Shown here: piece after piece, positions 1-64,000 of the stretch | Layout of the letters: each line of letters starts with the position of its first letter | How positions within the stretch are numbered: the first letter of the stretch is position 1 | From: Planctomyces sp. | GTDB taxonomy: Bacteria > Planctomycetota > Planctomycetia > Planctomycetales > Planctomycetaceae | Direction of reading: 5' to 3' | Length of the DNA: 64,000 nt | Assembly (NCBI GenBank): GCA_016795105.1 | Contig: JAEUIH010000002.1 | Location: 124,001-188,000 of the forward strand | The notes under the pieces: generated by a model | Told to the model about the DNA's origin: nothing | The model's database searches: none | Seen by the model: only the letters and a program-made list of their open reading frames with translations | Position numbers and translations under genes: made by a program

Positions 1-2
1 CT

Positions 3-1799
3 GTCCGCACAGACGAGAAGCCGCAGGAAGAACTGACGCGGGAACTGGATCTGCAGACCACAGCGGCGACCTCCCTGAATGTCATCGCGGGAGGTACTCC
101 GTCAACATCTGTTGGTGCTGCCAACCAGCCAGCCGCCGCTCCAGTCAATGTCCAGAAGGCGAACGTCATGCGGGAAGTCGATGTACGTCCCGCTGTCTCC
201 GATGTCTATTTGCCCTCCGATGAACTCATCAGTATGGAGCTCGGCGAAGGTGAGATCACCGGGGAAGTCGGATCGATGGTGGAGGGCTACGGCAATGCCA
301 TGGGGATCGTCACCCAGGAATTGCTCCGAATGATGCGAATTCAGAAAGTCACCGTTATCTGGCTGTTTGACGAATCTGAAAGCCTTGTGGATGACCGACA
401 GGAGATCAAGGAAAATTATCTTCGGGTCTACGATGAACTCGGCATCGCAGCAAATCAGGATGAAGACCTTCGCAAGGGAAGTGAGTTGCTTTTAACAGTC
501 GTTGCCAGTTACGGTTCCACTGTGCATCAGTTGACGCCGCGACCAACAGCAGATGCAACCCAGATTCGCAACGCGATTGACCTGATTCCAGTCGATGAAT
601 CCGGCCAGGAAAACATGTGTCAGTCGATTGCGGCTGTCATTAACGAATACAAGCAGCAGGCGATTCGAGGAAAACGTAAGCTCGCTGTGATTGTGGTCTC
701 GGACGAATCCGGTGACGATGGTGGTGCCGTGGAAGAAGCCATCGTAGCGGCTCGCCAGGCGAAGGCGCCTGTATATTTCATGGGTCGTGAAAGTACGTTT
801 GGCTATCCCTACGCCCATCACCGCTGGATTCACAAAGAGAGCGGAGAACATTTCTGGATTCAAATTCGGCGTGGTCCGGAAACTGCGTTTCCTGAATGTC
901 TGCAGTGGAACGGTCTGCACGCTCGATGGGACGTTCAGGTTGCTGGATTTGGACCCTATGAACAGGTGAGAATCGCGAGGGAGACAGGAGGGATCTACTT
1001 TGTGCTTCCCGGTGAAGAAGAAGCCTTGACCGGTGACGGGGCAAATGACAAACGCAAATACGATTTTCTGGCGATGCGGGAATATCAGCCGACGCTGACT
1101 TCGCGTCCCGAATATGTGCGAGAGCGAGCGGCCAGCAAGTTTCGCGAGACTCTTTGGGCCGTCATCAGTCAGCTCAATCCAACGAACAATGATATTCTGT
1201 TCCAGTCACATGATCCGGAACTCAATATCCAGCACGAGCATTATCCTTTGCTGCCGGATGCATTCCGTCAGACGGCACAGGTCCAGATTGACCGAGCTGC
1301 CAGAGCCATGATTCTGACCAACCGAGCCATCGCAATGCTTGAAGATGTGAAGAGTCTGCGAGCATCGGAAGCAAGCCAGAGATGGAGAGCGGGCTACGAC
1401 CTGGCTCTCAGCCAGCTCTATGTGTTCCGACTTCGCCTCTACCAGTTTCTGCTCACAATCGACAAGCACGCGAACGGTATGCCGAAACTTGAAAACCCAA
1501 TGTCCAATGAGTGGAATATCTGGTGGAGTCCCACCAAGCTGGAGCCGGATGAACAGCAGTACAAGCGGCTTCAGGCTGCATTTGCATTGAAGATGTCAAG
1601 GGACGAATATCTGGCGATGGTTGTTGAAGAAGAGAATCGATCGATTGAACGACTTCAACAGGTCATCAAAGATCATCCGGGGACTCCCTGGGCTTATCGT
1701 GCTCAAAGGGAACTGAATGATGGATTTGGCTTCCGAGTGGCCGATCGTCTCTGGGACCCAAAGGGTGTTCGCAGTACAATCAAGGTCCCCAACTTCTAA
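3..1799 (+). CDS. von Willebrand factor A-like domain protein, 5' end outside window
   Basis: The frame is open from the first bases of the window, so the gene starts upstream and the visible ATG at 168 is probably internal. A hydrophobic strand followed by DESES (about nt 369-383) matches the DxSxS metal-site (MIDAS) motif of von Willebrand A domains, and a second strand ending in VSDES lies near nt 690-710. The rest, about 300 residues, is charged, mostly helical and without a recognisable domain. The part seen contains no membrane segment. The visible N-terminal 50 residues are Ala/Thr/Pro-rich and look like a linker. Family knowledge suggests a metal-dependent protein-binding role; substrate and location are unknown. 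It ends 23 nt before the FmdB-like gene, so the two may be co-transcribed. Confidence 0.75.
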   Translation, partial: VRTDEKPQEELTRELDLQTTAATSLNVIAGGTPSTSVGAANQPAAAPVNVQKANVMREVDVRPAVSDVYLPSDELISMELGEGEITGEVGSMVEGYGNAMGIVTQELLRMMRIQKVTVIWLFDESESLVDDRQEIKENYLRVYDELGIAANQDEDLRKGSELLLTVVASYGSTVHQLTPRPTADATQIRNAIDLIPVDESGQENMCQSIAAVINEYKQQAIRGKRKLAVIVVSDESGDDGGAVEEAIVAARQAKAPVYFMGRESTFGYPYAHHRWIHKESGEHFWIQIRRGPETAFPECLQWNGLHARWDVQVAGFGPYEQVRIARETGGIYFVLPGEEEALTGDGANDKRKYDFLAMREYQPTLTSRPEYVRERAASKFRETLWAVISQLNPTNNDILFQSHDPELNIQHEHYPLLPDAFRQTAQVQIDRAARAMILTNRAIAMLEDVKSLRASEASQRWRAGYDLALSQLYVFRLRLYQFLLTIDKHANGMPKLENPMSNEWNIWWSPTKLEPDEQQYKRLQAAFALKMSRDEYLAMVVEEENRSIERLQQVIKDHPGTPWAYRAQRELNDGFGFRVADRLWDPKGVRSTIKVPNF

Positions 1800-1822
1800 G
1801 GAATTGTGTCAGGAAGTCTGTT

Positions 1823-2050
1823 ATGCCAATGTTTGAATTCGCCTGCGAAAAGTGCGAAAAAGAATTTGAGATGCTGGTTGACCGAAACGAATCTCCGGTA
1901 TGCCCACATTGCGGCTCGACTCGACTGGAGAAACTCATGAGCGTCTCCTCAGGCCGTGTCGCAGGTTCAAAGGCCCTCCCCATTGCCAGCTCATGTCCTC
2001 CACCATCCCACGGTCCGTGCGGACCAGGCTGTTGCAGAATTCCCGGATAG
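1823..2050 (+). CDS. FmdB-family zinc ribbon protein
   Basis: A 75-residue protein beginning MPMFEFACEKCEKEFE, which is the characteristic start of the FmdB/CxxC_CxxC_SSSS family. Two CxxC knuckles (CEKC at residues 8-11 and CPHC around 27-30) form a predicted zinc ribbon. The C-terminus is Gly/Pro/Cys-rich (CGPGCC), as often seen in this family. The family is called 'putative regulatory protein', but its molecular role is not established. It lies just after the vWA gene, and the next gene probably overlaps its 3' end. Confidence 0.85.
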   Translation: MPMFEFACEKCEKEFEMLVDRNESPVCPHCGSTRLEKLMSVSSGRVAGSKALPIASSCPPPSHGPCGPGCCRIPG

Positions 2051-2982
2051 ATCCTTTGACCGTTCAGTGGGCAACTCAGCTTCAAGGCGATCTTCGATTT
2101 GCCATCGTGGAATCGCTGGCCGACTGGCTTCATGGCCAGTCGGCCGTTTCATTTCCGGGTGCGCTGCTGTTTGATCGGTCGCGACTCCTCGTGGCCGCGG
2201 GCTTTTCAACGGATTCTGCCTCCGTTGTTTCGGCAACCACTCCAATTGTTGCACCTGATCACGAGCCCGCCAGCATTCCAAGTCACGTGCTCCAGTTGTA
2301 TTCGGGGCTCGCGTACTATGCTCGCTCTCAGGGCTGGCCCGCCATTCGATGTCTGATCTCCTTTCCCGTTGACGATGAAACCCGATTTCAGTTCTCCGAA
2401 TGCCCATGGGAAGAGGCGGCAATCATTCAACACTGGTGCCGAGAGTGTTCAATCGTTGCCGAGAGTGGTTCGACGCTGTCGTTAAGGGATGGTTCACAAA
2501 TCGAGATTCTGGAAACGGACGCTGGCTTGATTCAGCATCAGACAGAAGACTTGCGGCTGATCCTTGAGAGCTCGGATGACCTGCCGGATGCGCTCCGGCC
2601 TCGCGCTGACGATCTGATCGGCAACTGGATCCGTCTCGACGGAGTTCGCTACTTCATTGCACGTAAGAAGTCAAAATATCCTAACTCAGGCTGCATCGGA
2701 CTTGTCGTGATCTGCGGCAGAAACATTGAATACCTGGGAGTCAGTCCAGGGTATCGTCGACAGGGGGTTGGCGCTGCATTGGTGAACGAATCCATCCGCA
2801 TGATCGAACGTCACTCTTGCCGTGATTCTGCATTGCGGGGTGGGTCGCAGGGGAATTCTGAGGTGACTGCATATTCCGATGCTTCCAACGTCGCCGCCAA
2901 TCGCCTGTATGATCGGTTGGACTTCCATGTGAAATCAAAATGGCTGCTGCTCGTGTGGCCGGAAAAGAAGCCTGCAGGCTGA
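1993..2982 (+). CDS. GNAT-family N-acetyltransferase
   Basis: About 329 residues. The C-terminal third carries a GNAT fold: the strand YLGVSP is followed by the acetyl-CoA pyrophosphate loop RRQGVGAAL, then a late motif with N-AANRLYDRLDF typical of motif B (ASNxxAxxLYxxLGF). The N-terminal 200 residues have no recognisable domain and may bind the acceptor substrate, which is unknown. The start is uncertain. ATG at 1993 overlaps the FmdB-like gene by 58 nt, whereas a TTG at 2056, just after that gene's stop and preceded by a GGA-type site, is an alternative. The frame is open further upstream, but only within the FmdB-like coding region. Confidence 0.75.
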   Translation: MSSTIPRSVRTRLLQNSRIDPLTVQWATQLQGDLRFAIVESLADWLHGQSAVSFPGALLFDRSRLLVAAGFSTDSASVVSATTPIVAPDHEPASIPSHVLQLYSGLAYYARSQGWPAIRCLISFPVDDETRFQFSECPWEEAAIIQHWCRECSIVAESGSTLSLRDGSQIEILETDAGLIQHQTEDLRLILESSDDLPDALRPRADDLIGNWIRLDGVRYFIARKKSKYPNSGCIGLVVICGRNIEYLGVSPGYRRQGVGAALVNESIRMIERHSCRDSALRGGSQGNSEVTAYSDASNVAANRLYDRLDFHVKSKWLLLVWPEKKPAG

Positions 2983-3108
2983 TCGGACGTGCGGAATCGC
3001 CAGTTTTGGGTTGACGACTGCCCGGAAGTGCAAAACGTTGATGGATTTCCTATCATGTGAGTTCAATGATGTGCCTGCAGTGACTGAATTCAGTTGGGAA
3101 ATGAAATC

Positions 3109-3678
3109 ATGAAGTGGACAGTAATTGCGTTTGTGCTGGGAGCCGCCTTGTCGTGGGGTGTTTATGTTCCGGTGGTTCACGAAGCGACCACAAAACTCGG
3201 AAGCAACCTCCGCGCGTTTCTAATGGTCGGGGTCGCCTATTTTCTTGTGGCTGTCATCGTTCCAAGCATCTTCATTTTTCTTCTGAAGACTGATCCAACG
3301 GCAAAGAATGTTGCAAAACTGAACTGGGATACCCCACACATGCTGTGGGGTATTGCCGCCGGAACCGCCGGCGCGCTGGGGGCGTTATGCGTCATCTTTG
3401 CAGTTCGGGATGCAGGAGCGATTGGCCCATTGATCGTAGCCCCTCTCGTCTTTGCGGGAGCCCCGATCATCAATACCATCGCGTCGTTTACGATTTTTGC
3501 CCACGGCAAAAAGTTTGCGGCACCAGGAGGCCTGTTCTATCTGGGTTTGGTGCTCGCGGCTGGCGGGATGGTCATGGTGTGGTTCAATAAACCAAAACCT
3601 GAACCCGAACAAAAACCGGCTGCCGCTGCCGCTGCGGCGCCAATTCCCGGTAGTTCTTCATCAGGCAAACAGGCCTGA
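3109..3678 (+). CDS. Small multi-pass membrane protein, DMT/EamA-like
   Basis: A 189-residue hydrophobic protein with about four to five predicted membrane segments (near residues 3-21, 35-58, 82-102, 108-130 and 143-162) and a Pro/Glu/Lys- then Ala-rich cytoplasmic tail. The Gly/Ala-rich helices and the pattern around AVRDAGAIGPLIVAPLVFA resemble half of a drug/metabolite or sugar transporter of the DMT superfamily. The match is weak and no substrate can be named. The start at ATG 3109 is preferred over an in-frame TTG at 3094 because a GGGAA site lies 8 nt before the ATG. It is followed 45 nt later by polX. Confidence 0.65.
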   Translation: MKWTVIAFVLGAALSWGVYVPVVHEATTKLGSNLRAFLMVGVAYFLVAVIVPSIFIFLLKTDPTAKNVAKLNWDTPHMLWGIAAGTAGALGALCVIFAVRDAGAIGPLIVAPLVFAGAPIINTIASFTIFAHGKKFAAPGGLFYLGLVLAAGGMVMVWFNKPKPEPEQKPAAAAAAAPIPGSSSSGKQA

Positions 3679-3723
3679 GCCGTGCACGTCTGTCCCGGCG
3701 ACCTTTGAGAAACGGGTACGGCC

Positions 3724-5433
3724 ATGAAGAATGAGCAGATTGCTCAGTGTTTTGAGCTACTGGCGGATCTCCTTGAGATTCAGGGGGCAAATCCGTTTCG
3801 AATTCGCGCCTACCGCAATGCGGCAAGGACGATTTCTTCCACGGCTCAATCCCTTGCCGATCTTGTCACTTCCCAACAGGATTTGACCTCACTGGACGGA
3901 ATTGGCAAAGACCTCGCAGCCCAGATTCGCGAGATCATTACGACTGGGCACCATACGCAGCTGGAGGAACTTCAGGAGCAAATCCCTCCGGGTGTTCTGG
4001 ACATGTTGCGGATTCCGGGTGTTGGTCCAAAGAAGGTCGCGGTGTTCTTTAAAGACCTGCATCTGACGAGCCTGGATGAACTCCAGGCTGCTGCGGAAGC
4101 GGGACGACTTTCCGAACTGAAAGGGTTTGGGAAGAAGACGGAACAGTCCATCCTGCAGAATATCGCTCAGGCGAGGCAGGATGCTCAAAGAATTTCCATC
4201 GCCGATGCTCGTGCTGCTTCCGAAACAATTGTGGAAGATCTCCTGAAGCTGCCTGGGGTTCGACACGCATCCGTTGCCGGAAGTTGTCGACGTCGCAGAG
4301 AGACATGCGGTGATCTGGATGTGCTCGCGACGTGTGATGACGTCAATATTCCAATGGACGCACTCGCCGCTCATCCTCTGGTTGATTCCGTCCTTCAGCG
4401 GGGCGACACCAAACAGCGAGTTCGTCTGAAGACGGGTGTTGAGCTGGATCTGCGAGTCGTCCCGGACGAATCGTACGGTGCTGCATTGCAGTACTTTACC
4501 GGCTCGAAGGAACACAATGTTGTGGTTCGACAGCGAGCCAAAGACCTTGGTCTGAAGGTGAACGAGTATGGCGTTTTCCGTGGCGACGAATATGTTGCCG
4601 GGCGCACAGAAGAAGATGTTTACGCCGCCATCGGCTTACCATGGATGCCACCTGAACTGCGGGAAAATCGACTCGAATTCAATATGATCGCTGCCGGAGG
4701 AATTCCGGAACTGGTGACGCTGAGCGATATCCAGGGCGATCTGCACATGCACACAACGGCTTCGGACGGTGCAGGAACGATCGAACAAATGGCCGAAGCC
4801 GCTCGCGAGCGAGGGCTCAGGTATATTGCGATCACCGATCACAGCAAACGCGTCTCGATGGCCAATGGGCTCGACGCCGTCCGCCTGAGAAAACACTGGG
4901 GTGAGATCCGGAAGATTCGCGAAAAGATCTCGGGGATTGAAATCCTGTGTGGAATCGAGTGCGACATCCTCGAAGACGCAACGATGGATCTTCCGGATGA
5001 TGTGCTGGAGGAAGCCGACTGGGTCATTGCTGTCCTGCACTATGGTCTCAAGCAGCCTCGTGAACAGATCATGAAACGCCTGATGACTGCGGTCCGAAAT
5101 CCACATGTTGATATCATTGGACACCCAACCGGAAGACTCGTCGGACGCCGCGAAGGCGCTGATGTCAACATGACGGAACTTTTGAAAGCGGCGGCTGATC
5201 ATAAGGTCATGATGGAAATCAATGCTCACCCAAAACGTCTGGACCTCGACGATATTAACGCTTCGGCTGCGCGGGATCTCGGTATTCCAATTGTGATCAG
5301 TACAGATTCTCACAGCGTCAATGGTTTTGATGTGATGCAATATGGTGTTGATCAGGCACGCCGTGCGGGGCTGACTCGGGCGGATGTTGCAAATACGAGA
5401 TCCCTGCAGGAGTTTAAGAAACTCCTGAAGTAG
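3724..5433 (+). CDS. polX: DNA polymerase/3'-5' exonuclease PolX
   Basis: A family X DNA polymerase for repair and gap filling, of the usual bacterial length (569 residues). The order of domains is an N-terminal 8-kDa-like/helix-hairpin-helix region ([10 protein letters not shown] near residue 98 and LKGFGKKT near 131), a nucleotidyltransferase palm with the [15 protein letters not shown] signature (about 185-199, catalytic DLD), and a C-terminal PHP phosphoesterase domain starting at [11 protein letters not shown] (about 339) with later metal-ligand motifs HYGL, GHPTGR and STDSHS. The PHP domain of bacterial PolX supplies 3'-5' exonuclease activity. All key residues seen are intact. Confidence 0.95.
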
Positions 5434-5490
5434 CATCGACCGGACGGTGCACAAGAATGGCCTGAAGAAAACACATAGAGTTCGGGAGTA

Positions 5491-8400
5491 ATGACTTTGC
5501 ACATTCATCTCACTCGCAGTTCGGGTATTCGCACAATCCGTGCCGGTTGCATGTTGATATGGTTGATGTGTGGTGCAGGGTTCGTCCGGCAGGCAGCAAT
5601 TGCGTCCAATGCGCCGAGCCCGGATGCTCAGACTCTCGCGCTGGAACAGGCACCAGAGAAGTCACGGGTTCAAAGTGGCCTTCAGGCGCTGTACCGATTT
5701 CAGGATGTCACCGACGGTATCATTCGTGACGAATCCGGAAGTGGCGAACCGCTCAATCTTCGGATCGACAAGCCACAGGCGACGGCCGTTCGATCTGGTC
5801 GATTCCATATTCAGTCCGCAGTTGTCATTGCTTCTGACGGACCTGCAACAAAGGTGATCAATGCGGTCAAAGCGTCAAAGGAGTTCACACTCGAGGCCTG
5901 GCTGAAGCCTCTGGACAGCCGGCAGGCCGGCCCGGCAAGGATCATCAGCCTGTCGAGTGACCCGTCGAACAGAAACCTGACACTCGGGCAGGACAAGAAC
6001 AGATTTGATGTTCGGCTTCGATCATCGACTACCGACAACAACGGAATGCCATCAACTCCGTGGCCCGATGACAGTGTGAAGTCCGCAGATAGTCATGTGA
6101 TGCTGACCAGAGCTTTTGATGGAGCTTTGAATCTATACTCTGACGGACGGCTGATGAAAACGGCTTCCGTACCCGGAACGTTTGACAACTGGGCCGACGA
6201 CTACCGTTTGGTGATCGCCAATGAACTTAGCGGAGACCGTCCATGGCACGGTGAAATTGCTCTTGTAGCCGTGTATTCCAGAGCATTGTCTGCTGAAGAA
6301 GTTGCGGTGAACTTTGAGGCTGGTCCGCCGGCAGGTGTCAACTACGCGTCAATGCTGCCGGCTGCGACAGCAGATCCTGTTGACTTTGTTTCCGATGTAC
6401 AACCCATCTTTCGCAAGCACTGTTATGAATGCCATTCCGGAGATCAGGAAGACGGAGGACTGAATCTTGGGATTCGGCAGCGAGCACTTCAGGGTGGTCA
6501 CAATGGGCCTGCATTTGTTGTCGGGGACAGTAGTCAGAGTCGAATGGTTCATCTCGCCGCGGGCATTGATCAAAGTCTGGTTATGCCGCCTGAGAGTGAA
6601 GGATTGTCTGATGCGGAGATTGGTATCATCAGAGCCTGGATTGACCAGGGTGCGAATTGGCCGGTTGGCGTTGATATCGCCGATCCTCGAGAGGAAAAGG
6701 CTCGAACACATTGGGCGTTTCAGCCGCTGCACAACGTAGAGTTGCCCACGGTTGTTGCGACGACATGGATCAGAACCGAGATCGATCGGTTTATTCTTTC
6801 CAGGCTGGAAGCGGAGTCCATGCAGCCTGCTCCGCCTGCGGAACCTGAAAAGCTGATTCGTCGGATTTCATTCGACCTGATTGGAATGCCTCCGACGCCT
6901 GAGGAGACTGATGAATTTATTCAGGCCTGTCAGACAGACCGGGAATCTGCAGTCAAGGAATTGGTGGATCGAATGCTGGCAAGTCCTCACTACGGTGAAC
7001 GCTGGGGACGGCACTGGCTGGATGTCGCGCGATATGCCGACAGCGATGGGCAGGAAAGTGACCGCGATCGGCCAACGGCATGGCACTATCGAGACTTCGT
7101 TCTGAAGTCTTTTAATGTCGATCGACCCTATGACGAGTTTATCAGGTGGCAACTGGCCGGTGATGAATACCAACCAGAGAACCCTGAAGCCGTAGCAGCC
7201 ACCGGGTTCCTTGCAGCAGGTCCATTCGCCGCTCTTCCGGATCGCCTTATGGAAGACGAGCGGCTGCGGAATCGATACAACGAGCTCGACGATATGATGT
7301 CAACGGTCGGTACCGGAATGCTGGGGCTCACTCTTGGCTGTGTTCGATGCCATGACCATAAGTACGATGCCATTCCGGCTCGTGACTATTATCGAATGCT
7401 GAGCGCCTTTCATAGTGGGGAACGGGCCGAGGTTCCTCTGGGTAACACCGGGGAGAAGGTGTTGGGTTATCGGGATATTGGCCCGGAACCCGGACCAACA
7501 TGGCTATATCAGCGTGGCAACTACTACGATCGTGATCAGCCGGTGTCGCTGGGGTTTGTGTCCATCCTGACAAATGGTCGAACGCCTGAAGAATTCTGGC
7601 AGGTGGCTCGCGCGGAAAGCCCTGCCAGCAACAGCAGCGGTCAGCGACGGGCTTTGGCCGAATGGATGACAGATGTCGATCACGGGGCGGGAGCTTTGCT
7701 TGCCAGAGTCTTTGTGAATCGAATCTGGCAACATCATTTTGGATATGGCATCGTGCGAACTGTGGGAGATTTCGGCGTTCGCTCTGACTCTCCCACGCAT
7801 CCGAAGCTGTTGGAGTGGCTGGCGAACGACTTTGTTCGCAACGGCTGGCAGGTGAAGCGAATTCATAGAATGATTCTGCTCAGCTCGACATGGCAGCAGT
7901 CCGTCGTGAAGCAGCAACAAGGCGATGCGGAGGCGTCAGGTAAGTCTGACGCCGATCCCGACAACCGACTGCTTTCTGAAATGCGGTTGACTCGTCTGGA
8001 GGGCGAAGTTCTTCGGGACAGTATGCTTGTGATCAGCGGCAGTCTGGATCGCTCTTTGTATGGACCTGCCGTCAAGCCTCCGATTGCACAGGAAGCAATT
8101 CTTGCAAGAAACCTGAAGGATGGATATCCGGACAATATTTCCGATGCGCCTCAACTGCGTCGACGGTCCGTGTACCTGTTTCACAAACGGGTCGTTCCGT
8201 ATCCGCTTCTGCAGGCGTTCGATAAGCCGGATGCACAGCAGAGCTGCAGCAAGCGTGACCGGACGACCGTGGCTCCACAGGCTTTGGCACTCCTCAATGA
8301 CCCGTTTGTCCGGACTGTATCGCTGGAGTTTGCCGATCGCCTGATTCGCGAGCAGGCTGCGACGAGTCAGAACTCAGATGTTCATGACATGGTTGTACGT

Positions 8401-8592
8401 GGTTATCGGCTCGCCGTTGGCCGAATTCCAACGGCAAGTGAACTGACGGCAAGTGTTCAGTTCATCGAGAGTCAGCAAACGAGGCGGATTGAAGCGAGTT
8501 CCGTTGAGTCGTCTGAGGCTGCTCTGCGAGCTGCCGTCGGTGATTTCTGCCAGGTGCTGTTTAGCCTGAATGAGTTCCTTTACGTTGACTGA
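5491..8592 (+). CDS. PSCyt1/DUF1549/DUF1553 protein with LamG domain
   Basis: A 1033-residue secreted protein of a family greatly expanded in Planctomycetes. After an N-terminal signal-like segment (to about residue 38) comes a concanavalin-like LamG domain (about 60-275, with the typical FTLEAWLKP strand). Next is a planctomycete cytochrome-like PSCyt1 module with the haem-type motif CYECH (about 311), then DUF1549 with a second CxxCH (CVRCH, about 617), then DUF1553 (about 710-1000). GGGAG precedes the ATG by a good distance. The following DUF1501 gene is its usual partner. The family function is unsettled; roles in polysaccharide degradation or periplasmic redox chemistry have been proposed. 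Haem binding is inferred from the motifs only. Confidence 0.93.
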   Translation: MTLHIHLTRSSGIRTIRAGCMLIWLMCGAGFVRQAAIASNAPSPDAQTLALEQAPEKSRVQSGLQALYRFQDVTDGIIRDESGSGEPLNLRIDKPQATAVRSGRFHIQSAVVIASDGPATKVINAVKASKEFTLEAWLKPLDSRQAGPARIISLSSDPSNRNLTLGQDKNRFDVRLRSSTTDNNGMPSTPWPDDSVKSADSHVMLTRAFDGALNLYSDGRLMKTASVPGTFDNWADDYRLVIANELSGDRPWHGEIALVAVYSRALSAEEVAVNFEAGPPAGVNYASMLPAATADPVDFVSDVQPIFRKHCYECHSGDQEDGGLNLGIRQRALQGGHNGPAFVVGDSSQSRMVHLAAGIDQSLVMPPESEGLSDAEIGIIRAWIDQGANWPVGVDIADPREEKARTHWAFQPLHNVELPTVVATTWIRTEIDRFILSRLEAESMQPAPPAEPEKLIRRISFDLIGMPPTPEETDEFIQACQTDRESAVKELVDRMLASPHYGERWGRHWLDVARYADSDGQESDRDRPTAWHYRDFVLKSFNVDRPYDEFIRWQLAGDEYQPENPEAVAATGFLAAGPFAALPDRLMEDERLRNRYNELDDMMSTVGTGMLGLTLGCVRCHDHKYDAIPARDYYRMLSAFHSGERAEVPLGNTGEKVLGYRDIGPEPGPTWLYQRGNYYDRDQPVSLGFVSILTNGRTPEEFWQVARAESPASNSSGQRRALAEWMTDVDHGAGALLARVFVNRIWQHHFGYGIVRTVGDFGVRSDSPTHPKLLEWLANDFVRNGWQVKRIHRMILLSSTWQQSVVKQQQGDAEASGKSDADPDNRLLSEMRLTRLEGEVLRDSMLVISGSLDRSLYGPAVKPPIAQEAILARNLKDGYPDNISDAPQLRRRSVYLFHKRVVPYPLLQAFDKPDAQQSCSKRDRTTVAPQALALLNDPFVRTVSLEFADRLIREQAATSQNSDVHDMVVRGYRLAVGRIPTASELTASVQFIESQQTRRIEASSVESSEAALRAAVGDFCQVLFSLNEFLYVD

Positions 8593-8622
8593 TGCGATCG
8601 TATTCCTGTGAAGGAGCCGAAC

Positions 8623-10059
8623 ATGTCCCGGACTTCGAAAATGTCGACTTCAAGTTCATCCTGCCGTGGAAGATCCATGCACGGGTTGAGTCGTCGAGAA
8701 CTTCTGCAGAAGGCTGGCGGTGGAATTGGAACACTCGCGCTGGCTCAATTGTTGTGTGGTTCAGGTGCACAGGCTCAGGAATTGAATCCGAACCCGCTGG
8801 CTCCTCGCGATGGTCATTTCCCCGCCAAAGTGAAGTCCGTCATCTGGTTGTTCATGGAAGGTGCGCCGAGTTCGGTGGACCTGTTTGATCCAAAACCGGA
8901 ACTGAATCGACGAGATGGACAGAAAATCTCGATCGACGTCTTCAACGGAAATCCCGGCCCATTGATGAAGTCCCCGTTTTCATTCCAGCAGTACGGACAA
9001 AGCGGAGCCTGGGTCTGTGATCGCTATCCCAATGTTGCGAAGCATGTTGACGATTTCGCGTTCATCAAATCACTGCATAGCGACTCAAATGACCATGTCC
9101 CGGCGTTGTATCAAATCAACACGGGAATCGCTCGCCCCGGATTTCCAGCCGCAGGAGCATGGGTGACGTATGGCCTCGGCACGGAGAATCAGAACTTGCC
9201 AGGCTTTGTTGTTCTTGGAAACAACCAGGGGATCAAAGGGGGGCCATTGAACTGGCATGCAGGATTTCTGCCTGCAGCGCACCAGGGAACCCTGTTTCGG
9301 CCGGAAGGGACACCAATTCTGAATCTGACTCGCCCTGCCGGTGTGTCAGGTGAAGATCAGCGACGGCAGCTGGACCTGCTGGCGAAACTCAACGAAGAAC
9401 ATCTTGCTGCCCATCCTGGAGAAGCAGAACTGCTGGGCCGAATTCAGTCGTTCGAACTTGCATACAGAATGCAGACCGATGCAGTCAGGATGATTGATTT
9501 TTCGGATGAGACTGCCGACACGCGAGCGATGTACGGTGTCGACGAAAAGGAGACTCGCTCTTACGGTTCAAAGTGCCTGCTGGCACGGAGGCTGGTGGAG
9601 AGCGGTGTTCGTTTTGTTCAGGTCTACAGTGACGGGGAATGGGACGCACACAGCGACCTGACTGCAAATCACACGGGCCATTGTCGAGCAACCGATGTTC
9701 CAATCGCCGGACTCCTGACCGATCTGAAACAGCGAGGCCTCATGGATTCAACGCTGGTCATCTGGGGAGGTGAGTTTGGCCGAATGCCAGTTTCGCAGGG
9801 GAAAGACGGACGGGACCACAATCCTCAGGGATTCATGGCATGGATGGCAGGAGCCGGGATCCGCAAGGGAGCGAGCTTCGGTGAAACGGATGAGATCGGC
9901 TACAAGGCTGTCGTCGACCCGGTCACAGTCCACGACCTGCACGCAACGATGCTTCATCTGCTTGGCATCGACCATAAGCGCCTGACGTTTCTTCACAACG
10001 GCCGCGAATACCGCCTCACCGACGTCGCCGGCAACATCCTCCAGCCCATCCTCGCATAA
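8623..10059 (+). CDS. DUF1501 protein, Tat-exported
   Basis: A 478-residue DUF1501 protein (alkaline phosphatase/sulfatase-like fold). The start is ATG 8623, set by AAGGAG at 8611-8616. The N-terminus has a twin-arginine signal, SRRELLQKAGGG, followed by a hydrophobic stretch ending near ALAQLLCGSGAQAQ. Conserved family motifs include WLFMEGAPSSVDLFDPKP near residue 75, VYSDGEWDAHSD and WGGEFGRMP, plus a late GRDHNPQGFMAW. It lies 30 nt after the DUF1549/DUF1553 gene and is almost certainly co-transcribed with it. These two families are routinely paired in Planctomycetes. The enzymatic activity is unknown. The stop codon abuts the inverted-repeat element that follows. Confidence 0.93.
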   Translation: MSRTSKMSTSSSSCRGRSMHGLSRRELLQKAGGGIGTLALAQLLCGSGAQAQELNPNPLAPRDGHFPAKVKSVIWLFMEGAPSSVDLFDPKPELNRRDGQKISIDVFNGNPGPLMKSPFSFQQYGQSGAWVCDRYPNVAKHVDDFAFIKSLHSDSNDHVPALYQINTGIARPGFPAAGAWVTYGLGTENQNLPGFVVLGNNQGIKGGPLNWHAGFLPAAHQGTLFRPEGTPILNLTRPAGVSGEDQRRQLDLLAKLNEEHLAAHPGEAELLGRIQSFELAYRMQTDAVRMIDFSDETADTRAMYGVDEKETRSYGSKCLLARRLVESGVRFVQVYSDGEWDAHSDLTANHTGHCRATDVPIAGLLTDLKQRGLMDSTLVIWGGEFGRMPVSQGKDGRDHNPQGFMAWMAGAGIRKGASFGETDEIGYKAVVDPVTVHDLHATMLHLLGIDHKRLTFLHNGREYRLTDVAGNILQPILA

Positions 10060-10339
10060 AAGGTGCCACGGACCGTTTTGGTAAGATAGGGTGTCTTTGT
10101 CTGGCTCCGATGGTTTGCATCTGGTGAGCGAACCTCAAACGATTGCGGAATCACGAATTGTTCTCCAGCAAATTCAGGGAGGTCCGCAGACTGGGAACTC
10201 AAATGTCGTTGTGCACCAGTTCTCAGAGGTTGAAGATGAGGGTTGGTCTGGGTTGAGACGTCGAGCCAGTGAGTCTTTGCACAAAGGGAAAGTGAATCCA
10301 TAAATCCCCTATATTAACAAAACGGTCCGTGGCACCTTT
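10059..10339. repeat. 281-bp element with inverted termini (MITE/REPIN-like)
   Basis: The left end, beginning AAAGGTGCCACGGACC at 10059, is repeated exactly in inverse orientation at 10318-10339, giving 22 bp of perfect match. Similarity continues inward for about 11 more bases with two mismatches. The interior shows no convincing coding frame. The first base of the left end is the last base of the upstream stop codon, so the element sits exactly at the end of the DUF1501 gene. The GTGCCACGGACC core resembles motifs near REP-associated (Y1) transposases in Planctomycetes, as I recall them. No transposase lies nearby and no clear target duplication was seen. Confidence 0.75.
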
Positions 10340-10365
10340 AATGGGGTTGGGGACATGTGTTCTGT

Positions 10366-10384
10366 GGGGAGGGAGGGTGGGGGG
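10366..10384 (+). other. G-quadruplex-type tract
   Basis: The run GGGG-A-GGG-A-GGG-T-GGGGGG has four G-runs separated by single-base loops, which is a strong intramolecular G-quadruplex pattern on the plus strand. It lies 27 nt after the inverted-repeat element and about 95 nt before the next gene. Folding is inferred. Confidence 0.6.
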
Positions 10385-10478
10385 AGGATAAAGATGGGGT
10401 TTTCGGTTCCAGTTGCGGGGTTCAGGGAATACAACATGAGGCCCACCTGAGTTTGTTTCCTGCCGGAGTGTTGATGTC

Positions 10479-13400
10479 ATGAATCGTGTTGCGGATTCGC
10501 GGAGAGATGTTTGTTGCAAAAGCGTCTTGCTCATTGTCGGTTTGGTGATCTCGACAGGTCTAAGTGAGCTTTGCGGTCAGTCAACCGACGCCGGCAGCCA
10601 GCGGGTTGATCATCGTGATCTGACATGGTTCCTGGATTCCTCCGGAAAGACTCAACCGGTTCGGACTCAGGATGACTGGGCCTTGCGGAGAACTCAGATC
10701 CTCGCCGGGATGCAGGAGGCGATGGGCGCCTTTCCGTCGCCGGATCGTGTACCGGATTTTGATATTCAGGTTACCGAGGATGTTCGGATTCAGGATGTGC
10801 GACGGTTGACGCTGTCGATTGCCGTAGAGACCAGTGGAGCCACACAAAATGCTCGCCTTCCTCTGGATTTATATTTTCCGGCTGCCCTGGCGAACTCTGT
10901 CGATCCCTCTGCCATACTGAGTCTGAAGTCGGAGCATTCCGTTCCGGCCATGTTGGCACTTCATCCGACGGGGCCTGCCGGGAAGCGGATTGTGGCTGGA
11001 GAGGGACCGCGAGGAAACCGACAATACGGGCTCGAACTTGCTCGCAGAGGATACATCACGATCTGTCCGGATTATCCATCGTTCGGCGACTCCGCGAACT
11101 ATGACTTTGCTGCGGACGCGTACGCATCCGGAACGATGAAGGGCATCATAAATCATATGCGGTGCATTGACCTGTTGTGTGCCATTCCGTGTGTGGATGA
11201 CAGTCGAATTGGGGCAATTGGTCATTCTCTCGGTGGACACAATGCGATGTTCACTGCAGTGTTCGATGCTCGTATTCAGATCACAGTTTCGAGTTGTGGC
11301 TGGACCCCGTTTCATGACTATTACGGTGGAAAGATTGCAGGATGGACGAGTGATCGTTACATGCCTTTGCTGAAAGAAAAGTACGACCTGAACCCCGATT
11401 TAGTTCCGTTTGACTTTCAGGAAGTGGTTGCAGCACTTGCCCCGCGAACATTTGTCTCGATCTCTCCATTGCACGACGACAATTTTGATGTCGAAGGCGT
11501 AAAACGGGCGATTCCTCGGGCTTCCGGCATCTACAATCTGCTTGGGGCGAAAGACGAGCTGATCCTCGTAACGCCGGATTGTGAACACGATTTTCCGGCG
11601 GATATGCGAGAACGTGCCTATCGTGAAATCGATCGAAAGCTGAAGCATGTTCCTCCGTCGAACCTCGAACCGGACTATTCGGGCGAATTGCCTCGAATCG
11701 CGGCACATGAACCGGCGGATGCATTGAAGACATTTGACGTATTGCCTGGCTTCCATCTCGAACAGACGGCCGCGGAGCCCGTTGTGGTCGATCCGGTGGC
11801 GATGTCGTTCGATGAAGAGGGTCGTCTGTTTGTTGTGGAAATGCGTGATTATTCGGAGCAGGCCGATGAGAAGCTGGGGCGGGTTCGAGTACTTCTCGAC
11901 GATGACCGCGATGGCAGATATGAGTCGTCTCATGTGTATGCAGACGGTTTATCATGGCCCACGGCTGTCATCTGTTTTGACGGTGGCGTATTTGTTGGGG
12001 CACCTCCACATGTCTATTACCTCAAAGACAATGACGGGGACTTCCAGGCCGAACAAAAGAAGATTGTCTTTACAGGCTTTGGCCGCAGCAACGTGCAGGG
12101 CCTGATGAATTGCTTTCACTGGGGGCCGGACAATCGGATTTACGGGCAGACGAGTTCTTCCGGGGCCACGGTCACATTTCCGGAGCAGCCGGACAAGCCG
12201 GCAGTAGACCTGAGATCGCGGGACTTCTCTTTTGATCCTCGGTCGCTGGACCTTCGTCCCGAAACCGGTGGTGCACAACACGGAATGTGTTTTGACGACT
12301 GGGGAAATCGATATGTCTGTTCGAACAGCGATCATGCCCAGGCGATTGTGTTTGATGATCGATACCTGAATCGAAATCCGCTGGTGTCTGCCGCAGCGGC
12401 TCGCGTGAGCATTGCTGTGGATGGCGGGCAGGCCCCGGTGTTTCGTACAAGTCCTGTGGAGCCATGGAGAATTGTGCGGACTCGTCTTCGGGCATCCGGA
12501 GTCGTCAAAGGACTTGTTGAAGGTGGAGGTCGACCAGCGGGTTATTTTACAGGATCGACCGGGTTGAACGTGTATCGCGGCGACGCGTGGCCGGAGTCGA
12601 TGAAGGGCACGCTGATTGTCGCCGACGTGGGCAGCAATATCGTGCATCGAAAGAAGTCAGAGCCGGATGGTGTGATCTGGAAGGCGTCTCGAATCGATCC
12701 CGAACGCGAACTTGTTGCTTCGAACGACATCTGGTTTCGTCCGGTGCAGTTCGCAAATGCGCCTGATGGCTGCCTGCATATTCTGGATATGTACCGTGAA
12801 GTGATTGAGCATCCAGCAAGTCTCCCGCCGGAAATAAAAAAGCATCTCGATTTGACCAGTGGACGAGATCGCGGACGACTCTATCGGATCGTTCCCGATG
12901 GCCATACGCCTCGAGCATTTGCTTCGCTTGGTCAGATGACGACCGCAGAGCTGGTTGAAACACTCTCACATCCGAACGGCTGGCACCGTGATACTGCATC
13001 GAGACTTCTTTATGAACGACAGGACCCTATCACTGCCGACCTGCTGCGCAAGGCATTTGCAGCAGCCCCACCGGTTGGGAGGATTCACATTCTTGGAGCA
13101 CTCGAAGGGCAGCGAGCTGTGAATGAGGGAGACATTATTCCCGCGTTGAAAGACCCGAATCCGAGGGTTCGTGAGCGCGCACTTCGTCTTGCCGAACGAT
13201 TTGCTGTTTCAGAAATTGTCGGCTCAGCACTATCAGCCATGCAAATGGATGAAGATGCCCGGGTCCGACTGCAGCTTGCGTTTACTTTGGGAGAATTTGC
13301 CCCGGAGCTTCGACAACCGATCCTGGAGCAGATGCTGATCCGTGATGGGCAGGATCGCTGGATTCGTACAGCGGTGCTGACATCTCTGAACGACGGTATG

Positions 13401-14528
13401 GGGGCTGCGATGAAGACGCTGGCATCTGCGCCGGAACTGACGGCCCAGCCTGCCGTTCAGGCGACACTCGCCGACGTCACCGAACTTGTGGCCAGGCAGG
13501 GAGGAACAGCTTCGCTGACGGATATCCTTCCAGTGATTCAGGGACTGAAGCAGCAAACAGCTCTTAAGCTGGACCTGGTTCGCAGAGTTTCCCGTGTGAT
13601 TCCAACGGCCGGGACGGACGCCGGATTTGCTGAATTGACCGGGGCGATGATTGCCGAAGGCCGCCGTACTGCAATGGACGAAACGGCACCTCTCCCAGTT
13701 CGTACGGCAGGTCTTGAAGCATTGACACTGAGTCGATTCTCAGAGGACGGAGAAAGACTTCTCGAACTGCTGACACCAGCAACCCCACCGGATGTCCAGC
13801 TCACCGTCGTAGAGTCTCTCGGATCATTCCCGGATGTGGAAGTGGCAAACGCTTTGATTCCCAGGATGGGTTCCATGAGTCCCAAAGTGATGGAACGAAC
13901 CCGGGAGTTGCTTCTGTCCAGAACCGAGTGGATTTCAGTATTACTTGAGGCTGTTCGACAGAAACAGCTTATGGCGAATGCTGTACCATTTGCTGAGCTG
14001 CAGAGGTTGGCCGGGCATCCTGATCCGAAAGTCCGGGAGATTGCGGCTGAACTTTTGGCATCAACGGGTACATCCAGCCGCGAGGAAGTCATTCGCACAT
14101 ATCAACAGTCGCTCAGTCTGGTTGGCAACGAACAGCGAGGCGCTGCGGTGTTCCAGAAACACTGTTCGGTTTGTCACCAATTGAATGGTGTTGGTCATCA
14201 GGTCGGCCCAAATCTGGCAACGGTCACGAATCGAGGCCCTGAAGCGATTCTGGTGAACGTGCTGGATCCCAACAGAGAAGTCAACCCGGCATGGAAGGAA
14301 TATGTGGCTGTAACCCAGGCGGGGAATACTCACAATGGCGTTATTATCGCGGAGACCGGTACAAGCATTACTTTACGACGATCTGAGGCAAAGGAAGATA
14401 CTCTGCTGAGGACAGATATCGAAGAACTTCGCGAAACCGGACGCTCGCTGATGCCGGAAGGCATTGAAAAACAAGTCGATGTGCAGTCCATGGCAGATCT
14501 GTTGTCGTGGCTGATGATCCAGAAATAA
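10479..14528 (+). CDS. Giant hydrolase / PVC propeller / HEAT / haem-binding fusion
   Basis: A 1349-residue exported protein with four modules. A signal peptide ends near residue 35. An alpha/beta-hydrolase (about 100-390) has the nucleophile elbow GHSLGG (about 248-253), a later Asp in LHDDNFD and a His in CEHDF, giving a plausible triad. Next is a PVC-type 'membrane-bound dehydrogenase' beta-propeller (about 420-790, with VEMRDYSEQ and GVFVGAPPHVYYLKD). A HEAT-repeat solenoid spans about 800-1190. The C-terminal Planctomycete haem-binding domain has CSVCHQ near 1229 followed by GHQVGPNLA. Propeller-HEAT-haem proteins are common in Planctomycetes; the N-terminal hydrolase fusion is less usual. 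It may couple deacylation with oxidation of a carbohydrate, but this is inference. Confidence 0.88.
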   Translation: MNRVADSRRDVCCKSVLLIVGLVISTGLSELCGQSTDAGSQRVDHRDLTWFLDSSGKTQPVRTQDDWALRRTQILAGMQEAMGAFPSPDRVPDFDIQVTEDVRIQDVRRLTLSIAVETSGATQNARLPLDLYFPAALANSVDPSAILSLKSEHSVPAMLALHPTGPAGKRIVAGEGPRGNRQYGLELARRGYITICPDYPSFGDSANYDFAADAYASGTMKGIINHMRCIDLLCAIPCVDDSRIGAIGHSLGGHNAMFTAVFDARIQITVSSCGWTPFHDYYGGKIAGWTSDRYMPLLKEKYDLNPDLVPFDFQEVVAALAPRTFVSISPLHDDNFDVEGVKRAIPRASGIYNLLGAKDELILVTPDCEHDFPADMRERAYREIDRKLKHVPPSNLEPDYSGELPRIAAHEPADALKTFDVLPGFHLEQTAAEPVVVDPVAMSFDEEGRLFVVEMRDYSEQADEKLGRVRVLLDDDRDGRYESSHVYADGLSWPTAVICFDGGVFVGAPPHVYYLKDNDGDFQAEQKKIVFTGFGRSNVQGLMNCFHWGPDNRIYGQTSSSGATVTFPEQPDKPAVDLRSRDFSFDPRSLDLRPETGGAQHGMCFDDWGNRYVCSNSDHAQAIVFDDRYLNRNPLVSAAAARVSIAVDGGQAPVFRTSPVEPWRIVRTRLRASGVVKGLVEGGGRPAGYFTGSTGLNVYRGDAWPESMKGTLIVADVGSNIVHRKKSEPDGVIWKASRIDPERELVASNDIWFRPVQFANAPDGCLHILDMYREVIEHPASLPPEIKKHLDLTSGRDRGRLYRIVPDGHTPRAFASLGQMTTAELVETLSHPNGWHRDTASRLLYERQDPITADLLRKAFAAAPPVGRIHILGALEGQRAVNEGDIIPALKDPNPRVRERALRLAERFAVSEIVGSALSAMQMDEDARVRLQLAFTLGEFAPELRQPILEQMLIRDGQDRWIRTAVLTSLNDGMGAAMKTLASAPELTAQPAVQATLADVTELVARQGGTASLTDILPVIQGLKQQTALKLDLVRRVSRVIPTAGTDAGFAELTGAMIAEGRRTAMDETAPLPVRTAGLEALTLSRFSEDGERLLELLTPATPPDVQLTVVESLGSFPDVEVANALIPRMGSMSPKVMERTRELLLSRTEWISVLLEAVRQKQLMANAVPFAELQRLAGHPDPKVREIAAELLASTGTSSREEVIRTYQQSLSLVGNEQRGAAVFQKHCSVCHQLNGVGHQVGPNLATVTNRGPEAILVNVLDPNREVNPAWKEYVAVTQAGNTHNGVIIAETGTSITLRRSEAKEDTLLRTDIEELRETGRSLMPEGIEKQVDVQSMADLLSWLMIQK

Positions 14529-14582
14529 CTGTTATTGGTTTTGAGGATCCGGAGCAATCGGCTGAAATCCGAACAGCAGCAG

Positions 14583-14610
14583 ACGGAGAATTCCTGAGGA
14601 ATTCCGTTTT
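14583..14610 (+). terminator. Probable rho-independent terminator
   Basis: A hairpin with arms GAATTCC and GGAATTC around a TGA loop, extended by ACGG/CCGT pairing with a one-base bulge, is followed directly by TTTT. It lies about 55 nt after the fusion gene and before the WXG100-like gene, separating the two transcription units. Confidence 0.5.
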
Positions 14611-14658
14611 GACGTTATCGATTACAGATGCGGCAGGCACACACAGGCGGACCAAACT

Positions 14659-14931
14659 ATGACTCAGGCAATTGTGGACCCTTCAGAATTGAGGCGATTC
14701 GCCCAGTTGCTGCGACGTTTCGATGAAGAATTGAACGAAAAAACGGCCGCCGTTGCCGGGCAGCTCAGTCAGTTGGGACAGTCGTGGCGCGATCAGGAAC
14801 ATCAGCGGTTCGCGGAGGAATTTGTTGCCAACATGAAAGCGCTGGGACGCTTTGTTGAATCCAACGAGCAGTTTATTCCGTATCTGCTTCGCAAGGCGCA
14901 ACTGATCGAAGAATATCTGCAGCAGCAATAA
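14659..14931 (+). CDS. WXG100-like small helical protein
   Basis: A 90-residue protein predicted to be almost entirely alpha-helical. A central LGQSWRDQEHQRFAEEF (about residues 38-54) matches the WXG100/ESAT-6 pattern LxxxWxGxAxxxF at the hairpin turn, except that the Gly of W-x-G is Asp (WRD). The C-terminal half ends in AQLIEEYLQQQ, resembling the amphipathic C-terminal helix of WXG100 proteins. Length and shape fit the family, and the gene heads an operon ending in an FtsK/SpoIIIE ATPase, the hallmark partner of WXG100 substrates. Family members are secreted substrates or structural partners of type VII systems. The assignment rests on pattern and context, not on an alignment. Confidence 0.65.
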   Translation: MTQAIVDPSELRRFAQLLRRFDEELNEKTAAVAGQLSQLGQSWRDQEHQRFAEEFVANMKALGRFVESNEQFIPYLLRKAQLIEEYLQQQ

Positions 14932-14944
14932 AAGGAGAGTGGTC

Positions 14945-15589
14945 GTGGCCGGTTCAGCAAACGTCACATCGCTCGATGCAGTCTGTAATTTCACAGCCGC
15001 TCTGATCGCCTTTCATTCCGAAGCAAGCCTATGCCTCACTGCAATGGATGCGCAGCTTCGACAGATTCAATTATGGCTTGAACGTGATCGTCCGGTATTC
15101 TGGAAACGGGAAGTCGAAGATTGTACTCGCAATGTGTCAGAGGCAAGAATTCGGCTGCATCAATGTCGAATGCGTCGCGTCGGAGACTTTCGCCCCACAT
15201 GCTTCGAAGAACAAAAGGATCTCGAACAGGCCAAAAGAAACCTTGACTTCGCTCAGCATCAGGTCCCGACTGTTAAGCACTGGCTGATTGCCACCGGGCA
15301 TGAAGCGAATGAGTTTCATGGCAGAGCAAGTCAACTGGTTCAGTTTCTTCATCGAGATATTCCACATCTGATGAGTATCCTGAAGACCACGATTGAACGG
15401 ATTTCTTCGTATGCTGCAATCGAAGCACCTGCGGGACACGTAAATCTTTCTGCGATTCAGCAGCTTGCCGCATCCATGGAAAAGACGCTTGCGGGACTTG
15501 CTGCATCTGATCTTTCAGGTCCTGAATCCGTGGATCCGGCCAGTGATTCTTCTCAGGGAGCCGGATTTGAGTCCGGGCAGGAACTATGA
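14945..15589 (+). CDS. Helical protein of the type VII-like operon, unknown function
   Basis: About 214 residues, starting at GTG 14945, which AAAGGAG (14931-14937) places at ideal spacing; a GTG at 14939 is too close to that site. The protein is mostly helical with coiled-coil-like charge patterns (residues 20-110) and a low-complexity acidic Ser/Gly-rich tail. No membrane segment or signal peptide is seen. It starts 14 nt after the WXG100-like gene, and its stop overlaps the start of the next gene (ATGA), so translation is probably coupled. No family is recognised. A chaperone, adaptor or second substrate of the secretion ATPase is plausible by context only. Confidence 0.75.
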   Translation: MAGSANVTSLDAVCNFTAALIAFHSEASLCLTAMDAQLRQIQLWLERDRPVFWKREVEDCTRNVSEARIRLHQCRMRRVGDFRPTCFEEQKDLEQAKRNLDFAQHQVPTVKHWLIATGHEANEFHGRASQLVQFLHRDIPHLMSILKTTIERISSYAAIEAPAGHVNLSAIQQLAASMEKTLAGLAASDLSGPESVDPASDSSQGAGFESGQEL

Positions 15590-15834
15590 AACGAGTTGAT
15601 GTACTTTCTCCGGCAGCTCGTCTTGAAGACGCTACGAAGCAGTTGCTGGCTGCCTGGAATGTGACGAAGGAGCACTGGTCGGATCCGGTGAGTCGCAAAG
15701 TAGAAGACGAATACCTCATACCTCTTCAGGCTCAGATTCGCTGTCTGCTGGATGCGACCACCAAGTTGGCAGAAGTCCTGCGAACCGCTGAGCACGAATG
15801 TCAGCACCCTCGGGAACGACGGTTTATGCTGTGA
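15586..15834 (+). CDS. Small helical protein of the type VII-like operon
   Basis: An 82-residue protein whose ATG overlaps the preceding stop as ATGA. It is predicted to form a helical hairpin, with AAWNVTKEHWSD near residues 22-33 placed where WXG100 proteins have their turn, followed by a long amphipathic helix containing LDATTKLAEVLRTAEHE. This could be a second, diverged WXG100-type protein, so that the operon would encode a substrate pair like EsxA/EsxB, but the motif is too weak to be sure. It contains no signal peptide or membrane segment. The FtsK-like ATPase gene follows 47 nt later. Confidence 0.7.
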   Translation: MKRVDVLSPAARLEDATKQLLAAWNVTKEHWSDPVSRKVEDEYLIPLQAQIRCLLDATTKLAEVLRTAEHECQHPRERRFML

Positions 15835-15881
15835 GCAATTTGAGATTGGCAAGACAGCCAGTTTTTTGAAAGTACATTTCA

Positions 15882-18800
15882 ATGCAGAATCTGAAGTCAC
15901 ATCTGAGCAGTACGATTGAACAGCTTGAGATGATTCGTGAACGCTGTCTGCGGCGTCGAAGCGAAGTTTCCCAGATTCAGCAGGATGCGGCGAAGCGTGC
16001 CGGAGTTCTGCATGATACTCTTGAGCAACTCAACGAGCGACATCTGAGTATCCTGAAGGAGCTTGAAGAGCGACATCATTTCGACTTTCAGACTCAGTTT
16101 GAACAGCTGGAACTGGAAGTTCAGCAGCAGGTGCATGCGGAACGAACAGAAGGGGACCGAAGGCTTGCCGTGTCGCAGGTGAAGTTTGAAGAATCGCGTC
16201 GCGAGCTGCAGAAGGCGCTGGACCATGAGTTGTGGGTGATTCAGTCAATCTGTGATGAATCCGGTGAAGACACACCCGTGTTTCTGCATTCACGTGCTGA
16301 AGAGCTGTTCGACAATCAACTTCGAGTTGTTAAAGAGTCACTTGATGATCTGACTCAACGACTCGAACAGACCGGTCAATATCTGCAGTCATGTCACGCC
16401 GGCACAGAAGCCACCTTGCCTCCCCATGATCACGACAAAGGGAATCGCGATCACTATTACCAGGTTCTTGAACACAGTTCTGCAGAAGCCATGAAGGCTG
16501 CTCAGGAGATTGACTCGTTTGTCGTCCCTCCATGGATTCAGGGGCTGCGGATGCCGGTAATCGGCCTGATTCTCACTCTGGTGGGTACGGTTGGGGTGGC
16601 TGCCGTGCGGTCGGATCTGCGTTCGTTTGTGAATCCTGAGATTTCAAAGCCGGACTGGAACTGGCTGGGTGTCAGTGCTCTGATCGCAGGAGGCACGACG
16701 GTACTTTTGCTGACTGTTATGCTGGTGCTGACACAACAAAAGCTGAGAAGCCGGTTTGCACGCATGCTTCAGGCGACAGCGAATGCACGGTCAGCCGCCG
16801 AATCGTGGGAGAGCCTGTCTCGCCGAGAGCTTCAGAAGCTTGACGCGAATGCTCAGGCGTGGCTTGCGGATATGACAGCTCGGCGAGAACGACGCGTCGA
16901 AATACTGAAAGCCAGCACTGCTGAGAATATCGCCCGGCTCACTGAGGAGTTTCAGACACGGCAGGCCGATATCCGCAGTCAGGTGGCTGGTCGCACTTCT
17001 TCGCTTCTGAATCAATGGAGTCAACAGAACGAAGCTGCGGAAGCGAACCGAGCGGCCGGACTGCTGAGATTGCGAACTGAGCAGGCGACAGAACTCAGAA
17101 AGAAGCAAACGCAGATTTCCGATGATCTGACTGCAAATGAAAACCAGCGTGCAGCCGCCGTTGAATCTGTGATGTCCGGCTGGAATGAAGAACTTCGTCA
17201 TGCTGAGGATCTGGTTCGCTCAACTCGACTTCTGGCCGAAGGGTTGACTCGCTGGCCGACATTAAGCAGTGGTGTTTGGCAACCGCCTCGACAGTTGCCG
17301 GCCAGCCTGCCAGTTGGAGACATATTGTGTTCATTGCCTGCTCCTCCGGCGGACCAGGCTTTGGAAGAACAAAATCATTCGTGTATAGAACTCCCGGCTT
17401 TACTTCGCTTTCCTCAGGAGACCAGCCTCTGCATCGAACACAGTGCCGATGGAAGAGAAGCCGCACTGCAGCTTGTTCGTTCAGTATTACTCAAACTGCT
17501 CACGACGATTCCTCCGGGACGAGTTCAGTTCACGCTGATTGACCCTGTTGGGCTGGGGCAAAGCTTCTCTGCGATGATGCACCTGGCGGACTTTGATGAG
17601 TTGTTGATCAGTAATCGAATCTGGACAGAGTCGACTCAGATTCGTGAACGGCTGCAGAAAGTGGCAGAACACATGGAGAATGTGTTTCAGACATATCTTC
17701 GCAGTGAGTTTGAAACGATTGAACAGTACAACGAGTCGGCGGGAGAGGTTGCGGAGCCGTATCATTTTGTTGTCGTTGCCGGGTTTCCACAGGCATTCAG
17801 TGAAGAATCTGCACGACATCTGACCAGTATCCTGACAAGTGGACCACGCTGTGGTGTTCATACTCTGTTGACGTGGTCTCCCGACCAGGCTGCTCCTCGA
17901 ACCTTTGATGTGAATGATCTGCTGCAGCATTGTGTGCGATTCAAAGTGCATGGCGGCAAAGTTGTTCCCGTCACGTCCAGTCCGCCATCCGGAAAATCTG
18001 GTTCTGTCAGTGCCACACATCCAGCGATCGAATTTGAGCCGCTGACGTCACCAGGTTCTGCCGAATATGTATCGGTGGTTCGTGCTGTTGGGGAGCAGTC
18101 ACGAAATGCGCGTCGTGTTGAAGTGTCCTTCACCCGGATTGCACCTCGCACAGAAGAGATCTGGACGCATTCCACGGCCGATGGCGTCAATCTTGCAATC
18201 GGTCGAGCGGGTGCTGCCAGGCTGCAGTTTATGAGGCTTGGAAAAGGGACAAGTCAGCACGTCCTGATCGCCGGGAAGACAGGTTCCGGAAAGTCCACAC
18301 TGTTGCACATTCTGATTACGAATCTTGCACTACATTACAGTCCGTCGGAAATTCAGTTCTACCTGATTGACTTCAAGAAGGGTGTCGAGTTTCGTACCTA
18401 TGCATCTAATCACCTGCCGCATGCACGTGTTGTGGCGATCGAGAGTGATCGTGAGTTTGGCCTGAGTGTTCTCGAACGTCTGGACGAAGTTCTGCAGGAG
18501 CGTGGTGACCTGTTTCGAAGTCGCGGCGTACAGGATCTTCCTTCGTTTCGACGCCAGTCCCCGGGCGAAGAAATGCCTCGGTTGTTGCTGTTGATCGACG
18601 AGTTTCAGGAGTTCTTTGTTGCGGAAGACCGAGTTTCGTCACGGGCATCGCTGCTTCTGGACCGGCTGATTCGCCAGGGGCGAGCATTCGGGATTCATGT
18701 TGTTTTGGGATCTCAGACGCTCGGCGGAGCGTACTCACTTGCAAGGAGTACGCTGGGACAGGTTGCCGTTCGAATTGCGTTGCAGTGCAGTGAGAGTGAT

Positions 18801-20003
18801 GCTCACCTGATTCTGAGCGAAGATAATTCAGCTGCGCGGCTGCTGACGCGTCCCGGGGAAGCGATCTACAATGATGCCAACGGGCTGTTGGAAGGGAACC
18901 ACCCGTTTCAGGTCGCGTGGCTCGATGAAGAGCGTCGAGAACAGGCAATTACAGAAATGTTGGCTGTTTCCGCGGCGAAGTCATTCAGTCATCCGGGCAG
19001 AATGGTGGTCTTTGAAGGGAATGTGCCTCCCGCTGTTGAACTCTGCGAACCTCTGAATGACTGGATGAAGATGCCCGTGCATCCGGAAGTCGATGGTATC
19101 GCTGGTGTTGCTCCGGAATTGAGCCTGTGGCTCGGAGAGCCCGTTGCAATTGCTGCTCCAACAACTCTGAACCTGCGTCGAGCGACCGGTCAGAATCTCT
19201 TGATCGTGGGACAGGACACCAGTGATGTGGATACGATGCTCGTGATGTCGGCGGTCGCATGCAGCCGCAGGTCAGTTGTCAATGGCACAGGAACGCGTGC
19301 GTCACAACTGATCCTTCTTCATGATGGTCGCGATCGCGAATCGCTGGCTCGGCTTCGCGAACATTTCGCACTTTTGCCTCCTGAAGCAACTCGAATCTGC
19401 GGTCTGTCGGAATGTGATCAGGTGCTGGGTGAGCTGCATCAGCTTCTGACGCAGAGGGAAGAACGTGGAGCGGATGGAGAACTGTCCCTCGTATTTGCTG
19501 TTCGGGACATCGGTCAGTTCCGCAGCCTTCGCAAAGAGGATGATGAATTCAGTCTTGGAAGTTTCGGTACCCCGAAAGCAGCGACGCCCGCTGGATTGTT
19601 TGCTGATCTCGTTCGTCGTGGCTCTGCAGTCGGAATTCATGTGATTGTGTGGGCTGATACATTCAGCAATGCAATGCGATGGCTGTCGAACAGCCTGTTG
19701 AGAGAATTCGAAAACCGTGTCGCGTTTCGAATGAACCAAACGGACTCGGCCAGTCTCGTAGATACTCCGGTGGCCTCCACGCTGGTGCCTGGACGAGCAA
19801 TCCTGTACCGGGATCAGACCGGAACAGCAGAGAAATTTCGTCCATTTGCGTGGCCGACATCTGTCTGGCTCGGCAGCACTGTTGCTGTCCGTGGCGTTGT
19901 GGTGGCGGGTAACACTGTCTCGGCCGCCAGGGATCACGTCACTCACAACGTTGATGTACAGAATGACGGCGAGCTGGATATCGACTCGTTCATGATTGAG
20001 TAA
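15882..20003 (+). CDS. FtsK/SpoIIIE-family ATPase, EccC/EssC-like
   Basis: A 1373-residue membrane-anchored ATPase. Residues 1-215 are coiled coil. Two membrane helices lie near 222-241 and 260-284, and a second coiled coil spans about 290-450. Three ATPase-like modules follow. D1 (about 513-700) lacks a Walker A. D2 (about 760-1020) has Walker A GKTGSGKST (about 797-805), Walker B LLLLIDEF (about 898) and the FtsK-type GIHVVLGSQTLGG sensor region. D3 (about 1090-1330) has a degenerate loop, VGQDTSDVDT. Three FtsK modules after two membrane helices is the plan of EccC/EssC, the motor of type VII secretion. No DNA-binding gamma domain as in FtsK is visible. The long N-terminal coiled coil before the membrane helices is unusual. 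Confidence 0.88.
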   Translation: MQNLKSHLSSTIEQLEMIRERCLRRRSEVSQIQQDAAKRAGVLHDTLEQLNERHLSILKELEERHHFDFQTQFEQLELEVQQQVHAERTEGDRRLAVSQVKFEESRRELQKALDHELWVIQSICDESGEDTPVFLHSRAEELFDNQLRVVKESLDDLTQRLEQTGQYLQSCHAGTEATLPPHDHDKGNRDHYYQVLEHSSAEAMKAAQEIDSFVVPPWIQGLRMPVIGLILTLVGTVGVAAVRSDLRSFVNPEISKPDWNWLGVSALIAGGTTVLLLTVMLVLTQQKLRSRFARMLQATANARSAAESWESLSRRELQKLDANAQAWLADMTARRERRVEILKASTAENIARLTEEFQTRQADIRSQVAGRTSSLLNQWSQQNEAAEANRAAGLLRLRTEQATELRKKQTQISDDLTANENQRAAAVESVMSGWNEELRHAEDLVRSTRLLAEGLTRWPTLSSGVWQPPRQLPASLPVGDILCSLPAPPADQALEEQNHSCIELPALLRFPQETSLCIEHSADGREAALQLVRSVLLKLLTTIPPGRVQFTLIDPVGLGQSFSAMMHLADFDELLISNRIWTESTQIRERLQKVAEHMENVFQTYLRSEFETIEQYNESAGEVAEPYHFVVVAGFPQAFSEESARHLTSILTSGPRCGVHTLLTWSPDQAAPRTFDVNDLLQHCVRFKVHGGKVVPVTSSPPSGKSGSVSATHPAIEFEPLTSPGSAEYVSVVRAVGEQSRNARRVEVSFTRIAPRTEEIWTHSTADGVNLAIGRAGAARLQFMRLGKGTSQHVLIAGKTGSGKSTLLHILITNLALHYSPSEIQFYLIDFKKGVEFRTYASNHLPHARVVAIESDREFGLSVLERLDEVLQERGDLFRSRGVQDLPSFRRQSPGEEMPRLLLLIDEFQEFFVAEDRVSSRASLLLDRLIRQGRAFGIHVVLGSQTLGGAYSLARSTLGQVAVRIALQCSESDAHLILSEDNSAARLLTRPGEAIYNDANGLLEGNHPFQVAWLDEERREQAITEMLAVSAAKSFSHPGRMVVFEGNVPPAVELCEPLNDWMKMPVHPEVDGIAGVAPELSLWLGEPVAIAAPTTLNLRRATGQNLLIVGQDTSDVDTMLVMSAVACSRRSVVNGTGTRASQLILLHDGRDRESLARLREHFALLPPEATRICGLSECDQVLGELHQLLTQREERGADGELSLVFAVRDIGQFRSLRKEDDEFSLGSFGTPKAATPAGLFADLVRRGSAVGIHVIVWADTFSNAMRWLSNSLLREFENRVAFRMNQTDSASLVDTPVASTLVPGRAILYRDQTGTAEKFRPFAWPTSVWLGSTVAVRGVVVAGNTVSAARDHVTHNVDVQNDGELDIDSFMIE

Positions 20004-20012
20004 CGCAACAAA

Positions 20013-20065
20013 GTTTAGCGGCAAGCCGCAGGCGTCTGCGTAAGTTTAGCGGCTCGCCGTCAAAC
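20013..20065. repeat. Two REP-like palindromic units
   Basis: AAGTTTAGCGGC occurs at 20011 and again at 20042. The first unit folds as GCGGC-AA-GCCGC. The second forms a longer imperfect stem, GTTTAGCGGC paired with GCCGTCAAAC around TC. The units lie just after the FtsK-like gene, in a 258-bp gap that otherwise shows nothing. They may also act as a weak terminator, but no T-run follows. Confidence 0.5.
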
Positions 20066-20261
20066 GTTGCATCCTTCGGTGGGACACTGGTTTTGTAACT
20101 CAAAATCGCAGGCAACTCTCCCAAAACTGAATGGTCTCTGCTGCCAGTGGGCTGACTTCTCGCTTGAGACCTCCTACTTTGCGCAGGTTCTGAGTGATTG
20201 ATAGTCGACAGTAGATGCAATCAGCAGTGAAGCCACATTTGCCTGAAGAAGGAGAGCCGCT

Positions 20262-21488
20262 ATGACCCATCCGGAAGTCGCCGTGCTGGCAATTGCAACA
20301 CTGGACACGAAGGGAGACGAACTTCAGTGGGTTGTACAATGCCTCCGCACAGTTGGTGTACCTGTGCGAATTGTTGATGTCGGCAGTCAGGGTCCGCCAC
20401 AGATCAAACCGGATACAGACAGATATGAAGTCCTGAGTGGCTCGGGATATTCTGCCGAGCAGGTCATGTCTGCAGATCGAGGCGGCGCGGTCACGATGAT
20501 GGGCGATGCACTTTCCCGATGGGTCGTTCAGGAACATTCCAGAGGAGCGATCCTTGGGATCATTGGTATCGGAGGCAGTGGCGGAACATCCATTGTGACT
20601 CAGGCGATGCGGGCAATGCCCGTGGGCCTGCCGAAGCTGATGGTATCAACAGTTGCCAGCGGGCAGGTTGGACCGTATGTGGACTGCAACGACATCTGCA
20701 TGATGTATTCGGTGGTTGACGTCGCAGGGCTGAATGCAGTATCAACACAGGTCCTTGCAAACGCGGCACATGCGATGGCAGGAATGGTCCACTGGCCGAT
20801 TCCGAAGATCTCTGTGAAGCCAGCCGTCGCAATGACGATGTTTGGCGTCACTACACCCTGCGTGACCGCTGTTCGAAAGTCGCTGGAAGCCGAGGGCTAC
20901 GACTGTCTCGTCTTTCATGCCACCGGTACCGGCGGTCGAGCGATGGAGAAGCTGGTGGAATCCGGGTTAGTTCAGGGAGTTCTCGACATCACCACAACAG
21001 AGGTGGCTGATGAAGTCGTCGGCGGAGTGTTTCCGGCAGGTCCTCGGCGATTTGACGTAACTCTTCAAAAGAGAATCCCCTACGTGATGAGCACTGGTGC
21101 CCTGGACATGGTGAACTTTGGAGCAAGAGACACGGTTCCGGAGCACTTTCGCAGCCGAAAACTGTATGTTCACAATCCAATGGTCACTTTGATGCGAACA
21201 ACTGTTCAGGAGAACAAGACTGCCGCTCAATGGATTGCCAGCAAAATCAACGCCAGCAATTCGCGGTTCAGTCTGTTGATCCCGGAGGGTGGCGTTTCAT
21301 CACTGGATGCACCTGGAATGGCGTTTCATGATCCAGAGGCCGACTCTGCTTTGAACGCTGAATTGGAAGCCCGGATCAATCAAACACCTGAGAAGCAGGT
21401 CATTCGTCTTCCTTATCATATTAACGCCCCGGAATTTGCTGACGCACTGGTGAACGAATTTCTGCGGCTATGTCGAACCACGAGTTGA
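20262..21488 (+). CDS. Tm-1-like ATP-binding protein (UPF0261)
   Basis: A 408-residue protein of the UPF0261/Tm-1-like family. It is recognised by the start VAVLAIATLDTKGDEL, the GIGGSGGTS nucleotide-loop region (about residues 103-111), and the second-domain signatures VFHATGTGGRAMEKL and LDITTTEVADEVVGG. The tomato Tm-1 homologue binds ATP and a viral replicase; bacterial members often sit beside a PEP-hydrolase-like TIM-barrel gene, which is absent here. GGAG lies 7 nt before the ATG. The biochemical role in bacteria is unknown. Full length, no missing motifs noted. Confidence 0.92.
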   Translation: MTHPEVAVLAIATLDTKGDELQWVVQCLRTVGVPVRIVDVGSQGPPQIKPDTDRYEVLSGSGYSAEQVMSADRGGAVTMMGDALSRWVVQEHSRGAILGIIGIGGSGGTSIVTQAMRAMPVGLPKLMVSTVASGQVGPYVDCNDICMMYSVVDVAGLNAVSTQVLANAAHAMAGMVHWPIPKISVKPAVAMTMFGVTTPCVTAVRKSLEAEGYDCLVFHATGTGGRAMEKLVESGLVQGVLDITTTEVADEVVGGVFPAGPRRFDVTLQKRIPYVMSTGALDMVNFGARDTVPEHFRSRKLYVHNPMVTLMRTTVQENKTAAQWIASKINASNSRFSLLIPEGGVSSLDAPGMAFHDPEADSALNAELEARINQTPEKQVIRLPYHINAPEFADALVNEFLRLCRTTS

Positions 21489-21629
21489 AAAGTGTGCCGC
21501 CCGAACTCAACATCGAGAAACATGCTCACCGCGGAGTTTGACGTGGAGTGCGAAACCGCATAAAACGCTGTGCAAAATGATGCTCAGCAAGTGAGCGTTC
21601 AGCTTCTTACCACTTCGGGGACATCCGAA

Positions 21630-23873
21630 ATGAAACGACAACATTCGACTCTTCTGACAATTCTCGGGATGACCACGCTGAGCACATCGGTGGTCCTTGC
21701 GGAAGATCCATCGCAGTCGCAGTTCGGTCCTGCCAACCCACTGACTTCGACGAAAGATAACAGAGTGGTTTTCACGAGTTTGAATTTTGAAACGGGAGCC
21801 AGCGTGACGGGAACGAACCTGACAGAGAATCCGTTTTTTGAGCCCAGTCCTTTGCCGTTTCACACGCCGGCCTTCGACAAAATTACCGACGAAGCCTACC
21901 TCCCGGCATTTGAGCAGGGGATGAAAGAGCAGCTCGCAGAGATCGAAGCTATTGCTTCTCAGAAGGATGCACCTTCGTTTGAAAATACCATCACCGCCAT
22001 GGAAAAGACGGGGGCATTGTTAACTCGTGTCAGCAATGTGTTCTTCAACATGACTTCTGCTCATACGAACCCGCAGATCCAGAAGATTCAGGCGGAAGTT
22101 GCCCCACAACTGGCAGCACATTCTGACAACATCCTGTTGAACCGCGATCTGTTTGGTCGGGTGAAGGAGCTTTACACAAATCGAGACGACCTGAAGCTGA
22201 ATGAAGAGCAGCAGCAGGTGCTCAAGGAAAGCTACGAACGCTTTGTACGTGCCGGTGCGATGCTTTCCGACGAACAACAAACGCGGATTCGAGCAATTAA
22301 TGAAGAGTTGTCGTCATTGACGACTCAGTTTCAGGACAACCTGCTTGCGATCACCAAAGAACGATCGGTCGTGATAGATCGAGTGGAAGATCTTGATGGC
22401 ATGACAGACGGCGATATCGCTGCTGCTAAAGAAGCCGCAACGGCACGAGGTCTGAACGACAAGTATCTGCTGAACATCACCAATACGACTCGTCAGCCGA
22501 TACTCAGCTCTCTCAATCGTCGTGAAACTCGGCAAAAGGTGTGGGAAGCTTCGGCTTACCGCGGACTCGGGCGTGATGGGGGCCTGGATAACCGACCTTT
22601 GGTACTGAAATTGGCTCGGCTTCGTGCAGAGCGAGCGGCTATCCTTGGATTTGAAAATCACTCCGCTTACCAGCTGCAGAATCAGATGGCGAAGAATCCT
22701 GACGCTGCACGCAAGATGCTGACCGACCTCGTTCCGGTTGTTGTTTCGAAGACTCGAAAAGAAGAAGAAGAGATTCGCAAAATCATCGCTGCCGAGGGCG
22801 GCAGTTTTGAAGTGATGCCATGGGACTGGGAGTATTACGCAGAGAAAGTCCGGAAGGCAAAATATGACGTGGATGAAGCGGCGGTAAAGCCCTACTTTGA
22901 ACTGGATTCAGTCCTGAAGAACGGCGTCTTCTTCACGATGAACAGACTTTACGGAATCGAGTTTCGGGAACGTAAAGATCTTCCCGTATACCATCCGGAC
23001 GTTCGAGTATTCGATGTCATCGATCATGATGGAAAACAGATTGGGCTCTTCTACGCAGACTACTTCCAGCGAGATTCAAAGCGGGGTGGTGCGTGGATGA
23101 GCTCATTCGTCGATCAATCGGGATTACTCAACGACAAACCTGTTATCGTGAATGTGATGAACATTCCACGACCAGCAGAAGGTGAGCCGGCACTCATCAG
23201 CTTTGACAACGTCACAACCATGTTTCATGAAATGGGACATGCTCTGCACGGCCTGTTTTCAGACGTGACTTATCCGTCTGTTGCAGGAACATCCGTACCG
23301 CGTGACTTTGTTGAGTTTCCGTCGACCTTCAAGGAAGACTGGGCTATTCAGCCGGAAGTGCTGTCGAACTATGCTCGGCACTACAAGACCGGTGAACAGA
23401 TTCCCAGGGCGCTGCTGGATCGTGTGATTCAGGCAAGTAAGTTCAATCAGGGATTTGATACGCTCGAATACGTGTCGGCCGCACTGCTTGACCTGGACTG
23501 GCACTCATTGTCGGCCGATGCGGTTCCTCAGGATGTTGAATCCTTCGAAAGTCAGACTCTGCAGCGGTATGGGATTGATCTGAAGGCTGTGCCTCCAAGA
23601 TACCGGACCAGCTTCTTTGCTCATATCTGGCCAGGTGGTTATTCCTCAAGTTACTATGCGTATCTCTGGAGTGAAGTGCTGGCAGCAGATGCCTTTGCTC
23701 ACTTTATGAAATCCGGTGGATTGACTCGGGCCAATGGTGAATCGTATCGGTCGAAAGTCCTGTCCAGAGGCGGAAGCCGGGACCCGATGAAGATCTACGT
23801 TGATTTTCGAAGCCAGGAACCGACGGTGGACGCGTTGCTGATTCGCCGAGGCTTGAGCTCCGGAGGGCAGTAG
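21630..23873 (+). CDS. M3-family zinc oligopeptidase, exported
   Basis: A 747-residue peptidase of the M3 family (Dcp/oligopeptidase A type). The start ATG 21630 gives a signal-like N-terminus, MKRQHSTLLTILGMTTL, with cleavage near VVLAED; an upstream GTG is less likely. The zinc site FHEMGHALHG (about residue 532) provides two His ligands and the catalytic Glu, and the downstream third ligand lies in the FVEFPSTFKEDW region. The C-terminal substrate-binding motif FFAHIWPGGYSSSYYAYLWSE matches peptidyl-dipeptidases. It would cleave short peptides in the periplasm. It stands between Tm-1-like and pfkA with small gaps, all on the same strand. Confidence 0.93.
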   Translation: MKRQHSTLLTILGMTTLSTSVVLAEDPSQSQFGPANPLTSTKDNRVVFTSLNFETGASVTGTNLTENPFFEPSPLPFHTPAFDKITDEAYLPAFEQGMKEQLAEIEAIASQKDAPSFENTITAMEKTGALLTRVSNVFFNMTSAHTNPQIQKIQAEVAPQLAAHSDNILLNRDLFGRVKELYTNRDDLKLNEEQQQVLKESYERFVRAGAMLSDEQQTRIRAINEELSSLTTQFQDNLLAITKERSVVIDRVEDLDGMTDGDIAAAKEAATARGLNDKYLLNITNTTRQPILSSLNRRETRQKVWEASAYRGLGRDGGLDNRPLVLKLARLRAERAAILGFENHSAYQLQNQMAKNPDAARKMLTDLVPVVVSKTRKEEEEIRKIIAAEGGSFEVMPWDWEYYAEKVRKAKYDVDEAAVKPYFELDSVLKNGVFFTMNRLYGIEFRERKDLPVYHPDVRVFDVIDHDGKQIGLFYADYFQRDSKRGGAWMSSFVDQSGLLNDKPVIVNVMNIPRPAEGEPALISFDNVTTMFHEMGHALHGLFSDVTYPSVAGTSVPRDFVEFPSTFKEDWAIQPEVLSNYARHYKTGEQIPRALLDRVIQASKFNQGFDTLEYVSAALLDLDWHSLSADAVPQDVESFESQTLQRYGIDLKAVPPRYRTSFFAHIWPGGYSSSYYAYLWSEVLAADAFAHFMKSGGLTRANGESYRSKVLSRGGSRDPMKIYVDFRSQEPTVDALLIRRGLSSGGQ

Positions 23874-23957
23874 ACGTCTTACTGGCCTGGGTTGGACTTT
23901 GACCGAGTGTATGCTTCTGACGAAAATGATCGAACTTGCAAAAGGGAATGCGAACGA

Positions 23958-25331
23958 ATGAAACGGATTGGGATCCTGACAGCGGGCGGCGACACTCCGG
24001 CGTTAAATGCAACGATCTATGGAGCCGTTGAACGAGCCAACCAACTCAACATCGATGTGTTTGGATTCCAGCGAGGTTATGCGGGACTCCTTCATGACCG
24101 TGTCCCGCATGTTCATTTGAATCCGCTTTATACGACGATTCCGGAACTTGATCCATGTCGTGGTGGAACGTTGCTTGGATCATCGCGCACGTATATCGAT
24201 CATGAATCCACAGAGTATCTGCAAATCGCGAAGGAGCACCTGAAGAAACTCAATATTGATGGACTGATTTGTATCGGCGGAGATGGGACAATCAACGGCA
24301 TGCAGCCGATTGCGGAGTTCATTCCGTGCGTGCTGGCACCCAAGACCATCGACAACGACCTTGGACTCAACTACATCGATGAACCCAATGAATGGGTTCG
24401 GAGACCCACTACAGAGTCGCCCGGTTATCAGGAAGTTCGAGTTCCAACAAAGGACACAGTTCGTCTCGAAGATATCATCAATTATGCAACGCCAGGTTAT
24501 GCGACAGCCGTATATGTCGTTGCACAGAGTATCGAGAGAATTCGAACAACTGCGGAAAGTCACCGGCGTGTGGCGATTGTGGAGGTCATGGGACGTCAGT
24601 CCGGCTATATCGCACTCGGATCAGCATACGGACAGCCGGACATCATTTTGATCCCGGAAGTCGCCTTCAATCTGGATGCCCTGGAAGCTCGAGTACGCCA
24701 GATTTATGAACTGCAGCAGCATGTTGTGATTGCGGTTGGAGAAGGTGTCAAGTACGACGGTGAAGGACTGGGTTCTGCGATTCCGACGTTCGATCCTGCA
24801 GGGGGAGTCAAATACACTGGAGCCGCGGATGCTGTCCGCGATATGCTCGCAAGTCGACTTGGGGATCAGTTGTTTCTTGAGATGCGGAGTTTTGAACCTG
24901 CATCCTCGGCACTGTTTACTCGAAAGGTCGGACATACTCAGCGAGGTGGCCGACCGATCCTGTTTGACCGATTCTATGCATCTCAGCTGGGTGGAAAGGC
25001 GATGGACCTGCTTGCATCAGGTGTCAGCAACGAAATCGCTACGATTCAGTATGAACCAGCAACCGGATTCTCGCTGAGCTCGATTTCAGCCAACAAACTT
25101 CGGGATCAATGGGGTGAAATTCATCCTCGGGAAGTCCATCCAACGATGTATGACCCCCGAAGGATGCACCTGTCACCTCTGGGAATCGAATACCTGCAGC
25201 CCATCTTTACAAACGCGATCGGCTGGGACGATATGGAATTCTGCCGAACGCAGATGTTCAGTCCGAGCAATCTCAATCATCGTTATCAAAGCGTCAATAC
25301 CGATATTCGGAAACGCATCCGATTTCTGTGA
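23958..25331 (+). CDS. 6-phosphofructokinase, probably ATP-dependent
   Basis: A 457-residue PfkA-superfamily enzyme for the committed step of glycolysis. The ATG at 23958 gives the canonical start MKRIGILTAGGDTPALNA. Key motifs are CIGGDGTINGM (about residues 108-118), APKTIDND (about 134-141), EVMGRQSGYIA and the C-terminal GHTQRGGRP. The Gly in GGDGT is the residue associated with ATP use, while Lys in PKTIDND is shared with PPi-dependent enzymes. This G/K combination occurs in ATP-using members such as trypanosomal PFK, so ATP is favoured. The protein is longer than E. coli PfkA (about 320), consistent with that long clade. Confidence 0.9.
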   Translation: MKRIGILTAGGDTPALNATIYGAVERANQLNIDVFGFQRGYAGLLHDRVPHVHLNPLYTTIPELDPCRGGTLLGSSRTYIDHESTEYLQIAKEHLKKLNIDGLICIGGDGTINGMQPIAEFIPCVLAPKTIDNDLGLNYIDEPNEWVRRPTTESPGYQEVRVPTKDTVRLEDIINYATPGYATAVYVVAQSIERIRTTAESHRRVAIVEVMGRQSGYIALGSAYGQPDIILIPEVAFNLDALEARVRQIYELQQHVVIAVGEGVKYDGEGLGSAIPTFDPAGGVKYTGAADAVRDMLASRLGDQLFLEMRSFEPASSALFTRKVGHTQRGGRPILFDRFYASQLGGKAMDLLASGVSNEIATIQYEPATGFSLSSISANKLRDQWGEIHPREVHPTMYDPRRMHLSPLGIEYLQPIFTNAIGWDDMEFCRTQMFSPSNLNHRYQSVNTDIRKRIRFL

Positions 25332-25348
25332 AGTGTTGATCAGTCGGA

Positions 25349-25380
25349 GGCAAGAGCGATCGTTAGAGACGGCTCTTGCC
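25349..25380. terminator. Hairpin between convergent pfk and tolC genes
   Basis: GGCAAGAGC (25349-25357) pairs perfectly with GCTCTTGCC (25372-25380) around a 14-nt loop. The structure spans the short gap between two convergent genes and overlaps the 3' end of the TolC-family gene. No long T-run is present, so termination is inferred from position. Confidence 0.4.
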
Positions 25381-27789
25381 ACTGAGTGAAGGCTTGCCGG
25401 TGGCTCTGTCCAGTCCACTGCCTGAGGATGACGTTGACTTTTTCAGCGGGCCACTGAGTCGGAAGAGGCTTTGCTTCAGTTTAGGCTCGGCAGGCTTTTC
25501 ATCAGAAGTATTCGTTTCAGAGACCGACTGGAACGTGGCTCGGCCCGATGATCCTGCTGGCACTTCTGATGGCGAGTCTGTCTGTGATTCAGGAGAAAGT
25601 TCGGCCATCTTTTTTGGAGACGGTGGGACTTCAATCGCTGGTTCCTCGGGGAACATTGGTACGGCCTTATCCTCGTTCATCGGTATCGCCGGCATTGGAT
25701 CGATCGGGCTGGCTTCATTTTCGATGGCCGGCCGATCAGGTACTTCAGGCACCTCAGAAGGAGCGGAAAGTACTGCAGTTCCGGAGGTGGAACTCACACC
25801 AGGGACAAACGGTCGGTCCGGACTTCCAGTTGATTCCCATGCAGACGGTGCAGGTTGTCCACCGAATTCGAGTGGTACTGTCTTCAGGTGTGGATTGTCG
25901 ATTGCGTGCGATGTGGCCTCTGCTCGCTTTCGAGCTTCTTCATAGGCCATTGGATTCCATTCACCTTCTGCAAGGTAGACAGCGTGATTCTGAAGCGTCA
26001 TTCCTTTGCGGAAGTTCAGGTCGATGATTGCTTTGTTATATTCAATAATTCCGCGGAGATAAGTTTGGTCGGATTCGCGGAGATCGATTTTCGCATCAAG
26101 AACTCGCTGAATAATCCCTGGATTGCGAAACTTCTCGTTGGTGTTTTCCATACGCAGCTGAATGCCCTGAGCATAGAGTTCAGCGTGCTTGCTCTTCTTG
26201 ACTGCACTGTCTGCGATGGCATACCAGCGGTCCATCTCCAGAAGCGAAGCATTTAGTTCGTAAGCGATTTCTTTTTCCTGAGCACTCAGTACAGCCCGAG
26301 CTTTTGTGAGTCGCAGCTCGTAATTCCTGACCTGTGCTCTGGCCAGACGAAGACCAACCGGCATACTGAATGAAACACCGAGATTCCAGGTCGTGTTGTC
26401 GCCCTGAGTGATGGATTCGTATGCGCTTCGATAGCCCTGGCTGGTGATACCATCATCATCCTCTTCTCCGAAGAGTTGATCGCCGAATCCATTGACACGG
26501 TACTGAGAAACAAAGTCGAGTCGAGGTCGGCTGAGGTTCTTTGCGGCCTTAAGCTGAAGCTCGAGACTGCGGATTTCCCATTTCTGCCGACGTAATTCTG
26601 CTCGATGTGCCAAAGCTTCTGTCAGAGTTGATTTCCAGTCGATTGATAAGCGAGCTTCCGAAGGCTTATCCGTCGGTGTAATGAATTCGCCATCATTCAG
26701 TGTCAGCCCCATCAGGCGACGCAGGCGAGTTTCTTTCTCCAGAACGTCGGCCAGCGAGCCTTTGATTCTGGCATCCATGTCATAGAAGCGAGTTTTCGCA
26801 AAGAGTTCTTCGGTAGGGTCACCGGAATCTGCACGGCCTCGAGCCTGTTCCCATGCTCGCAGGAGGTCTCTCGCAGTCTCGATTTCTGAATCATACAGAC
26901 GCAGGAACAGATACAGATCCCAGTATGCACGTTCTACGTCTCGAACCAGAGTCGCAGACGACTGTTCAAAGTCTACCAGCGAAATATCTGAGTTGATTCG
27001 AGAAATCAGCACGCCCTGAGATACGCCCGACACACCGCGCAGGTTCTGTCCAATTGGACCTGCAATGCGTGTGAACTCTGTACCAGAACCGGCGAGCAGC
27101 GGTTGGCGAAATTCGGCCTGCACGAACCCTGTGTACGCTGAAGGAAAGAGTCGACTTGGCACGTTATTGGCACTGTAGTTCCAGTCATGCTGGACAGAGA
27201 ACGTGCTTGAATTTGCGAATGGTTTCTCCACCTTGCTCGAAAACTGCGCACTTTCTTCGGTGAGAGTGTCACCGGCATCGAGGTTGAGGAACGGAGAATT
27301 CTGAGGATCCTCGGCGCGTCCCCACTGCATGTTGTTTGTGAACAGTGCATCGAAGTCCGAAAGCGCCGCTTCCGGTCCTCGATTGCCGAACAGGAAGCTG
27401 GTCTCCTGAATTGCAGTATCATAGACCGATGCAACTCGAGATGGATTGGCCAGAAGAGGATTGCCAGGCGACCCAAAGGACGAGTCTTCCCGAAGGATCG
27501 CGCCTTTCGACAATGCCAGGCGAACGCACTCGTTCAATGACATCTTTCGATGTTTCACTTCATTGAGATCATTGATACGACGCGGTGCCATGAAAAGATT
27601 GGGATCTGTTTCAGTGGGCGTCTCTTCGACCGGGTATTCGATCGCAGTTGCCATATCTTCATAGTGGGACAGGCTGGAGTCATCGCCGATCAGGTACTGA
27701 AGTCGAGCGTTTGGTCCGGCGCAGCCCGGCAGCATCAGCGCTGCAATCAGCAGCGATACTACGGTGCGTTTCCGTCGGCTTCCTGCCAC
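25363..27789 (-). CDS. TolC-family outer-membrane protein with long C-terminal tail
   Basis: An 808-residue protein. The N-terminus is a lipoprotein signal ending in the lipobox LPGC (about residues 20-23). Two outer-membrane efflux repeats follow, the first beginning near residue 85 (MSLNECVRLAL), with long helical hairpins such as LRRQKWEIRSLELQLKAAK and an NLGVSFSMPVGL strand. TolC-like proteins form the outer-membrane channel of tripartite efflux or type I secretion. Residues from about 625 to the end are Pro/Ser/Glu-rich and apparently disordered, ending in a basic stretch; this tail of about 180 residues is unusual for the family. No inner-membrane pump or adaptor gene is adjacent. Confidence 0.88.
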   Translation of the reverse strand: MAGSRRKRTVVSLLIAALMLPGCAGPNARLQYLIGDDSSLSHYEDMATAIEYPVEETPTETDPNLFMAPRRINDLNEVKHRKMSLNECVRLALSKGAILREDSSFGSPGNPLLANPSRVASVYDTAIQETSFLFGNRGPEAALSDFDALFTNNMQWGRAEDPQNSPFLNLDAGDTLTEESAQFSSKVEKPFANSSTFSVQHDWNYSANNVPSRLFPSAYTGFVQAEFRQPLLAGSGTEFTRIAGPIGQNLRGVSGVSQGVLISRINSDISLVDFEQSSATLVRDVERAYWDLYLFLRLYDSEIETARDLLRAWEQARGRADSGDPTEELFAKTRFYDMDARIKGSLADVLEKETRLRRLMGLTLNDGEFITPTDKPSEARLSIDWKSTLTEALAHRAELRRQKWEIRSLELQLKAAKNLSRPRLDFVSQYRVNGFGDQLFGEEDDDGITSQGYRSAYESITQGDNTTWNLGVSFSMPVGLRLARAQVRNYELRLTKARAVLSAQEKEIAYELNASLLEMDRWYAIADSAVKKSKHAELYAQGIQLRMENTNEKFRNPGIIQRVLDAKIDLRESDQTYLRGIIEYNKAIIDLNFRKGMTLQNHAVYLAEGEWNPMAYEEARKRAEATSHAIDNPHLKTVPLEFGGQPAPSAWESTGSPDRPFVPGVSSTSGTAVLSAPSEVPEVPDRPAIENEASPIDPMPAIPMNEDKAVPMFPEEPAIEVPPSPKKMAELSPESQTDSPSEVPAGSSGRATFQSVSETNTSDEKPAEPKLKQSLFRLSGPLKKSTSSSGSGLDRATGKPSLSGKSRL

Positions 27790-27891
27790 GATGTTGATCT
27801 CCCGTACGGATTCTCAATTCAGCAGACCCACTGATTGAGCCCATCCTGTTCAACTGTTCCTGTTTCTTTGCTGCTGAAACGACCTGACCAA

Positions 27892-27912
27892 ACGACTCAT
27901 TTTGTGAGTCGT
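27892..27912. promoter_or_regulatory. Palindrome in the tolC-mazG divergent region
   Basis: ACGACTCA-TTTTG-TGAGTCGT is a perfect 8-bp inverted repeat. It lies about 100 nt before the TolC-family start and about 190 nt before mazG, within the 312-bp divergent intergenic region. It may be an operator or a leader hairpin. No other signal was identified in the gap. Confidence 0.35.
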
Positions 27913-28101
27913 GGCCACGAAACATTCCAGGCGCAAAGCTTTACAGAATCGATATCGTCAGAACAATCGCTAAACTTTGCCCAAACTGTTCGACCGGAAC
28001 GATCACCGCCCCTGCGGGGAGTCATTTGGCCGGATCTGCCGAATTGATCCCGGAATCGGCAACAAGAAACTCTCCAATTGAAGGACTGCGAGCAACAATT
28101 G

Positions 28102-29001
28102 ATGGATTCAAACTCTCCCACGCCGCCCACCGGGAACCCTCCGGACTTCGATACTTTGTTGCCGGAGTTTCGCCGACTGTGTGAGACGATTGCCCGACTT
28201 CGCGGTCCAGGCGGTTGCCCATGGGATCAGCAGCAGACGATGAAGTCCATAAAGCCGTATACGCTTGAAGAAACGTATGAGCTTCTGGAAGCAATCGACT
28301 CTGATAATAACGTTGCTATCTGCGAAGAGCTCGGAGATGTTCTGCTGCAGGTCGTTCTGGATGCTCAAATCGCTGCTGACGAACAACGCTTTGATCTCAG
28401 CGATGTCGTTCGAGTCCTTACGGACAAGATGATTCGTCGACATCCTCACGTCTTTGGAAATGCAGAGCTGAAGACCTCCGAGGATGTGAAACAGCACTGG
28501 CAGACGGCCAAAATGCAGGAAAAGCCAGAACGCAGTTCTCGGCTGGATGGCATTCCCGCGGCACTTCCCGAACTCGCTCGTGCCGCCCGAATTACTGGGC
28601 GCGCTGCTTCTGCAGGTTACGATTTTCCGGATCGAAACATGTTGTTTGCGAAGCTCAAAGAAGAACTTCAGGAACTCGGTGAGGAGCTGTTTTCAGACGG
28701 CCGGATCCCGGAAGTCCCTGCTCAGGTCGATTCAGAGCGTGTTCCGGATACTCCACTCCTGAATTCTGAGGCAAAAGACAGGGCGGAGTCCGAACTTGGC
28801 GACGTCCTGTTTGTCCTCGCCAATATTGCGAGACGTTGGGGGATCAATCCGGAAGAAGCACTTCGTCGCAGCAACGCGAAGTTTTCCAGACGGTTTCAGG
28901 CGATCGAGCGTGCGATGGAACTTCAGGGAAAACCTATGGATCATGCAACACTTATCGAAATGGAGAATGCATATCAGGCGGCAAAACGGGCTGGCATCTG
29001 A
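28102..29001 (+). CDS. mazG: MazG nucleoside triphosphate pyrophosphohydrolase
   Basis: A 299-residue MazG that hydrolyses noncanonical or excess NTPs to NMP and PPi. The first MazG domain has GGCPWDQQQT followed by TLEETYELLEAID and CEELGDVLLQVVLDAQIA, giving the EExxE...ExxD magnesium-binding pattern. The second domain repeats this as AESELGDVLFVLANIARRWGINPEEALR. Between the two lies an insert of about 30 residues rich in charged and Pro/Val residues (SDGRIPEVPAQVDSERVPDTP) that is longer than in E. coli MazG (263 residues). The start ATG 28102 is preferred over the in-frame TTG at 28078. Confidence 0.93.
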   Translation: MDSNSPTPPTGNPPDFDTLLPEFRRLCETIARLRGPGGCPWDQQQTMKSIKPYTLEETYELLEAIDSDNNVAICEELGDVLLQVVLDAQIAADEQRFDLSDVVRVLTDKMIRRHPHVFGNAELKTSEDVKQHWQTAKMQEKPERSSRLDGIPAALPELARAARITGRAASAGYDFPDRNMLFAKLKEELQELGEELFSDGRIPEVPAQVDSERVPDTPLLNSEAKDRAESELGDVLFVLANIARRWGINPEEALRRSNAKFSRRFQAIERAMELQGKPMDHATLIEMENAYQAAKRAGI

Positions 29002-29100
29002 AATGATTTCCAGCCGGAAACGGCTCTCGTGAAGAATCGAGGAGGATTTTGGATCAAAGGGTCATCTCTTAAATCAGGTTGAATACATGGAATTCCGGGA

Positions 29101-29119
29101 TTCGGCAGATTCTGCCGAA
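29101..29119. other. Hairpin upstream of the acetolactate synthase gene
   Basis: TTCGGCA-GATTC-TGCCGAA is a perfect 7-bp inverted repeat in the 280-bp gap between mazG and the acetolactate synthase gene. It could end mazG transcription or lie in the leader of the biosynthetic gene. There is no T-run, and no leader peptide rich in branched amino acids was seen. Confidence 0.35.
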
Positions 29120-29281
29120 ATCAGGGGTCGAACACTTCGCCCCGGATTCATACACTGATTGACTGAGACCGAAGGCGATCGGAATGAATTCAGCGTCTTG
29201 GGATACCGACAAACGATCCACGGACGACTTTCTTCCGCACGCGGATCTGATTTTTGGACAAGTTTAGTCGAGGTAACTGCG

Positions 29282-31057
29282 TTGGCTACTGTTGATAAGG
29301 CCGTTCAAACCATTAATGGTGCTCAGATTCTGGTCGAGATGCTGATTCGACTGGGCACGGAGCATATTTTTGCATATCCTGGCGGCTGCAGTATGCCACT
29401 GCACCAGGCACTCCGGGAAAAGCGCAACGAGATTCGTACCATTCTTCCTCGCCATGAGCAGGGCGGCTGTTTCGCGGCTCAGGGTATCGCCAGATCCACC
29501 GGCAAGGTGGGTGTTTGTATGGCGACAAGTGGTCCGGGCGCAACCAACCTCGTCACTGGCATTGCCGATGCAAAGCTCGACAGTATCCCCATGGTTGCCA
29601 TCACAGGTCAAGTTCCACAGAGCGTCATCGGCAGCGATGCGTTTCAGGAAACGCCCATGGTGGAAGTGTGCCGCGCGATCACGAAGCACCATTATATGAT
29701 CACCGATATTCGTGACGTTGCACGAATAGTGAAGGAAGCATTTTACATTGCTTCTACGGGGCGACCCGGCCCGGTCCTGATTGACTTTCCGAAGGATGTT
29801 CAGCTGACATCGGTTCCTCTGAACGAAGTTGACTTTGATCCTCCGGTGCGATTGCCGGGTTATCGTCCGGAAGTTCGTAAACCAGCCCCTGAGCAGGTTA
29901 AGCAGGTCATTGCCGCGATTCGACGATCGCGCCGTCCGGTGCTTTATGTGGGAGGCGGTTGCATCCAGGCTGAGGCATCCGAAGAGCTGACGAAGTTCGC
30001 TCTGCGGACTGGAATTCCGGTGGCAATGACCGTGATGGGGCTGGGTGTGTTCCCTGGCACTCATCCTCAGTCGCTCCACATGCTGGGAATGCATGGAACG
30101 GTGTACGCGAATTACGCGGTTGACCAGTCGGACCTGCTGTTGGCGTTTGGAGTTCGTTTCGATGACCGGGTGACGGGCAAGCTCGCAGAATTCGCCAAAC
30201 ACGGCAAGATCGTGCACATCGATGTGGACCCCTCTGAGATTCACAAGAATAAAGAAGCTCACATACCTGTTGTTGCTGACATCAAAGAAGCGCTGGTTGC
30301 CCTGAATACAGCGTTAACCGATGAAGACATCCCGGAACTGAGCGAATGGAAACATCAGATCGCGGTCTGGAAAGAGAAGTTCCCATTAACTTACGCTGAC
30401 GCTGGCGATCAGATTCTTCAGCAATATGCCATCGATGAACTTTGCCGACAGACGATTGATCGCGACGCTTATGTTTCAGTTGGTGTGGGTCAGCACCAGA
30501 TGTGGGCTGCTCAGTTCTATAAGTTCAACAAACCTCGCCACTGGCTCAGTAGTTCGGGTCTGGGGACAATGGGATTTGGACTTCCAGCCGCGATGGGGGT
30601 TCAGACGGCATTCCCGGATAAACTTGTGGTTGACATAGATGGCGACGGCTCCTTCCAGATGAATATTCAGGAACTCGCAACTTTGTTCTGTGAGAAACTG
30701 CCGGTCAAGATTCTGCTGTTGAATAATCAGCATCTTGGGATGGTGGTCCAATGGGAAGATCGGTTCAATTCCGGCCGTCGTGCTCATACGTACCTCGGCC
30801 CCGTTGATCACCCGGAAGCGCTTGGTGAAGGCGATGGTGCGATGCCGGAAGAAACCTTCCCGAACTTCGTTCAGATCGCTCGCGGCTACGGGGTTACTGC
30901 CCGACAGGTCCGCAGCAAGAAGGAGTATCCAGCGGCACTGGCAGAGATGCTGCAGCACGATGGTCCATATCTGCTGGACGTAATTTGTCCGTATCAGGAA
31001 CACGTGCTTCCAATGATTCCAAGCGGCCAAACCGTTCGCGAAATCATTACTGAATAA
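29282..31057 (+). CDS. ilvB: Acetolactate synthase large subunit
   Basis: A 591-residue thiamine-diphosphate enzyme that makes acetolactate in valine, leucine and isoleucine synthesis. The likely start is TTG 29282, giving [15 protein letters not shown], because GAGG at 29270-29273 sits 8 nt upstream and the protein then begins at the usual place; the frame is open about 120 nt further upstream. Motifs: [15 protein letters not shown] with a downstream catalytic Glu in [23 protein letters not shown], and the ThDP-binding [15 protein letters not shown]...[13 protein letters not shown]. No small regulatory subunit gene follows, so that partner must lie elsewhere. Confidence 0.94.
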
Positions 31058-31097
31058 TCCATTTCACGCATAGTATCCCTGCTGGAGACCGCTTGAA

Positions 31098-32702
31098 TTG
31101 AAGCATGTTTCATGGTGGTGGGATGATCGGACTTCAGGCAGTGTTCAGCGTTATCTTCTGATAATGCTGACACTGCTTTTTTCCTGCGCTTCGGCTTCCG
31201 CGGATCTGCTGGACGAGATCCGTTCGAGAGGTGTTCTTCGCTGGGGGGCCGACCAGGAGGGTGGCGGCCCGTTTGTATATCCCGCAGACGATGATCCCGG
31301 GCGATTGATTGGCTTCGAAGTTGAACTCGCTGAACTCATTGCCGCGGAAATTGGTGTAAAAGCCGAATTCTGTCAGGGGCAATGGGACAAGCTGCCGGAT
31401 CTTGTGGATCGTGGAGATATCGACGTTGTCCTCAACGGTTACGAATGGACAAGTGCTCGTGCGGATCGCTACGGTGTATCGATCCCGTACTACATCTATG
31501 AACTACAGTTATTGGTCAGGTCCTCAGACCCCACTCTCCAGTCGTGGGATGATTTGCTGAAACCGCTTGATGGCCGGAAACGCCGTGTCTCAGTTCTTGG
31601 TGGAGCAGCCGCTCAGGACTATGTTGAACAGTTTGCGGGCGACAAAGTGGAGTTGTCTTTGTTCGACGGTGTGACAGATGCACTTCGAGCGACCGAACTC
31701 GCCGCGGATGGAATCGATGCCAATGTTCAGGACCTTCCGATCTGGACCTTTTATTCTGCTGGATTCCCGGAACTCCGATCGGTGGGCCCACCTGTTGGCA
31801 GAGGGTACTACGTGGCGATTGTCCGAAAGGACGAAGAGACTCTGCTGCGAGCCATCAATCAGGCGATTATTCGAGCCCTTCAGGATGGTCGCCTGCGAAA
31901 GATTTTTGAGAAGTACAATCTTTGGAACAATACGCAGTCTCTGAGAGGACTGGAAACTTCTGCTGCTGGCGGATTTGTTGGCGACATATCGAGTTCATCT
32001 ATCGATGCAAATGGTGATTCATCGGTGGAGACGTATCGCGAGGTCCGGAACTGGGAGGTACTCCGACAGCGGAGTGGACTTTTGATTACTGCGGCCGGCG
32101 TGACAGTCGCGTTATCGGTCTGTGCGATGCCTCTTGCAATTCTTGTCGGCCTGACGATGGCTTTGTTAAGACTGTACGGACCCAAATGGTCCGGTCAACT
32201 TGCCACAATTTATGTGGAAGTTGTTCGGGGAACGCCTCTCGTTCTGCAGCTGTATGTGATCTTTTTTCTGCTGCCGGAAATTGGGATTTCGATAAATGCA
32301 TTTGTGGCCGCTGTCATTGGACTTGCGCTGAACTATTCTGCGTACGAAGCTGAGATCTATCGTGCCGGCCTGCAGGCAATTCCTCGGGGTCAGATGGAAG
32401 CCGCATTGTCGCTCGGGATGTCTCGCAATATGGCGCTTCGCAGGATCATTGTTCCGCAGGCAACCAGAATCGTCATTCCTCCCGTGACCAACGACTTTAT
32501 TGCACTCTTCAAAGACACAGCAGTCTGCTCTGTGATCACCGTTGTTGAGCTTTCCAAGGAGTATTACATACAGGCACGCAGCACGGGCGCCATCCTGGAA
32601 CTTGGGCTTCTGACTGCTTTATTGTATTTGATTATGAGTTATCCGCTGTCGATTCTGGCAGGTCAGATGGAAAAGCGTCTGTCGCGGGAGAAAACAGCAT
32701 GA
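31098..32702 (+). CDS. Amino-acid ABC transporter, fused substrate-binding and permease
   Basis: A 534-residue fusion. Residues 1-35 form a signal peptide or membrane anchor ending in SCASASA. Residues about 37-265 are a family 3 solute-binding domain (GVLRWGADQEGGGPF, GFEVELAELIAAEIG, GDIDVVLNGYEWT). Residues about 310-525 are a His/Glu/Gln-type permease with the EAA loop EAALSLGMSRNMALRRIIVPQA. Such fusions import polar amino acids; the exact substrate is not predictable. The first codon appears to be TTG, with GGAG 11 nt upstream; the next in-frame ATG (31164) would cut the signal. The stop overlaps the ATPase start (ATGA). Confidence 0.9.
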   Translation: MKHVSWWWDDRTSGSVQRYLLIMLTLLFSCASASADLLDEIRSRGVLRWGADQEGGGPFVYPADDDPGRLIGFEVELAELIAAEIGVKAEFCQGQWDKLPDLVDRGDIDVVLNGYEWTSARADRYGVSIPYYIYELQLLVRSSDPTLQSWDDLLKPLDGRKRRVSVLGGAAAQDYVEQFAGDKVELSLFDGVTDALRATELAADGIDANVQDLPIWTFYSAGFPELRSVGPPVGRGYYVAIVRKDEETLLRAINQAIIRALQDGRLRKIFEKYNLWNNTQSLRGLETSAAGGFVGDISSSSIDANGDSSVETYREVRNWEVLRQRSGLLITAAGVTVALSVCAMPLAILVGLTMALLRLYGPKWSGQLATIYVEVVRGTPLVLQLYVIFFLLPEIGISINAFVAAVIGLALNYSAYEAEIYRAGLQAIPRGQMEAALSLGMSRNMALRRIIVPQATRIVIPPVTNDFIALFKDTAVCSVITVVELSKEYYIQARSTGAILELGLLTALLYLIMSYPLSILAGQMEKRLSREKTA

Positions 32703-33433
32703 TTAGACTCAGTGAAATCACCAAACGATACGGCCAGATGGAGATTCTTCGGGGCGTGACGCTGGAGGTCGCGTCCGGCGAAGTCTGCGTGCTACTGGGC
32801 CCTTCGGGCGGTGGCAAAAGCACGCTCTTACGAACGATTAATGGTCTCGAGACTTTTGATGGAGGTACCATCGAAGTTGCTGGCTTGAAACTGGTGCCTG
32901 GAACAGGTATCGAACGAGATCGAACTCTGCACGAGATTCGCAAACGTGTCGGAATGGTCTTTCAGCAGTTCAATCTGTTTCCACACCGGACAGTGCTGGA
33001 GAACGTGATTGAGGCCCCCGTTCATGTTCTTCGTCAGTCAAAAGAGGAAGCGATTCAGCGAGCGCGTGGGCTGCTGGACCGTGTTGGTCTGCTTGAAAAA
33101 GCACACACTCGGCCAGCGTCTTTGTCCGGAGGACAGCAACAACGCGTCGCCATTGCCCGCGCGTTGGCAATGAATCCCGAAGCGATTCTGTTCGATGAGC
33201 CGACCAGCGCCCTTGATCCGCGGACCACAGCGGAAGTGATCAGCGTGATGCAGGATCTTGCTCAGTCTGGTCAACAGATGATCGTTGTCACACATGCCAT
33301 GTCATTTGCAAAGACGGTTGCCCATCGGGTTCACATCCTGCAGGCAGGCCGAATTATTGAGTCGGGAACTCCCGAACAGGTCTTTGAGAACCCTCAGAAC
33401 CCGGCAACTCGTGAATTTCTGAAGTCGGAATAG
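32699..33433 (+). CDS. Amino-acid ABC transporter ATPase
   Basis: A 244-residue ATPase of the GlnQ/HisP type that powers the fused binding-protein/permease encoded immediately upstream, with a 4-nt overlap. Walker A is GPSGGGKST (about residues 34-42), the Q-loop is [10 protein letters not shown], the ABC signature LSGGQQQRV, Walker [14 protein letters not shown] and the switch His is in VVTHAMSFA. All catalytic motifs are intact. The two genes form a complete importer if the permease works as a homodimer, which is the norm for fused versions. Confidence 0.95.
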
Positions 33434-33637
33434 CCCCAACGGGGAATCCCCGATATGGCAGAGTCGGCATAACCTGCTAGACTTTTCAAATTCAGGCCCA
33501 TGGAGTGCTGAGTCATCTGAGGGGCTCTTTCGAGTACCCCGCTCAGCCAGGAGAAGGCATTTTGCCGTCGTTCTGTATGTTATCACTTCTGAAGTCAAAT
33601 GATCATTCATGTGCTGTTTTAGTGCAGGGCACATTGT

Positions 33638-34870
33638 ATGCATAAACTGATCATTGACGAAAAGTATGAGTTTATTCCTCCGCACAGGGGAAAGTTCTGG
33701 TCCTGGGCATTTCGCAAGTTCCTGCTGCGATCGTTTCTCCGACGAAGTTATGGAATCACCGGATGGACTCTGGAAGGGCTCGACAACCTGCGAGCCTCAA
33801 TAAAAAGTGGCCACGGCATCCTGCTGTGCCCGAATCACTGCCGTCCCTCCGATCCGATGATGATGGGCGTGATTGTCAAAGAGACCCCCTGTCACGTTTA
33901 TGCAATGGCCAGCTGGCATATTTTTAAGCAGAGCCGACTGGAGAACTTTATTGTCCGCCGAATTGGCGGTTTCAGCGTCTACCGTGAAGGTCTCGACCGC
34001 CAGGCCCTGGAAACATCGATTGATATCGTGGCCTCTGCCGAACGGCCTTTGGTGATCTTTCCTGAAGGCGTTATTTCACGCTCCAACGATCGACTGCTGC
34101 CGCTGATGGAGGGAGTTTCTTTTGTTGCCAGAACCGCTGCAAAGAAACGTGCAAAGTTGGCAACACCCGGAAAGGTTGTGATACACCCCGTTGCAATACG
34201 GTATCAACTTCAGGGAACTCCGGAGGACTCTGTTGGAGAAGTTCTTACGGCTCTCGAAGGACGAACGTTCTGGCAGGCTCATCATCATCTTCCGATTCGC
34301 GACCGCATTTCTCAGCTCGGCAAAGCCCTGATGGCCAGTCGTGAAGTTGAGTATTTTGGTTCCCCGCAGGTGGGGCGTGTCTCAGAAAGAAAGCAACGTC
34401 TGATCCGTCGAGTCCTTGAGCCGATTGAATGTCTCTTGTTTGGAAGTGAACGCTCCGGAGATGTGATTTCCAGAGTCAAGGAAATTCGGTCAACGATTGT
34501 TCCAAAACTCCTCGATCCAGCATTGCCTGACGCAGAACGAACCACATGCTGGCGACAACTGACCGATGTTTATTACATCCAGTGCCTTTCACTGTATCCA
34601 CCCCATTACCTCGATGACGATACCTACGGGATTGTGACTCCGGAACGTATCGTGGAAACCGTTCATCGCCTCGAAGAAGACTTGACTGACAAGGTCACCA
34701 TTAAACCGGAATGGCATGCACACTTCAAAATTGGGGAAGCAATCGAAGTTGATCCGGCTGGTCGAAGAGTGAAGGGCGTTGATCCATTAATGCAGACGCT
34801 CCGACAAAACATGCTGCAGCTGCTGGGGGTTGATGACTGGTGGCCGGATTTCTTTGAACAACCCAGCTGA
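33638..34870 (+). CDS. PlsC-like acyltransferase
   Basis: A 410-residue protein with a 1-acylglycerol-3-phosphate acyltransferase domain in the first 240 residues. The catalytic HX4D is in CPNHCRPSD (about residue 70), the second block appears as GGFSVYREGLDRQ and the substrate block as VIFPEGVISRSND (about 143-155). The C-terminal 170 residues are helical and of unknown role, making it longer than PlsC (about 240). It contains no clear membrane helix. It probably acylates a lysophospholipid or related acceptor. It is isolated, about 200 nt after the ABC transporter. Confidence 0.85.
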   Translation: MHKLIIDEKYEFIPPHRGKFWSWAFRKFLLRSFLRRSYGITGWTLEGLDNLRASIKSGHGILLCPNHCRPSDPMMMGVIVKETPCHVYAMASWHIFKQSRLENFIVRRIGGFSVYREGLDRQALETSIDIVASAERPLVIFPEGVISRSNDRLLPLMEGVSFVARTAAKKRAKLATPGKVVIHPVAIRYQLQGTPEDSVGEVLTALEGRTFWQAHHHLPIRDRISQLGKALMASREVEYFGSPQVGRVSERKQRLIRRVLEPIECLLFGSERSGDVISRVKEIRSTIVPKLLDPALPDAERTTCWRQLTDVYYIQCLSLYPPHYLDDDTYGIVTPERIVETVHRLEEDLTDKVTIKPEWHAHFKIGEAIEVDPAGRRVKGVDPLMQTLRQNMLQLLGVDDWWPDFFEQPS

Positions 34871-34909
34871 ACTCACATCCATCAGAAACGAATCAGCTCA
34901 TGACTCGTC

Positions 34910-34931
34910 GACACCGTTCAGAAGCGGTGTC
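34910..34931 (+). terminator. Hairpin after the PlsC-like gene
   Basis: GACACCG-TTCAGAAG-CGGTGTC is a perfect 7-bp stem about 40 nt after the stop codon, followed by CTCTTAACTTAAAT. The tail is only partly T-rich, so this is a moderate terminator candidate. Confidence 0.4.
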
Positions 34932-35389
34932 CTCTTAACTTAAATTCGATGTGTCGATACTTGTTGTCCTCCCGCAAGGGACTCGGATTCCGTTCCCTCT
35001 GCGGTCACTTGTCGTCACGCTCACAGAGTCGCATAGCGTCAGTCGCACCGCTTCAATTTGGCTCGATACAGCGCCAAACGACATGCCTGGCCAGAACACC
35101 TGAAGATTCGGATTTGGTGCACAGTGGCACAAAGACACTGAGGGAATCGGGTTCAACGCAGCGATTCGATCATTGGCAGAAGAATGGGGGCAGGAGAATG
35201 GTAGAGCCCGGCATTCTTTTGCCCTCATGCCTATGCAGGTCCATCGCATTCACGCTGCTCTAAGAATGGATGTGCTTTGGTTCAGAGGATCGTGTCCTTT
35301 CGGCACGTGAAGTGGATCTCGACACGAAATCTCATGGCATCCGGCAGGAAGCATCGTTCAATTGCCTTCTCAAACGCCGGACGCCTCAA
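34932..35389. other. Intergenic stretch without recognised content
   Basis: About 460 bp between the PlsC-like gene and a convergent membrane-protein gene. Reading frames of about 100 codons exist on both strands, but they have Cys/Ser/Arg-rich, low-plausibility translations and no start signals. No repeat, RNA gene or pseudogene was recognised. Confidence 0.5.
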
Positions 35390-36169
35390 CTACCAGGTGG
35401 TACGTTGAGGGTTCGCTGTCTTCATGAAGATCGCGCAGACGGCGAAGAAGATCAACAGAAAGACGAACAGAAAGATCGAGTGACCACCCCAGAAAATTAC
35501 GACCGGCGGAAACAGGTTCAGCGAAATGCTGTCAAAGACAATGCCCCGCAGGAAGATATCAAAATCATATTCGATGAGCCCAGTGACCATTGGAACGATA
35601 AGCAACATTGCGTAGCCGCCAAGACCGACCACCACACTGAATACTCGATCAAGCCGCCCAAGACAACATATGCTGATTATGGTGACATAGTAGGCGACCA
35701 AAAGTGTGGCCTCGATGAAATGCGGCACGCCGCGATTCCAGCCATTCCGCCAGGCATCAATACCAGGCGGAAAATTCCCTGCGTTCGCTTGAGGAATATT
35801 GGAATACCAGTAGTACGTTGCGGTATTGAACCGACGAAGGAACGACTCACGGAACGGCAGATACGCCATGGCTGCAAGCACGGTGACGGTGATCAGTGTC
35901 ATCCCCAGAGCAAATGCAAGACGCTTACGCTGATAAAGCAGGCGGGATATGTCATGGTAGAAAAACAACGGTGCCGCAAGTAGTGCGAGCTTGCAGGGGA
36001 TCAGCATGAGTGAAAACACCATCTGCCTGGTCACAGCCTCTGCCAGCCAGAGACCAATTGCAGCGGACGAGGCAACCAGACCGATAATTCCGGCGACTGG
36101 AAGGCGGGGCTGCAAAACATTGAGTGCTGAAGCGTCTGAGGAGTTCGGTGCGTTGTATGGGTTGTTCAC
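35390..36169 (-). CDS. Multi-pass membrane protein, unknown
   Basis: A 259-residue protein with about six hydrophobic segments (near residues 26-46, 50-72, 84-104, 150-170, 180-202 and 220-250). It starts at GTG 36169, supported by GAGGA 8 nt upstream. The N-terminus MNNPYNAPNSSDAS is polar, as often seen in small Planctomycete membrane proteins. No catalytic motif or family is recognised. It is not obviously linked to the flanking genes. Confidence 0.7.
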   Translation of the reverse strand: MNNPYNAPNSSDASALNVLQPRLPVAGIIGLVASSAAIGLWLAEAVTRQMVFSLMLIPCKLALLAAPLFFYHDISRLLYQRKRLAFALGMTLITVTVLAAMAYLPFRESFLRRFNTATYYWYSNIPQANAGNFPPGIDAWRNGWNRGVPHFIEATLLVAYYVTIISICCLGRLDRVFSVVVGLGGYAMLLIVPMVTGLIEYDFDIFLRGIVFDSISLNLFPPVVIFWGGHSIFLFVFLLIFFAVCAIFMKTANPQRTTW

Positions 36170-36446
36170 AAAGCACTTCCTCGAAGTTCAAGTGAGATGG
36201 TCGCTATTCGCAGGTTGAAACGTTAGTCACGCTGTAAAGGCTCGCTGGTTCTGAATGGAAGAAAGTGCCGTTCGTGATTGTTCCAATGTCGCTCATTCAG
36301 TGAACGACAATGTTGTTGATGGTGTGTAGCGCAGTGCGAAACGGTTGATACAATTTGAGACTTCTGCCGCGATGCGGAATCGCTGACAGACGTAGACGAC
36401 TGAACAGAAGTGGAATCGCTGACGCCTGCCGCTCGCCGTTGAACTT

Positions 36447-37301
36447 TTATAATTCTTCTTCTGTGCGGACTCTTACCTGGAGAGCTCCGAGCATCTTGGT
36501 GATTTTCTCTTCTTTGGCGTTGATGAAGATCACGTTTTCCAGAACGACGGCAAGCCGTTCGTTGCTTGGATGAATGATCAGCCGGCCTGATCGGAGCAAC
36601 ATGTATTCGAACACATCATTGATTTCCTTATCGATTCGGAGATTGGGAGCTGAGAATCTCTTAAGGTCGCTCAGGAAACCGTGGTGATGAAGAAGTTCGT
36701 TGCCTTTCACTTCCCAGTAGTCGAAGCGTCGGCTGATCAGGACACAGATATAGAGGAACAACATTCCGAATGTGTAGATGAAGTAAAAGGATGTATTTGC
36801 AGCGGGGCGAACGCTGAGCAAACCATCAACAACTTTGGGAAGCAACCCCTCATTGAATCGAAACAAAGTATACAGGCCGATCGAGATTGCGACCGCGGCG
36901 AAGAACCATGTCAGCGACGTTGTTCGTGGAAAGTCGAATGCGATCACGACGAGGTTGATGACAAACACTGCGAGGAAGAACCGGGCACATACATAATGGT
37001 ATGTGGGGCCCGCAATGGCTGGGGCAGGTGCATCGGCCGCAGGTTGATCTGCGGCTGCATCTGCAGCAGCAGCCGGCTTTTCAGGCAGGACGGCAGTTTC
37101 AGGAAGCCCACCCTTGAACCACATGACCAGCCCACAAAACAGTGCAGTCAGCACCGTTGGGTACAGAAACATGATTTTCGGATAAGACACCAGGATGATT
37201 CTGTCTGGAGTATCATGAGGTTTCTTCTCCGGCGCTTTTGGTGCTGGAGGCACGGGCGGAGTAGTGGCAGGTGGATTATTGGGAGTTGACGGTGTACTCA
37301 T
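36447..37301 (-). CDS. Membrane protein with C-terminal PH-like domain
   Basis: A 284-residue protein if started at ATG 37301 (MSTPSTPNNPP, with AGGA about 10 nt upstream); the frame is open for 49 more codons, but that region is basic and unlike the rest. A Pro/Ala-rich cytoplasmic N-terminus precedes four or so membrane segments (about 45-63, 105-127, 135-152 and 175-195), with an Ala/Asp-rich loop in between. The last 80 residues (YWEVKGNELLHHHGFLSDLKRF... then LAVVLENVIFINAKEEKITKML) look like a bacterial PH-type (YdbT/DUF304-like) beta domain. Function unknown. Confidence 0.7.
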   Translation of the reverse strand: MSTPSTPNNPPATTPPVPPAPKAPEKKPHDTPDRIILVSYPKIMFLYPTVLTALFCGLVMWFKGGLPETAVLPEKPAAAADAAADQPAADAPAPAIAGPTYHYVCARFFLAVFVINLVVIAFDFPRTTSLTWFFAAVAISIGLYTLFRFNEGLLPKVVDGLLSVRPAANTSFYFIYTFGMLFLYICVLISRRFDYWEVKGNELLHHHGFLSDLKRFSAPNLRIDKEINDVFEYMLLRSGRLIIHPSNERLAVVLENVIFINAKEEKITKMLGALQVRVRTEEEL

Positions 37302-37600
37302 ATCAGTATGGTCCTGAAATTCTGAATGAACTGGACTTCGGCGAAGACTGTAACGCTGAACGATTTTTCGTGCCAGCAATCCGGCCGTCCGATTCTCGCT
37401 GAATTCCATCCATTCGTTCAGGTCGTGCTTGTCTTGCCGGAAACGCACAACATTTCCGTCCGGATCAGGAAATTACAGCACTCGACGAGGATTTGAAGCG
37501 GCTGGTGTGAAACCGTCCAAAATTCGGTAGACTGCGGTGTTCAACAGGTCATCCGACGGCTGACTGACCTCTCTGAAATCATATCTTTTGATGTGACCCC

Positions 37601-37688
37601 TCTGACGGCGACCGTATCTGACGGCGACCGTATCTGACGGCGACCGTATCTGAATCTGACTGAGACCTTATCTGACGGAGCGAAAACC
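37601..37688 (+). repeat. 16-bp tandem repeats ending at the dnaE ribosome site
   Basis: TCTGACGGCGACCGTA occurs three times without interruption (37601-37648). A degenerate copy ending in ACTGAGACCTTA follows, then a last partial copy, TCTGACGGAGCG (37671-37682). The GGAG in that last copy is the probable ribosome binding site of dnaE, 9 nt before its ATG. Confidence 0.8.
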
Positions 37689-40600
37689 ATGATCGAGCCT
37701 ACCCCGGCGGCGGTAATTGGCAGCCCGGCTGCGACTCGTCCCTTTGCCCATCTCCATTGCCACACTCATTACAGTCTGCTCGACGGCGTCAACCGGATTC
37801 CGGACCTCGTGAATCATGTAAAATCGCTCGGAATGAATGCCGTCGCGATGACTGACCACGGCAACCTGTATGGTGCGATTGAGTTCTACAACACCTGTCG
37901 TGAAAAAGGTGTTAAGCCCATTGTCGGCTACGAGGCCTACGTAGCGCCTGGACGCAGAACGGACCGAAGTGCCAGTCGAATGAAGGAAGCTCAGTCGCAT
38001 CTGACGTTGCTGGCAATGAATCGAAAAGGGTTCGACAACCTGATTCGGATGTCATCGTCCGCCTATCTCGAAGGCTTCCACTACAAACCTCGTATTGACC
38101 GCGAGCTGCTGGAAGAATGCAACGAAGGCATCATCTGCCTGTCGGGCTGCGCATCGAGTGAGCTTTCGAAGCTTCTGCTGGCCGACAAGAAGGATGAAGC
38201 GAAACGTCTGGCCGAATGGTACTCTCGCGTCTTTGGCGACCGGTTCTACATGGAGATTCAGGACGCTGGCTTTGAAATCCAGAAACAGTGTCTGGAACTT
38301 ACAGTAGAGCTCGCCGATCAGATGGGCCTGCCGCTGGTTGCCACCAATGATGCTCATTACCTGCGACGCGAAGATGCAGGCGTTCAGGATGTGATGCTGT
38401 GCGTGAATACTCGCACAACACGCGACGACCCCAAACGTCTTAAGATGGAGCATGACGGATTGTACGTGTGTGCTCCGGAAGAGATGTACGCAATCTTCAG
38501 GGGGCGTGAGGATGCGGTTGCAAGGTCTCAGGAAATCGCAGATCGGGTCGACCTGGAACTCGGCGATCGAAAACTCTATCCCGTCTTTCGGCCACCCAAT
38601 AACCAAACGGATATCGACTATCTGAAGGACCTTTGCGAAAAACGCATGTATGAACGCTACGGAGATGAACTCACCGAAGCACACTGGAATCGGCTGAAGT
38701 ACGAATTGAGCGTCATCGAGCAGAAGGGGTACGCCAGTTACTTTTTGATTGTTTGGGACTTTGTGGAATTTTCGCGCCGCAACGGCATTCCCTGCGGCGC
38801 CAGAGGCTCGGCATGCGGTGCGATTGTTGCTTACCTGCTAAGGCTCGGTGACGTATGCCCGCTCAAGTATGACCTGCTGTTTGAGCGATTTCTGGATCCA
38901 AGCCGAGCGGAGCCGCCTGATATCGACATCGACTTCTGTCGCGATCGCCGACAGATGGTTATTGACTACACAAAACAGAAGTACGGCGAACGCAACGTTG
39001 CTCAGATCGGTACGTACGGTACTCTGAAGGCCCGCAACGCGATCCGTGACGTGGGACGTGCCTTGAATGTACCGCTAAGTCGGGTCAACGAGTTGGCGGG
39101 GATGGTTCCGGACACGCTGAATATTAAGCTCAAGGATGCGATGGACGAGAACGCCGACCTGAAGGCGGCCTACGACTCGGATCCGATGGCCCGAGAACTT
39201 CTTGACTTCGCCATTGCTGTCGAAGGGCTGGCTCGCTCTGCAGGTACTCATGCCGCGGGCGTGGTTGTGGCCGACGTTCCGCTGGATACAGTCATTCCGC
39301 TCCAGACCATCACCGGCAAAGAAGACATTATTACTCAGTGGGACGGACCGACGGTCGAAGCGGTTGGCCTGCTGAAGATGGACTTCCTTGGTCTTCGAAA
39401 CCTGACGATCCTCGACAAAGCCGTTCAGAATGTGAAGCGGATTGACCCGCAGTTTGACCTGGAACACGTCAAAAACAACCTCTCGGATCCGCTCACTTTT
39501 GCACTGCTTCAGCGAGGTGAGACCAAGGGCGTGTTTCAGCTGGAATCCGGCGGAATGCGAGACCTGCTGACAAAGATGAAGCCAGACGCTTTTGCAGACA
39601 TCATTGCCACATCGGCTCTGTACCGACCAGGTCCACTCGAAGGTGGAATGGTCATGGAATACGTGGATGTCAAGAATGGTCGAAAACCGCCTCGGAAAGT
39701 CCATCCCGTCGTGGATGAGATTCTGGCGGAGACCTATGGTGTCATGGTGTACCAGGAACAGGTCATGCGGATTCTGAACAGAGTCGGCAATATCGAACTG
39801 TCCAGTGCCTACAAATGCATCAAAGCGATCAGTAAGAAGAAAGAGAAGATCATCTCCAGCTATCACCAGGACTACATTAATGGTGCTGGAACAAACGGGA
39901 TCGCTCAGAACATTGCTCAGGAACTCTGGAATCTGATCATCGCATTTGCCGGTTACGGGTTCAACAAGTCACACTCAACCGCGTATGGACTCATTGCTTA
40001 CGAAACCGCCTATTTGAAGGCCCATTATCCTGTGGAGTTCATGGCTGCACTGCTGAGCTGTGAAATGGAGTCAACAGAACGCATCAGTGAACACATTGAC
40101 GACGCTCGACGAATGAAAATCCCCATCCTCCCACCCGACATCAATCGATCGGAAGTGGAGTTTGGCTTTGTAGACGGGCAGCTGACCTTTGGACTCGGAG
40201 CACTAAAAGGGGTTGGAGCAAATGCCGTTCAGGCGATCGTCACTGAGCGAATTGCTCACGGTCCGTTCCGCAATATTTTTGATCTGACGGAGCGGATTGA
40301 CCCAAAAGTTCTGAATAAAGGAACTCTTGAAACACTCATCAAGGCCGGTGTGCTCGACAGCCTTCCAGGGACTCGCGCACAGCAGATGGAAGTTCTGGAA
40401 CGTGCCATTCAGTCGTCGAATTCCAAACATCGTGACAAAGCGAGAGGGCAGAAGAGCCTCTTCGGGGATGACGATGATAGCCCGACCGAATCCGGCCAGC
40501 CGGCTCAAATCAGTCTGCCGGATGTCCCTGACTGGACACATTCTCAGAAACTTGCGTGGGAAAAGGAGTCGATTGGATTCTATCTGACTTCGCACCCGCT

Positions 40601-41285
40601 GACGCAGCATGCAAAACGACTTGAGCGCTTTGCTGTGAATAAGAATTCGGAGCTTGCCGAACTGGAAGATGGTGCTCAGGTACTCGTTGGCGGCATGATC
40701 TCTGCAATCAAACTGGCCACGGCAAAGAAACCAAGCCGAAACGGAAATACTCGATATGCAAATTTTGATCTCGATGACCCCACAGGTATCGTTCGCTGCA
40801 TTGCATGGCCCGAAGACTACGCTCGCTTTGAGGACATAATCAAAACAGAGAACGTCGTATTCGTGGCCGGAAAAGTCGATCGGCGAGGCCGTGAACCCAA
40901 TCTGATCGTGAACCGAATCTACACTCTTGATCAGGCTGATCGAGAATTCACAGCTCAGGTGGCAATCAAGTTTGAACGAGGAATCCACACGAGCGATGAT
41001 GTAGATCGTGTCAGGCTGATCCTGTCACGCTATCCCGGTTCCACAAACGTGATATTGGTGGTGGATTCATTTGTCGATCAACAGCGAATCTCGCAAAGTG
41101 AGCAGTCATCTGCCGATGATGCGTCCGTGAATCGACTTCGTTATGTTATGACGACCGGGACTGAATGCCAGGTCAACGTCGGTCCCGAGTTCATTTCCGC
41201 ATTGTCGGAGACAATTGGCGAAAGCCACTTTGATCTGAAGGCGGCAAAGGCTCGAAAGCCGTCAGCGGGTTCGATCGGACGATGA
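37689..41285 (+). CDS. dnaE: DNA polymerase III subunit alpha
   Basis: The 1198-residue replicative polymerase catalytic subunit. An N-terminal PHP domain begins FAHLHCHTHYSLLDGVNR (about residue 19) and includes AMTDHGNLYGA. The palm has GARGSACGAIVAYLL and the catalytic PPDIDIDFCRDRR. Further signatures are RSAGTHAAGVVV, the fingers region YRPGPLEGGMV and the KKEKIISSYHQDYINGA region. A helix-hairpin-helix region (LKGVGANAVQ) and a C-terminal OB fold (about 985-1070) complete the usual DnaE1 order; length is normal. The start is set by GGAG in the last upstream repeat copy. It would work in the replisome with the beta clamp and the tau complex. Confidence 0.96.
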   Translation: MIEPTPAAVIGSPAATRPFAHLHCHTHYSLLDGVNRIPDLVNHVKSLGMNAVAMTDHGNLYGAIEFYNTCREKGVKPIVGYEAYVAPGRRTDRSASRMKEAQSHLTLLAMNRKGFDNLIRMSSSAYLEGFHYKPRIDRELLEECNEGIICLSGCASSELSKLLLADKKDEAKRLAEWYSRVFGDRFYMEIQDAGFEIQKQCLELTVELADQMGLPLVATNDAHYLRREDAGVQDVMLCVNTRTTRDDPKRLKMEHDGLYVCAPEEMYAIFRGREDAVARSQEIADRVDLELGDRKLYPVFRPPNNQTDIDYLKDLCEKRMYERYGDELTEAHWNRLKYELSVIEQKGYASYFLIVWDFVEFSRRNGIPCGARGSACGAIVAYLLRLGDVCPLKYDLLFERFLDPSRAEPPDIDIDFCRDRRQMVIDYTKQKYGERNVAQIGTYGTLKARNAIRDVGRALNVPLSRVNELAGMVPDTLNIKLKDAMDENADLKAAYDSDPMARELLDFAIAVEGLARSAGTHAAGVVVADVPLDTVIPLQTITGKEDIITQWDGPTVEAVGLLKMDFLGLRNLTILDKAVQNVKRIDPQFDLEHVKNNLSDPLTFALLQRGETKGVFQLESGGMRDLLTKMKPDAFADIIATSALYRPGPLEGGMVMEYVDVKNGRKPPRKVHPVVDEILAETYGVMVYQEQVMRILNRVGNIELSSAYKCIKAISKKKEKIISSYHQDYINGAGTNGIAQNIAQELWNLIIAFAGYGFNKSHSTAYGLIAYETAYLKAHYPVEFMAALLSCEMESTERISEHIDDARRMKIPILPPDINRSEVEFGFVDGQLTFGLGALKGVGANAVQAIVTERIAHGPFRNIFDLTERIDPKVLNKGTLETLIKAGVLDSLPGTRAQQMEVLERAIQSSNSKHRDKARGQKSLFGDDDDSPTESGQPAQISLPDVPDWTHSQKLAWEKESIGFYLTSHPLTQHAKRLERFAVNKNSELAELEDGAQVLVGGMISAIKLATAKKPSRNGNTRYANFDLDDPTGIVRCIAWPEDYARFEDIIKTENVVFVAGKVDRRGREPNLIVNRIYTLDQADREFTAQVAIKFERGIHTSDDVDRVRLILSRYPGSTNVILVVDSFVDQQRISQSEQSSADDASVNRLRYVMTTGTECQVNVGPEFISALSETIGESHFDLKAAKARKPSAGSIGR

Positions 41286-41385
41286 CCCGGTCATTGGATG
41301 GCGAAATCAATTGATGACCCAGTCTTTGAACGAGACGCTCCGCGAATCTTTAAATACATGTACCGAATCATGAAAGCATCCCAAA

Positions 41386-42570
41386 ATGAACTCCGTACTT
41401 CTTAATTCTGCTCGCGCAATTTCCGGGTGGATTGTTGATATTCGTCGAACTCTGCATCAACATCCGGAAGTCAAATATGAAGAGGTGGAGACCAGTCGAC
41501 TGGTTCAGAAGACACTGACGGAGCTCGGAATTTCATTCCGTCATTCTGTGGCCAGGACCGGTGTTGTCGCCACACTTGGAACGGGAAGCGGACCATGTGT
41601 GGCATTGCGAGCCGATATGGACGCTCTGCCGATCCATGAAGAAGCCGATGTGGAATTTCCCAGTCGAATCCCGGGAAAAATGCACGCCTGCGGGCATGAC
41701 TGTCACACGGCAATGCTGCTGGGGGCCGCCAGACTTCTGAAGGAACGAGAATCCGAACTTCGAGGAACTGTGCGACTCATCTTCCAGCCCGCAGAAGAAG
41801 GCGGTGCCGGTGGTGCTCGAATGATCGAGGAAGGTGCACTGCAGAATCCCGGTGTTGACCGAGTCTTTGGAATTCACGTATGGCCCGAACTTCCAACCGG
41901 CTTCATCGGTGGGCGGACAGGGACTTTGATGGCCGCAGTAGGGAGTCTACGGATCTCGGTCCGAGGGAAGGGAGGCCACGCAGCCTTTCCACATATGACG
42001 CACGATCCAGTCGTTGCCATGTCACAGATTATCTGCGGATTGCAGACAGTTGTGGCACGTGAGATGAGTCCCTTCGACCCGTCAGTGGTTAGTATCACTA
42101 CACTTTGTGCAGGCAATGCCTTTAATGTCATTCCGCAGGATGTAGTCGCGACCGGAACCATTCGTTCACTCACGACCGAAGGGCTTCTGCGGCTTCGAGC
42201 TGCGATTGAACGGATCGCCGTTTCTATCGCGTCCGCTCATCGATGTACCGCGACCGTGGAACGGATTGATGATGATCCGGACTACCCGGCAACTGTCAAC
42301 GACGCCAACAGTTGGGCGATGGTTCAAAAGGCCGCAGCAGACCTTGTACCTCTGTCCCAGATTGTCGAAGTCCCTCCTGTGCTTGGCGGAGAGGACTTCG
42401 CGTATTACGCAGAAAAAGTCCCAGGCTGTTTTGTGGGACTCGGAATTCGAAATGAAGCCATCGGAGCCGTGGAATTCGTACATCATCCTCGCTTCAAGGT
42501 TGACGAAGCAGCTCTGCCGGTTGGTGCGGCACTCCATACGTCATTCGCACTTCATGCACTGAAGTCCTGA
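41386..42570 (+). CDS. M20-family amidohydrolase (aminoacylase/hippurate hydrolase type)
   Basis: A 394-residue metal-dependent amidohydrolase. Motifs are the N-terminal RRTLHQHPEVKYEE, the ALRADMDALPIHE strand, the metal site HACGHDCHTAMLLGAA (about residues 103-118), IFQPAEEGGAGGARMIEEG with the catalytic Glu pair, and the late PPVLGGEDFAYY metal ligand. Family members remove acyl groups from amino acids or auxin conjugates; the substrate is not predictable. No signal peptide, so likely cytoplasmic. It is followed by a strong bidirectional hairpin. Confidence 0.93.
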   Translation: MNSVLLNSARAISGWIVDIRRTLHQHPEVKYEEVETSRLVQKTLTELGISFRHSVARTGVVATLGTGSGPCVALRADMDALPIHEEADVEFPSRIPGKMHACGHDCHTAMLLGAARLLKERESELRGTVRLIFQPAEEGGAGGARMIEEGALQNPGVDRVFGIHVWPELPTGFIGGRTGTLMAAVGSLRISVRGKGGHAAFPHMTHDPVVAMSQIICGLQTVVAREMSPFDPSVVSITTLCAGNAFNVIPQDVVATGTIRSLTTEGLLRLRAAIERIAVSIASAHRCTATVERIDDDPDYPATVNDANSWAMVQKAAADLVPLSQIVEVPPVLGGEDFAYYAEKVPGCFVGLGIRNEAIGAVEFVHHPRFKVDEAALPVGAALHTSFALHALKS

Positions 42571-42626
42571 TGTGATTTGCATGGATGCAAACACGACAAA
42601 ACGTGCACAACTTGTCGAAGGTCGAA

Positions 42627-42655
42627 GCGAGATCAGCATTCACTGCTGATCTCGC
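42627..42655. terminator. Bidirectional terminator hairpin
   Basis: GCGAGATCAGCA pairs perfectly over 12 bp with TGCTGATCTCGC around a TTCAC loop. It sits in the 135-bp gap between two convergent genes, the expected place for a shared terminator. T-runs are short. Confidence 0.65.
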
Positions 42656-42684
42656 TCAAACTCAGGGTATCACGCGATCTCCCT

Positions 42685-42724
42685 GTCAATCGTTACTGAC
42701 GGGAGTCAATCGTTTCTGACGGGA
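42685..42724 (-). repeat. 20-bp tandem duplication across the CocE-like stop codon
   Basis: GTCAATCGTTACTGACGGGA (42685-42704) is followed directly by a copy with one T/A change (42705-42724). The second copy contains the last codons and stop of the minus-strand hydrolase gene; the first lies just beyond its stop. Confidence 0.85.
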
Positions 42725-44379
42725 ATAGGAGCCAGAATCCTCGAGGCGGCCCGTCCACTGAGATGAAGCGTGTTTGTGGCGGCCTCGGCGTCTTCCGGGA
42801 ACTCGATCGTCAGCGGTTTCCCATTCTGAGGATTCGGCTCATAAAGCGGTGCACCAGTACTCGCCACCGTGACGCGAATTCGATGTCCCTTTGCAAAGAT
42901 CTGACTGATCCATCCGACATCAAATGCCACCGGAGTGATTTCTCCGGGCGTCATGAGTACTTCATGGTCGAGTCCCTCGCGGTACCGCATCCGCCATGGA
43001 TAGTCGCATATCAGAATTGAACGACCGTCCGGATAAACATCACTGACACGAACAATGATGTCTGTGTCTTTGGCTGTCGATGAAAGAAAGAGCTCCGCCC
43101 GGATTCTCCCTGTCCATTCGATAGGAGACTCCAGATGCTCAGTCGTAAACGTCAGCACTTCTGCCTGACTCTCAAATGCTCGCGCATCCATTGCGCCGGG
43201 AAATGATGTGCCGGGAATCTGCATCGGCTTTCCTGGGTCACTCTCCCACGCGAGAACTGCTGCTGGAGACTCATCAACTGAGGTCGTTAGTGATTTGTCT
43301 GCATGAAGATAGTAGGGACGAAAATCAGCCGCAGGAGGAAAATCGTCTGCCGTTCGCCACTCGTTCCCCGGTGCATCTGGTTCTCCAGCTGCTCCCATCA
43401 CGTAATATCGTACGGCCGGTTCTTTTTCGACTCCCGTTACGTCACCCCGCAGCCAATAGCCAAACCATCGCACCATGTGCTCATGCTCAGGCCATGTCGC
43501 GGTTTCCGGGTACTGAAGCTCACCGACCTGATTCGTTTTGTTGAGTCGACCGTGCAGCCACGGGCCAATGATCAACTGCTGGTGGCCTCGCGAATTCGCT
43601 CCCCCAAGCATTTGTCGCCCTCGAAAGCTGGCGATCGACCCCTGATTCATGAAGTCGTACCAGCTTCCAATCGTGAAGCATGGGACATTCATTTTGTCAA
43701 AATGAAGAGAACAGTCTTCTGCTTTCCAGTACTCATCAAAATGCGGATGCTGGTACCACTCTTCCAGCAGATGACGATTATCTTCGGGATTGCGGCAATT
43801 CTGTTCGAGCGACTTAAAACGCTGAGGTCGAGTGGTTCCTCCGATTCGATAGCCCTCATGGAAAAGACTCAGGCCAGTGTCCACCATATATTGGCAGGTA
43901 AGATGAGGAGGCTGAGTGATGGCCAGAAAGTTCTGAGCATATCCGGCCTGCGAACTCCCGAATGTACCGACCTTGCCGTTAGACCATGTTTGAGTCCCCA
44001 GCCATTCACACGTATCGTACCCATCTTTTAGTTCGCCCCAGCCAAGAGCTCGATAGCCAACCCAGGTTCCTTCTGAATCCCAGGTTCCACGATAGTTCAC
44101 CATCGCCACTACAAAACCTTCGGCCGCAAGGCGAGCGGCCGTTTTTCGAGTTCCTTCGCCTCGAACTCCGGCGTATCTCTGTTCGAAAATAACGGGCCAC
44201 GGTCCCTTTCCGGGCGGAAAATACAGCCATGCTGACAGGTGCTTCCCGTCACGCATTGGAATCATCTGATGCTGCTCGATGATTGGACTTAAATCCAGTT
44301 CATCGGCCCTGACAAAAGTCCACTCAGAGAACACAATGAACCACGCACTGGCAAGCCAAATCACGACGTTATTTCGCAT
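42706..44379 (-). CDS. CocE/NonD-family serine hydrolase, exported
   Basis: A 557-residue protein. The start at ATG 44379 gives a signal peptide, MRNNVVIWLASAWFIVFS, cleaved near FVRADE; GGAGGGAG lies just upstream. The catalytic domain is an X-Pro dipeptidyl-peptidase S15/CocE type: MRDGKHLSAWLY, a GTWDSEG oxyanion region and the nucleophile FGSSQAGY (about residue 150). A C-terminal jelly-roll (PepX_C, about 370-550) contains TGRIRAELFLSSTAKDTDIIVRVSDVYPDG. Such enzymes are acylases or peptidases; the substrate is unknown. It is divergent from the PQQ-propeller gene. Confidence 0.92.
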   Translation of the reverse strand: MRNNVVIWLASAWFIVFSEWTFVRADELDLSPIIEQHQMIPMRDGKHLSAWLYFPPGKGPWPVIFEQRYAGVRGEGTRKTAARLAAEGFVVAMVNYRGTWDSEGTWVGYRALGWGELKDGYDTCEWLGTQTWSNGKVGTFGSSQAGYAQNFLAITQPPHLTCQYMVDTGLSLFHEGYRIGGTTRPQRFKSLEQNCRNPEDNRHLLEEWYQHPHFDEYWKAEDCSLHFDKMNVPCFTIGSWYDFMNQGSIASFRGRQMLGGANSRGHQQLIIGPWLHGRLNKTNQVGELQYPETATWPEHEHMVRWFGYWLRGDVTGVEKEPAVRYYVMGAAGEPDAPGNEWRTADDFPPAADFRPYYLHADKSLTTSVDESPAAVLAWESDPGKPMQIPGTSFPGAMDARAFESQAEVLTFTTEHLESPIEWTGRIRAELFLSSTAKDTDIIVRVSDVYPDGRSILICDYPWRMRYREGLDHEVLMTPGEITPVAFDVGWISQIFAKGHRIRVTVASTGAPLYEPNPQNGKPLTIEFPEDAEAATNTLHLSGRAASRILAPIPVRND

Positions 44380-44424
44380 CAGTGGACTACTCCCTCCACG
44401 GGTTCTCGACCAATTCGAGCACTG

Positions 44425-44448
44425 AAATTTGTTCAATCAAACAAATTT
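44425..44448. promoter_or_regulatory. AT-rich operator-like palindrome
   Basis: AAATTTGTT (44425-44433) pairs perfectly with AACAAATTT (44440-44448) around CAATCA; a further TTCAATCA copy follows at once. It lies 46 nt before the CocE-like start in the 216-bp divergent gap shared with the PQQ-propeller gene, so it could control one or both. The controlling protein is unknown. Confidence 0.45.
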
Positions 44449-44595
44449 ATTCAATCACACAATCCGGTTGACAGAATCTGAAACGAGGATCATGGAACGC
44501 TGGCATTTCTGCATCGCTTGCTCCATCATATTGTAAATCTGAACACTCGTCACTCATCAGCCGGTTTCTTTGTTCACCTGCCCTGACACCCCGCC

Positions 44596-46071
44596 ATGAA
44601 TACAACACGGACGCGTACTATGACGAACATTCGACTGAACGAGCTGAAAGGAATCAGCATCCGTCAGCCAGCAAGCCTGCCGTTGGTTCTTGCCGCCGGG
44701 GTTTTGTTTTTTTTGAGTTCAGCGTCCGCAGCGGCGGAAGACTGGCCCTGGTTTCTGGGCCCGCGGCATACAGGCGTTTCTTCTGAAACGGACCTTCAGC
44801 CCGACTTTTCAAAAGGTGCTCCGGAAGTCATTTGGAAACAGCGTGTTGGCACGGGCTACAGCGCTCCATCAGTTCTTGGCGAAGTTCTCGTGATACATCA
44901 TCGAGAAGGTGATGAAGAAATTGTCTCCTGTCGAAAGGTTGCTGACGGATCCGAGGTCTGGAAGTATTCGTATCCTACCGAGTACTCAGATCCCTACGGT
45001 TACAACAACGGCCCCAGATGTTCTCCGGTGCTGACCGCGACTCGCTGCATGACGCTTGGCGCTGAGGGCATGCTGACGTGTGTCTCGATGACAGATGGAA
45101 GCCTGATCTGGCAGCATGAACTTAAGAAGGAGTTTACTCTGCCGGAATGGTTCTTCGGAGTCGGATGTTCGCCCATCCTTGACGGAAATCGACTGATTGT
45201 GCTCGTCGGAGGTCAACCCAATTCGGGCGTCGTGGCGTTCAATGTCGAAGATGGGAAAGTTCTCTGGCAGTCTGTGGGAAGGGATACGTGGCAGGGTACA
45301 GATACCGGTCGCGGTTCACCGTTCGAATGGTCAGATGATGAAATGGTGATCAGCTACGCATCTCCGATTATCTCTGAAATTCATGGACAGCGACATCTGT
45401 TGTGCTTTGTTCGCCAGGGACTCGTTTCACTCGATCCGGAAACCGGAGCAGAGAACTTTCATTTCTGGTTTCGACCTACAGTTCATGAATCAGTGAATGC
45501 CGCGGTACCGATTGTTGTGGATGATACGATCTTCCTTTCAGCCGCATACCAACTGGGATCCGTATTGCTTAAAGTTGCACCAGACGGGAAAAGTGTATCC
45601 ACCGTCTGGCGAGATCGTTCAAACATGCTCGCGCACTGGTCAACGCCAATCTGCGTTGATGGTCATATTTATGGGTTTACCGGTCGACATGAGAATGAGG
45701 GAGAACTTCGCTGTATTCGACTAAGCGATGGGAAAGTCATCTGGAAGACCGACGGATATGGAGGCCAACTTGAAGACCTCGCTCGTGATCGTGCAACTGG
45801 TCGCATTGTAGAAACGAAGACTGGCAAAGAAGTCCCGTACCCGTTCTATGGACGCGGATCGCTTACTCAGTTGGGGGATCGCTTCGTCGCACTCGGCGAA
45901 CGAGGAACACTGTCTGTTGTGAAGGTCAATCCGGAGAAATACGAAGAACTCGGTCGCGTGACGTTCAATGAAATTCAATACCCGGCATGGACGGCACCGG
46001 TGATCTCAAACGGACGGATGTACCTTCGAAGTGAAGACTGGTTGATGTGTCTGAATCTTCGTCGGCAGTGA
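44596..46071 (+). CDS. PQQ-like beta-propeller protein, exported
   Basis: A 491-residue protein with an N-terminal signal segment (LPLVLAAGVLFFLSSASAAAED, residues about 28-50) followed by WPWFLGPRHTGVSSE, the usual start of Planctomycete outer-membrane-assembly-like PQQ propellers. Repeated blades carry W-motifs such as DGSLIWQHE, DGKVLWQSV and DGKVIWKTD. No catalytic residues of PQQ dehydrogenases are visible, so this is more likely a binding or scaffold propeller than an enzyme. A second ATG (44620) could also be the start; neither has a clear ribosome site. The DUF1080-ThuA gene follows 62 nt later and may be co-transcribed. Confidence 0.9.
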   Translation: MNTTRTRTMTNIRLNELKGISIRQPASLPLVLAAGVLFFLSSASAAAEDWPWFLGPRHTGVSSETDLQPDFSKGAPEVIWKQRVGTGYSAPSVLGEVLVIHHREGDEEIVSCRKVADGSEVWKYSYPTEYSDPYGYNNGPRCSPVLTATRCMTLGAEGMLTCVSMTDGSLIWQHELKKEFTLPEWFFGVGCSPILDGNRLIVLVGGQPNSGVVAFNVEDGKVLWQSVGRDTWQGTDTGRGSPFEWSDDEMVISYASPIISEIHGQRHLLCFVRQGLVSLDPETGAENFHFWFRPTVHESVNAAVPIVVDDTIFLSAAYQLGSVLLKVAPDGKSVSTVWRDRSNMLAHWSTPICVDGHIYGFTGRHENEGELRCIRLSDGKVIWKTDGYGGQLEDLARDRATGRIVETKTGKEVPYPFYGRGSLTQLGDRFVALGERGTLSVVKVNPEKYEELGRVTFNEIQYPAWTAPVISNGRMYLRSEDWLMCLNLRRQ

Positions 46072-46133
46072 TCTCCACTGCCGACTCTGCAATCCAACAC
46101 TGAATTCGATATTGAACTCTGAAAGGAAGAACG

Positions 46134-47726
46134 ATGCAGTTCCGAAAACATATCTTATGGATGCTGGCGATCCTGCTCGGCTCCGCGCCACTGCTGCCTG
46201 CCCAGGAATGGCAGTCAATTTTTGACGGAAAGTCTCTCGACGGCTGGGATGGCGACCCGGAACTGTGGCGCGTTGAAGATGGCGTCATCACCGGACAAAC
46301 GACCGCTGAGAAGCCAATTAAGAATAACACGTTTCTGATTTGGCGCGGCGGTGAAGTGGATAACTTCGAACTCGAACTGGAATACCGAATCGTCGGAGGA
46401 AACTCCGGTATTCAGTACCGCAGTTTTGAAGTGCCAAACGTAAAGTGGAGTATTGGCGGTTACCAGGCCGACTTTGAAGCTGGCGATCGATATTCGGGAA
46501 TCCTATACGGAGAGCAGTTCCGAGGAATTCTGGCAGACCGTGGTCAGTCGACTGAACTAAATCGCACCGACGGTAAGTTTGAAGTGAAGTCGGTTGGTAA
46601 TGTTGGTGATTCTGACGAAATTCAGAAAAAGATCCTGAAGGAAGACTGGAATAAGTATCGAATCGTGGCCGATGGCTTTCGATTTCAGCACTTCATCAAT
46701 GGTGTGCAGACCATCGAATGCGTAGACAACGACAAAGCGGAACGCCGTTCAGTCGGACTCGTCGCCCTTCAGGTCCATGTTGGTCCTCCGATGATTGTAC
46801 AGTTTCGAAACGTACGTCTCAAAAAGCTGCCAGCCCCAAAGAAGGTTTCTCTGATCGCTGGGAAGCCAAGTCATGGTTACGGGGCTCATGAACACAGAGC
46901 GGGCTGTATGCTTCTTGCTGACGCTTTGAACAATGCCAACATTGGTGTTCAGGCGACTGTCTATACCAATGGATGGCCTGAAGATGATTCCGTGCTCGAT
47001 GATTCAGATGCGATCGTGATTTACTCGGATGGTGGCGGTGGTCACCCCTTCAATTCTCAACTCGATCGACTGCGTCCAATCCTGAAACGAGGTGTTGGTG
47101 TTGTCTGTATCCATTACGGTGTCGAAGTTCCCAAAGGACCATCCGGCCAGGCTTTTCTTGATTGGACAGGCGGATACTTTGAGACGGATTGGTCCGTTAA
47201 TCCTCACTGGACTGCAAGTTTCAAATCACTGCCCGACCATCCCATTTCACGCGGAGTAAAACCGTTTCAGATCAATGACGAATGGTATTACCATATGCGT
47301 TTCGTTGAGGAGCCGGGGGCAGTTCAGTCAATTCTTGCCGACCTGCCACCAAACGACACACTGGTTCGGGCAGATGGCAGCCTGGCTCGCGAAGATGGCC
47401 CTCACAGCAATAATGCGGCCGTTCGTAAGGCAGTGCTGGAGAACAAAGAGACCCAAACAGTTGCATGGGCTCGACAGCGAGCAGACGTCGGACGAGGATT
47501 TGGTTTTACCGGTGGTCATTTCCACTGGAACTGGGGTAATCCTGATTTCCGCAAAACTGTGCTGAACGCAATTGCGTGGGCTGCTCATGCAGAAGTCCCG
47601 GCGAATGGCGTCGACTCGAAGCCTCTCACACTGGCGGACCTGCAGGCGAATCAGGACTTTGATGTGCCCGCAGATTTCAATCCCGCCAGAATTCAGGCAC
47701 TGCTCGATGAGTGGAATGCCAGATAA
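46134..47726 (+). CDS. DUF1080 and ThuA-like domain protein, exported
   Basis: A 530-residue protein. A signal peptide ends near LLPAQEW (about residue 23). A DUF1080 (3-keto-disaccharide hydrolase-like, concanavalin fold) domain spans about 25-225 (FDGKSLDGWDG, NFELELEYRI, GNSGIQYRS). A ThuA-like domain spans about 240-490 (GGGHPFNSQLDRL, GVGVVCIHYGVEVPKG, GGHFHWNWG). Both are common in Planctomycetes and are linked to sugar metabolism, ThuA to trehalose or 3-keto-sugar use. AGGAAG precedes the ATG at good spacing. The fusion suggests action on one keto-sugar substrate in the periplasm, which is inference. Confidence 0.92.
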   Translation: MQFRKHILWMLAILLGSAPLLPAQEWQSIFDGKSLDGWDGDPELWRVEDGVITGQTTAEKPIKNNTFLIWRGGEVDNFELELEYRIVGGNSGIQYRSFEVPNVKWSIGGYQADFEAGDRYSGILYGEQFRGILADRGQSTELNRTDGKFEVKSVGNVGDSDEIQKKILKEDWNKYRIVADGFRFQHFINGVQTIECVDNDKAERRSVGLVALQVHVGPPMIVQFRNVRLKKLPAPKKVSLIAGKPSHGYGAHEHRAGCMLLADALNNANIGVQATVYTNGWPEDDSVLDDSDAIVIYSDGGGGHPFNSQLDRLRPILKRGVGVVCIHYGVEVPKGPSGQAFLDWTGGYFETDWSVNPHWTASFKSLPDHPISRGVKPFQINDEWYYHMRFVEEPGAVQSILADLPPNDTLVRADGSLAREDGPHSNNAAVRKAVLENKETQTVAWARQRADVGRGFGFTGGHFHWNWGNPDFRKTVLNAIAWAAHAEVPANGVDSKPLTLADLQANQDFDVPADFNPARIQALLDEWNAR

Positions 47727-47777
47727 GAAATCGAACAGTTGGTTGAATTCGAATCGCAGGGAGGGCTGGCGTTTTTG

Positions 47778-47849
47778 ACCACGGAATACGCGGAAGAGAC
47801 GGAAGGATCGCAGGAGTCCACGGTTGTGCTTTTCCGTGTATTCCGTGGT
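47778..47849. repeat. 72-bp inverted-repeat element (CCACGGAATACACGGAA type)
   Basis: ACCACGGAATACGCGGAA (47778-47795) is inverted at 47832-47849 with one mismatch in 18. This palindromic motif is widespread in bacterial genomes. It lies between the DUF1080-ThuA gene and the DUF1579 gene and contains no coding frame. Confidence 0.7.
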
Positions 47850-47931
47850 TACCTATCACGCTGCCTATGCGCTGGATGCAGTCGGAATCAAATCGCTTTA
47901 CAAAACACCTGGATCACCGGAGACTTCATCA

Positions 47932-48432
47932 ATGCCCGAAGATTCATTTTCAATGCCGACGGTTGGCCCGGATCATGAACGGCTCAAGCCGTTTGTTGGT
48001 ACGTTCCGAACGACTGTGCGACTCTATATGGGGCCCGGTGATCCCATGGTTCAGCACGGAACCATGGTGAACTCATTTCAGGTTGGCGGCCTGTATCTGC
48101 ATCAGGATTACACAGGCGATGTCTCTCCAGGTCCGTTTCCTGCGTTTCTTGGCCGAGGCTACTGGGGCTATAATCCTCATTCATCAAAGTATGAAGGTTT
48201 CTGGATCGATAATGCATCGTCGATCATGCAGATGGAGACTGGATCCGTTGATGCTTCAGGAAAAGTCTGGACTATGGTCTCTCAGCTCACCAGCCCGGCA
48301 TCCGGCAAGCCAATGACGAAGACTTCGGTGATCAGGTTGATCGACGAGAACAATCATTCGATGGAAACAACCATGCAGGAAGTTGGGGGCCCCCTGCTTC
48401 GAACCATGGAAATCGATTATGTCCGCGCCTGA
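47932..48432 (+). CDS. DUF1579 protein
   Basis: A 166-residue protein of the DUF1579 family, a lipocalin-like beta-barrel fold. The start ATG 47932 (MPEDSFSMPTVG) is set by GGAG 9 nt upstream. Family features include ERLKPFVGTFRTTVR at the N-terminus, a central GGLYLHQDYTG strand, GRGYWGYNPHSSKYEGFWIDN and the C-terminal EVGGPLLRTMEIDYVRA. No signal peptide. It may bind a small hydrophobic ligand; function unknown. Confidence 0.88.
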   Translation: MPEDSFSMPTVGPDHERLKPFVGTFRTTVRLYMGPGDPMVQHGTMVNSFQVGGLYLHQDYTGDVSPGPFPAFLGRGYWGYNPHSSKYEGFWIDNASSIMQMETGSVDASGKVWTMVSQLTSPASGKPMTKTSVIRLIDENNHSMETTMQEVGGPLLRTMEIDYVRA

Positions 48433-48695
48433 CTTGATTCAGGATCCGGCATATCCTGACACAGCGGGCAGGATCTGTTGCGCTTTAAGTTTCGATACTG
48501 GGTGGCCACAAAGATTGTTGCGCATAACTGACACCAAATCACTGCATGGAGCAGCGAAGAATGCAGTGATCGCCCCCGCACAAACTGCCCTGCTGTGATC
48601 AGCAGGAATGCCAGTAATCCAGTAAAGGCAAATCGGCGTAGCCAAAAAGAAAGTCGCACAGCTGGGACCAGCAAACGGATGAAAGTTTCTTCCAC
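48417..48695 (-). CDS. Small membrane protein, tentative
   Basis: A 92-residue frame with two hydrophobic segments (about residues 22-40 and 47-65), basic flanks in accordance with the positive-inside rule, and a polar Cys-containing tail (CPLCQD). It overlaps the convergent DUF1579 gene by 16 nt and lies 62 nt after the lipase-like gene on the same strand. No family recognised. The membrane pattern is the main reason to accept it; it could be a chance frame. Confidence 0.4.
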   Translation of the reverse strand: MEETFIRLLVPAVRLSFWLRRFAFTGLLAFLLITAGQFVRGRSLHSSLLHAVIWCQLCATIFVATQYRNLKRNRSCPLCQDMPDPESSQART

Positions 48696-48757
48696 CGGCT
48701 TTTGTTTTTACTGAGATGTGCCAATTTTGCGAATCGGGCAGGTCAGGTCAGTAAGGA

Positions 48758-49762
48758 TTAGTCGTTCGGATCTTCAGCAAAGCGGGCATTCCTGAGAAAC
48801 CTAAGCGTTGCAGCAATCACAGCTGGATCACGCATCAGGAATGAGTGAATCCGGTTGACGACCATGAAATCTGCGGCTCCCGCGAGTCGACAGCTTTCAA
48901 CGGTGACAGTTCCGTCATCGTCTCCCGGAAGCAGTGGGTTAAACCCCTGATTGTCTCCCTTCCCGCCTGCAACGATGCCAAACGAAAATGAAGGCGCGGG
49001 CAGCTTTGAAATAAGGCCCTCGGAATCACTGACCAGTTGCTGCCCGGCAGGTCCATAAATCAGGCGATAGGCGTAGTTGGTTTTCAGCATATCGGCCATT
49101 TCAGCTCCCTGATTCGGCGTTCCCAGCATGATCATTCGTTCGAAGCGAGGATCGGAACCGCATTCCCGGAGCATCATTCGGACAAGCAGCCCTCCCATGC
49201 TGTGAACTACAAAGTCGATTCGTTTTGCGTTGGACAGGGATTTGATCAAACTGTCGAGATACAGGCACGAAGACTCCAGTGGGACTCGAGTGCTTGGGTA
49301 TTCGAACGGTACAACACCGTAGCCCTGTTGACGCATGGCACCTGCCATGGTCGAAAAAGACTTTGACGAGCGTCCGATTCCATGGCAGAGAATTACCATG
49401 TGCTGCGGGTCCGCGGGAATCCTTCCCGCAGCGTTAATCGCACGGAGATTTCGTTGACACTCTTCCAGACTTCCGCTGGCGAATCTGTAATTCCGAGGGT
49501 CCAGCAGACGGCAGTGTCCTGTCAGAACGTTTCGCTGGATTTTCCAGCCACCCTCAAAATGTAAATCCCCCCAAAACTGCATACCGCCGAGCGTCGGTGT
49601 TCCCCACGCCGGAGCAGCTTCAGTCGGTGGTTCGTCTTCGGAAGGATCCTGAACGGAATCCGCAGTCCTGTGGTCGCCCTCATCGGTTCTGGCATCTGGC
49701 ATCGTCAGGCCGATGACCGGCAGACTCAGGAGTGTCCGGTGAACAAACTGTCTTCTTTGCAT
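48758..49762 (-). CDS. Lipase-like alpha/beta-hydrolase, exported
   Basis: A 334-residue hydrolase. ATG 49762 gives MQRRQFVHRTLLSLPVIGL, a signal peptide with a twin-arginine-like start; a TTG six codons upstream overlaps the preceding gene. The fold starts at MVILCHGIGRSSKSFS, the nucleophile lies in VVHSMGGLL (about residue 203) and a late His is in RIHSFLM. The HSMGG motif and the search for a 'token' peptide (GTPNQGAE) match lipases of the PGAP1/EstA type. It is translationally close to the upstream LOG gene (stop at 49777), implying one transcript. Confidence 0.85.
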   Translation of the reverse strand: MQRRQFVHRTLLSLPVIGLTMPDARTDEGDHRTADSVQDPSEDEPPTEAAPAWGTPTLGGMQFWGDLHFEGGWKIQRNVLTGHCRLLDPRNYRFASGSLEECQRNLRAINAAGRIPADPQHMVILCHGIGRSSKSFSTMAGAMRQQGYGVVPFEYPSTRVPLESSCLYLDSLIKSLSNAKRIDFVVHSMGGLLVRMMLRECGSDPRFERMIMLGTPNQGAEMADMLKTNYAYRLIYGPAGQQLVSDSEGLISKLPAPSFSFGIVAGGKGDNQGFNPLLPGDDDGTVTVESCRLAGAADFMVVNRIHSFLMRDPAVIAATLRFLRNARFAEDPND

Positions 49763-49776
49763 AGCAGTACCTCGAA

Positions 49777-51930
49777 TCAACCGATTTCCAGCACTCTCTG
49801 ATAAAAACTGATGACTTCTGCGGGATCAGATGTGACCAGAATCTGGCGATGAATCCAGTCCGGGCCGCGGCCTTCGTCGGCAAAGTCACGAAGCTGCTCT
49901 ACCAGCGAATGCCAATAGAGTGACTGGCGTGAATTCTCTCCGAAGAACACCACCGGCATTTTCTCTGTGATTCCCAGTTTGATATCGGTGAGCGTCATTC
50001 CAACTTCCTCAAGCGTGCCAAGACCGCCAATACAGAAGATTGCAAAGCTGGAAATCTCAAACCATCGCTGCCTCATATGTCGCGATGTTTCCTGAAATAC
50101 CTGGTAAAAGTCCGCGACCTGATATCCAGCCTGCGATTCAATCTCCAGGTAGTTGGCTCCAACCAGCAGCTTGAGATCTCGGGCAATATCGGCAGTGTGT
50201 TTCATAACACCAGGCCCCCCACCGGTCAGCAAGGCGAGGTCCGGTCCGAAGAAGGCTTTCAAAGACACAATCAGCCGCCGAAGGCGGTCCAGTTCAACAT
50301 CCGAAAGTAGTGACGAAGATCCGTAGCAGGCAGCAATCAGAGCCGTTTCCAGCTGGCGAATATGTGCCTGTTCGCAAAAGAATCCCCGATAGCCTCGATA
50401 CACATGTCGCGCCAGATGACGCCGATCTCGATTACACCAGAACACTTCTCCGCCGAGATCCCGATAGTCAGCAAGTCGACTGTGATCTCTCGCTGATAGA
50501 TACGGTCCATGTTCAAACGACGCGTTCTCAAAAACGACTCGCCGAATTCTCTTCTCCTGCATGGCCACAAGAATATCTGAATGTTCGATGAGGTTTGGGA
50601 AGAATCGAAGCAGCAGAGTTGCCTCGGTCCCCGGACTCAACTCGTTCAAAATGCAGGTCGCAACTCTCTTCGCTGATCCGGAGAACGATCCACCGAGACG
50701 TGCGACACGCCCCGATGCGGATTCACCCGCCTGTTCATTCGTCTGGTACCATGTCAGCCCGCTTCGCGTCGGCTGCATCTGCAGCTTGTCACATTGAAGG
50801 GCAGGCAACGGCGTCAACGAACCACTGTCCAGCAATGCCACTGGACGATGTCGGTACACTCGTTCTGTTTCCGGCAGCTCTGAATACCACGCTGCGATCG
50901 CTTCGTACGTCAGTGGCCGATCAGAAATCGGAGCAGAGATAGATCCCTGTACCCTGCGGGGCGCCGGAGACGCGGCGGCGTTCCTGTCTTTTGACTCAGC
51001 GTCTCCAGGCATTGTGTCTCTTGGCAAAGCCCTGTAAACCTCCGCCGACACCATCGGATTTATGATCGGCGTACTTGTATGATTCATGATCTCGAGAAAC
51101 ACCTGTCGTCCCCGAGTTGTCACCGGGTCGAGCACCATCGCGTGGGTATGTTGGCCAAGCGATGTGTGTTCCGGTGCCAGAACCACAAAATGTCTGTGCA
51201 GGTACATGGTGCAAGATGTGATCACACCATTGCCCGGCTCCACGATAATATTCTTGACGGGAACGGGGACCTGGATTCGATTCAGAATCGCTTTACCTTC
51301 TTCTCTCAGCAATATTGCAAGCAGCATTTCTTCAGTGAGTTCAGCAGAGATTCTGTAGATCATCCTGTGAGGCTGAATCGTGAACCGATCCCGGGAATCA
51401 ATCGAAAACGATGCTGGCAGCTGAAACTCCTGCTGCAAATAAGCTTCGTAAATCTCGTTTGCACTCAGCCTTTGCGAAGGCGGGCAGGCCACAAGTCGCC
51501 CAACCGGAATTCCAGGCAAGAGGACTCGCGGCAGAAGCTGAGCAACGGCGGAACCCTTCATCAACGGAACGACTCGCAGTGTCATCTTTGCGGTATCTCC
51601 CGCAGAAGTGACTCCTCCGACGGGAACAAGGTCAATCCCCAGACGCGCGATTCGGCTTCGAGCAGTAAAGCGAATCGAACAGTTGTCATCTCCAAAGTAC
51701 GACTCAAGACCTCCCGGTATCGTGAATTCGCACTGAATCAGGCAGCCTTCCCCGCAATCCTGAGCGACTTCTGTGATGATGCCGTCGCGGGTCTGAGGAA
51801 TGGCAAATGCAAGTGTGGACGGAGAAATTGAGGCTGTTCTGGGACTTACTGATGGCATTTCAATCCCTGTTCTGTCTTTTGGCGTTGAGTCTTTTGGCGT
51901 CGAGTCAGTGGGTGTTCTGTCACAATGCAT
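49777..51930 (-). CDS. LOG-family nucleotide-binding protein with long N-terminal region
   Basis: A 717-residue protein. The last 250 residues are a Rossmann-type LOG/lysine-decarboxylase-like domain: LLTGGGPGVMKHTADIA (about 575-591), then the phosphate loop FCIGGLGTLEEVGMTLTDIKLG, close to the PGGxGTxxE signature of LOG/PpnN phosphoribohydrolases. The first 460 residues have no recognised family. They include a beta-rich half and a low-complexity linker (AASPAPRR) before residue 340. The N-terminus has two DSTPK repeats. GGAG precedes the ATG at good spacing. Nucleotide phosphoribohydrolase activity is a family-based guess, since the first Gly of the loop is preceded by Ile instead of Pro. 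Confidence 0.85.
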   Translation of the reverse strand: MHCDRTPTDSTPKDSTPKDRTGIEMPSVSPRTASISPSTLAFAIPQTRDGIITEVAQDCGEGCLIQCEFTIPGGLESYFGDDNCSIRFTARSRIARLGIDLVPVGGVTSAGDTAKMTLRVVPLMKGSAVAQLLPRVLLPGIPVGRLVACPPSQRLSANEIYEAYLQQEFQLPASFSIDSRDRFTIQPHRMIYRISAELTEEMLLAILLREEGKAILNRIQVPVPVKNIIVEPGNGVITSCTMYLHRHFVVLAPEHTSLGQHTHAMVLDPVTTRGRQVFLEIMNHTSTPIINPMVSAEVYRALPRDTMPGDAESKDRNAAASPAPRRVQGSISAPISDRPLTYEAIAAWYSELPETERVYRHRPVALLDSGSLTPLPALQCDKLQMQPTRSGLTWYQTNEQAGESASGRVARLGGSFSGSAKRVATCILNELSPGTEATLLLRFFPNLIEHSDILVAMQEKRIRRVVFENASFEHGPYLSARDHSRLADYRDLGGEVFWCNRDRRHLARHVYRGYRGFFCEQAHIRQLETALIAACYGSSSLLSDVELDRLRRLIVSLKAFFGPDLALLTGGGPGVMKHTADIARDLKLLVGANYLEIESQAGYQVADFYQVFQETSRHMRQRWFEISSFAIFCIGGLGTLEEVGMTLTDIKLGITEKMPVVFFGENSRQSLYWHSLVEQLRDFADEGRGPDWIHRQILVTSDPAEVISFYQRVLEIG

Positions 51931-52004
51931 TGGTCAGCTCCGGCCGTTCCGGACCGGCAATTGCACTCGATCCGTCCGAAACCGTCAAGACCGGTGATCT
52001 CTGC

Positions 52005-52067
52005 GGGCTGCACGATAACATGTCCGAACTGCACGCTAACATCTACGAACTGCATGATAACATTGAG
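52005..52067 (-). repeat. Three 21-bp units spanning the selO stop codon
   Basis: Units 52005-52025, 52026-52046 and 52047-52067 are similar tandem copies. Read on the minus strand they encode MLSCSS-stop, MLACSSD and MLSCSPQ, in that order, all in the selO frame. The first of these is the real C-terminus of SelO; the next two lie after its TAG stop. Confidence 0.85.
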
Positions 52068-53680
52068 CAGCCTGCTCGGGTCCTTGCCCATTCCGGGCGC
52101 TTCGCGGAAAATTCATCTGCGTCCGGCTGTTCTTCATATGGCCGTCGAAGTACGTCGAGGAGTCTGTGAATCAGACTCATTTTGCCAGAGGTCGCCTGAT
52201 CGATGGCCAGTTGAGCAAGGTAGTTTCTCAGGACATACCTGGGATTGACGCTGTTCATTTGCTTTCGACGCTGCTCCGCCGACGTTCCGTCGGTTGAGAT
52301 GCGACGTCCGTAACTTAATAACCACTGCCCAAGTCGAATTTTGTATTCTGGTGTAATTTGCTCCGGCACATAGTACGAGTCCCTGAATGTTTCCACACCG
52401 GAGATACCGACACGCTGCAGATACTCGGATTCAGCTTCGCCTCTCACCCGATGATCTGATGATTCGACGTTCACAGTGGCCAGTCGACGGAAGAAGATCG
52501 TCATGTCGGTCTCGACCATCTGCAGAATCAACATCAGTTCATCTGCCAGCTCTTTGTCGTCCGGGTCCTGCCACGATCTCAGCCCCATTCGCGATGCCAT
52601 CATTTGCTGCCAGCCACTGTTGAAGGATTCAGCGTAGCCGTCCAGTCCATCCTGAAGCGGCTTCGTATCTGAAAATAGTGGTGCAAGTGCATTTGCGAGT
52701 TGAGCAAGATTCCACATTGCAACGTGTGGCTGCTGCCCAAAACGATATCTACGTCCTTCGGCATCCGTCGTATTTGGTGTCCAGGTGGGATCGTAGTCTT
52801 CCAGCCACCCGTATGGGCCGTAATCGATCGTCAGTCCCAGGATCGACATGTTGTCCGTATTCATCACTCCATGCACAAATCCCACTCGCATCCAGTGCAC
52901 AATCATTTCGGCTGTCAGGCGACAGACTTCTGCAAACCAGCGTGCATAAGTGTGTTCGCCAGGTTCGCCGAGGTGGCCAAAATCTCTGCGAATTGTAAAG
53001 TCCACGAGGCGTTTCAGCAGATCCGTCTCACGCCGAGCTGACAAAATCTGAAAGTTCCCGAATCGAACAAAGGAAGGCGCGACTCGACATACGATTGCTC
53101 CGGGTTCTCGCTGAGGATTTCCGTCGTAGAACATGTCCCTGACAACCTGCTCACCAGTTGTCACAAGGGTCAAAGCTCGAGTCGTGGGGACCCCGAGATG
53201 AAACATGGCTTCGCTGCACAGAAACTCTCTCAGCGATGATCTCAGGACTGCCAGTCCGTCGGCCGTGCGTGAATATGGCGTTGGTCCGGCGCCCTTCAGC
53301 TGAAGCGTCCAGTGCCTCCCGGCAGGTGAAACAACCTCCCCCAAATTGATTGCCCGGCCATCCCCCAGTTGCCCGGCCCAGTTCCCAAACTGATGTCCAC
53401 CGTAGCACATCGCAAACGGGTCCATACCCGTCAACAGACGATTTCCACTGAAGACCTCAGCAATCGCTGGAGCCGTCGAATCATCAATGGTCAGCCCCAA
53501 CTCTTCCGCCATCTCACGGGACCATGCGACAAGTCGAGGCTCGCGAACTACGGTTGGCTGAACTCTTGAATAACAGGCCGCTCGCACCTGACGCCGAAAG
53601 TTTGCGGCCTCCGGATCGGCCGGCAGCTCTCGTGTAAAACAATTATCGAATGTCAGTCGCGCAAAAAGATCTGATTCCAC
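52043..53680 (-). CDS. selO: SelO/YdiU protein adenylyltransferase
   Basis: A 545-residue pseudokinase-fold enzyme that transfers AMP to protein Ser/Thr/Tyr residues. Family signatures are YGGHQFGNWAGQLGDGRAINLGEV (residues about 92-115), LQLKGAGPTPYSRTADG, RSSLREFLCSEAM, and FVHGVMNTDNMSILGLTIDYGPYGWLEDYDP, with the metal-binding residues intact. The C-terminus is MLSCSS, where the third-last residue is Cys; in animal SelO that position is selenocysteine. No in-frame TGA is used. Cys replacement is usual in bacteria. The stop is inside a tandem repeat. SelO is linked to oxidative-stress control. Confidence 0.95.
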   Translation of the reverse strand: MESDLFARLTFDNCFTRELPADPEAANFRRQVRAACYSRVQPTVVREPRLVAWSREMAEELGLTIDDSTAPAIAEVFSGNRLLTGMDPFAMCYGGHQFGNWAGQLGDGRAINLGEVVSPAGRHWTLQLKGAGPTPYSRTADGLAVLRSSLREFLCSEAMFHLGVPTTRALTLVTTGEQVVRDMFYDGNPQREPGAIVCRVAPSFVRFGNFQILSARRETDLLKRLVDFTIRRDFGHLGEPGEHTYARWFAEVCRLTAEMIVHWMRVGFVHGVMNTDNMSILGLTIDYGPYGWLEDYDPTWTPNTTDAEGRRYRFGQQPHVAMWNLAQLANALAPLFSDTKPLQDGLDGYAESFNSGWQQMMASRMGLRSWQDPDDKELADELMLILQMVETDMTIFFRRLATVNVESSDHRVRGEAESEYLQRVGISGVETFRDSYYVPEQITPEYKIRLGQWLLSYGRRISTDGTSAEQRRKQMNSVNPRYVLRNYLAQLAIDQATSGKMSLIHRLLDVLRRPYEEQPDADEFSAKRPEWARTRAGCSMLSCSS

Positions 53681-53706
53681 AGCGATGCGATCTCCTGCTC
53701 AGCAGT

Positions 53707-55974
<2,268 letters not shown>

Positions 55975-55977
55975 CGT

Positions 55978-56256
55978 CTAGCCCGCGACCAGAGATGAAC
56001 CTGCGACAAGCGACGTGGCTGATGCAACGCCAGCCAGAGCTGATACGGTGACGCAGGCAGCTTCAGCGGCACGCATTGAAATCAAAGCGCCACGCACTCG
56101 GTACTGAACCGGGTCTCCAAATGGAGCCTTTCGAAGCACATCCACAATCGCACCGGGCACCATTCCCAGTTCCATCAGACGCGACGAAATGCGGCCTGAT
56201 CCGGAAACCGATGTAACGACGCCCGACATTCCAGGTTTTAATTCTGCGAGTTGCAT
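55978..56256 (-). CDS. feoA: Ferrous iron transport protein FeoA
   Basis: A 92-residue SH3-like FeoA. The ATG at 56256 gives MQLAELKPGMSGVVTSV, the standard start; the frame is open further upstream but the extra residues are not FeoA-like. Conserved LMELGMVPGAIVDVLRKAPFGDP follows. The C-terminal 25 residues (ALAGVASATSLVAGSSLVAG) are an Ala/Gly/Ser-rich extension beyond the usual 75-residue length. It works with FeoB and is encoded directly before it. A Fur-box-like palindrome lies 58 nt upstream. Confidence 0.93.
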   Translation of the reverse strand: MQLAELKPGMSGVVTSVSGSGRISSRLMELGMVPGAIVDVLRKAPFGDPVQYRVRGALISMRAAEAACVTVSALAGVASATSLVAGSSLVAG

Positions 56257-56313
56257 ACTGTCCACTTGTGTACTGCCAGCAAATTGACTTCGGATGACAG
56301 AACCGACCTGCTG

Positions 56314-56330
56314 GTGAGACTGAGTCTCAC
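56314..56330. promoter_or_regulatory. Fur-box-like operator of feoAB
   Basis: GTGAGACT-G-AGTCTCAC is a perfect inverted repeat; its core TGAGACT-N-AGTCTCA has the 7-1-7 geometry of Fur boxes such as TGAGAAT-N-ATTCTCA. It lies 58 nt upstream of feoA, between it and the divergent ExeA-like gene. On the minus strand a GATAAA hexamer just upstream could be the -10 element. Iron-responsive repression is inferred. Confidence 0.6.
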
Positions 56331-56571
56331 TCGCCGCACAGAGTTTATCGCAGTGCGGTCTCGTTCGGCCACAGACTTCGCTTCGGATTTCCCTCAATTA
56401 GGGAAAATTCCTGCCTCTGAGATCTCCGGTAGGGCCCGGAAGTACCAACGATTCGGGTTGGTTTAAAGAAATCGGTTCTGAGAGAACGATGAAGTGTATG
56501 GGGGAATGCGCCTGAAGCGTTCGGCGGAATTCGCCGGAGTCGTCGGTAAGGCTGCGAAACTGGGGCATCGC

Positions 56572-58707
56572 ATGTACGAAACCGCGTTTGGCTTACATCG
56601 CCATCCATTTCAGGCGTCCGACAATCGCCGGCCGTTTTATGTCAGCAGCACTGTGCGGAATTTGATTCCTCACGTTCTGCATGCATTGCGGACCGATCTG
56701 GGGGTCGCTGTGCTGACTGGGCCGGCAGGCAGCGGAAAGACAGCCTTTCTGCGGCATTTGAAACACCTGCTGTCCGCAGAAACCAGGATTGTCCAGTGCT
56801 CCGCCGCAGCGATGGACAGCGTTCCTTCGCTGTGGGACTTGATCGGGTCAGCACCAGCAGTGCCCCGAGGTGCCTCATCATCTTCTTCCAGTCCTACAAC
56901 TCCCCTGACTCTGTCAGGAACTCGCTGGAATGTCGTCGATCGCCTCCAGAAATCGGCCGAACTCTGGGGGCCGCTCCTTCTGCTGATCGATGATGCTCAT
57001 CTTCTTCCAGTCCCGGTGCTCCACGAACTCCGCGCCTTACTCGAAGAACCCTCGGCCGCCGGTCGGCTGATCCGCTGTCTTGTCGCCGGACCACTCAATC
57101 TTGAAGAAGAGTTTGCTCGTCCAAGTCACGCAGATTTCAGCGGGATGATTCGCTGCCACGTTTTTCTGCATCCACTCACGTCTGTCGAAGCCGCCGAATA
57201 TCTCGAAACGCAGCTGCGATGCGTTGGTGGGGAAACAACAACTCTTTTTGACCGCGAAGCTATTGAGTTCATCGTGACGGCTGCTGACGGTCTGCCGAGA
57301 TGTATCAATCTGCTGGCAGATGAATCTTTCGTCGTCGGATTTGAATCCGGCAAGTCAAAGATTGACTCCATCTGCGTGTCAGCCGCTCTTGAACGACTCA
57401 GGCACCTTCCATATTCATGGAATGTTTCTGCAGTCTCGCCTTCTGTGAATCCCGATGCAGCTGGCTTCAAAACGGGGACGGTATTTTCTACGGATGGCAA
57501 TACGGCGGTTGTTGAAATCGGTGGTGAATTCCAGCCACTGGCTCATTCCCGGCCAGTCGACCCTCCCAACGTTCCTGCGTTGACTCAGCTGGAGTCTCCG
57601 ACGGAACCTGCTGCTCCATCGTCCCCTCCCTGGCAACTGCCAATTGAACAGCCGGACTCTGCAATCGAGTTTGCCGAATTCCATGAGACATCTGAGTATT
57701 GCGATACTGCGGCGTTTTGCGATTCTGCTGCGTATTGTGAAGCGGATGCCTTCGGTGAACCAGATGCCTTCGGTGAGGCAGGTGAACTTTGCCCGACGAC
57801 CAGAGCCGATGAGGCGATTCTGCATCAGCGGACCCTCGAAGACTGGCCGGACATTGATGATGTTCCTGAGTCATCTCAGGGTGAAGGTTTCCGAGTTCCC
57901 TCTTCCGCCGAAACTGCCGCTGAATTCGTGCATCTCGAAGGCACCAACCGGCTTCCTGTCTTCGATCGATACACATGGATCGAACTGAATCGCGAAGTCG
58001 CTTCCGGAGATCATGCACTGGTATCAGCTCGGCAACGTCGACTCTCGGAGATCGATCAGATATCCGTGGCTTCAATCCTCTCCCGACCACAGTCAGGATT
58101 GATTCCGGTTGCCCACATTTCGGAACAGGAAATGTCAGATTGGCTCGCGCGTGGCCCTTCGATTCAGGATCCGACCTGCTCGATTGAGGCTGCGGTTCTG
58201 CCCATCTGCGAAGTGCAGCCCATCAATGCCGTCGAGATGAATCAGCAGATTGAAGCGGATGGGGGGCTCTCCGGGCAGGATCAGCCAGAATCCGATGAAC
58301 AGTTCTTTTTCTCTTTGCCAATTCCGATCGACTCAACGGTCAGCAGTCGCCGTACCGTAGTTGCTCAGAACGATGGTGTCCTGCCGTTGGCGACATCCAT
58401 CGCAAACCTTCAGCAGGAAGTCCGTACTTTTAATCGTGTACCCGAACACCGTGTACCCGAACACCGTGATTCCAGTGAACGGGAATCCGATCATCGAACA
58501 TTGAACACCGCGCAACCGCAGCCGTACGTTGTTGGAAGCCTGCTGAGAGAAGCGATGAGCAGAATTGAATCTGTCGAGGACCCTGGAGACGCTCCCGTAG
58601 CATTGGAGACTCGACAGGAAACTCGACCGGTATCGGCTGACAGAACAACTCGATTCTCAAGTCTGTTTACGTCACTGCGAAGCTCGCGGAAAAGTGATGA
58701 TCGCTGA
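56572..58707 (+). CDS. ExeA-like AAA ATPase with long acidic tail
   Basis: A 711-residue protein. ATG 56572 gives MYETAFGLHRHPFQASDN, the hallmark start of ExeA/GspA-type ATPases; the open frame upstream (from 56494) lacks family character. The AAA domain has Walker A TGPAGSGKT (about 47-55), Walker B LLLLIDDAH (about 135), an arginine-bearing RCINLLADES helix and typical length (about 270 residues). The remaining 430 residues are acidic, Pro/Glu/Ser-rich and probably disordered, with in-frame repeats (DAFGEP/DAFGEA and RVPEH twice). Related ATPases assist secretin assembly or peptidoglycan remodelling, usually with a peptidoglycan-binding domain that is not seen here. No GspB partner is adjacent. 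Confidence 0.85.
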   Translation: MYETAFGLHRHPFQASDNRRPFYVSSTVRNLIPHVLHALRTDLGVAVLTGPAGSGKTAFLRHLKHLLSAETRIVQCSAAAMDSVPSLWDLIGSAPAVPRGASSSSSSPTTPLTLSGTRWNVVDRLQKSAELWGPLLLLIDDAHLLPVPVLHELRALLEEPSAAGRLIRCLVAGPLNLEEEFARPSHADFSGMIRCHVFLHPLTSVEAAEYLETQLRCVGGETTTLFDREAIEFIVTAADGLPRCINLLADESFVVGFESGKSKIDSICVSAALERLRHLPYSWNVSAVSPSVNPDAAGFKTGTVFSTDGNTAVVEIGGEFQPLAHSRPVDPPNVPALTQLESPTEPAAPSSPPWQLPIEQPDSAIEFAEFHETSEYCDTAAFCDSAAYCEADAFGEPDAFGEAGELCPTTRADEAILHQRTLEDWPDIDDVPESSQGEGFRVPSSAETAAEFVHLEGTNRLPVFDRYTWIELNREVASGDHALVSARQRRLSEIDQISVASILSRPQSGLIPVAHISEQEMSDWLARGPSIQDPTCSIEAAVLPICEVQPINAVEMNQQIEADGGLSGQDQPESDEQFFFSLPIPIDSTVSSRRTVVAQNDGVLPLATSIANLQQEVRTFNRVPEHRVPEHRDSSERESDHRTLNTAQPQPYVVGSLLREAMSRIESVEDPGDAPVALETRQETRPVSADRTTRFSSLFTSLRSSRKSDDR

Positions 58708-58824
58708 GCAATTCCAGAATGCAAAGAAACGTAGTATGCTGTGCGAGTCAGAAGTTTTCGGCAGATCGCCGATTTCTTTGAACGGTACTCTTTCGCCCGC
58801 CCTGATGATGTAAGTGCATTTACC

Positions 58825-60831
58825 ATGTCAACGACCATCAGTTCGCCCGCCGTCCGCTCTCGCTCGTCTCTCGATCTCGATGCTGACGCAAGCTCGCTCT
58901 ATAGATACTGGGGCGCACATGTTCTGAAAGATGGTGTACGTTTCGCCGTTTGGGCACCAAATGCGAAAGAAGTTTCCGTGATCTGCGATGGAAACGGATG
59001 GACACCGGGTCGGGACTGGCTGCATTCCAGCAATACGGGGGTCTGGTCCGGGTTAATCGCCGGAATGCCCGCAGGTTGTCGATACAAATTTGCAATCCGC
59101 GCTCAAAACGGAGCACTTCTGGAAAAAGCAGACCCGGTCGCATTCTATTCGGAAATGCGTCCGCAGACCGCATCCATCGTCTGGAACCTCAGAAACTTCG
59201 AGTGGCACGACGATGAGTGGCAGAAGAAACGCGCCGAAACGGATTGGCTGCGTGCTCCGGTGTCGATCTATGAAGTTCATCTTGGCTCATGGAAGCGGCC
59301 CGATGACGATCGCACTTACCTCAGCTATCGCGAACTCGCCCATCATCTGGCAGCTTATGCCGTTGAAATGGGCTACACGCATATTCAATTGATGCCCGTT
59401 ACGGAACACCCGTTCGACGGTTCCTGGGGTTATCAGACGACCGGCTATTTCAGCCCAACATCGAGATTTGGGACACCGGACGATTTTCAATACTTCGTAG
59501 ATCATCTTCACCAGAATGGACTCGGCGTTCTTCTCGACTGGGTTCCCGGACACTTTCCGACCGACGGTCATGGACTCGCCGCATTTGATGGCACCTGCCT
59601 CTATGAACATGCCGATCCACGGCGCGGCTTTCATCCGGACTGGAATACTCTGATCTTCAACTATGGCCGCAGGGAGGTCAGCGAATTTCTGGTTTCCAGT
59701 GCTCGATTCTGGTGTGACGTTTATCACATTGACGGAATTCGAGTCGATGCAGTGGCGTCGATGCTGTATCTCGATTACTCACGCGATTCCGGACAGTGGA
59801 TCCCCAATCAGTATGGGGGCAGAGAAAATCTGGAAGCGATCGAGTTTCTTCGTCGCATGAATTGCGTACTTCACGCCGATTTCCCCGGAATCATGACGAT
59901 TGCTGAAGAATCCACAGCGTGGCCAGGTGTCTCTCGGCCCGTCTACACTGGAGGTCTGGGGTTCACGATGAAGTGGGATATGGGCTGGATGAACGATTCA
60001 CTTCGTTTCATGAGGCGTGAACCTGTTCACCGTCGCTTCCATCTCAATGACCTCACTTTCCGCAGTGTCTATGCCTTCTCTGAAAATTTTGTGCTGCCAC
60101 TGTCTCATGATGAAGTTGTTCATGGCAAGAAATCATTACTCTCTCAGATGTCCGGAGACACCTGGCAGCAATTCGCAAACCTGCGACTAATGCTGTCGTG
60201 TCAGTTCGCAACTCCGGGCAAGAAACTTCAGTTCATGGGGACCGAAATTGGTCAATGGACTGAATGGAACCACGATTCCGAAATCGACTGGACACTGAGG
60301 CAATTCGATTCTCACGAAGGGATTCGCAGGATGCTTTGCGATCTCAATAGACTCTATCGGAACGAGCCCGCTCTGTATGATGCGGATACTCGCCCCGAGG
60401 GCTTTCAGTGGATCGTCGGTGATGACACTCAGAACTGCGTCGCGGCCTGGGAACGACATTCTGCACCAAATCAGGCGATGAATGAAAACCATTCCGCCAA
60501 CGAGAAACAGACCGGGCCAGAGAAGCAACTCGGGCCAGAGAAGCTTCGGGTGGCTGAAAAACAGACTGTCATCGTGGTCTGCAATCTGACTCCGGTACCT
60601 CGCACCGACTATCGGATCGGTGTTCCGATTCCTGGATTTTACCAGGAGATCTTTAACAGCGATGCTCAGTGGTACGGCGGCACCAGCGTGGGAAACCGCG
60701 GGGGAGTGTATTCAAAGAATACGGCGTCTCACGGCAGGTCTCAGAGCATCACCATCGTGGCCCCACCGCTGGCGGTCTGCATGTTCCGGATCGTGTCCGC
60801 AGACACTGTACTAACACCACCTCGCACCTGA
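58825..60831 (+). CDS. glgB: 1,4-alpha-glucan branching enzyme
   Basis: A 668-residue GH13 branching enzyme that makes alpha-1,6 links in glycogen. ATG 58825 is chosen because the residues upstream of it do not fit the family. An N-terminal CBM48 ([19 protein letters not shown]) precedes the barrel: [29 protein letters not shown], the nucleophile Asp in [15 protein letters not shown], the acid Glu in TIAEEST and [14 protein letters not shown]. In the C-terminal beta domain, a low-complexity insertion of about 30 residues ([15 protein letters not shown]...) interrupts the normal strands. The N1 domain of E. coli GlgB is lacking, as in many bacteria. Confidence 0.95.
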
Positions 60832-60853
60832 AACTCGATTCAGGGAAACCTGG

Positions 60854-61657
60854 TCAGCCGTTTGGCATCCATTCCGGCGGTGGGTCGGGTTGCTGCCATG
60901 CACTCATGCCGCCATCCACGAGCAACATCTGACCGTGGACATGCTCCGCTTCATCGCTCAGCAGAAAAACGGCCGCTCCTCCGCAGGCATCCGGACCGGG
61001 AACCTGACCATTGGGCGTGTGTAACTCCATCCAGCGACGAATTCGAACATCTCGCAATCCAGGTTCTGTGAGCGGCGTGCGGAACAGTCCCGGGGCCAGG
61101 CCATTCACTCGAATTCGCCACGGTGCCAATGTCACACACAGTGAACGCACCATGGCCTCAATCGCTCCCTTCGAAGTGTCATAGGCCACGTGAGTCGGTT
61201 CACTCAGTCGACCATTGATCGATCCGATCAGCAGAATGCGGCCAGGGATCTTAAGCTCAACCCAGCGCCTCGCGAAGTGCTGAATCAACACGTGTTGTGA
61301 ATAGACATTCAACTTCATCGTGCGATCAAACGTCGTAAAATCCATCTCCAGAAATGGCTGATCAATAAAGGTTCCGGCATTGCAGACCAGTGTGTCAATT
61401 CCTGGACATTGCCGAATCGCTTCTTCAGCAAGTCGCAGCGGCCCTTCCGGCATCGGCGATGACAAATCCCCTGTGATCAGAGTTGTTCGCCGCTCTTGAT
61501 CCTGAAGTCGCTGCAAGGATTGCTTTGCGTGCTCATCCTCCGACAACCCGTGAAGGATCACACGCGCCCCGGCCGCAAAGAGGGCCGAAGCAATGGCCAG
61601 ACCAACCCCCTGAGTACTTCCAGTAATCAGAGCAGATCGTCCCGACAGCGATGGCAT
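60854..61657 (-). CDS. SDR-family oxidoreductase
   Basis: A 267-residue short-chain dehydrogenase. The start ATG 61657 is placed by AGGAAG 8 nt upstream; a GTG three codons earlier is unlikely. Motifs: NAD(P) loop TGSTQGVG (about 15-22), the NAG at VCNAGTF, the catalytic Ser in LIGSING and the YxxxK in YDTSKGAIE, then PG near APGLFRTPL. The classical SDR core is complete. Substrate unknown. It converges on glgB with 22 nt between the stops. Confidence 0.93.
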   Translation of the reverse strand: MPSLSGRSALITGSTQGVGLAIASALFAAGARVILHGLSEDEHAKQSLQRLQDQERRTTLITGDLSSPMPEGPLRLAEEAIRQCPGIDTLVCNAGTFIDQPFLEMDFTTFDRTMKLNVYSQHVLIQHFARRWVELKIPGRILLIGSINGRLSEPTHVAYDTSKGAIEAMVRSLCVTLAPWRIRVNGLAPGLFRTPLTEPGLRDVRIRRWMELHTPNGQVPGPDACGGAAVFLLSDEAEHVHGQMLLVDGGMSAWQQPDPPPEWMPNG

Positions 61658-61859
61658 TGTATTCACTTCCTCGATGGACTTTGTCTTACCAGTCTCAAGG
61701 GATTCCCTTGGCTCCCCTCAGCGTCGAACGTTAACTCGTGGCCTCCTGACTGTCGATCAACCTCTCATGTCACTCTCACAGACAAAATCTTGGTCCCATT
61801 ACACGCTCCGATTCTCGAACGACACGATGTGTGTATATAAGAATACCCATACGCCAAAG

Positions 61860-61905
61860 AAAACGAGTCCTGACCCCTTTTGGCGGGGAGGGGGAGGTGG
61901 GTGGG
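61860..61905 (+). repeat. REP-like motif followed by G-quadruplex tract
   Basis: AAAACGAGTCCTGACCCC (from 61860, running into TTTT) is followed within 4 nt by GGGG-A-GGGGG-AGGT-GGG-T-GGG (61885-61905), a G-quadruplex pattern on the plus strand. No inverted partner was found nearby. It lies in the 325-bp gap before the D-2-hydroxyacid dehydrogenase; more G-rich sequence continues to 61945. Confidence 0.55.
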
Positions 61906-61982
61906 AATCATGGGGTGGATGGGTATGATTGTGGGGGTGTGGATGGAATGTTGGGGCGTTCATTCGTCAGCAAAGGTCAAAC

Positions 61983-62918
61983 ATGAAGCCAGTTGTACTT
62001 GCCGATCCTCTACCTCCCCTGTTTTTTGAAATTGCTGGTGATCAGTTTGAGATCCGGGCTCTGGAAGCTGACGGGGCGGTTGATAGTGGCTTGGTTTCGG
62101 CGATTGTAACTTATGGACATCCTCTGATTGATGGAGCTGTCATGGATCGCTTTCCGAGCCTCAGGGTGATCAGTAATCATGGGGTGGGCGTTGATCATAT
62201 TCACCTGCCAGCAGCTGCCGAACGCAATATCCCGGTTGGGAATACTCCCGGCTGTCTCGACGCATCCACTGCAGACATGACGATGGCCCTTCTTCTGGCG
62301 GTCGCTCGCAATGTCGTTGTCGGTGATCACTTCGCTCGGGGGCCACAGTTCACGCACTATGATCCATCTGTCTTGATTGGTCAGGAAGTCACCGGCAGTA
62401 CACTGGGAATCATCGGTCTGGGACGGATTGGCGCACAGGTTGCAAAACGAGCGGCGGCGTTCGATATGAAAGTGGTATATCACAATCGAAGCCGCAGAAC
62501 GGACCTGGAACAGTCGATGGGAGTTGAGTATCGATCAATGCCGGAACTGCTGGCGGTATCGGATTTTGTATCACTCAACTGCCCCCTGACAGCGGATACT
62601 CGAGGTCTGATCGGTTCAAAAGAGCTGTCGATGATGAAGCGGACCGCGATTCTCATCAATATGGCCCGGGGGCCGGTTGTGCAGACGGATGCACTGCTTG
62701 AGGCCCTGAAACGCAGAACCATTGCGGCTGCCGGGCTGGATGTTACGGATCCCGAACCGTTGCCGAGGAATCATGAGCTGCTCACGCTCGACAACGTCGT
62801 AATTGCACCGCATTTGGGAAGTGCTTCGAACGGAACTCGCCGACGCATGATGGAAATCACCGTTCAGAACCTCATCGCTGGCCTGAACGGTCAACCTTTG
62901 CCGTTTCGCGTCGGATAA
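61983..62918 (+). CDS. D-2-hydroxyacid dehydrogenase (glyoxylate/hydroxypyruvate reductase type)
   Basis: A 311-residue NAD(P)-dependent enzyme that interconverts 2-oxoacids and D-2-hydroxyacids. ATG 61983 follows AAAGG at suitable spacing; an in-frame extension from 61929 is Trp/Cys-rich and unlikely. Motifs: SNHGVGVDHI and GNTPGCLDASTAD substrate region, Rossmann loop GIIGLGRIG (about 140-148), catalytic Arg in NMARGPVVQ, Glu in VTDPEPLP and His in APHLGSAS. Length is normal. The exact substrate is not predictable. Confidence 0.93.
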   Translation: MKPVVLADPLPPLFFEIAGDQFEIRALEADGAVDSGLVSAIVTYGHPLIDGAVMDRFPSLRVISNHGVGVDHIHLPAAAERNIPVGNTPGCLDASTADMTMALLLAVARNVVVGDHFARGPQFTHYDPSVLIGQEVTGSTLGIIGLGRIGAQVAKRAAAFDMKVVYHNRSRRTDLEQSMGVEYRSMPELLAVSDFVSLNCPLTADTRGLIGSKELSMMKRTAILINMARGPVVQTDALLEALKRRTIAAAGLDVTDPEPLPRNHELLTLDNVVIAPHLGSASNGTRRRMMEITVQNLIAGLNGQPLPFRVG

Positions 62919-63113
62919 CGTCGGGAAGGTGATGGGCGATAGAGGAGCAGCGTTGATCGGTATAATGTTTGCATCGGCGGAAAATTGAAGACGCGTTGCT
63001 GCCAAATGTGCAGTCAACGCGTCACGAAACACCCTGCCGTTCTTGCAGTCTGCGTCACTGAGTCGTTAGAATTCCTGTCTGCTGATTTTCAACCATCCAA
63101 AGTAAACCTACCC

Positions 63114-64000
63114 ATGGCAAAGCGAGATTTCTACGAAGTCCTCGGGGTTCCTCGAACCGCATCACAGGAGGAAATCCGCAAGGCGTACAAGAAACTGGCC
63201 CGAAAGTACCATCCGGATGTGAAGCCGGATGATCCGGATGCACAGACAAAGTTTGCCGAAATCACAGAGGCGAACGAAGTCCTGAGTGACGAAGATAAGC
63301 GTCGCAAGTACGACCAGTTTGGCCATGGTTTCGCCGGTGGCGGTGGCGGTGGCGGTGGAAATCCGTTTGAAGGATTTAGCGGCGGAGCCGGGTTTGACCT
63401 GAACGACATCCTCGGAGGGATGTTTGGAGGCGGTGGATTTCAGCGCGGTGCAGGTGGTGGTCGAAGGTCAGGACCGCGCCCCCAGAAGGGGCAGGACGTT
63501 CAGACAGAGATCACGGTTCCGTTTCAGGTTGCGATTGAAGGCGGGTTCCATGAGATCTCTGTTCAGTCTGGCTCGAAGACAGATCGTCTGAATGTGCGAA
63601 TCCCGGCCGGAATTGAAGATGGGAAGACGATTCGTCTGGCTGGTCAGGGGAATCCGGGAGCTGGTGGAGCCCCGGCCGGCGATCTTATGGTGACGGTTCA
63701 TGTGGCTCCTCACCCCTGGTTTCGCCGTGAGGGAAAGAACCTGATGATTGACGTTCCTCTGACGCCCGCCGAAGCAGCGCTGGGAGCGAAAGTGGATGTG
63801 CCAACACTCACCGAAGGTTCTGTTGTTCTTTCGGTACCGGCAGGCTCATCCAGCGGTGCCAAATTGCGATTACGCGGCAAAGGAGTTCTGGATCAGAAGT
63901 CCGGCGAGCGAGGCGACCAACTGGTGGTCCTCAAAATTGTCATGCCGAGGCAATTGTCCGACGAAGCAAAAGACCTGATGGAACGTTTCGCTGCCGCTGC
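63114..64000 (+). CDS. DnaJ/CbpA-type co-chaperone, 3' end outside window
   Basis: The frame is open from ATG 63114 to the window end (295 complete codons). The N-terminal J domain reads [19 protein letters not shown] and KYHPDVK with the HPD motif. A Gly/Phe-rich linker (residues about 70-120) follows. The C-terminal peptide-binding domains start at [15 protein letters not shown] and include [21 protein letters not shown] and [17 protein letters not shown]. No zinc finger (CxxCxGxG) is present, so it is a class II co-chaperone like CbpA, which stimulates DnaK. No CIRCE-type element was seen in the 195-bp upstream gap. Confidence 0.93.

What the first reader, a model, noticed from the sequence alone, without database searches (positions are those of the whole stretch)
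14659..20003. Compact type VII (ESX/Ess)-like operon in a planctomycete
Four tightly spaced genes begin with a WXG100-like protein, pass through two helical unknowns (one coupled by ATGA) and end in a membrane-anchored ATPase with three FtsK/SpoIIIE modules. No EccB, EccD, EccE, MycP, EssA, EssB or EsaB homologue is visible. The host is diderm, unlike the classic monoderm or mycobacterial hosts of type VII secretion. The set may be a minimal or new branch of WXG100 export, or a different use of the motor. Context and motifs are seen directly; secretion is inference.
Basis: partly seen in the sequence, partly recalled or inferred. Interest (0 to 1): 0.8.

Follow-up and report, generated by a model that had tools for sequence, protein, structure and literature searches.

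The report
WXG100-like proteins with an EccC-like motor
A planctomycete carries a four-gene set, three small hairpin proteins of the ESAT-6 kind and a membrane-anchored motor like that of type VII secretion, which relatives that have it keep as a set even when the genes are scattered; it is a little-known variant of a system noted before only in passing, and what it does is untested.

Summary
In detail: four genes (14659-20003, +) encode a WXG100-family hairpin (g1), a 216-aa helical protein (g2), an 82-aa protein (g3) and a 1373-aa ATPase with two predicted TM helices and three FtsK-like modules, only the middle one with a Walker A. New here: g2 and g3 look WXG100-like too. Among about 16,450 ORFs their profiles' top 50 non-self hits are g1 in 49 and 50 cases, and g2 resembles a g1 hairpin with a lengthened tip. 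The set is a unit: 56 of the 64 genomes (of 392 in the phylum) holding any of g1, g2 or ATPase hold all three, though g1 and ATPase are far apart or on different contigs in 16 of 57. EccB and YukC were found in 0 of 40 genomes. The ATPase is EccC/EssC-like in structure but lies outside the EccC and FtsK sequences in a small tree. Precedents exist: a 2012 footnote naming planctomycetes, a 2016 Helicobacter paper, and soluble relatives in the 2024 CoCoNuT paper. I file it as a chromosomal, membrane-anchored variant of that stand-alone WXG100-FtsK kind. Export is plausible by analogy but unproven; g1 lacks the usual YxxxD/E signal.

The parts
14659..14931 (+). g1: WXG100-family hairpin protein, 90 aa, with W43-R-D45 in place of WXG
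   Evidence: Pfam WXG100 28.5 bits, cut-off 27.3; 38 of 38 orthologues match at E up to 0.1; profile matches PDB 3fx7 (E 1.1e-11) and HP0062, 2gts (E 2.7e-11)
14939..15589 (+). g2: 216 aa (GTG start), long helical hairpin (helices 12-78 and 89-161) plus a short helix and a loose tail; resembles a WXG100 hairpin with a lengthened tip that carries two cysteines
   Evidence: AlphaFold2 pLDDT 85.8, pTM 0.67; 49 of its profile's top 50 non-self hits are g1; tip cysteines in 80 rows: 44 both, 26 neither, 10 second only, 0 first only
15586..15834 (+). g3: 82 aa, divergent WXG100-like protein with W31-S-D33
   Evidence: W-x-D in 51 of 51 rows; hhalign with g1 over the W-x-D, probability 71%; 6 of 51 rows match Pfam WXG100 at E up to 0.1, best 5.8e-4; 50 of its profile's top 50 non-self hits are g1; best PDB match EsxA only at E 0.024
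15882..20003 (+). EccC/EssC-like ATPase, 1373 aa
   Evidence: Foldseek best match EccC 4nh0, E 1.1e-29, against FtsK 7.9e-12; EccC_b 108 bits, EssC 101, FtsK 26
15882..16547 (+). ATPase N-terminal, poorly conserved region (aa 1-222), judged helical from the sequence
   Evidence: 26-39% mean column identity in 50-residue blocks; aa 1-200 not modelled
16551..16727 (+). two predicted transmembrane segments (aa 224-242 and 264-282)
   Evidence: Kyte-Doolittle; two segments in 88 of 97 aligned rows, one in 9 of 97
16728..17261 (+). helical arm between membrane and modules (aa 283-460)
   Evidence: long helices in the model, pLDDT 42-54 in part of it
17304..17981 (+). module D1, degenerate (aa about 475-700): conserved but no Walker A
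18084..18920 (+). module D2, active (aa about 735-1013)
   Evidence: best FtsK/SpoIIIE stretch, aa 790-946; 70-92% mean column identity in 50-residue blocks
18273..18296 (+). Walker A GKTGSGKS (aa 798-805)
   Evidence: the only Walker A, in 97 of 97 rows
18999..19886 (+). module D3, degenerate (aa about 1040-1335)
   Evidence: EccC ATPases 2 and 3 (4n1a) match over 631 columns

Best explanation
It is a chromosomal, membrane-anchored variant of the stand-alone WXG100-FtsK systems of diderm bacteria (the HP0062/HP0066 and TerY-P/CoCoNuT-associated kind). Shown by sequence and model: an EccC/EssC-like motor with two predicted membrane helices and one active ATPase module; three small helical proteins that look like one WXG100-like group, one of them (g2) with a long tip; joint keeping of the set across the phylum, also when scattered. 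Inferred: the motor assembles as a ring in the cytoplasmic membrane; g1 and g3 pair through their helices, as EsxA and EsxB do; the degenerate modules D1 and D3 bind the hairpins while D2 burns ATP; g2 is the long carrier or cargo, brought to the motor by g1/g3 and moved into or through the cytoplasmic membrane. In some planctomycetes g2 ends in an Imm33-like domain, and in a Helicobacter plasmid version the protein in g2's place ends in a nuclease; in this window g2 ends in a short loose tail. How anything would cross the outer membrane is unknown.
For: The motor is EccC/EssC-like in structure and profile and outside the FtsK sequences. g1, g2 and g3 profiles find one another against about 16,450 background ORFs. 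g1 resembles HP0062 nearly over its full length. g2, g3 and full ATPase occur in exactly the same 29 of 40 genomes, g1 in 28 of those 29 plus one other genome; in the phylum 56 of 64 genomes holding any of g1, g2 or ATPase hold all three. Two membrane segments in 88 of 97 rows. The five g2 proteins with 190 or more residues after the hairpin (of 76) all have a C-terminal Imm33-like domain; on a Helicobacter plasmid a gene between WXG and ATPase ends in a colicin-DNase/WHH domain. Tip cysteines: the first never occurs without the second, 0 of 80, as expected if they pair outside the cytoplasm.
Against: No test of export. YxxxD/E is absent from g1 in 38 of 38 rows, present in g3 in 1 of 51 rows and near the C-terminus of g2 in 4 of 81 distinct ORFs. 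g1 gave one match per genome and is strongly conserved, which suits a machine part better than an effector. EccB and YukC 0 of 40, no YukD in the own genome. Ten of 80 g2 rows keep only the second cysteine. hhalign gives no clear link of g1 to g2 (probability 3%) or g3 to g2 (1%). Homology of the plasmid proteins to g2 is weak: 20.6 bits (L145), 18.4 (L146), 11.2 (L144).
Confidence: 0.5

Rival explanations
1. Not an exporter: the hairpins are permanent subunits of a membrane-bound motor that works inside the cell, for instance as an envelope-associated defence or stress device, as proposed for the TerY-P/CoCoNuT relatives.
For: Relatives sit beside vWA, CARF, PP2C and kinase genes on a Caballeronia plasmid and near TerD on a Rhodococcus plasmid; export signals mostly missing; g1 conserved and found once per genome.
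Against: In the 80 loci clustered no neighbour family stood at a fixed place in more than a few loci, apart from ORFs antisense to the set (neighbours were not annotated). The genes lie scattered in part of the genomes, and the motor carries membrane helices that the CoCoNuT relatives lack (PMC11090510, section 10 read).
Confidence: 0.27
2. A true minimal type VII secretion system whose partner proteins are encoded elsewhere or are too diverged to see.
For: EccC-like motor, WXG100-family protein and a second hairpin.
Against: EccB and YukC in 0 of 40 genomes with working controls; no YukD in the own genome; D1, active in EssC according to PMC11090510, has no Walker A here; no W-x-G and no YxxxD/E in g1.
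Confidence: 0.15
3. A DNA translocase with helical accessory proteins.
For: The active module belongs to the FtsK/SpoIIIE family.
Against: FtsK profile 26 bits against 108 for EccC; FtsK separate in the tree; the own genome has another, separate protein that was used as its FtsK (G000:C111); WXG100 partner.
Confidence: 0.05
4. A mobile conflict cassette parked in the chromosome.
For: Called mobile in PMC3482391 and, citing an earlier paper, in PMC11090510; distant relatives of the ATPase on plasmids, four of the five fetched with a WXG-like neighbour by profile (79, 52, 40 and 28 bits).
Against: A scan of viral contigs found no g1 relative and only 4 weak module-sized ATPase matches of 25-30% identity; with the single g1 sequence only 1 of 72,556 plasmid records matched, at 37.5% identity; phage records gave 186 of 50,697 with some ATPase match, none covering 80%; genes scattered yet kept together as a set. 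Trees of the set against species trees were not made.
Confidence: 0.03

Closest known systems
Solo WXG with YueA-like three-module ATPase (a table footnote in PMC3482391; passages read)
   Same: Names planctomycetes; [quoted passage not shown]
   Different: The footnote calls them mobile versions of T7SS; here the genes are chromosomal, in part scattered, and kept as a set; g2, g3 and membrane helices are not mentioned in the passages read.
EssC-like extension of Type III-A CoCoNuTs (PMC11090510, section 10 read)
   Same: Only the central module active, long N-terminal coiled coil, two WXG100 proteins of which one lacks WxG, and a coiled-coil protein.
   Different: There no TM helices and the coiled coil is fused to a D-ExK nuclease, with vWA and other defence genes; here two TM segments, no nuclease domain found in g2, no such neighbours among those scanned.
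Helicobacter pylori HP0062/HP0066 WXG100-FtsK genes (PMC4978471, passages read; PDB 2gts)
   Same: Diderm host; the g1 profile matches HP0062 (2gts) over 1-85 at E 2.7e-11 and 3fx7 over 1-88 at E 1.1e-11, W-R-D included (that 3fx7 is HP0062 too is recalled).
   Different: There an HNH/ENDO VII nuclease and a DnaK homologue are in the co-occurring clusters; HP0066 itself was not compared here.
Type VII secretion, T7SSa-T7SSj (PMC11217815, abstract and Discussion read)
   Same: EccC/EssC-type membrane ATPase plus a WXG100 protein.
   Different: Described in Gram-positive phyla, with four NTPase domains and mostly EsaB/TsxB; here three modules seen, one active, no EccB or YukC.

Membership tests
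Type VII secretion system | EccC/EssC-type ATPase anchored in the membrane | tested here: met
   Foldseek EccC 1.1e-29, EssC 3.4e-19; two TM segments in 88 of 97 rows (hydropathy only)
Type VII secretion system | WXG100 protein with the W-x-G motif | tested here: not met
   WXG100 by Pfam but W-x-D in 38 of 38 and W-x-G in 0 of 38
Type VII secretion system | C-terminal YxxxD/E export signal | tested here: not met
   g1 0 of 38; g3 1 of 51 and g2 4 of 81 distinct ORFs
Type VII secretion system | EccB or EssB/YukC partner | tested here: not met
   0 of 40 genomes each; controls positive in B. subtilis for YukC and in 2 of 2 plasmids for EccB, whose built-in control was silent
Type VII secretion system | EsaB/YukD ubiquitin-like protein | tested here: not met
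   none in the own genome; 5 of 40 genomes have one
Type VII secretion system | EccD (beyond the YukD-like domain), EccE, MycP, EssA | not tested
Type VII secretion system | secretion of the WXG100 protein | not testable with these tools
   needs proteomics
Stand-alone WXG100-FtsK system of diderms | three FtsK-like modules, only the central one active | tested here: met
   one Walker A in 97 of 97 rows; model and matches
Stand-alone WXG100-FtsK system of diderms | WXG100 protein beside it, and a second without WxG | tested here: met
   g1 by Pfam, g3 by profiles; note that g1 itself has W-x-D
Stand-alone WXG100-FtsK system of diderms | long N-terminal coiled coil on the ATPase | tested here: inconclusive
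   long helices in the modelled part; aa 1-200 not modelled
Nuclease-fused, TM-less CoCoNuT branch | coiled-coil protein fused to a nuclease; no TM helices | tested here: not met
   no Pfam family in g2; two TM segments in the ATPase
DNA translocase FtsK/SpoIIIE | ATPase groups with FtsK | tested here: not met
   tree of 39 domain sequences

The most novel reading that the evidence does not exclude
Planctomycetota keep a separate, vertically inherited class of WXG100 machine for a diderm envelope: a membrane-anchored motor with one working module that handles three hairpins of one family, the long-tipped one (g2) being a carrier equivalent to LXG or PPE proteins. The toxin- and nuclease-bearing plasmid versions would be offshoots of, or cousins to, this ordinary cellular machine. 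(Vertical inheritance is inferred from the scatter and joint keeping; no species-tree comparison was made.)
Probability: 0.3. Interest if true: 0.75.

Novelty: new variant of a known kind. Interest (0 to 1): 0.55.

Why it matters
The WXG100 proteins and motors described in the papers I read are mostly those of Gram-positive bacteria and mycobacteria. A set kept as a unit through a diderm phylum, without the partners tested and without a toxin domain, would show how small a core such a machine can have, and would offer a non-pathogenic place to ask whether WXG100 hairpins are cargo or machine parts. If all three small proteins belong to one group, the uncharacterised diderm systems gain a common anatomy.

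Tried and rejected
DNA translocase: rejected on profile scores, structure and tree. Mobile cassette within Planctomycetota: little support. Conserved extra neighbours: ORFs of 100 aa or more in the 80 genome-contig loci were clustered; apart from the set itself the widest cluster spans 14 loci on both strands at -8.8 to +5.6 kb, and those of 8 loci at a fixed place lie antisense to the set. Promoter scan: 1 site against 2.3 expected; terminator-like sites 10 against 5.1 (sd 2.4), one 73 bases past the ATPase, not counted as evidence. Fold search with g2: only generic coiled coils, no E under 0.001, best Z 10.4, which for long helices may mean only a common arrangement; a LapA/LXG complex appears at E 0.57, not used. 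Profile search of PDB with g2: only weak, unrelated hits in the 60 of 155 shown. PADLOC: the ATPase matches SspH, mad8 and HerA models through the shared module, not taken as a defence assignment. Rfam and tRNA: nothing in the window. The C-terminal pattern HxxxD/ExxhxxxH occurs in 18 of 38 g1 rows and 9 of 51 g3 rows; in the three g1 matches printed it lay well before the C-terminus, so I gave it no weight.

The Fisher p-values ignore kinship and are not quoted. In one search the g1 rows are related to each other, so 49 and 50 of 50 are not independent events; the background (16,564 six-frame ORFs of 60 codons or more, most of them not genes) held 84 g1, 94 g2 and 101 g3 ORFs, with repeats of the same contigs, and the small plasmid proteins labelled h were left out of the ranking (with them in, two plasmid proteins stand first and fifth for g2). 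In the phylum searches only the best 9, 13 and 2 first-look candidates per genome were scored, so copy numbers there are not reliable. One search kept the best 80 of at least 394 relatives.
Full report
Observation. The host is a planctomycete by its neighbours, a planctomycete cytochrome c with DUF1549 and DUF1553 and a DUF1501 protein upstream, and by its relatives. The window lies in an 8.9 Mb draft genome with one WXG100 match.

The ATPase. FtsK/SpoIIIE is the leading Pfam match (132.9 bits); NCBIfam gives EccC_b 108, EssC 101, EccC_a 91 and FtsK 26 bits, all far below those models' own cut-offs. PDB sequences: EccC 117.7 bits, EccC5 108.9, YukB 70.2, FtsK 47.6. An AlphaFold2 model of aa 201-1373 (pLDDT 81.0, pTM 0.63, 49 sequences) matches EccC 4nh0 (E 1.1e-29), EccC ATPases 2 and 3 (3.6e-21) and EssC (3.4e-19) before FtsK (7.9e-12); TM-scores are modest (0.30 by query, 0.39 by target for 4nh0). 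Exactly one Walker A occurs in 97 of 97 aligned rows (the window's own twice); two hydrophobic segments in 88 of 97 and one in 9 of 97. The active module is the most conserved part (70-92% mean column identity per block), and D1 stays conserved (52-76%) although it has lost its Walker A, which suggests a binding role (inference). A tree of 39 module sequences (23 planctomycete-type, 5 plasmid, 6 from 3 EccC proteins, 5 FtsK) puts the planctomycete-type and plasmid relatives outside EccC and FtsK; the split of FtsK plus EccC from the rest has support 0.889, and of these plus the Deinococcus plasmid protein 0.951. The tree is small, and EssC was not in it.

The three small proteins. g1 matches WXG100 in 38 of 38 members at E up to 0.1, and its profile finds PDB 3fx7 (E 1.1e-11) and HP0062, 2gts (2.7e-11), ahead of EsxB and EsxA entries. 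g3 has W-x-D in 51 of 51, matches g1 at hhalign probability 71% over the same motif, WXG100 weakly in 6 of 51, and EsxA in PDB only at E 0.024. g2 is modelled as two helices of about 70 residues in a hairpin (pLDDT 85.8). Against about 16,450 ORFs the g2 profile puts g1 in 49 of its first 50 non-self places and the g3 profile in 50 of 50; the g1 profile finds g3 in 34 and g2 in 15. The two alignments printed show the first and second helix of g1 matching the first and last part of g2, with about 65 residues of extra tip between them. Against this, hhalign of g1 with g2 is not significant (probability 3%), nor g3 with g2 (1%), so I call the link of g2 likely, not proven. In 80 distinct g2 rows the two tip cysteines are both present in 44, both absent in 26, the second alone in 10, the first alone in 0.

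A unit, but not always an operon. In 40 genomes (own and 39 relatives) full ATPases (E under 1e-100), g2 and g3 occur in the same 29; g1 in 28 of these, missing in G025, and in G017 (78% complete) without the others; ten genomes lack all. In a draw of 392 genomes of the phylum g1 has 60, g2 61 (one of them, G045, weak at E 1.2e-4 with a stop) and the ATPase 60 genomes; 56 hold all three and 64 hold any; g3 was not searched there. The eight exceptions are seven genomes of 61-87% completeness and G025 (98%). Of 57 genomes with both g1 and ATPase placed, 41 have them within 12 kb, 6 far apart on one contig and 10 on different contigs, some of which may be mere contig breaks; in G007 g1, g2-g3 and the ATPase lie at 2.50, 4.30 and 5.92 Mb, and g1 stands alone in the 3.5 kb looked at. 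51 of 111 fetched loci have all four in order, 40 of them among the 80 from genome contigs; some other loci are too short to tell, and several contigs were fetched twice. All nine listed genomes of genus g36 in the same family lack g1, g2 and ATPase, so the set is dispensable. ATPase identity is highest within the genus (55-56% for two genomes with a full match) and 39-52% in the family, but does not fall further in the class (39-46%, often over shorter stretches).

Missing partners. YukC: 0 of 40, control B. subtilis positive. EccB: 0 of 40; its built-in control was silent, so I searched two plasmids annotated with it and both rang. YukD: 5 of 40, none in the own genome; in G030 it lies about 250 kb from the set.

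Relatives elsewhere. Plasmid records: 380 of 72,556 have some match to the ATPase, none covering 80% of it; phage records 186 of 50,697, none covering 80%. The Caballeronia plasmid has vWA, WXG100, a 436-aa protein, two small proteins, the ATPase, a CARF protein, vWA, PP2C and kinase, much like the layout that PMC11090510 describes for Type III-A CoCoNuTs. A Helicobacter plasmid has a WXG-like protein, a protein ending in a colicin-DNase/WHH domain, an SMI1/KNR4 protein, a 77-aa protein and the ATPase. In five planctomycete-type loci a long g2 ends in an Imm33-like domain above Pfam's cut-off; these five are all those of 76 g2 proteins with 190 or more residues after the hairpin. The profile link of g2 to the plasmid proteins is weak: 20.6 and 18.4 bits are first and fifth among non-self hits, the places between being g1 proteins; no Pfam family was found in the proteins of four of the five plasmids scanned at that place.

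What is in print. PMC3482391 (passages read) has a table footnote that names planctomycetes among lineages with solo WXG and a YueA-like ATPase with three domains, only the middle one active, and calls these mobile versions of T7SS. PMC4978471 (passages read) reports WxG and FtsK genes in H. pylori, with HP0062 and HP0066. PMC11090510 (section 10 read, passages) describes relatives without TM helices. PMC11217815 (abstract and Discussion read) sets out T7SSc-j in Gram-positive bacteria. Ten PMC searches were answered; apart from that footnote none of the titles and abstract starts listed pointed to a study of this planctomycete set, but I opened only six papers, and subscription papers and preprints are mostly not held. 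The essential-gene paper on Planctopirus limnophila (PMC10632474, passages only) does not mention WXG or type VII in its main text, and PMC3935865 (passages) does not mention planctomycetes.

Reading. The parts look like a type VII motor with its hairpins, but the set fails several defining tests of type VII secretion, so I do not file it there. It fits the stand-alone WXG100-FtsK kind and differs from its described members by membrane anchoring, lack of a nuclease domain, scatter in the chromosome and joint keeping. Export by g1/g3 of g2 is my best guess at about one half; a non-exporting membrane machine is the main rival.

Noticed in passing
L095, L106, L129, L133, L138: g2 proteins of 351-379 aa carry a C-terminal Imm33-like domain (PF24719); what it does there is unknown.
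   Followed up: partly
G034 and G038: Two copies of g2, g3 and the ATPase in each genome, but one g1.
   Followed up: no
L083 10761-12311: A second ATPase-like ORF of about 516 aa some 3 kb past the first.
   Followed up: no
G285, G370, G389, G337, G335, G117; G032; G045 (g2): Matches with one or two in-frame stops; decay, sequencing error or recoding not examined.
   Followed up: no
L106 and L109: Record titles say Cyanobacteria and Chthoniobacteraceae, yet L106 is very similar to the Phycisphaerales locus L095; mislabelled or mis-binned records are possible.
   Followed up: no
L032 9311-9643 and L093 5191-5400: A small protein with a shared stretch (MNSHD...) upstream of the ATPase where g1-g3 are not adjacent; not a g1-g3 profile match.
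   Followed up: no
L112, L113 and G015, G034, G038: YukD-like proteins in 5 of 40 genomes; in G030 and G038 they lie far from the set on the same contig. Perhaps ubiquitin-like conjugation systems (recalled, not tested).
   Followed up: no
window:5491-14525: Ordinary planctomycete genes beside the set: PSCyt1/PSCyt2/PSD1, DUF1501, and a DUF7133-HEAT-cytochrome c protein with an alpha/beta-hydrolase part.
   Followed up: no
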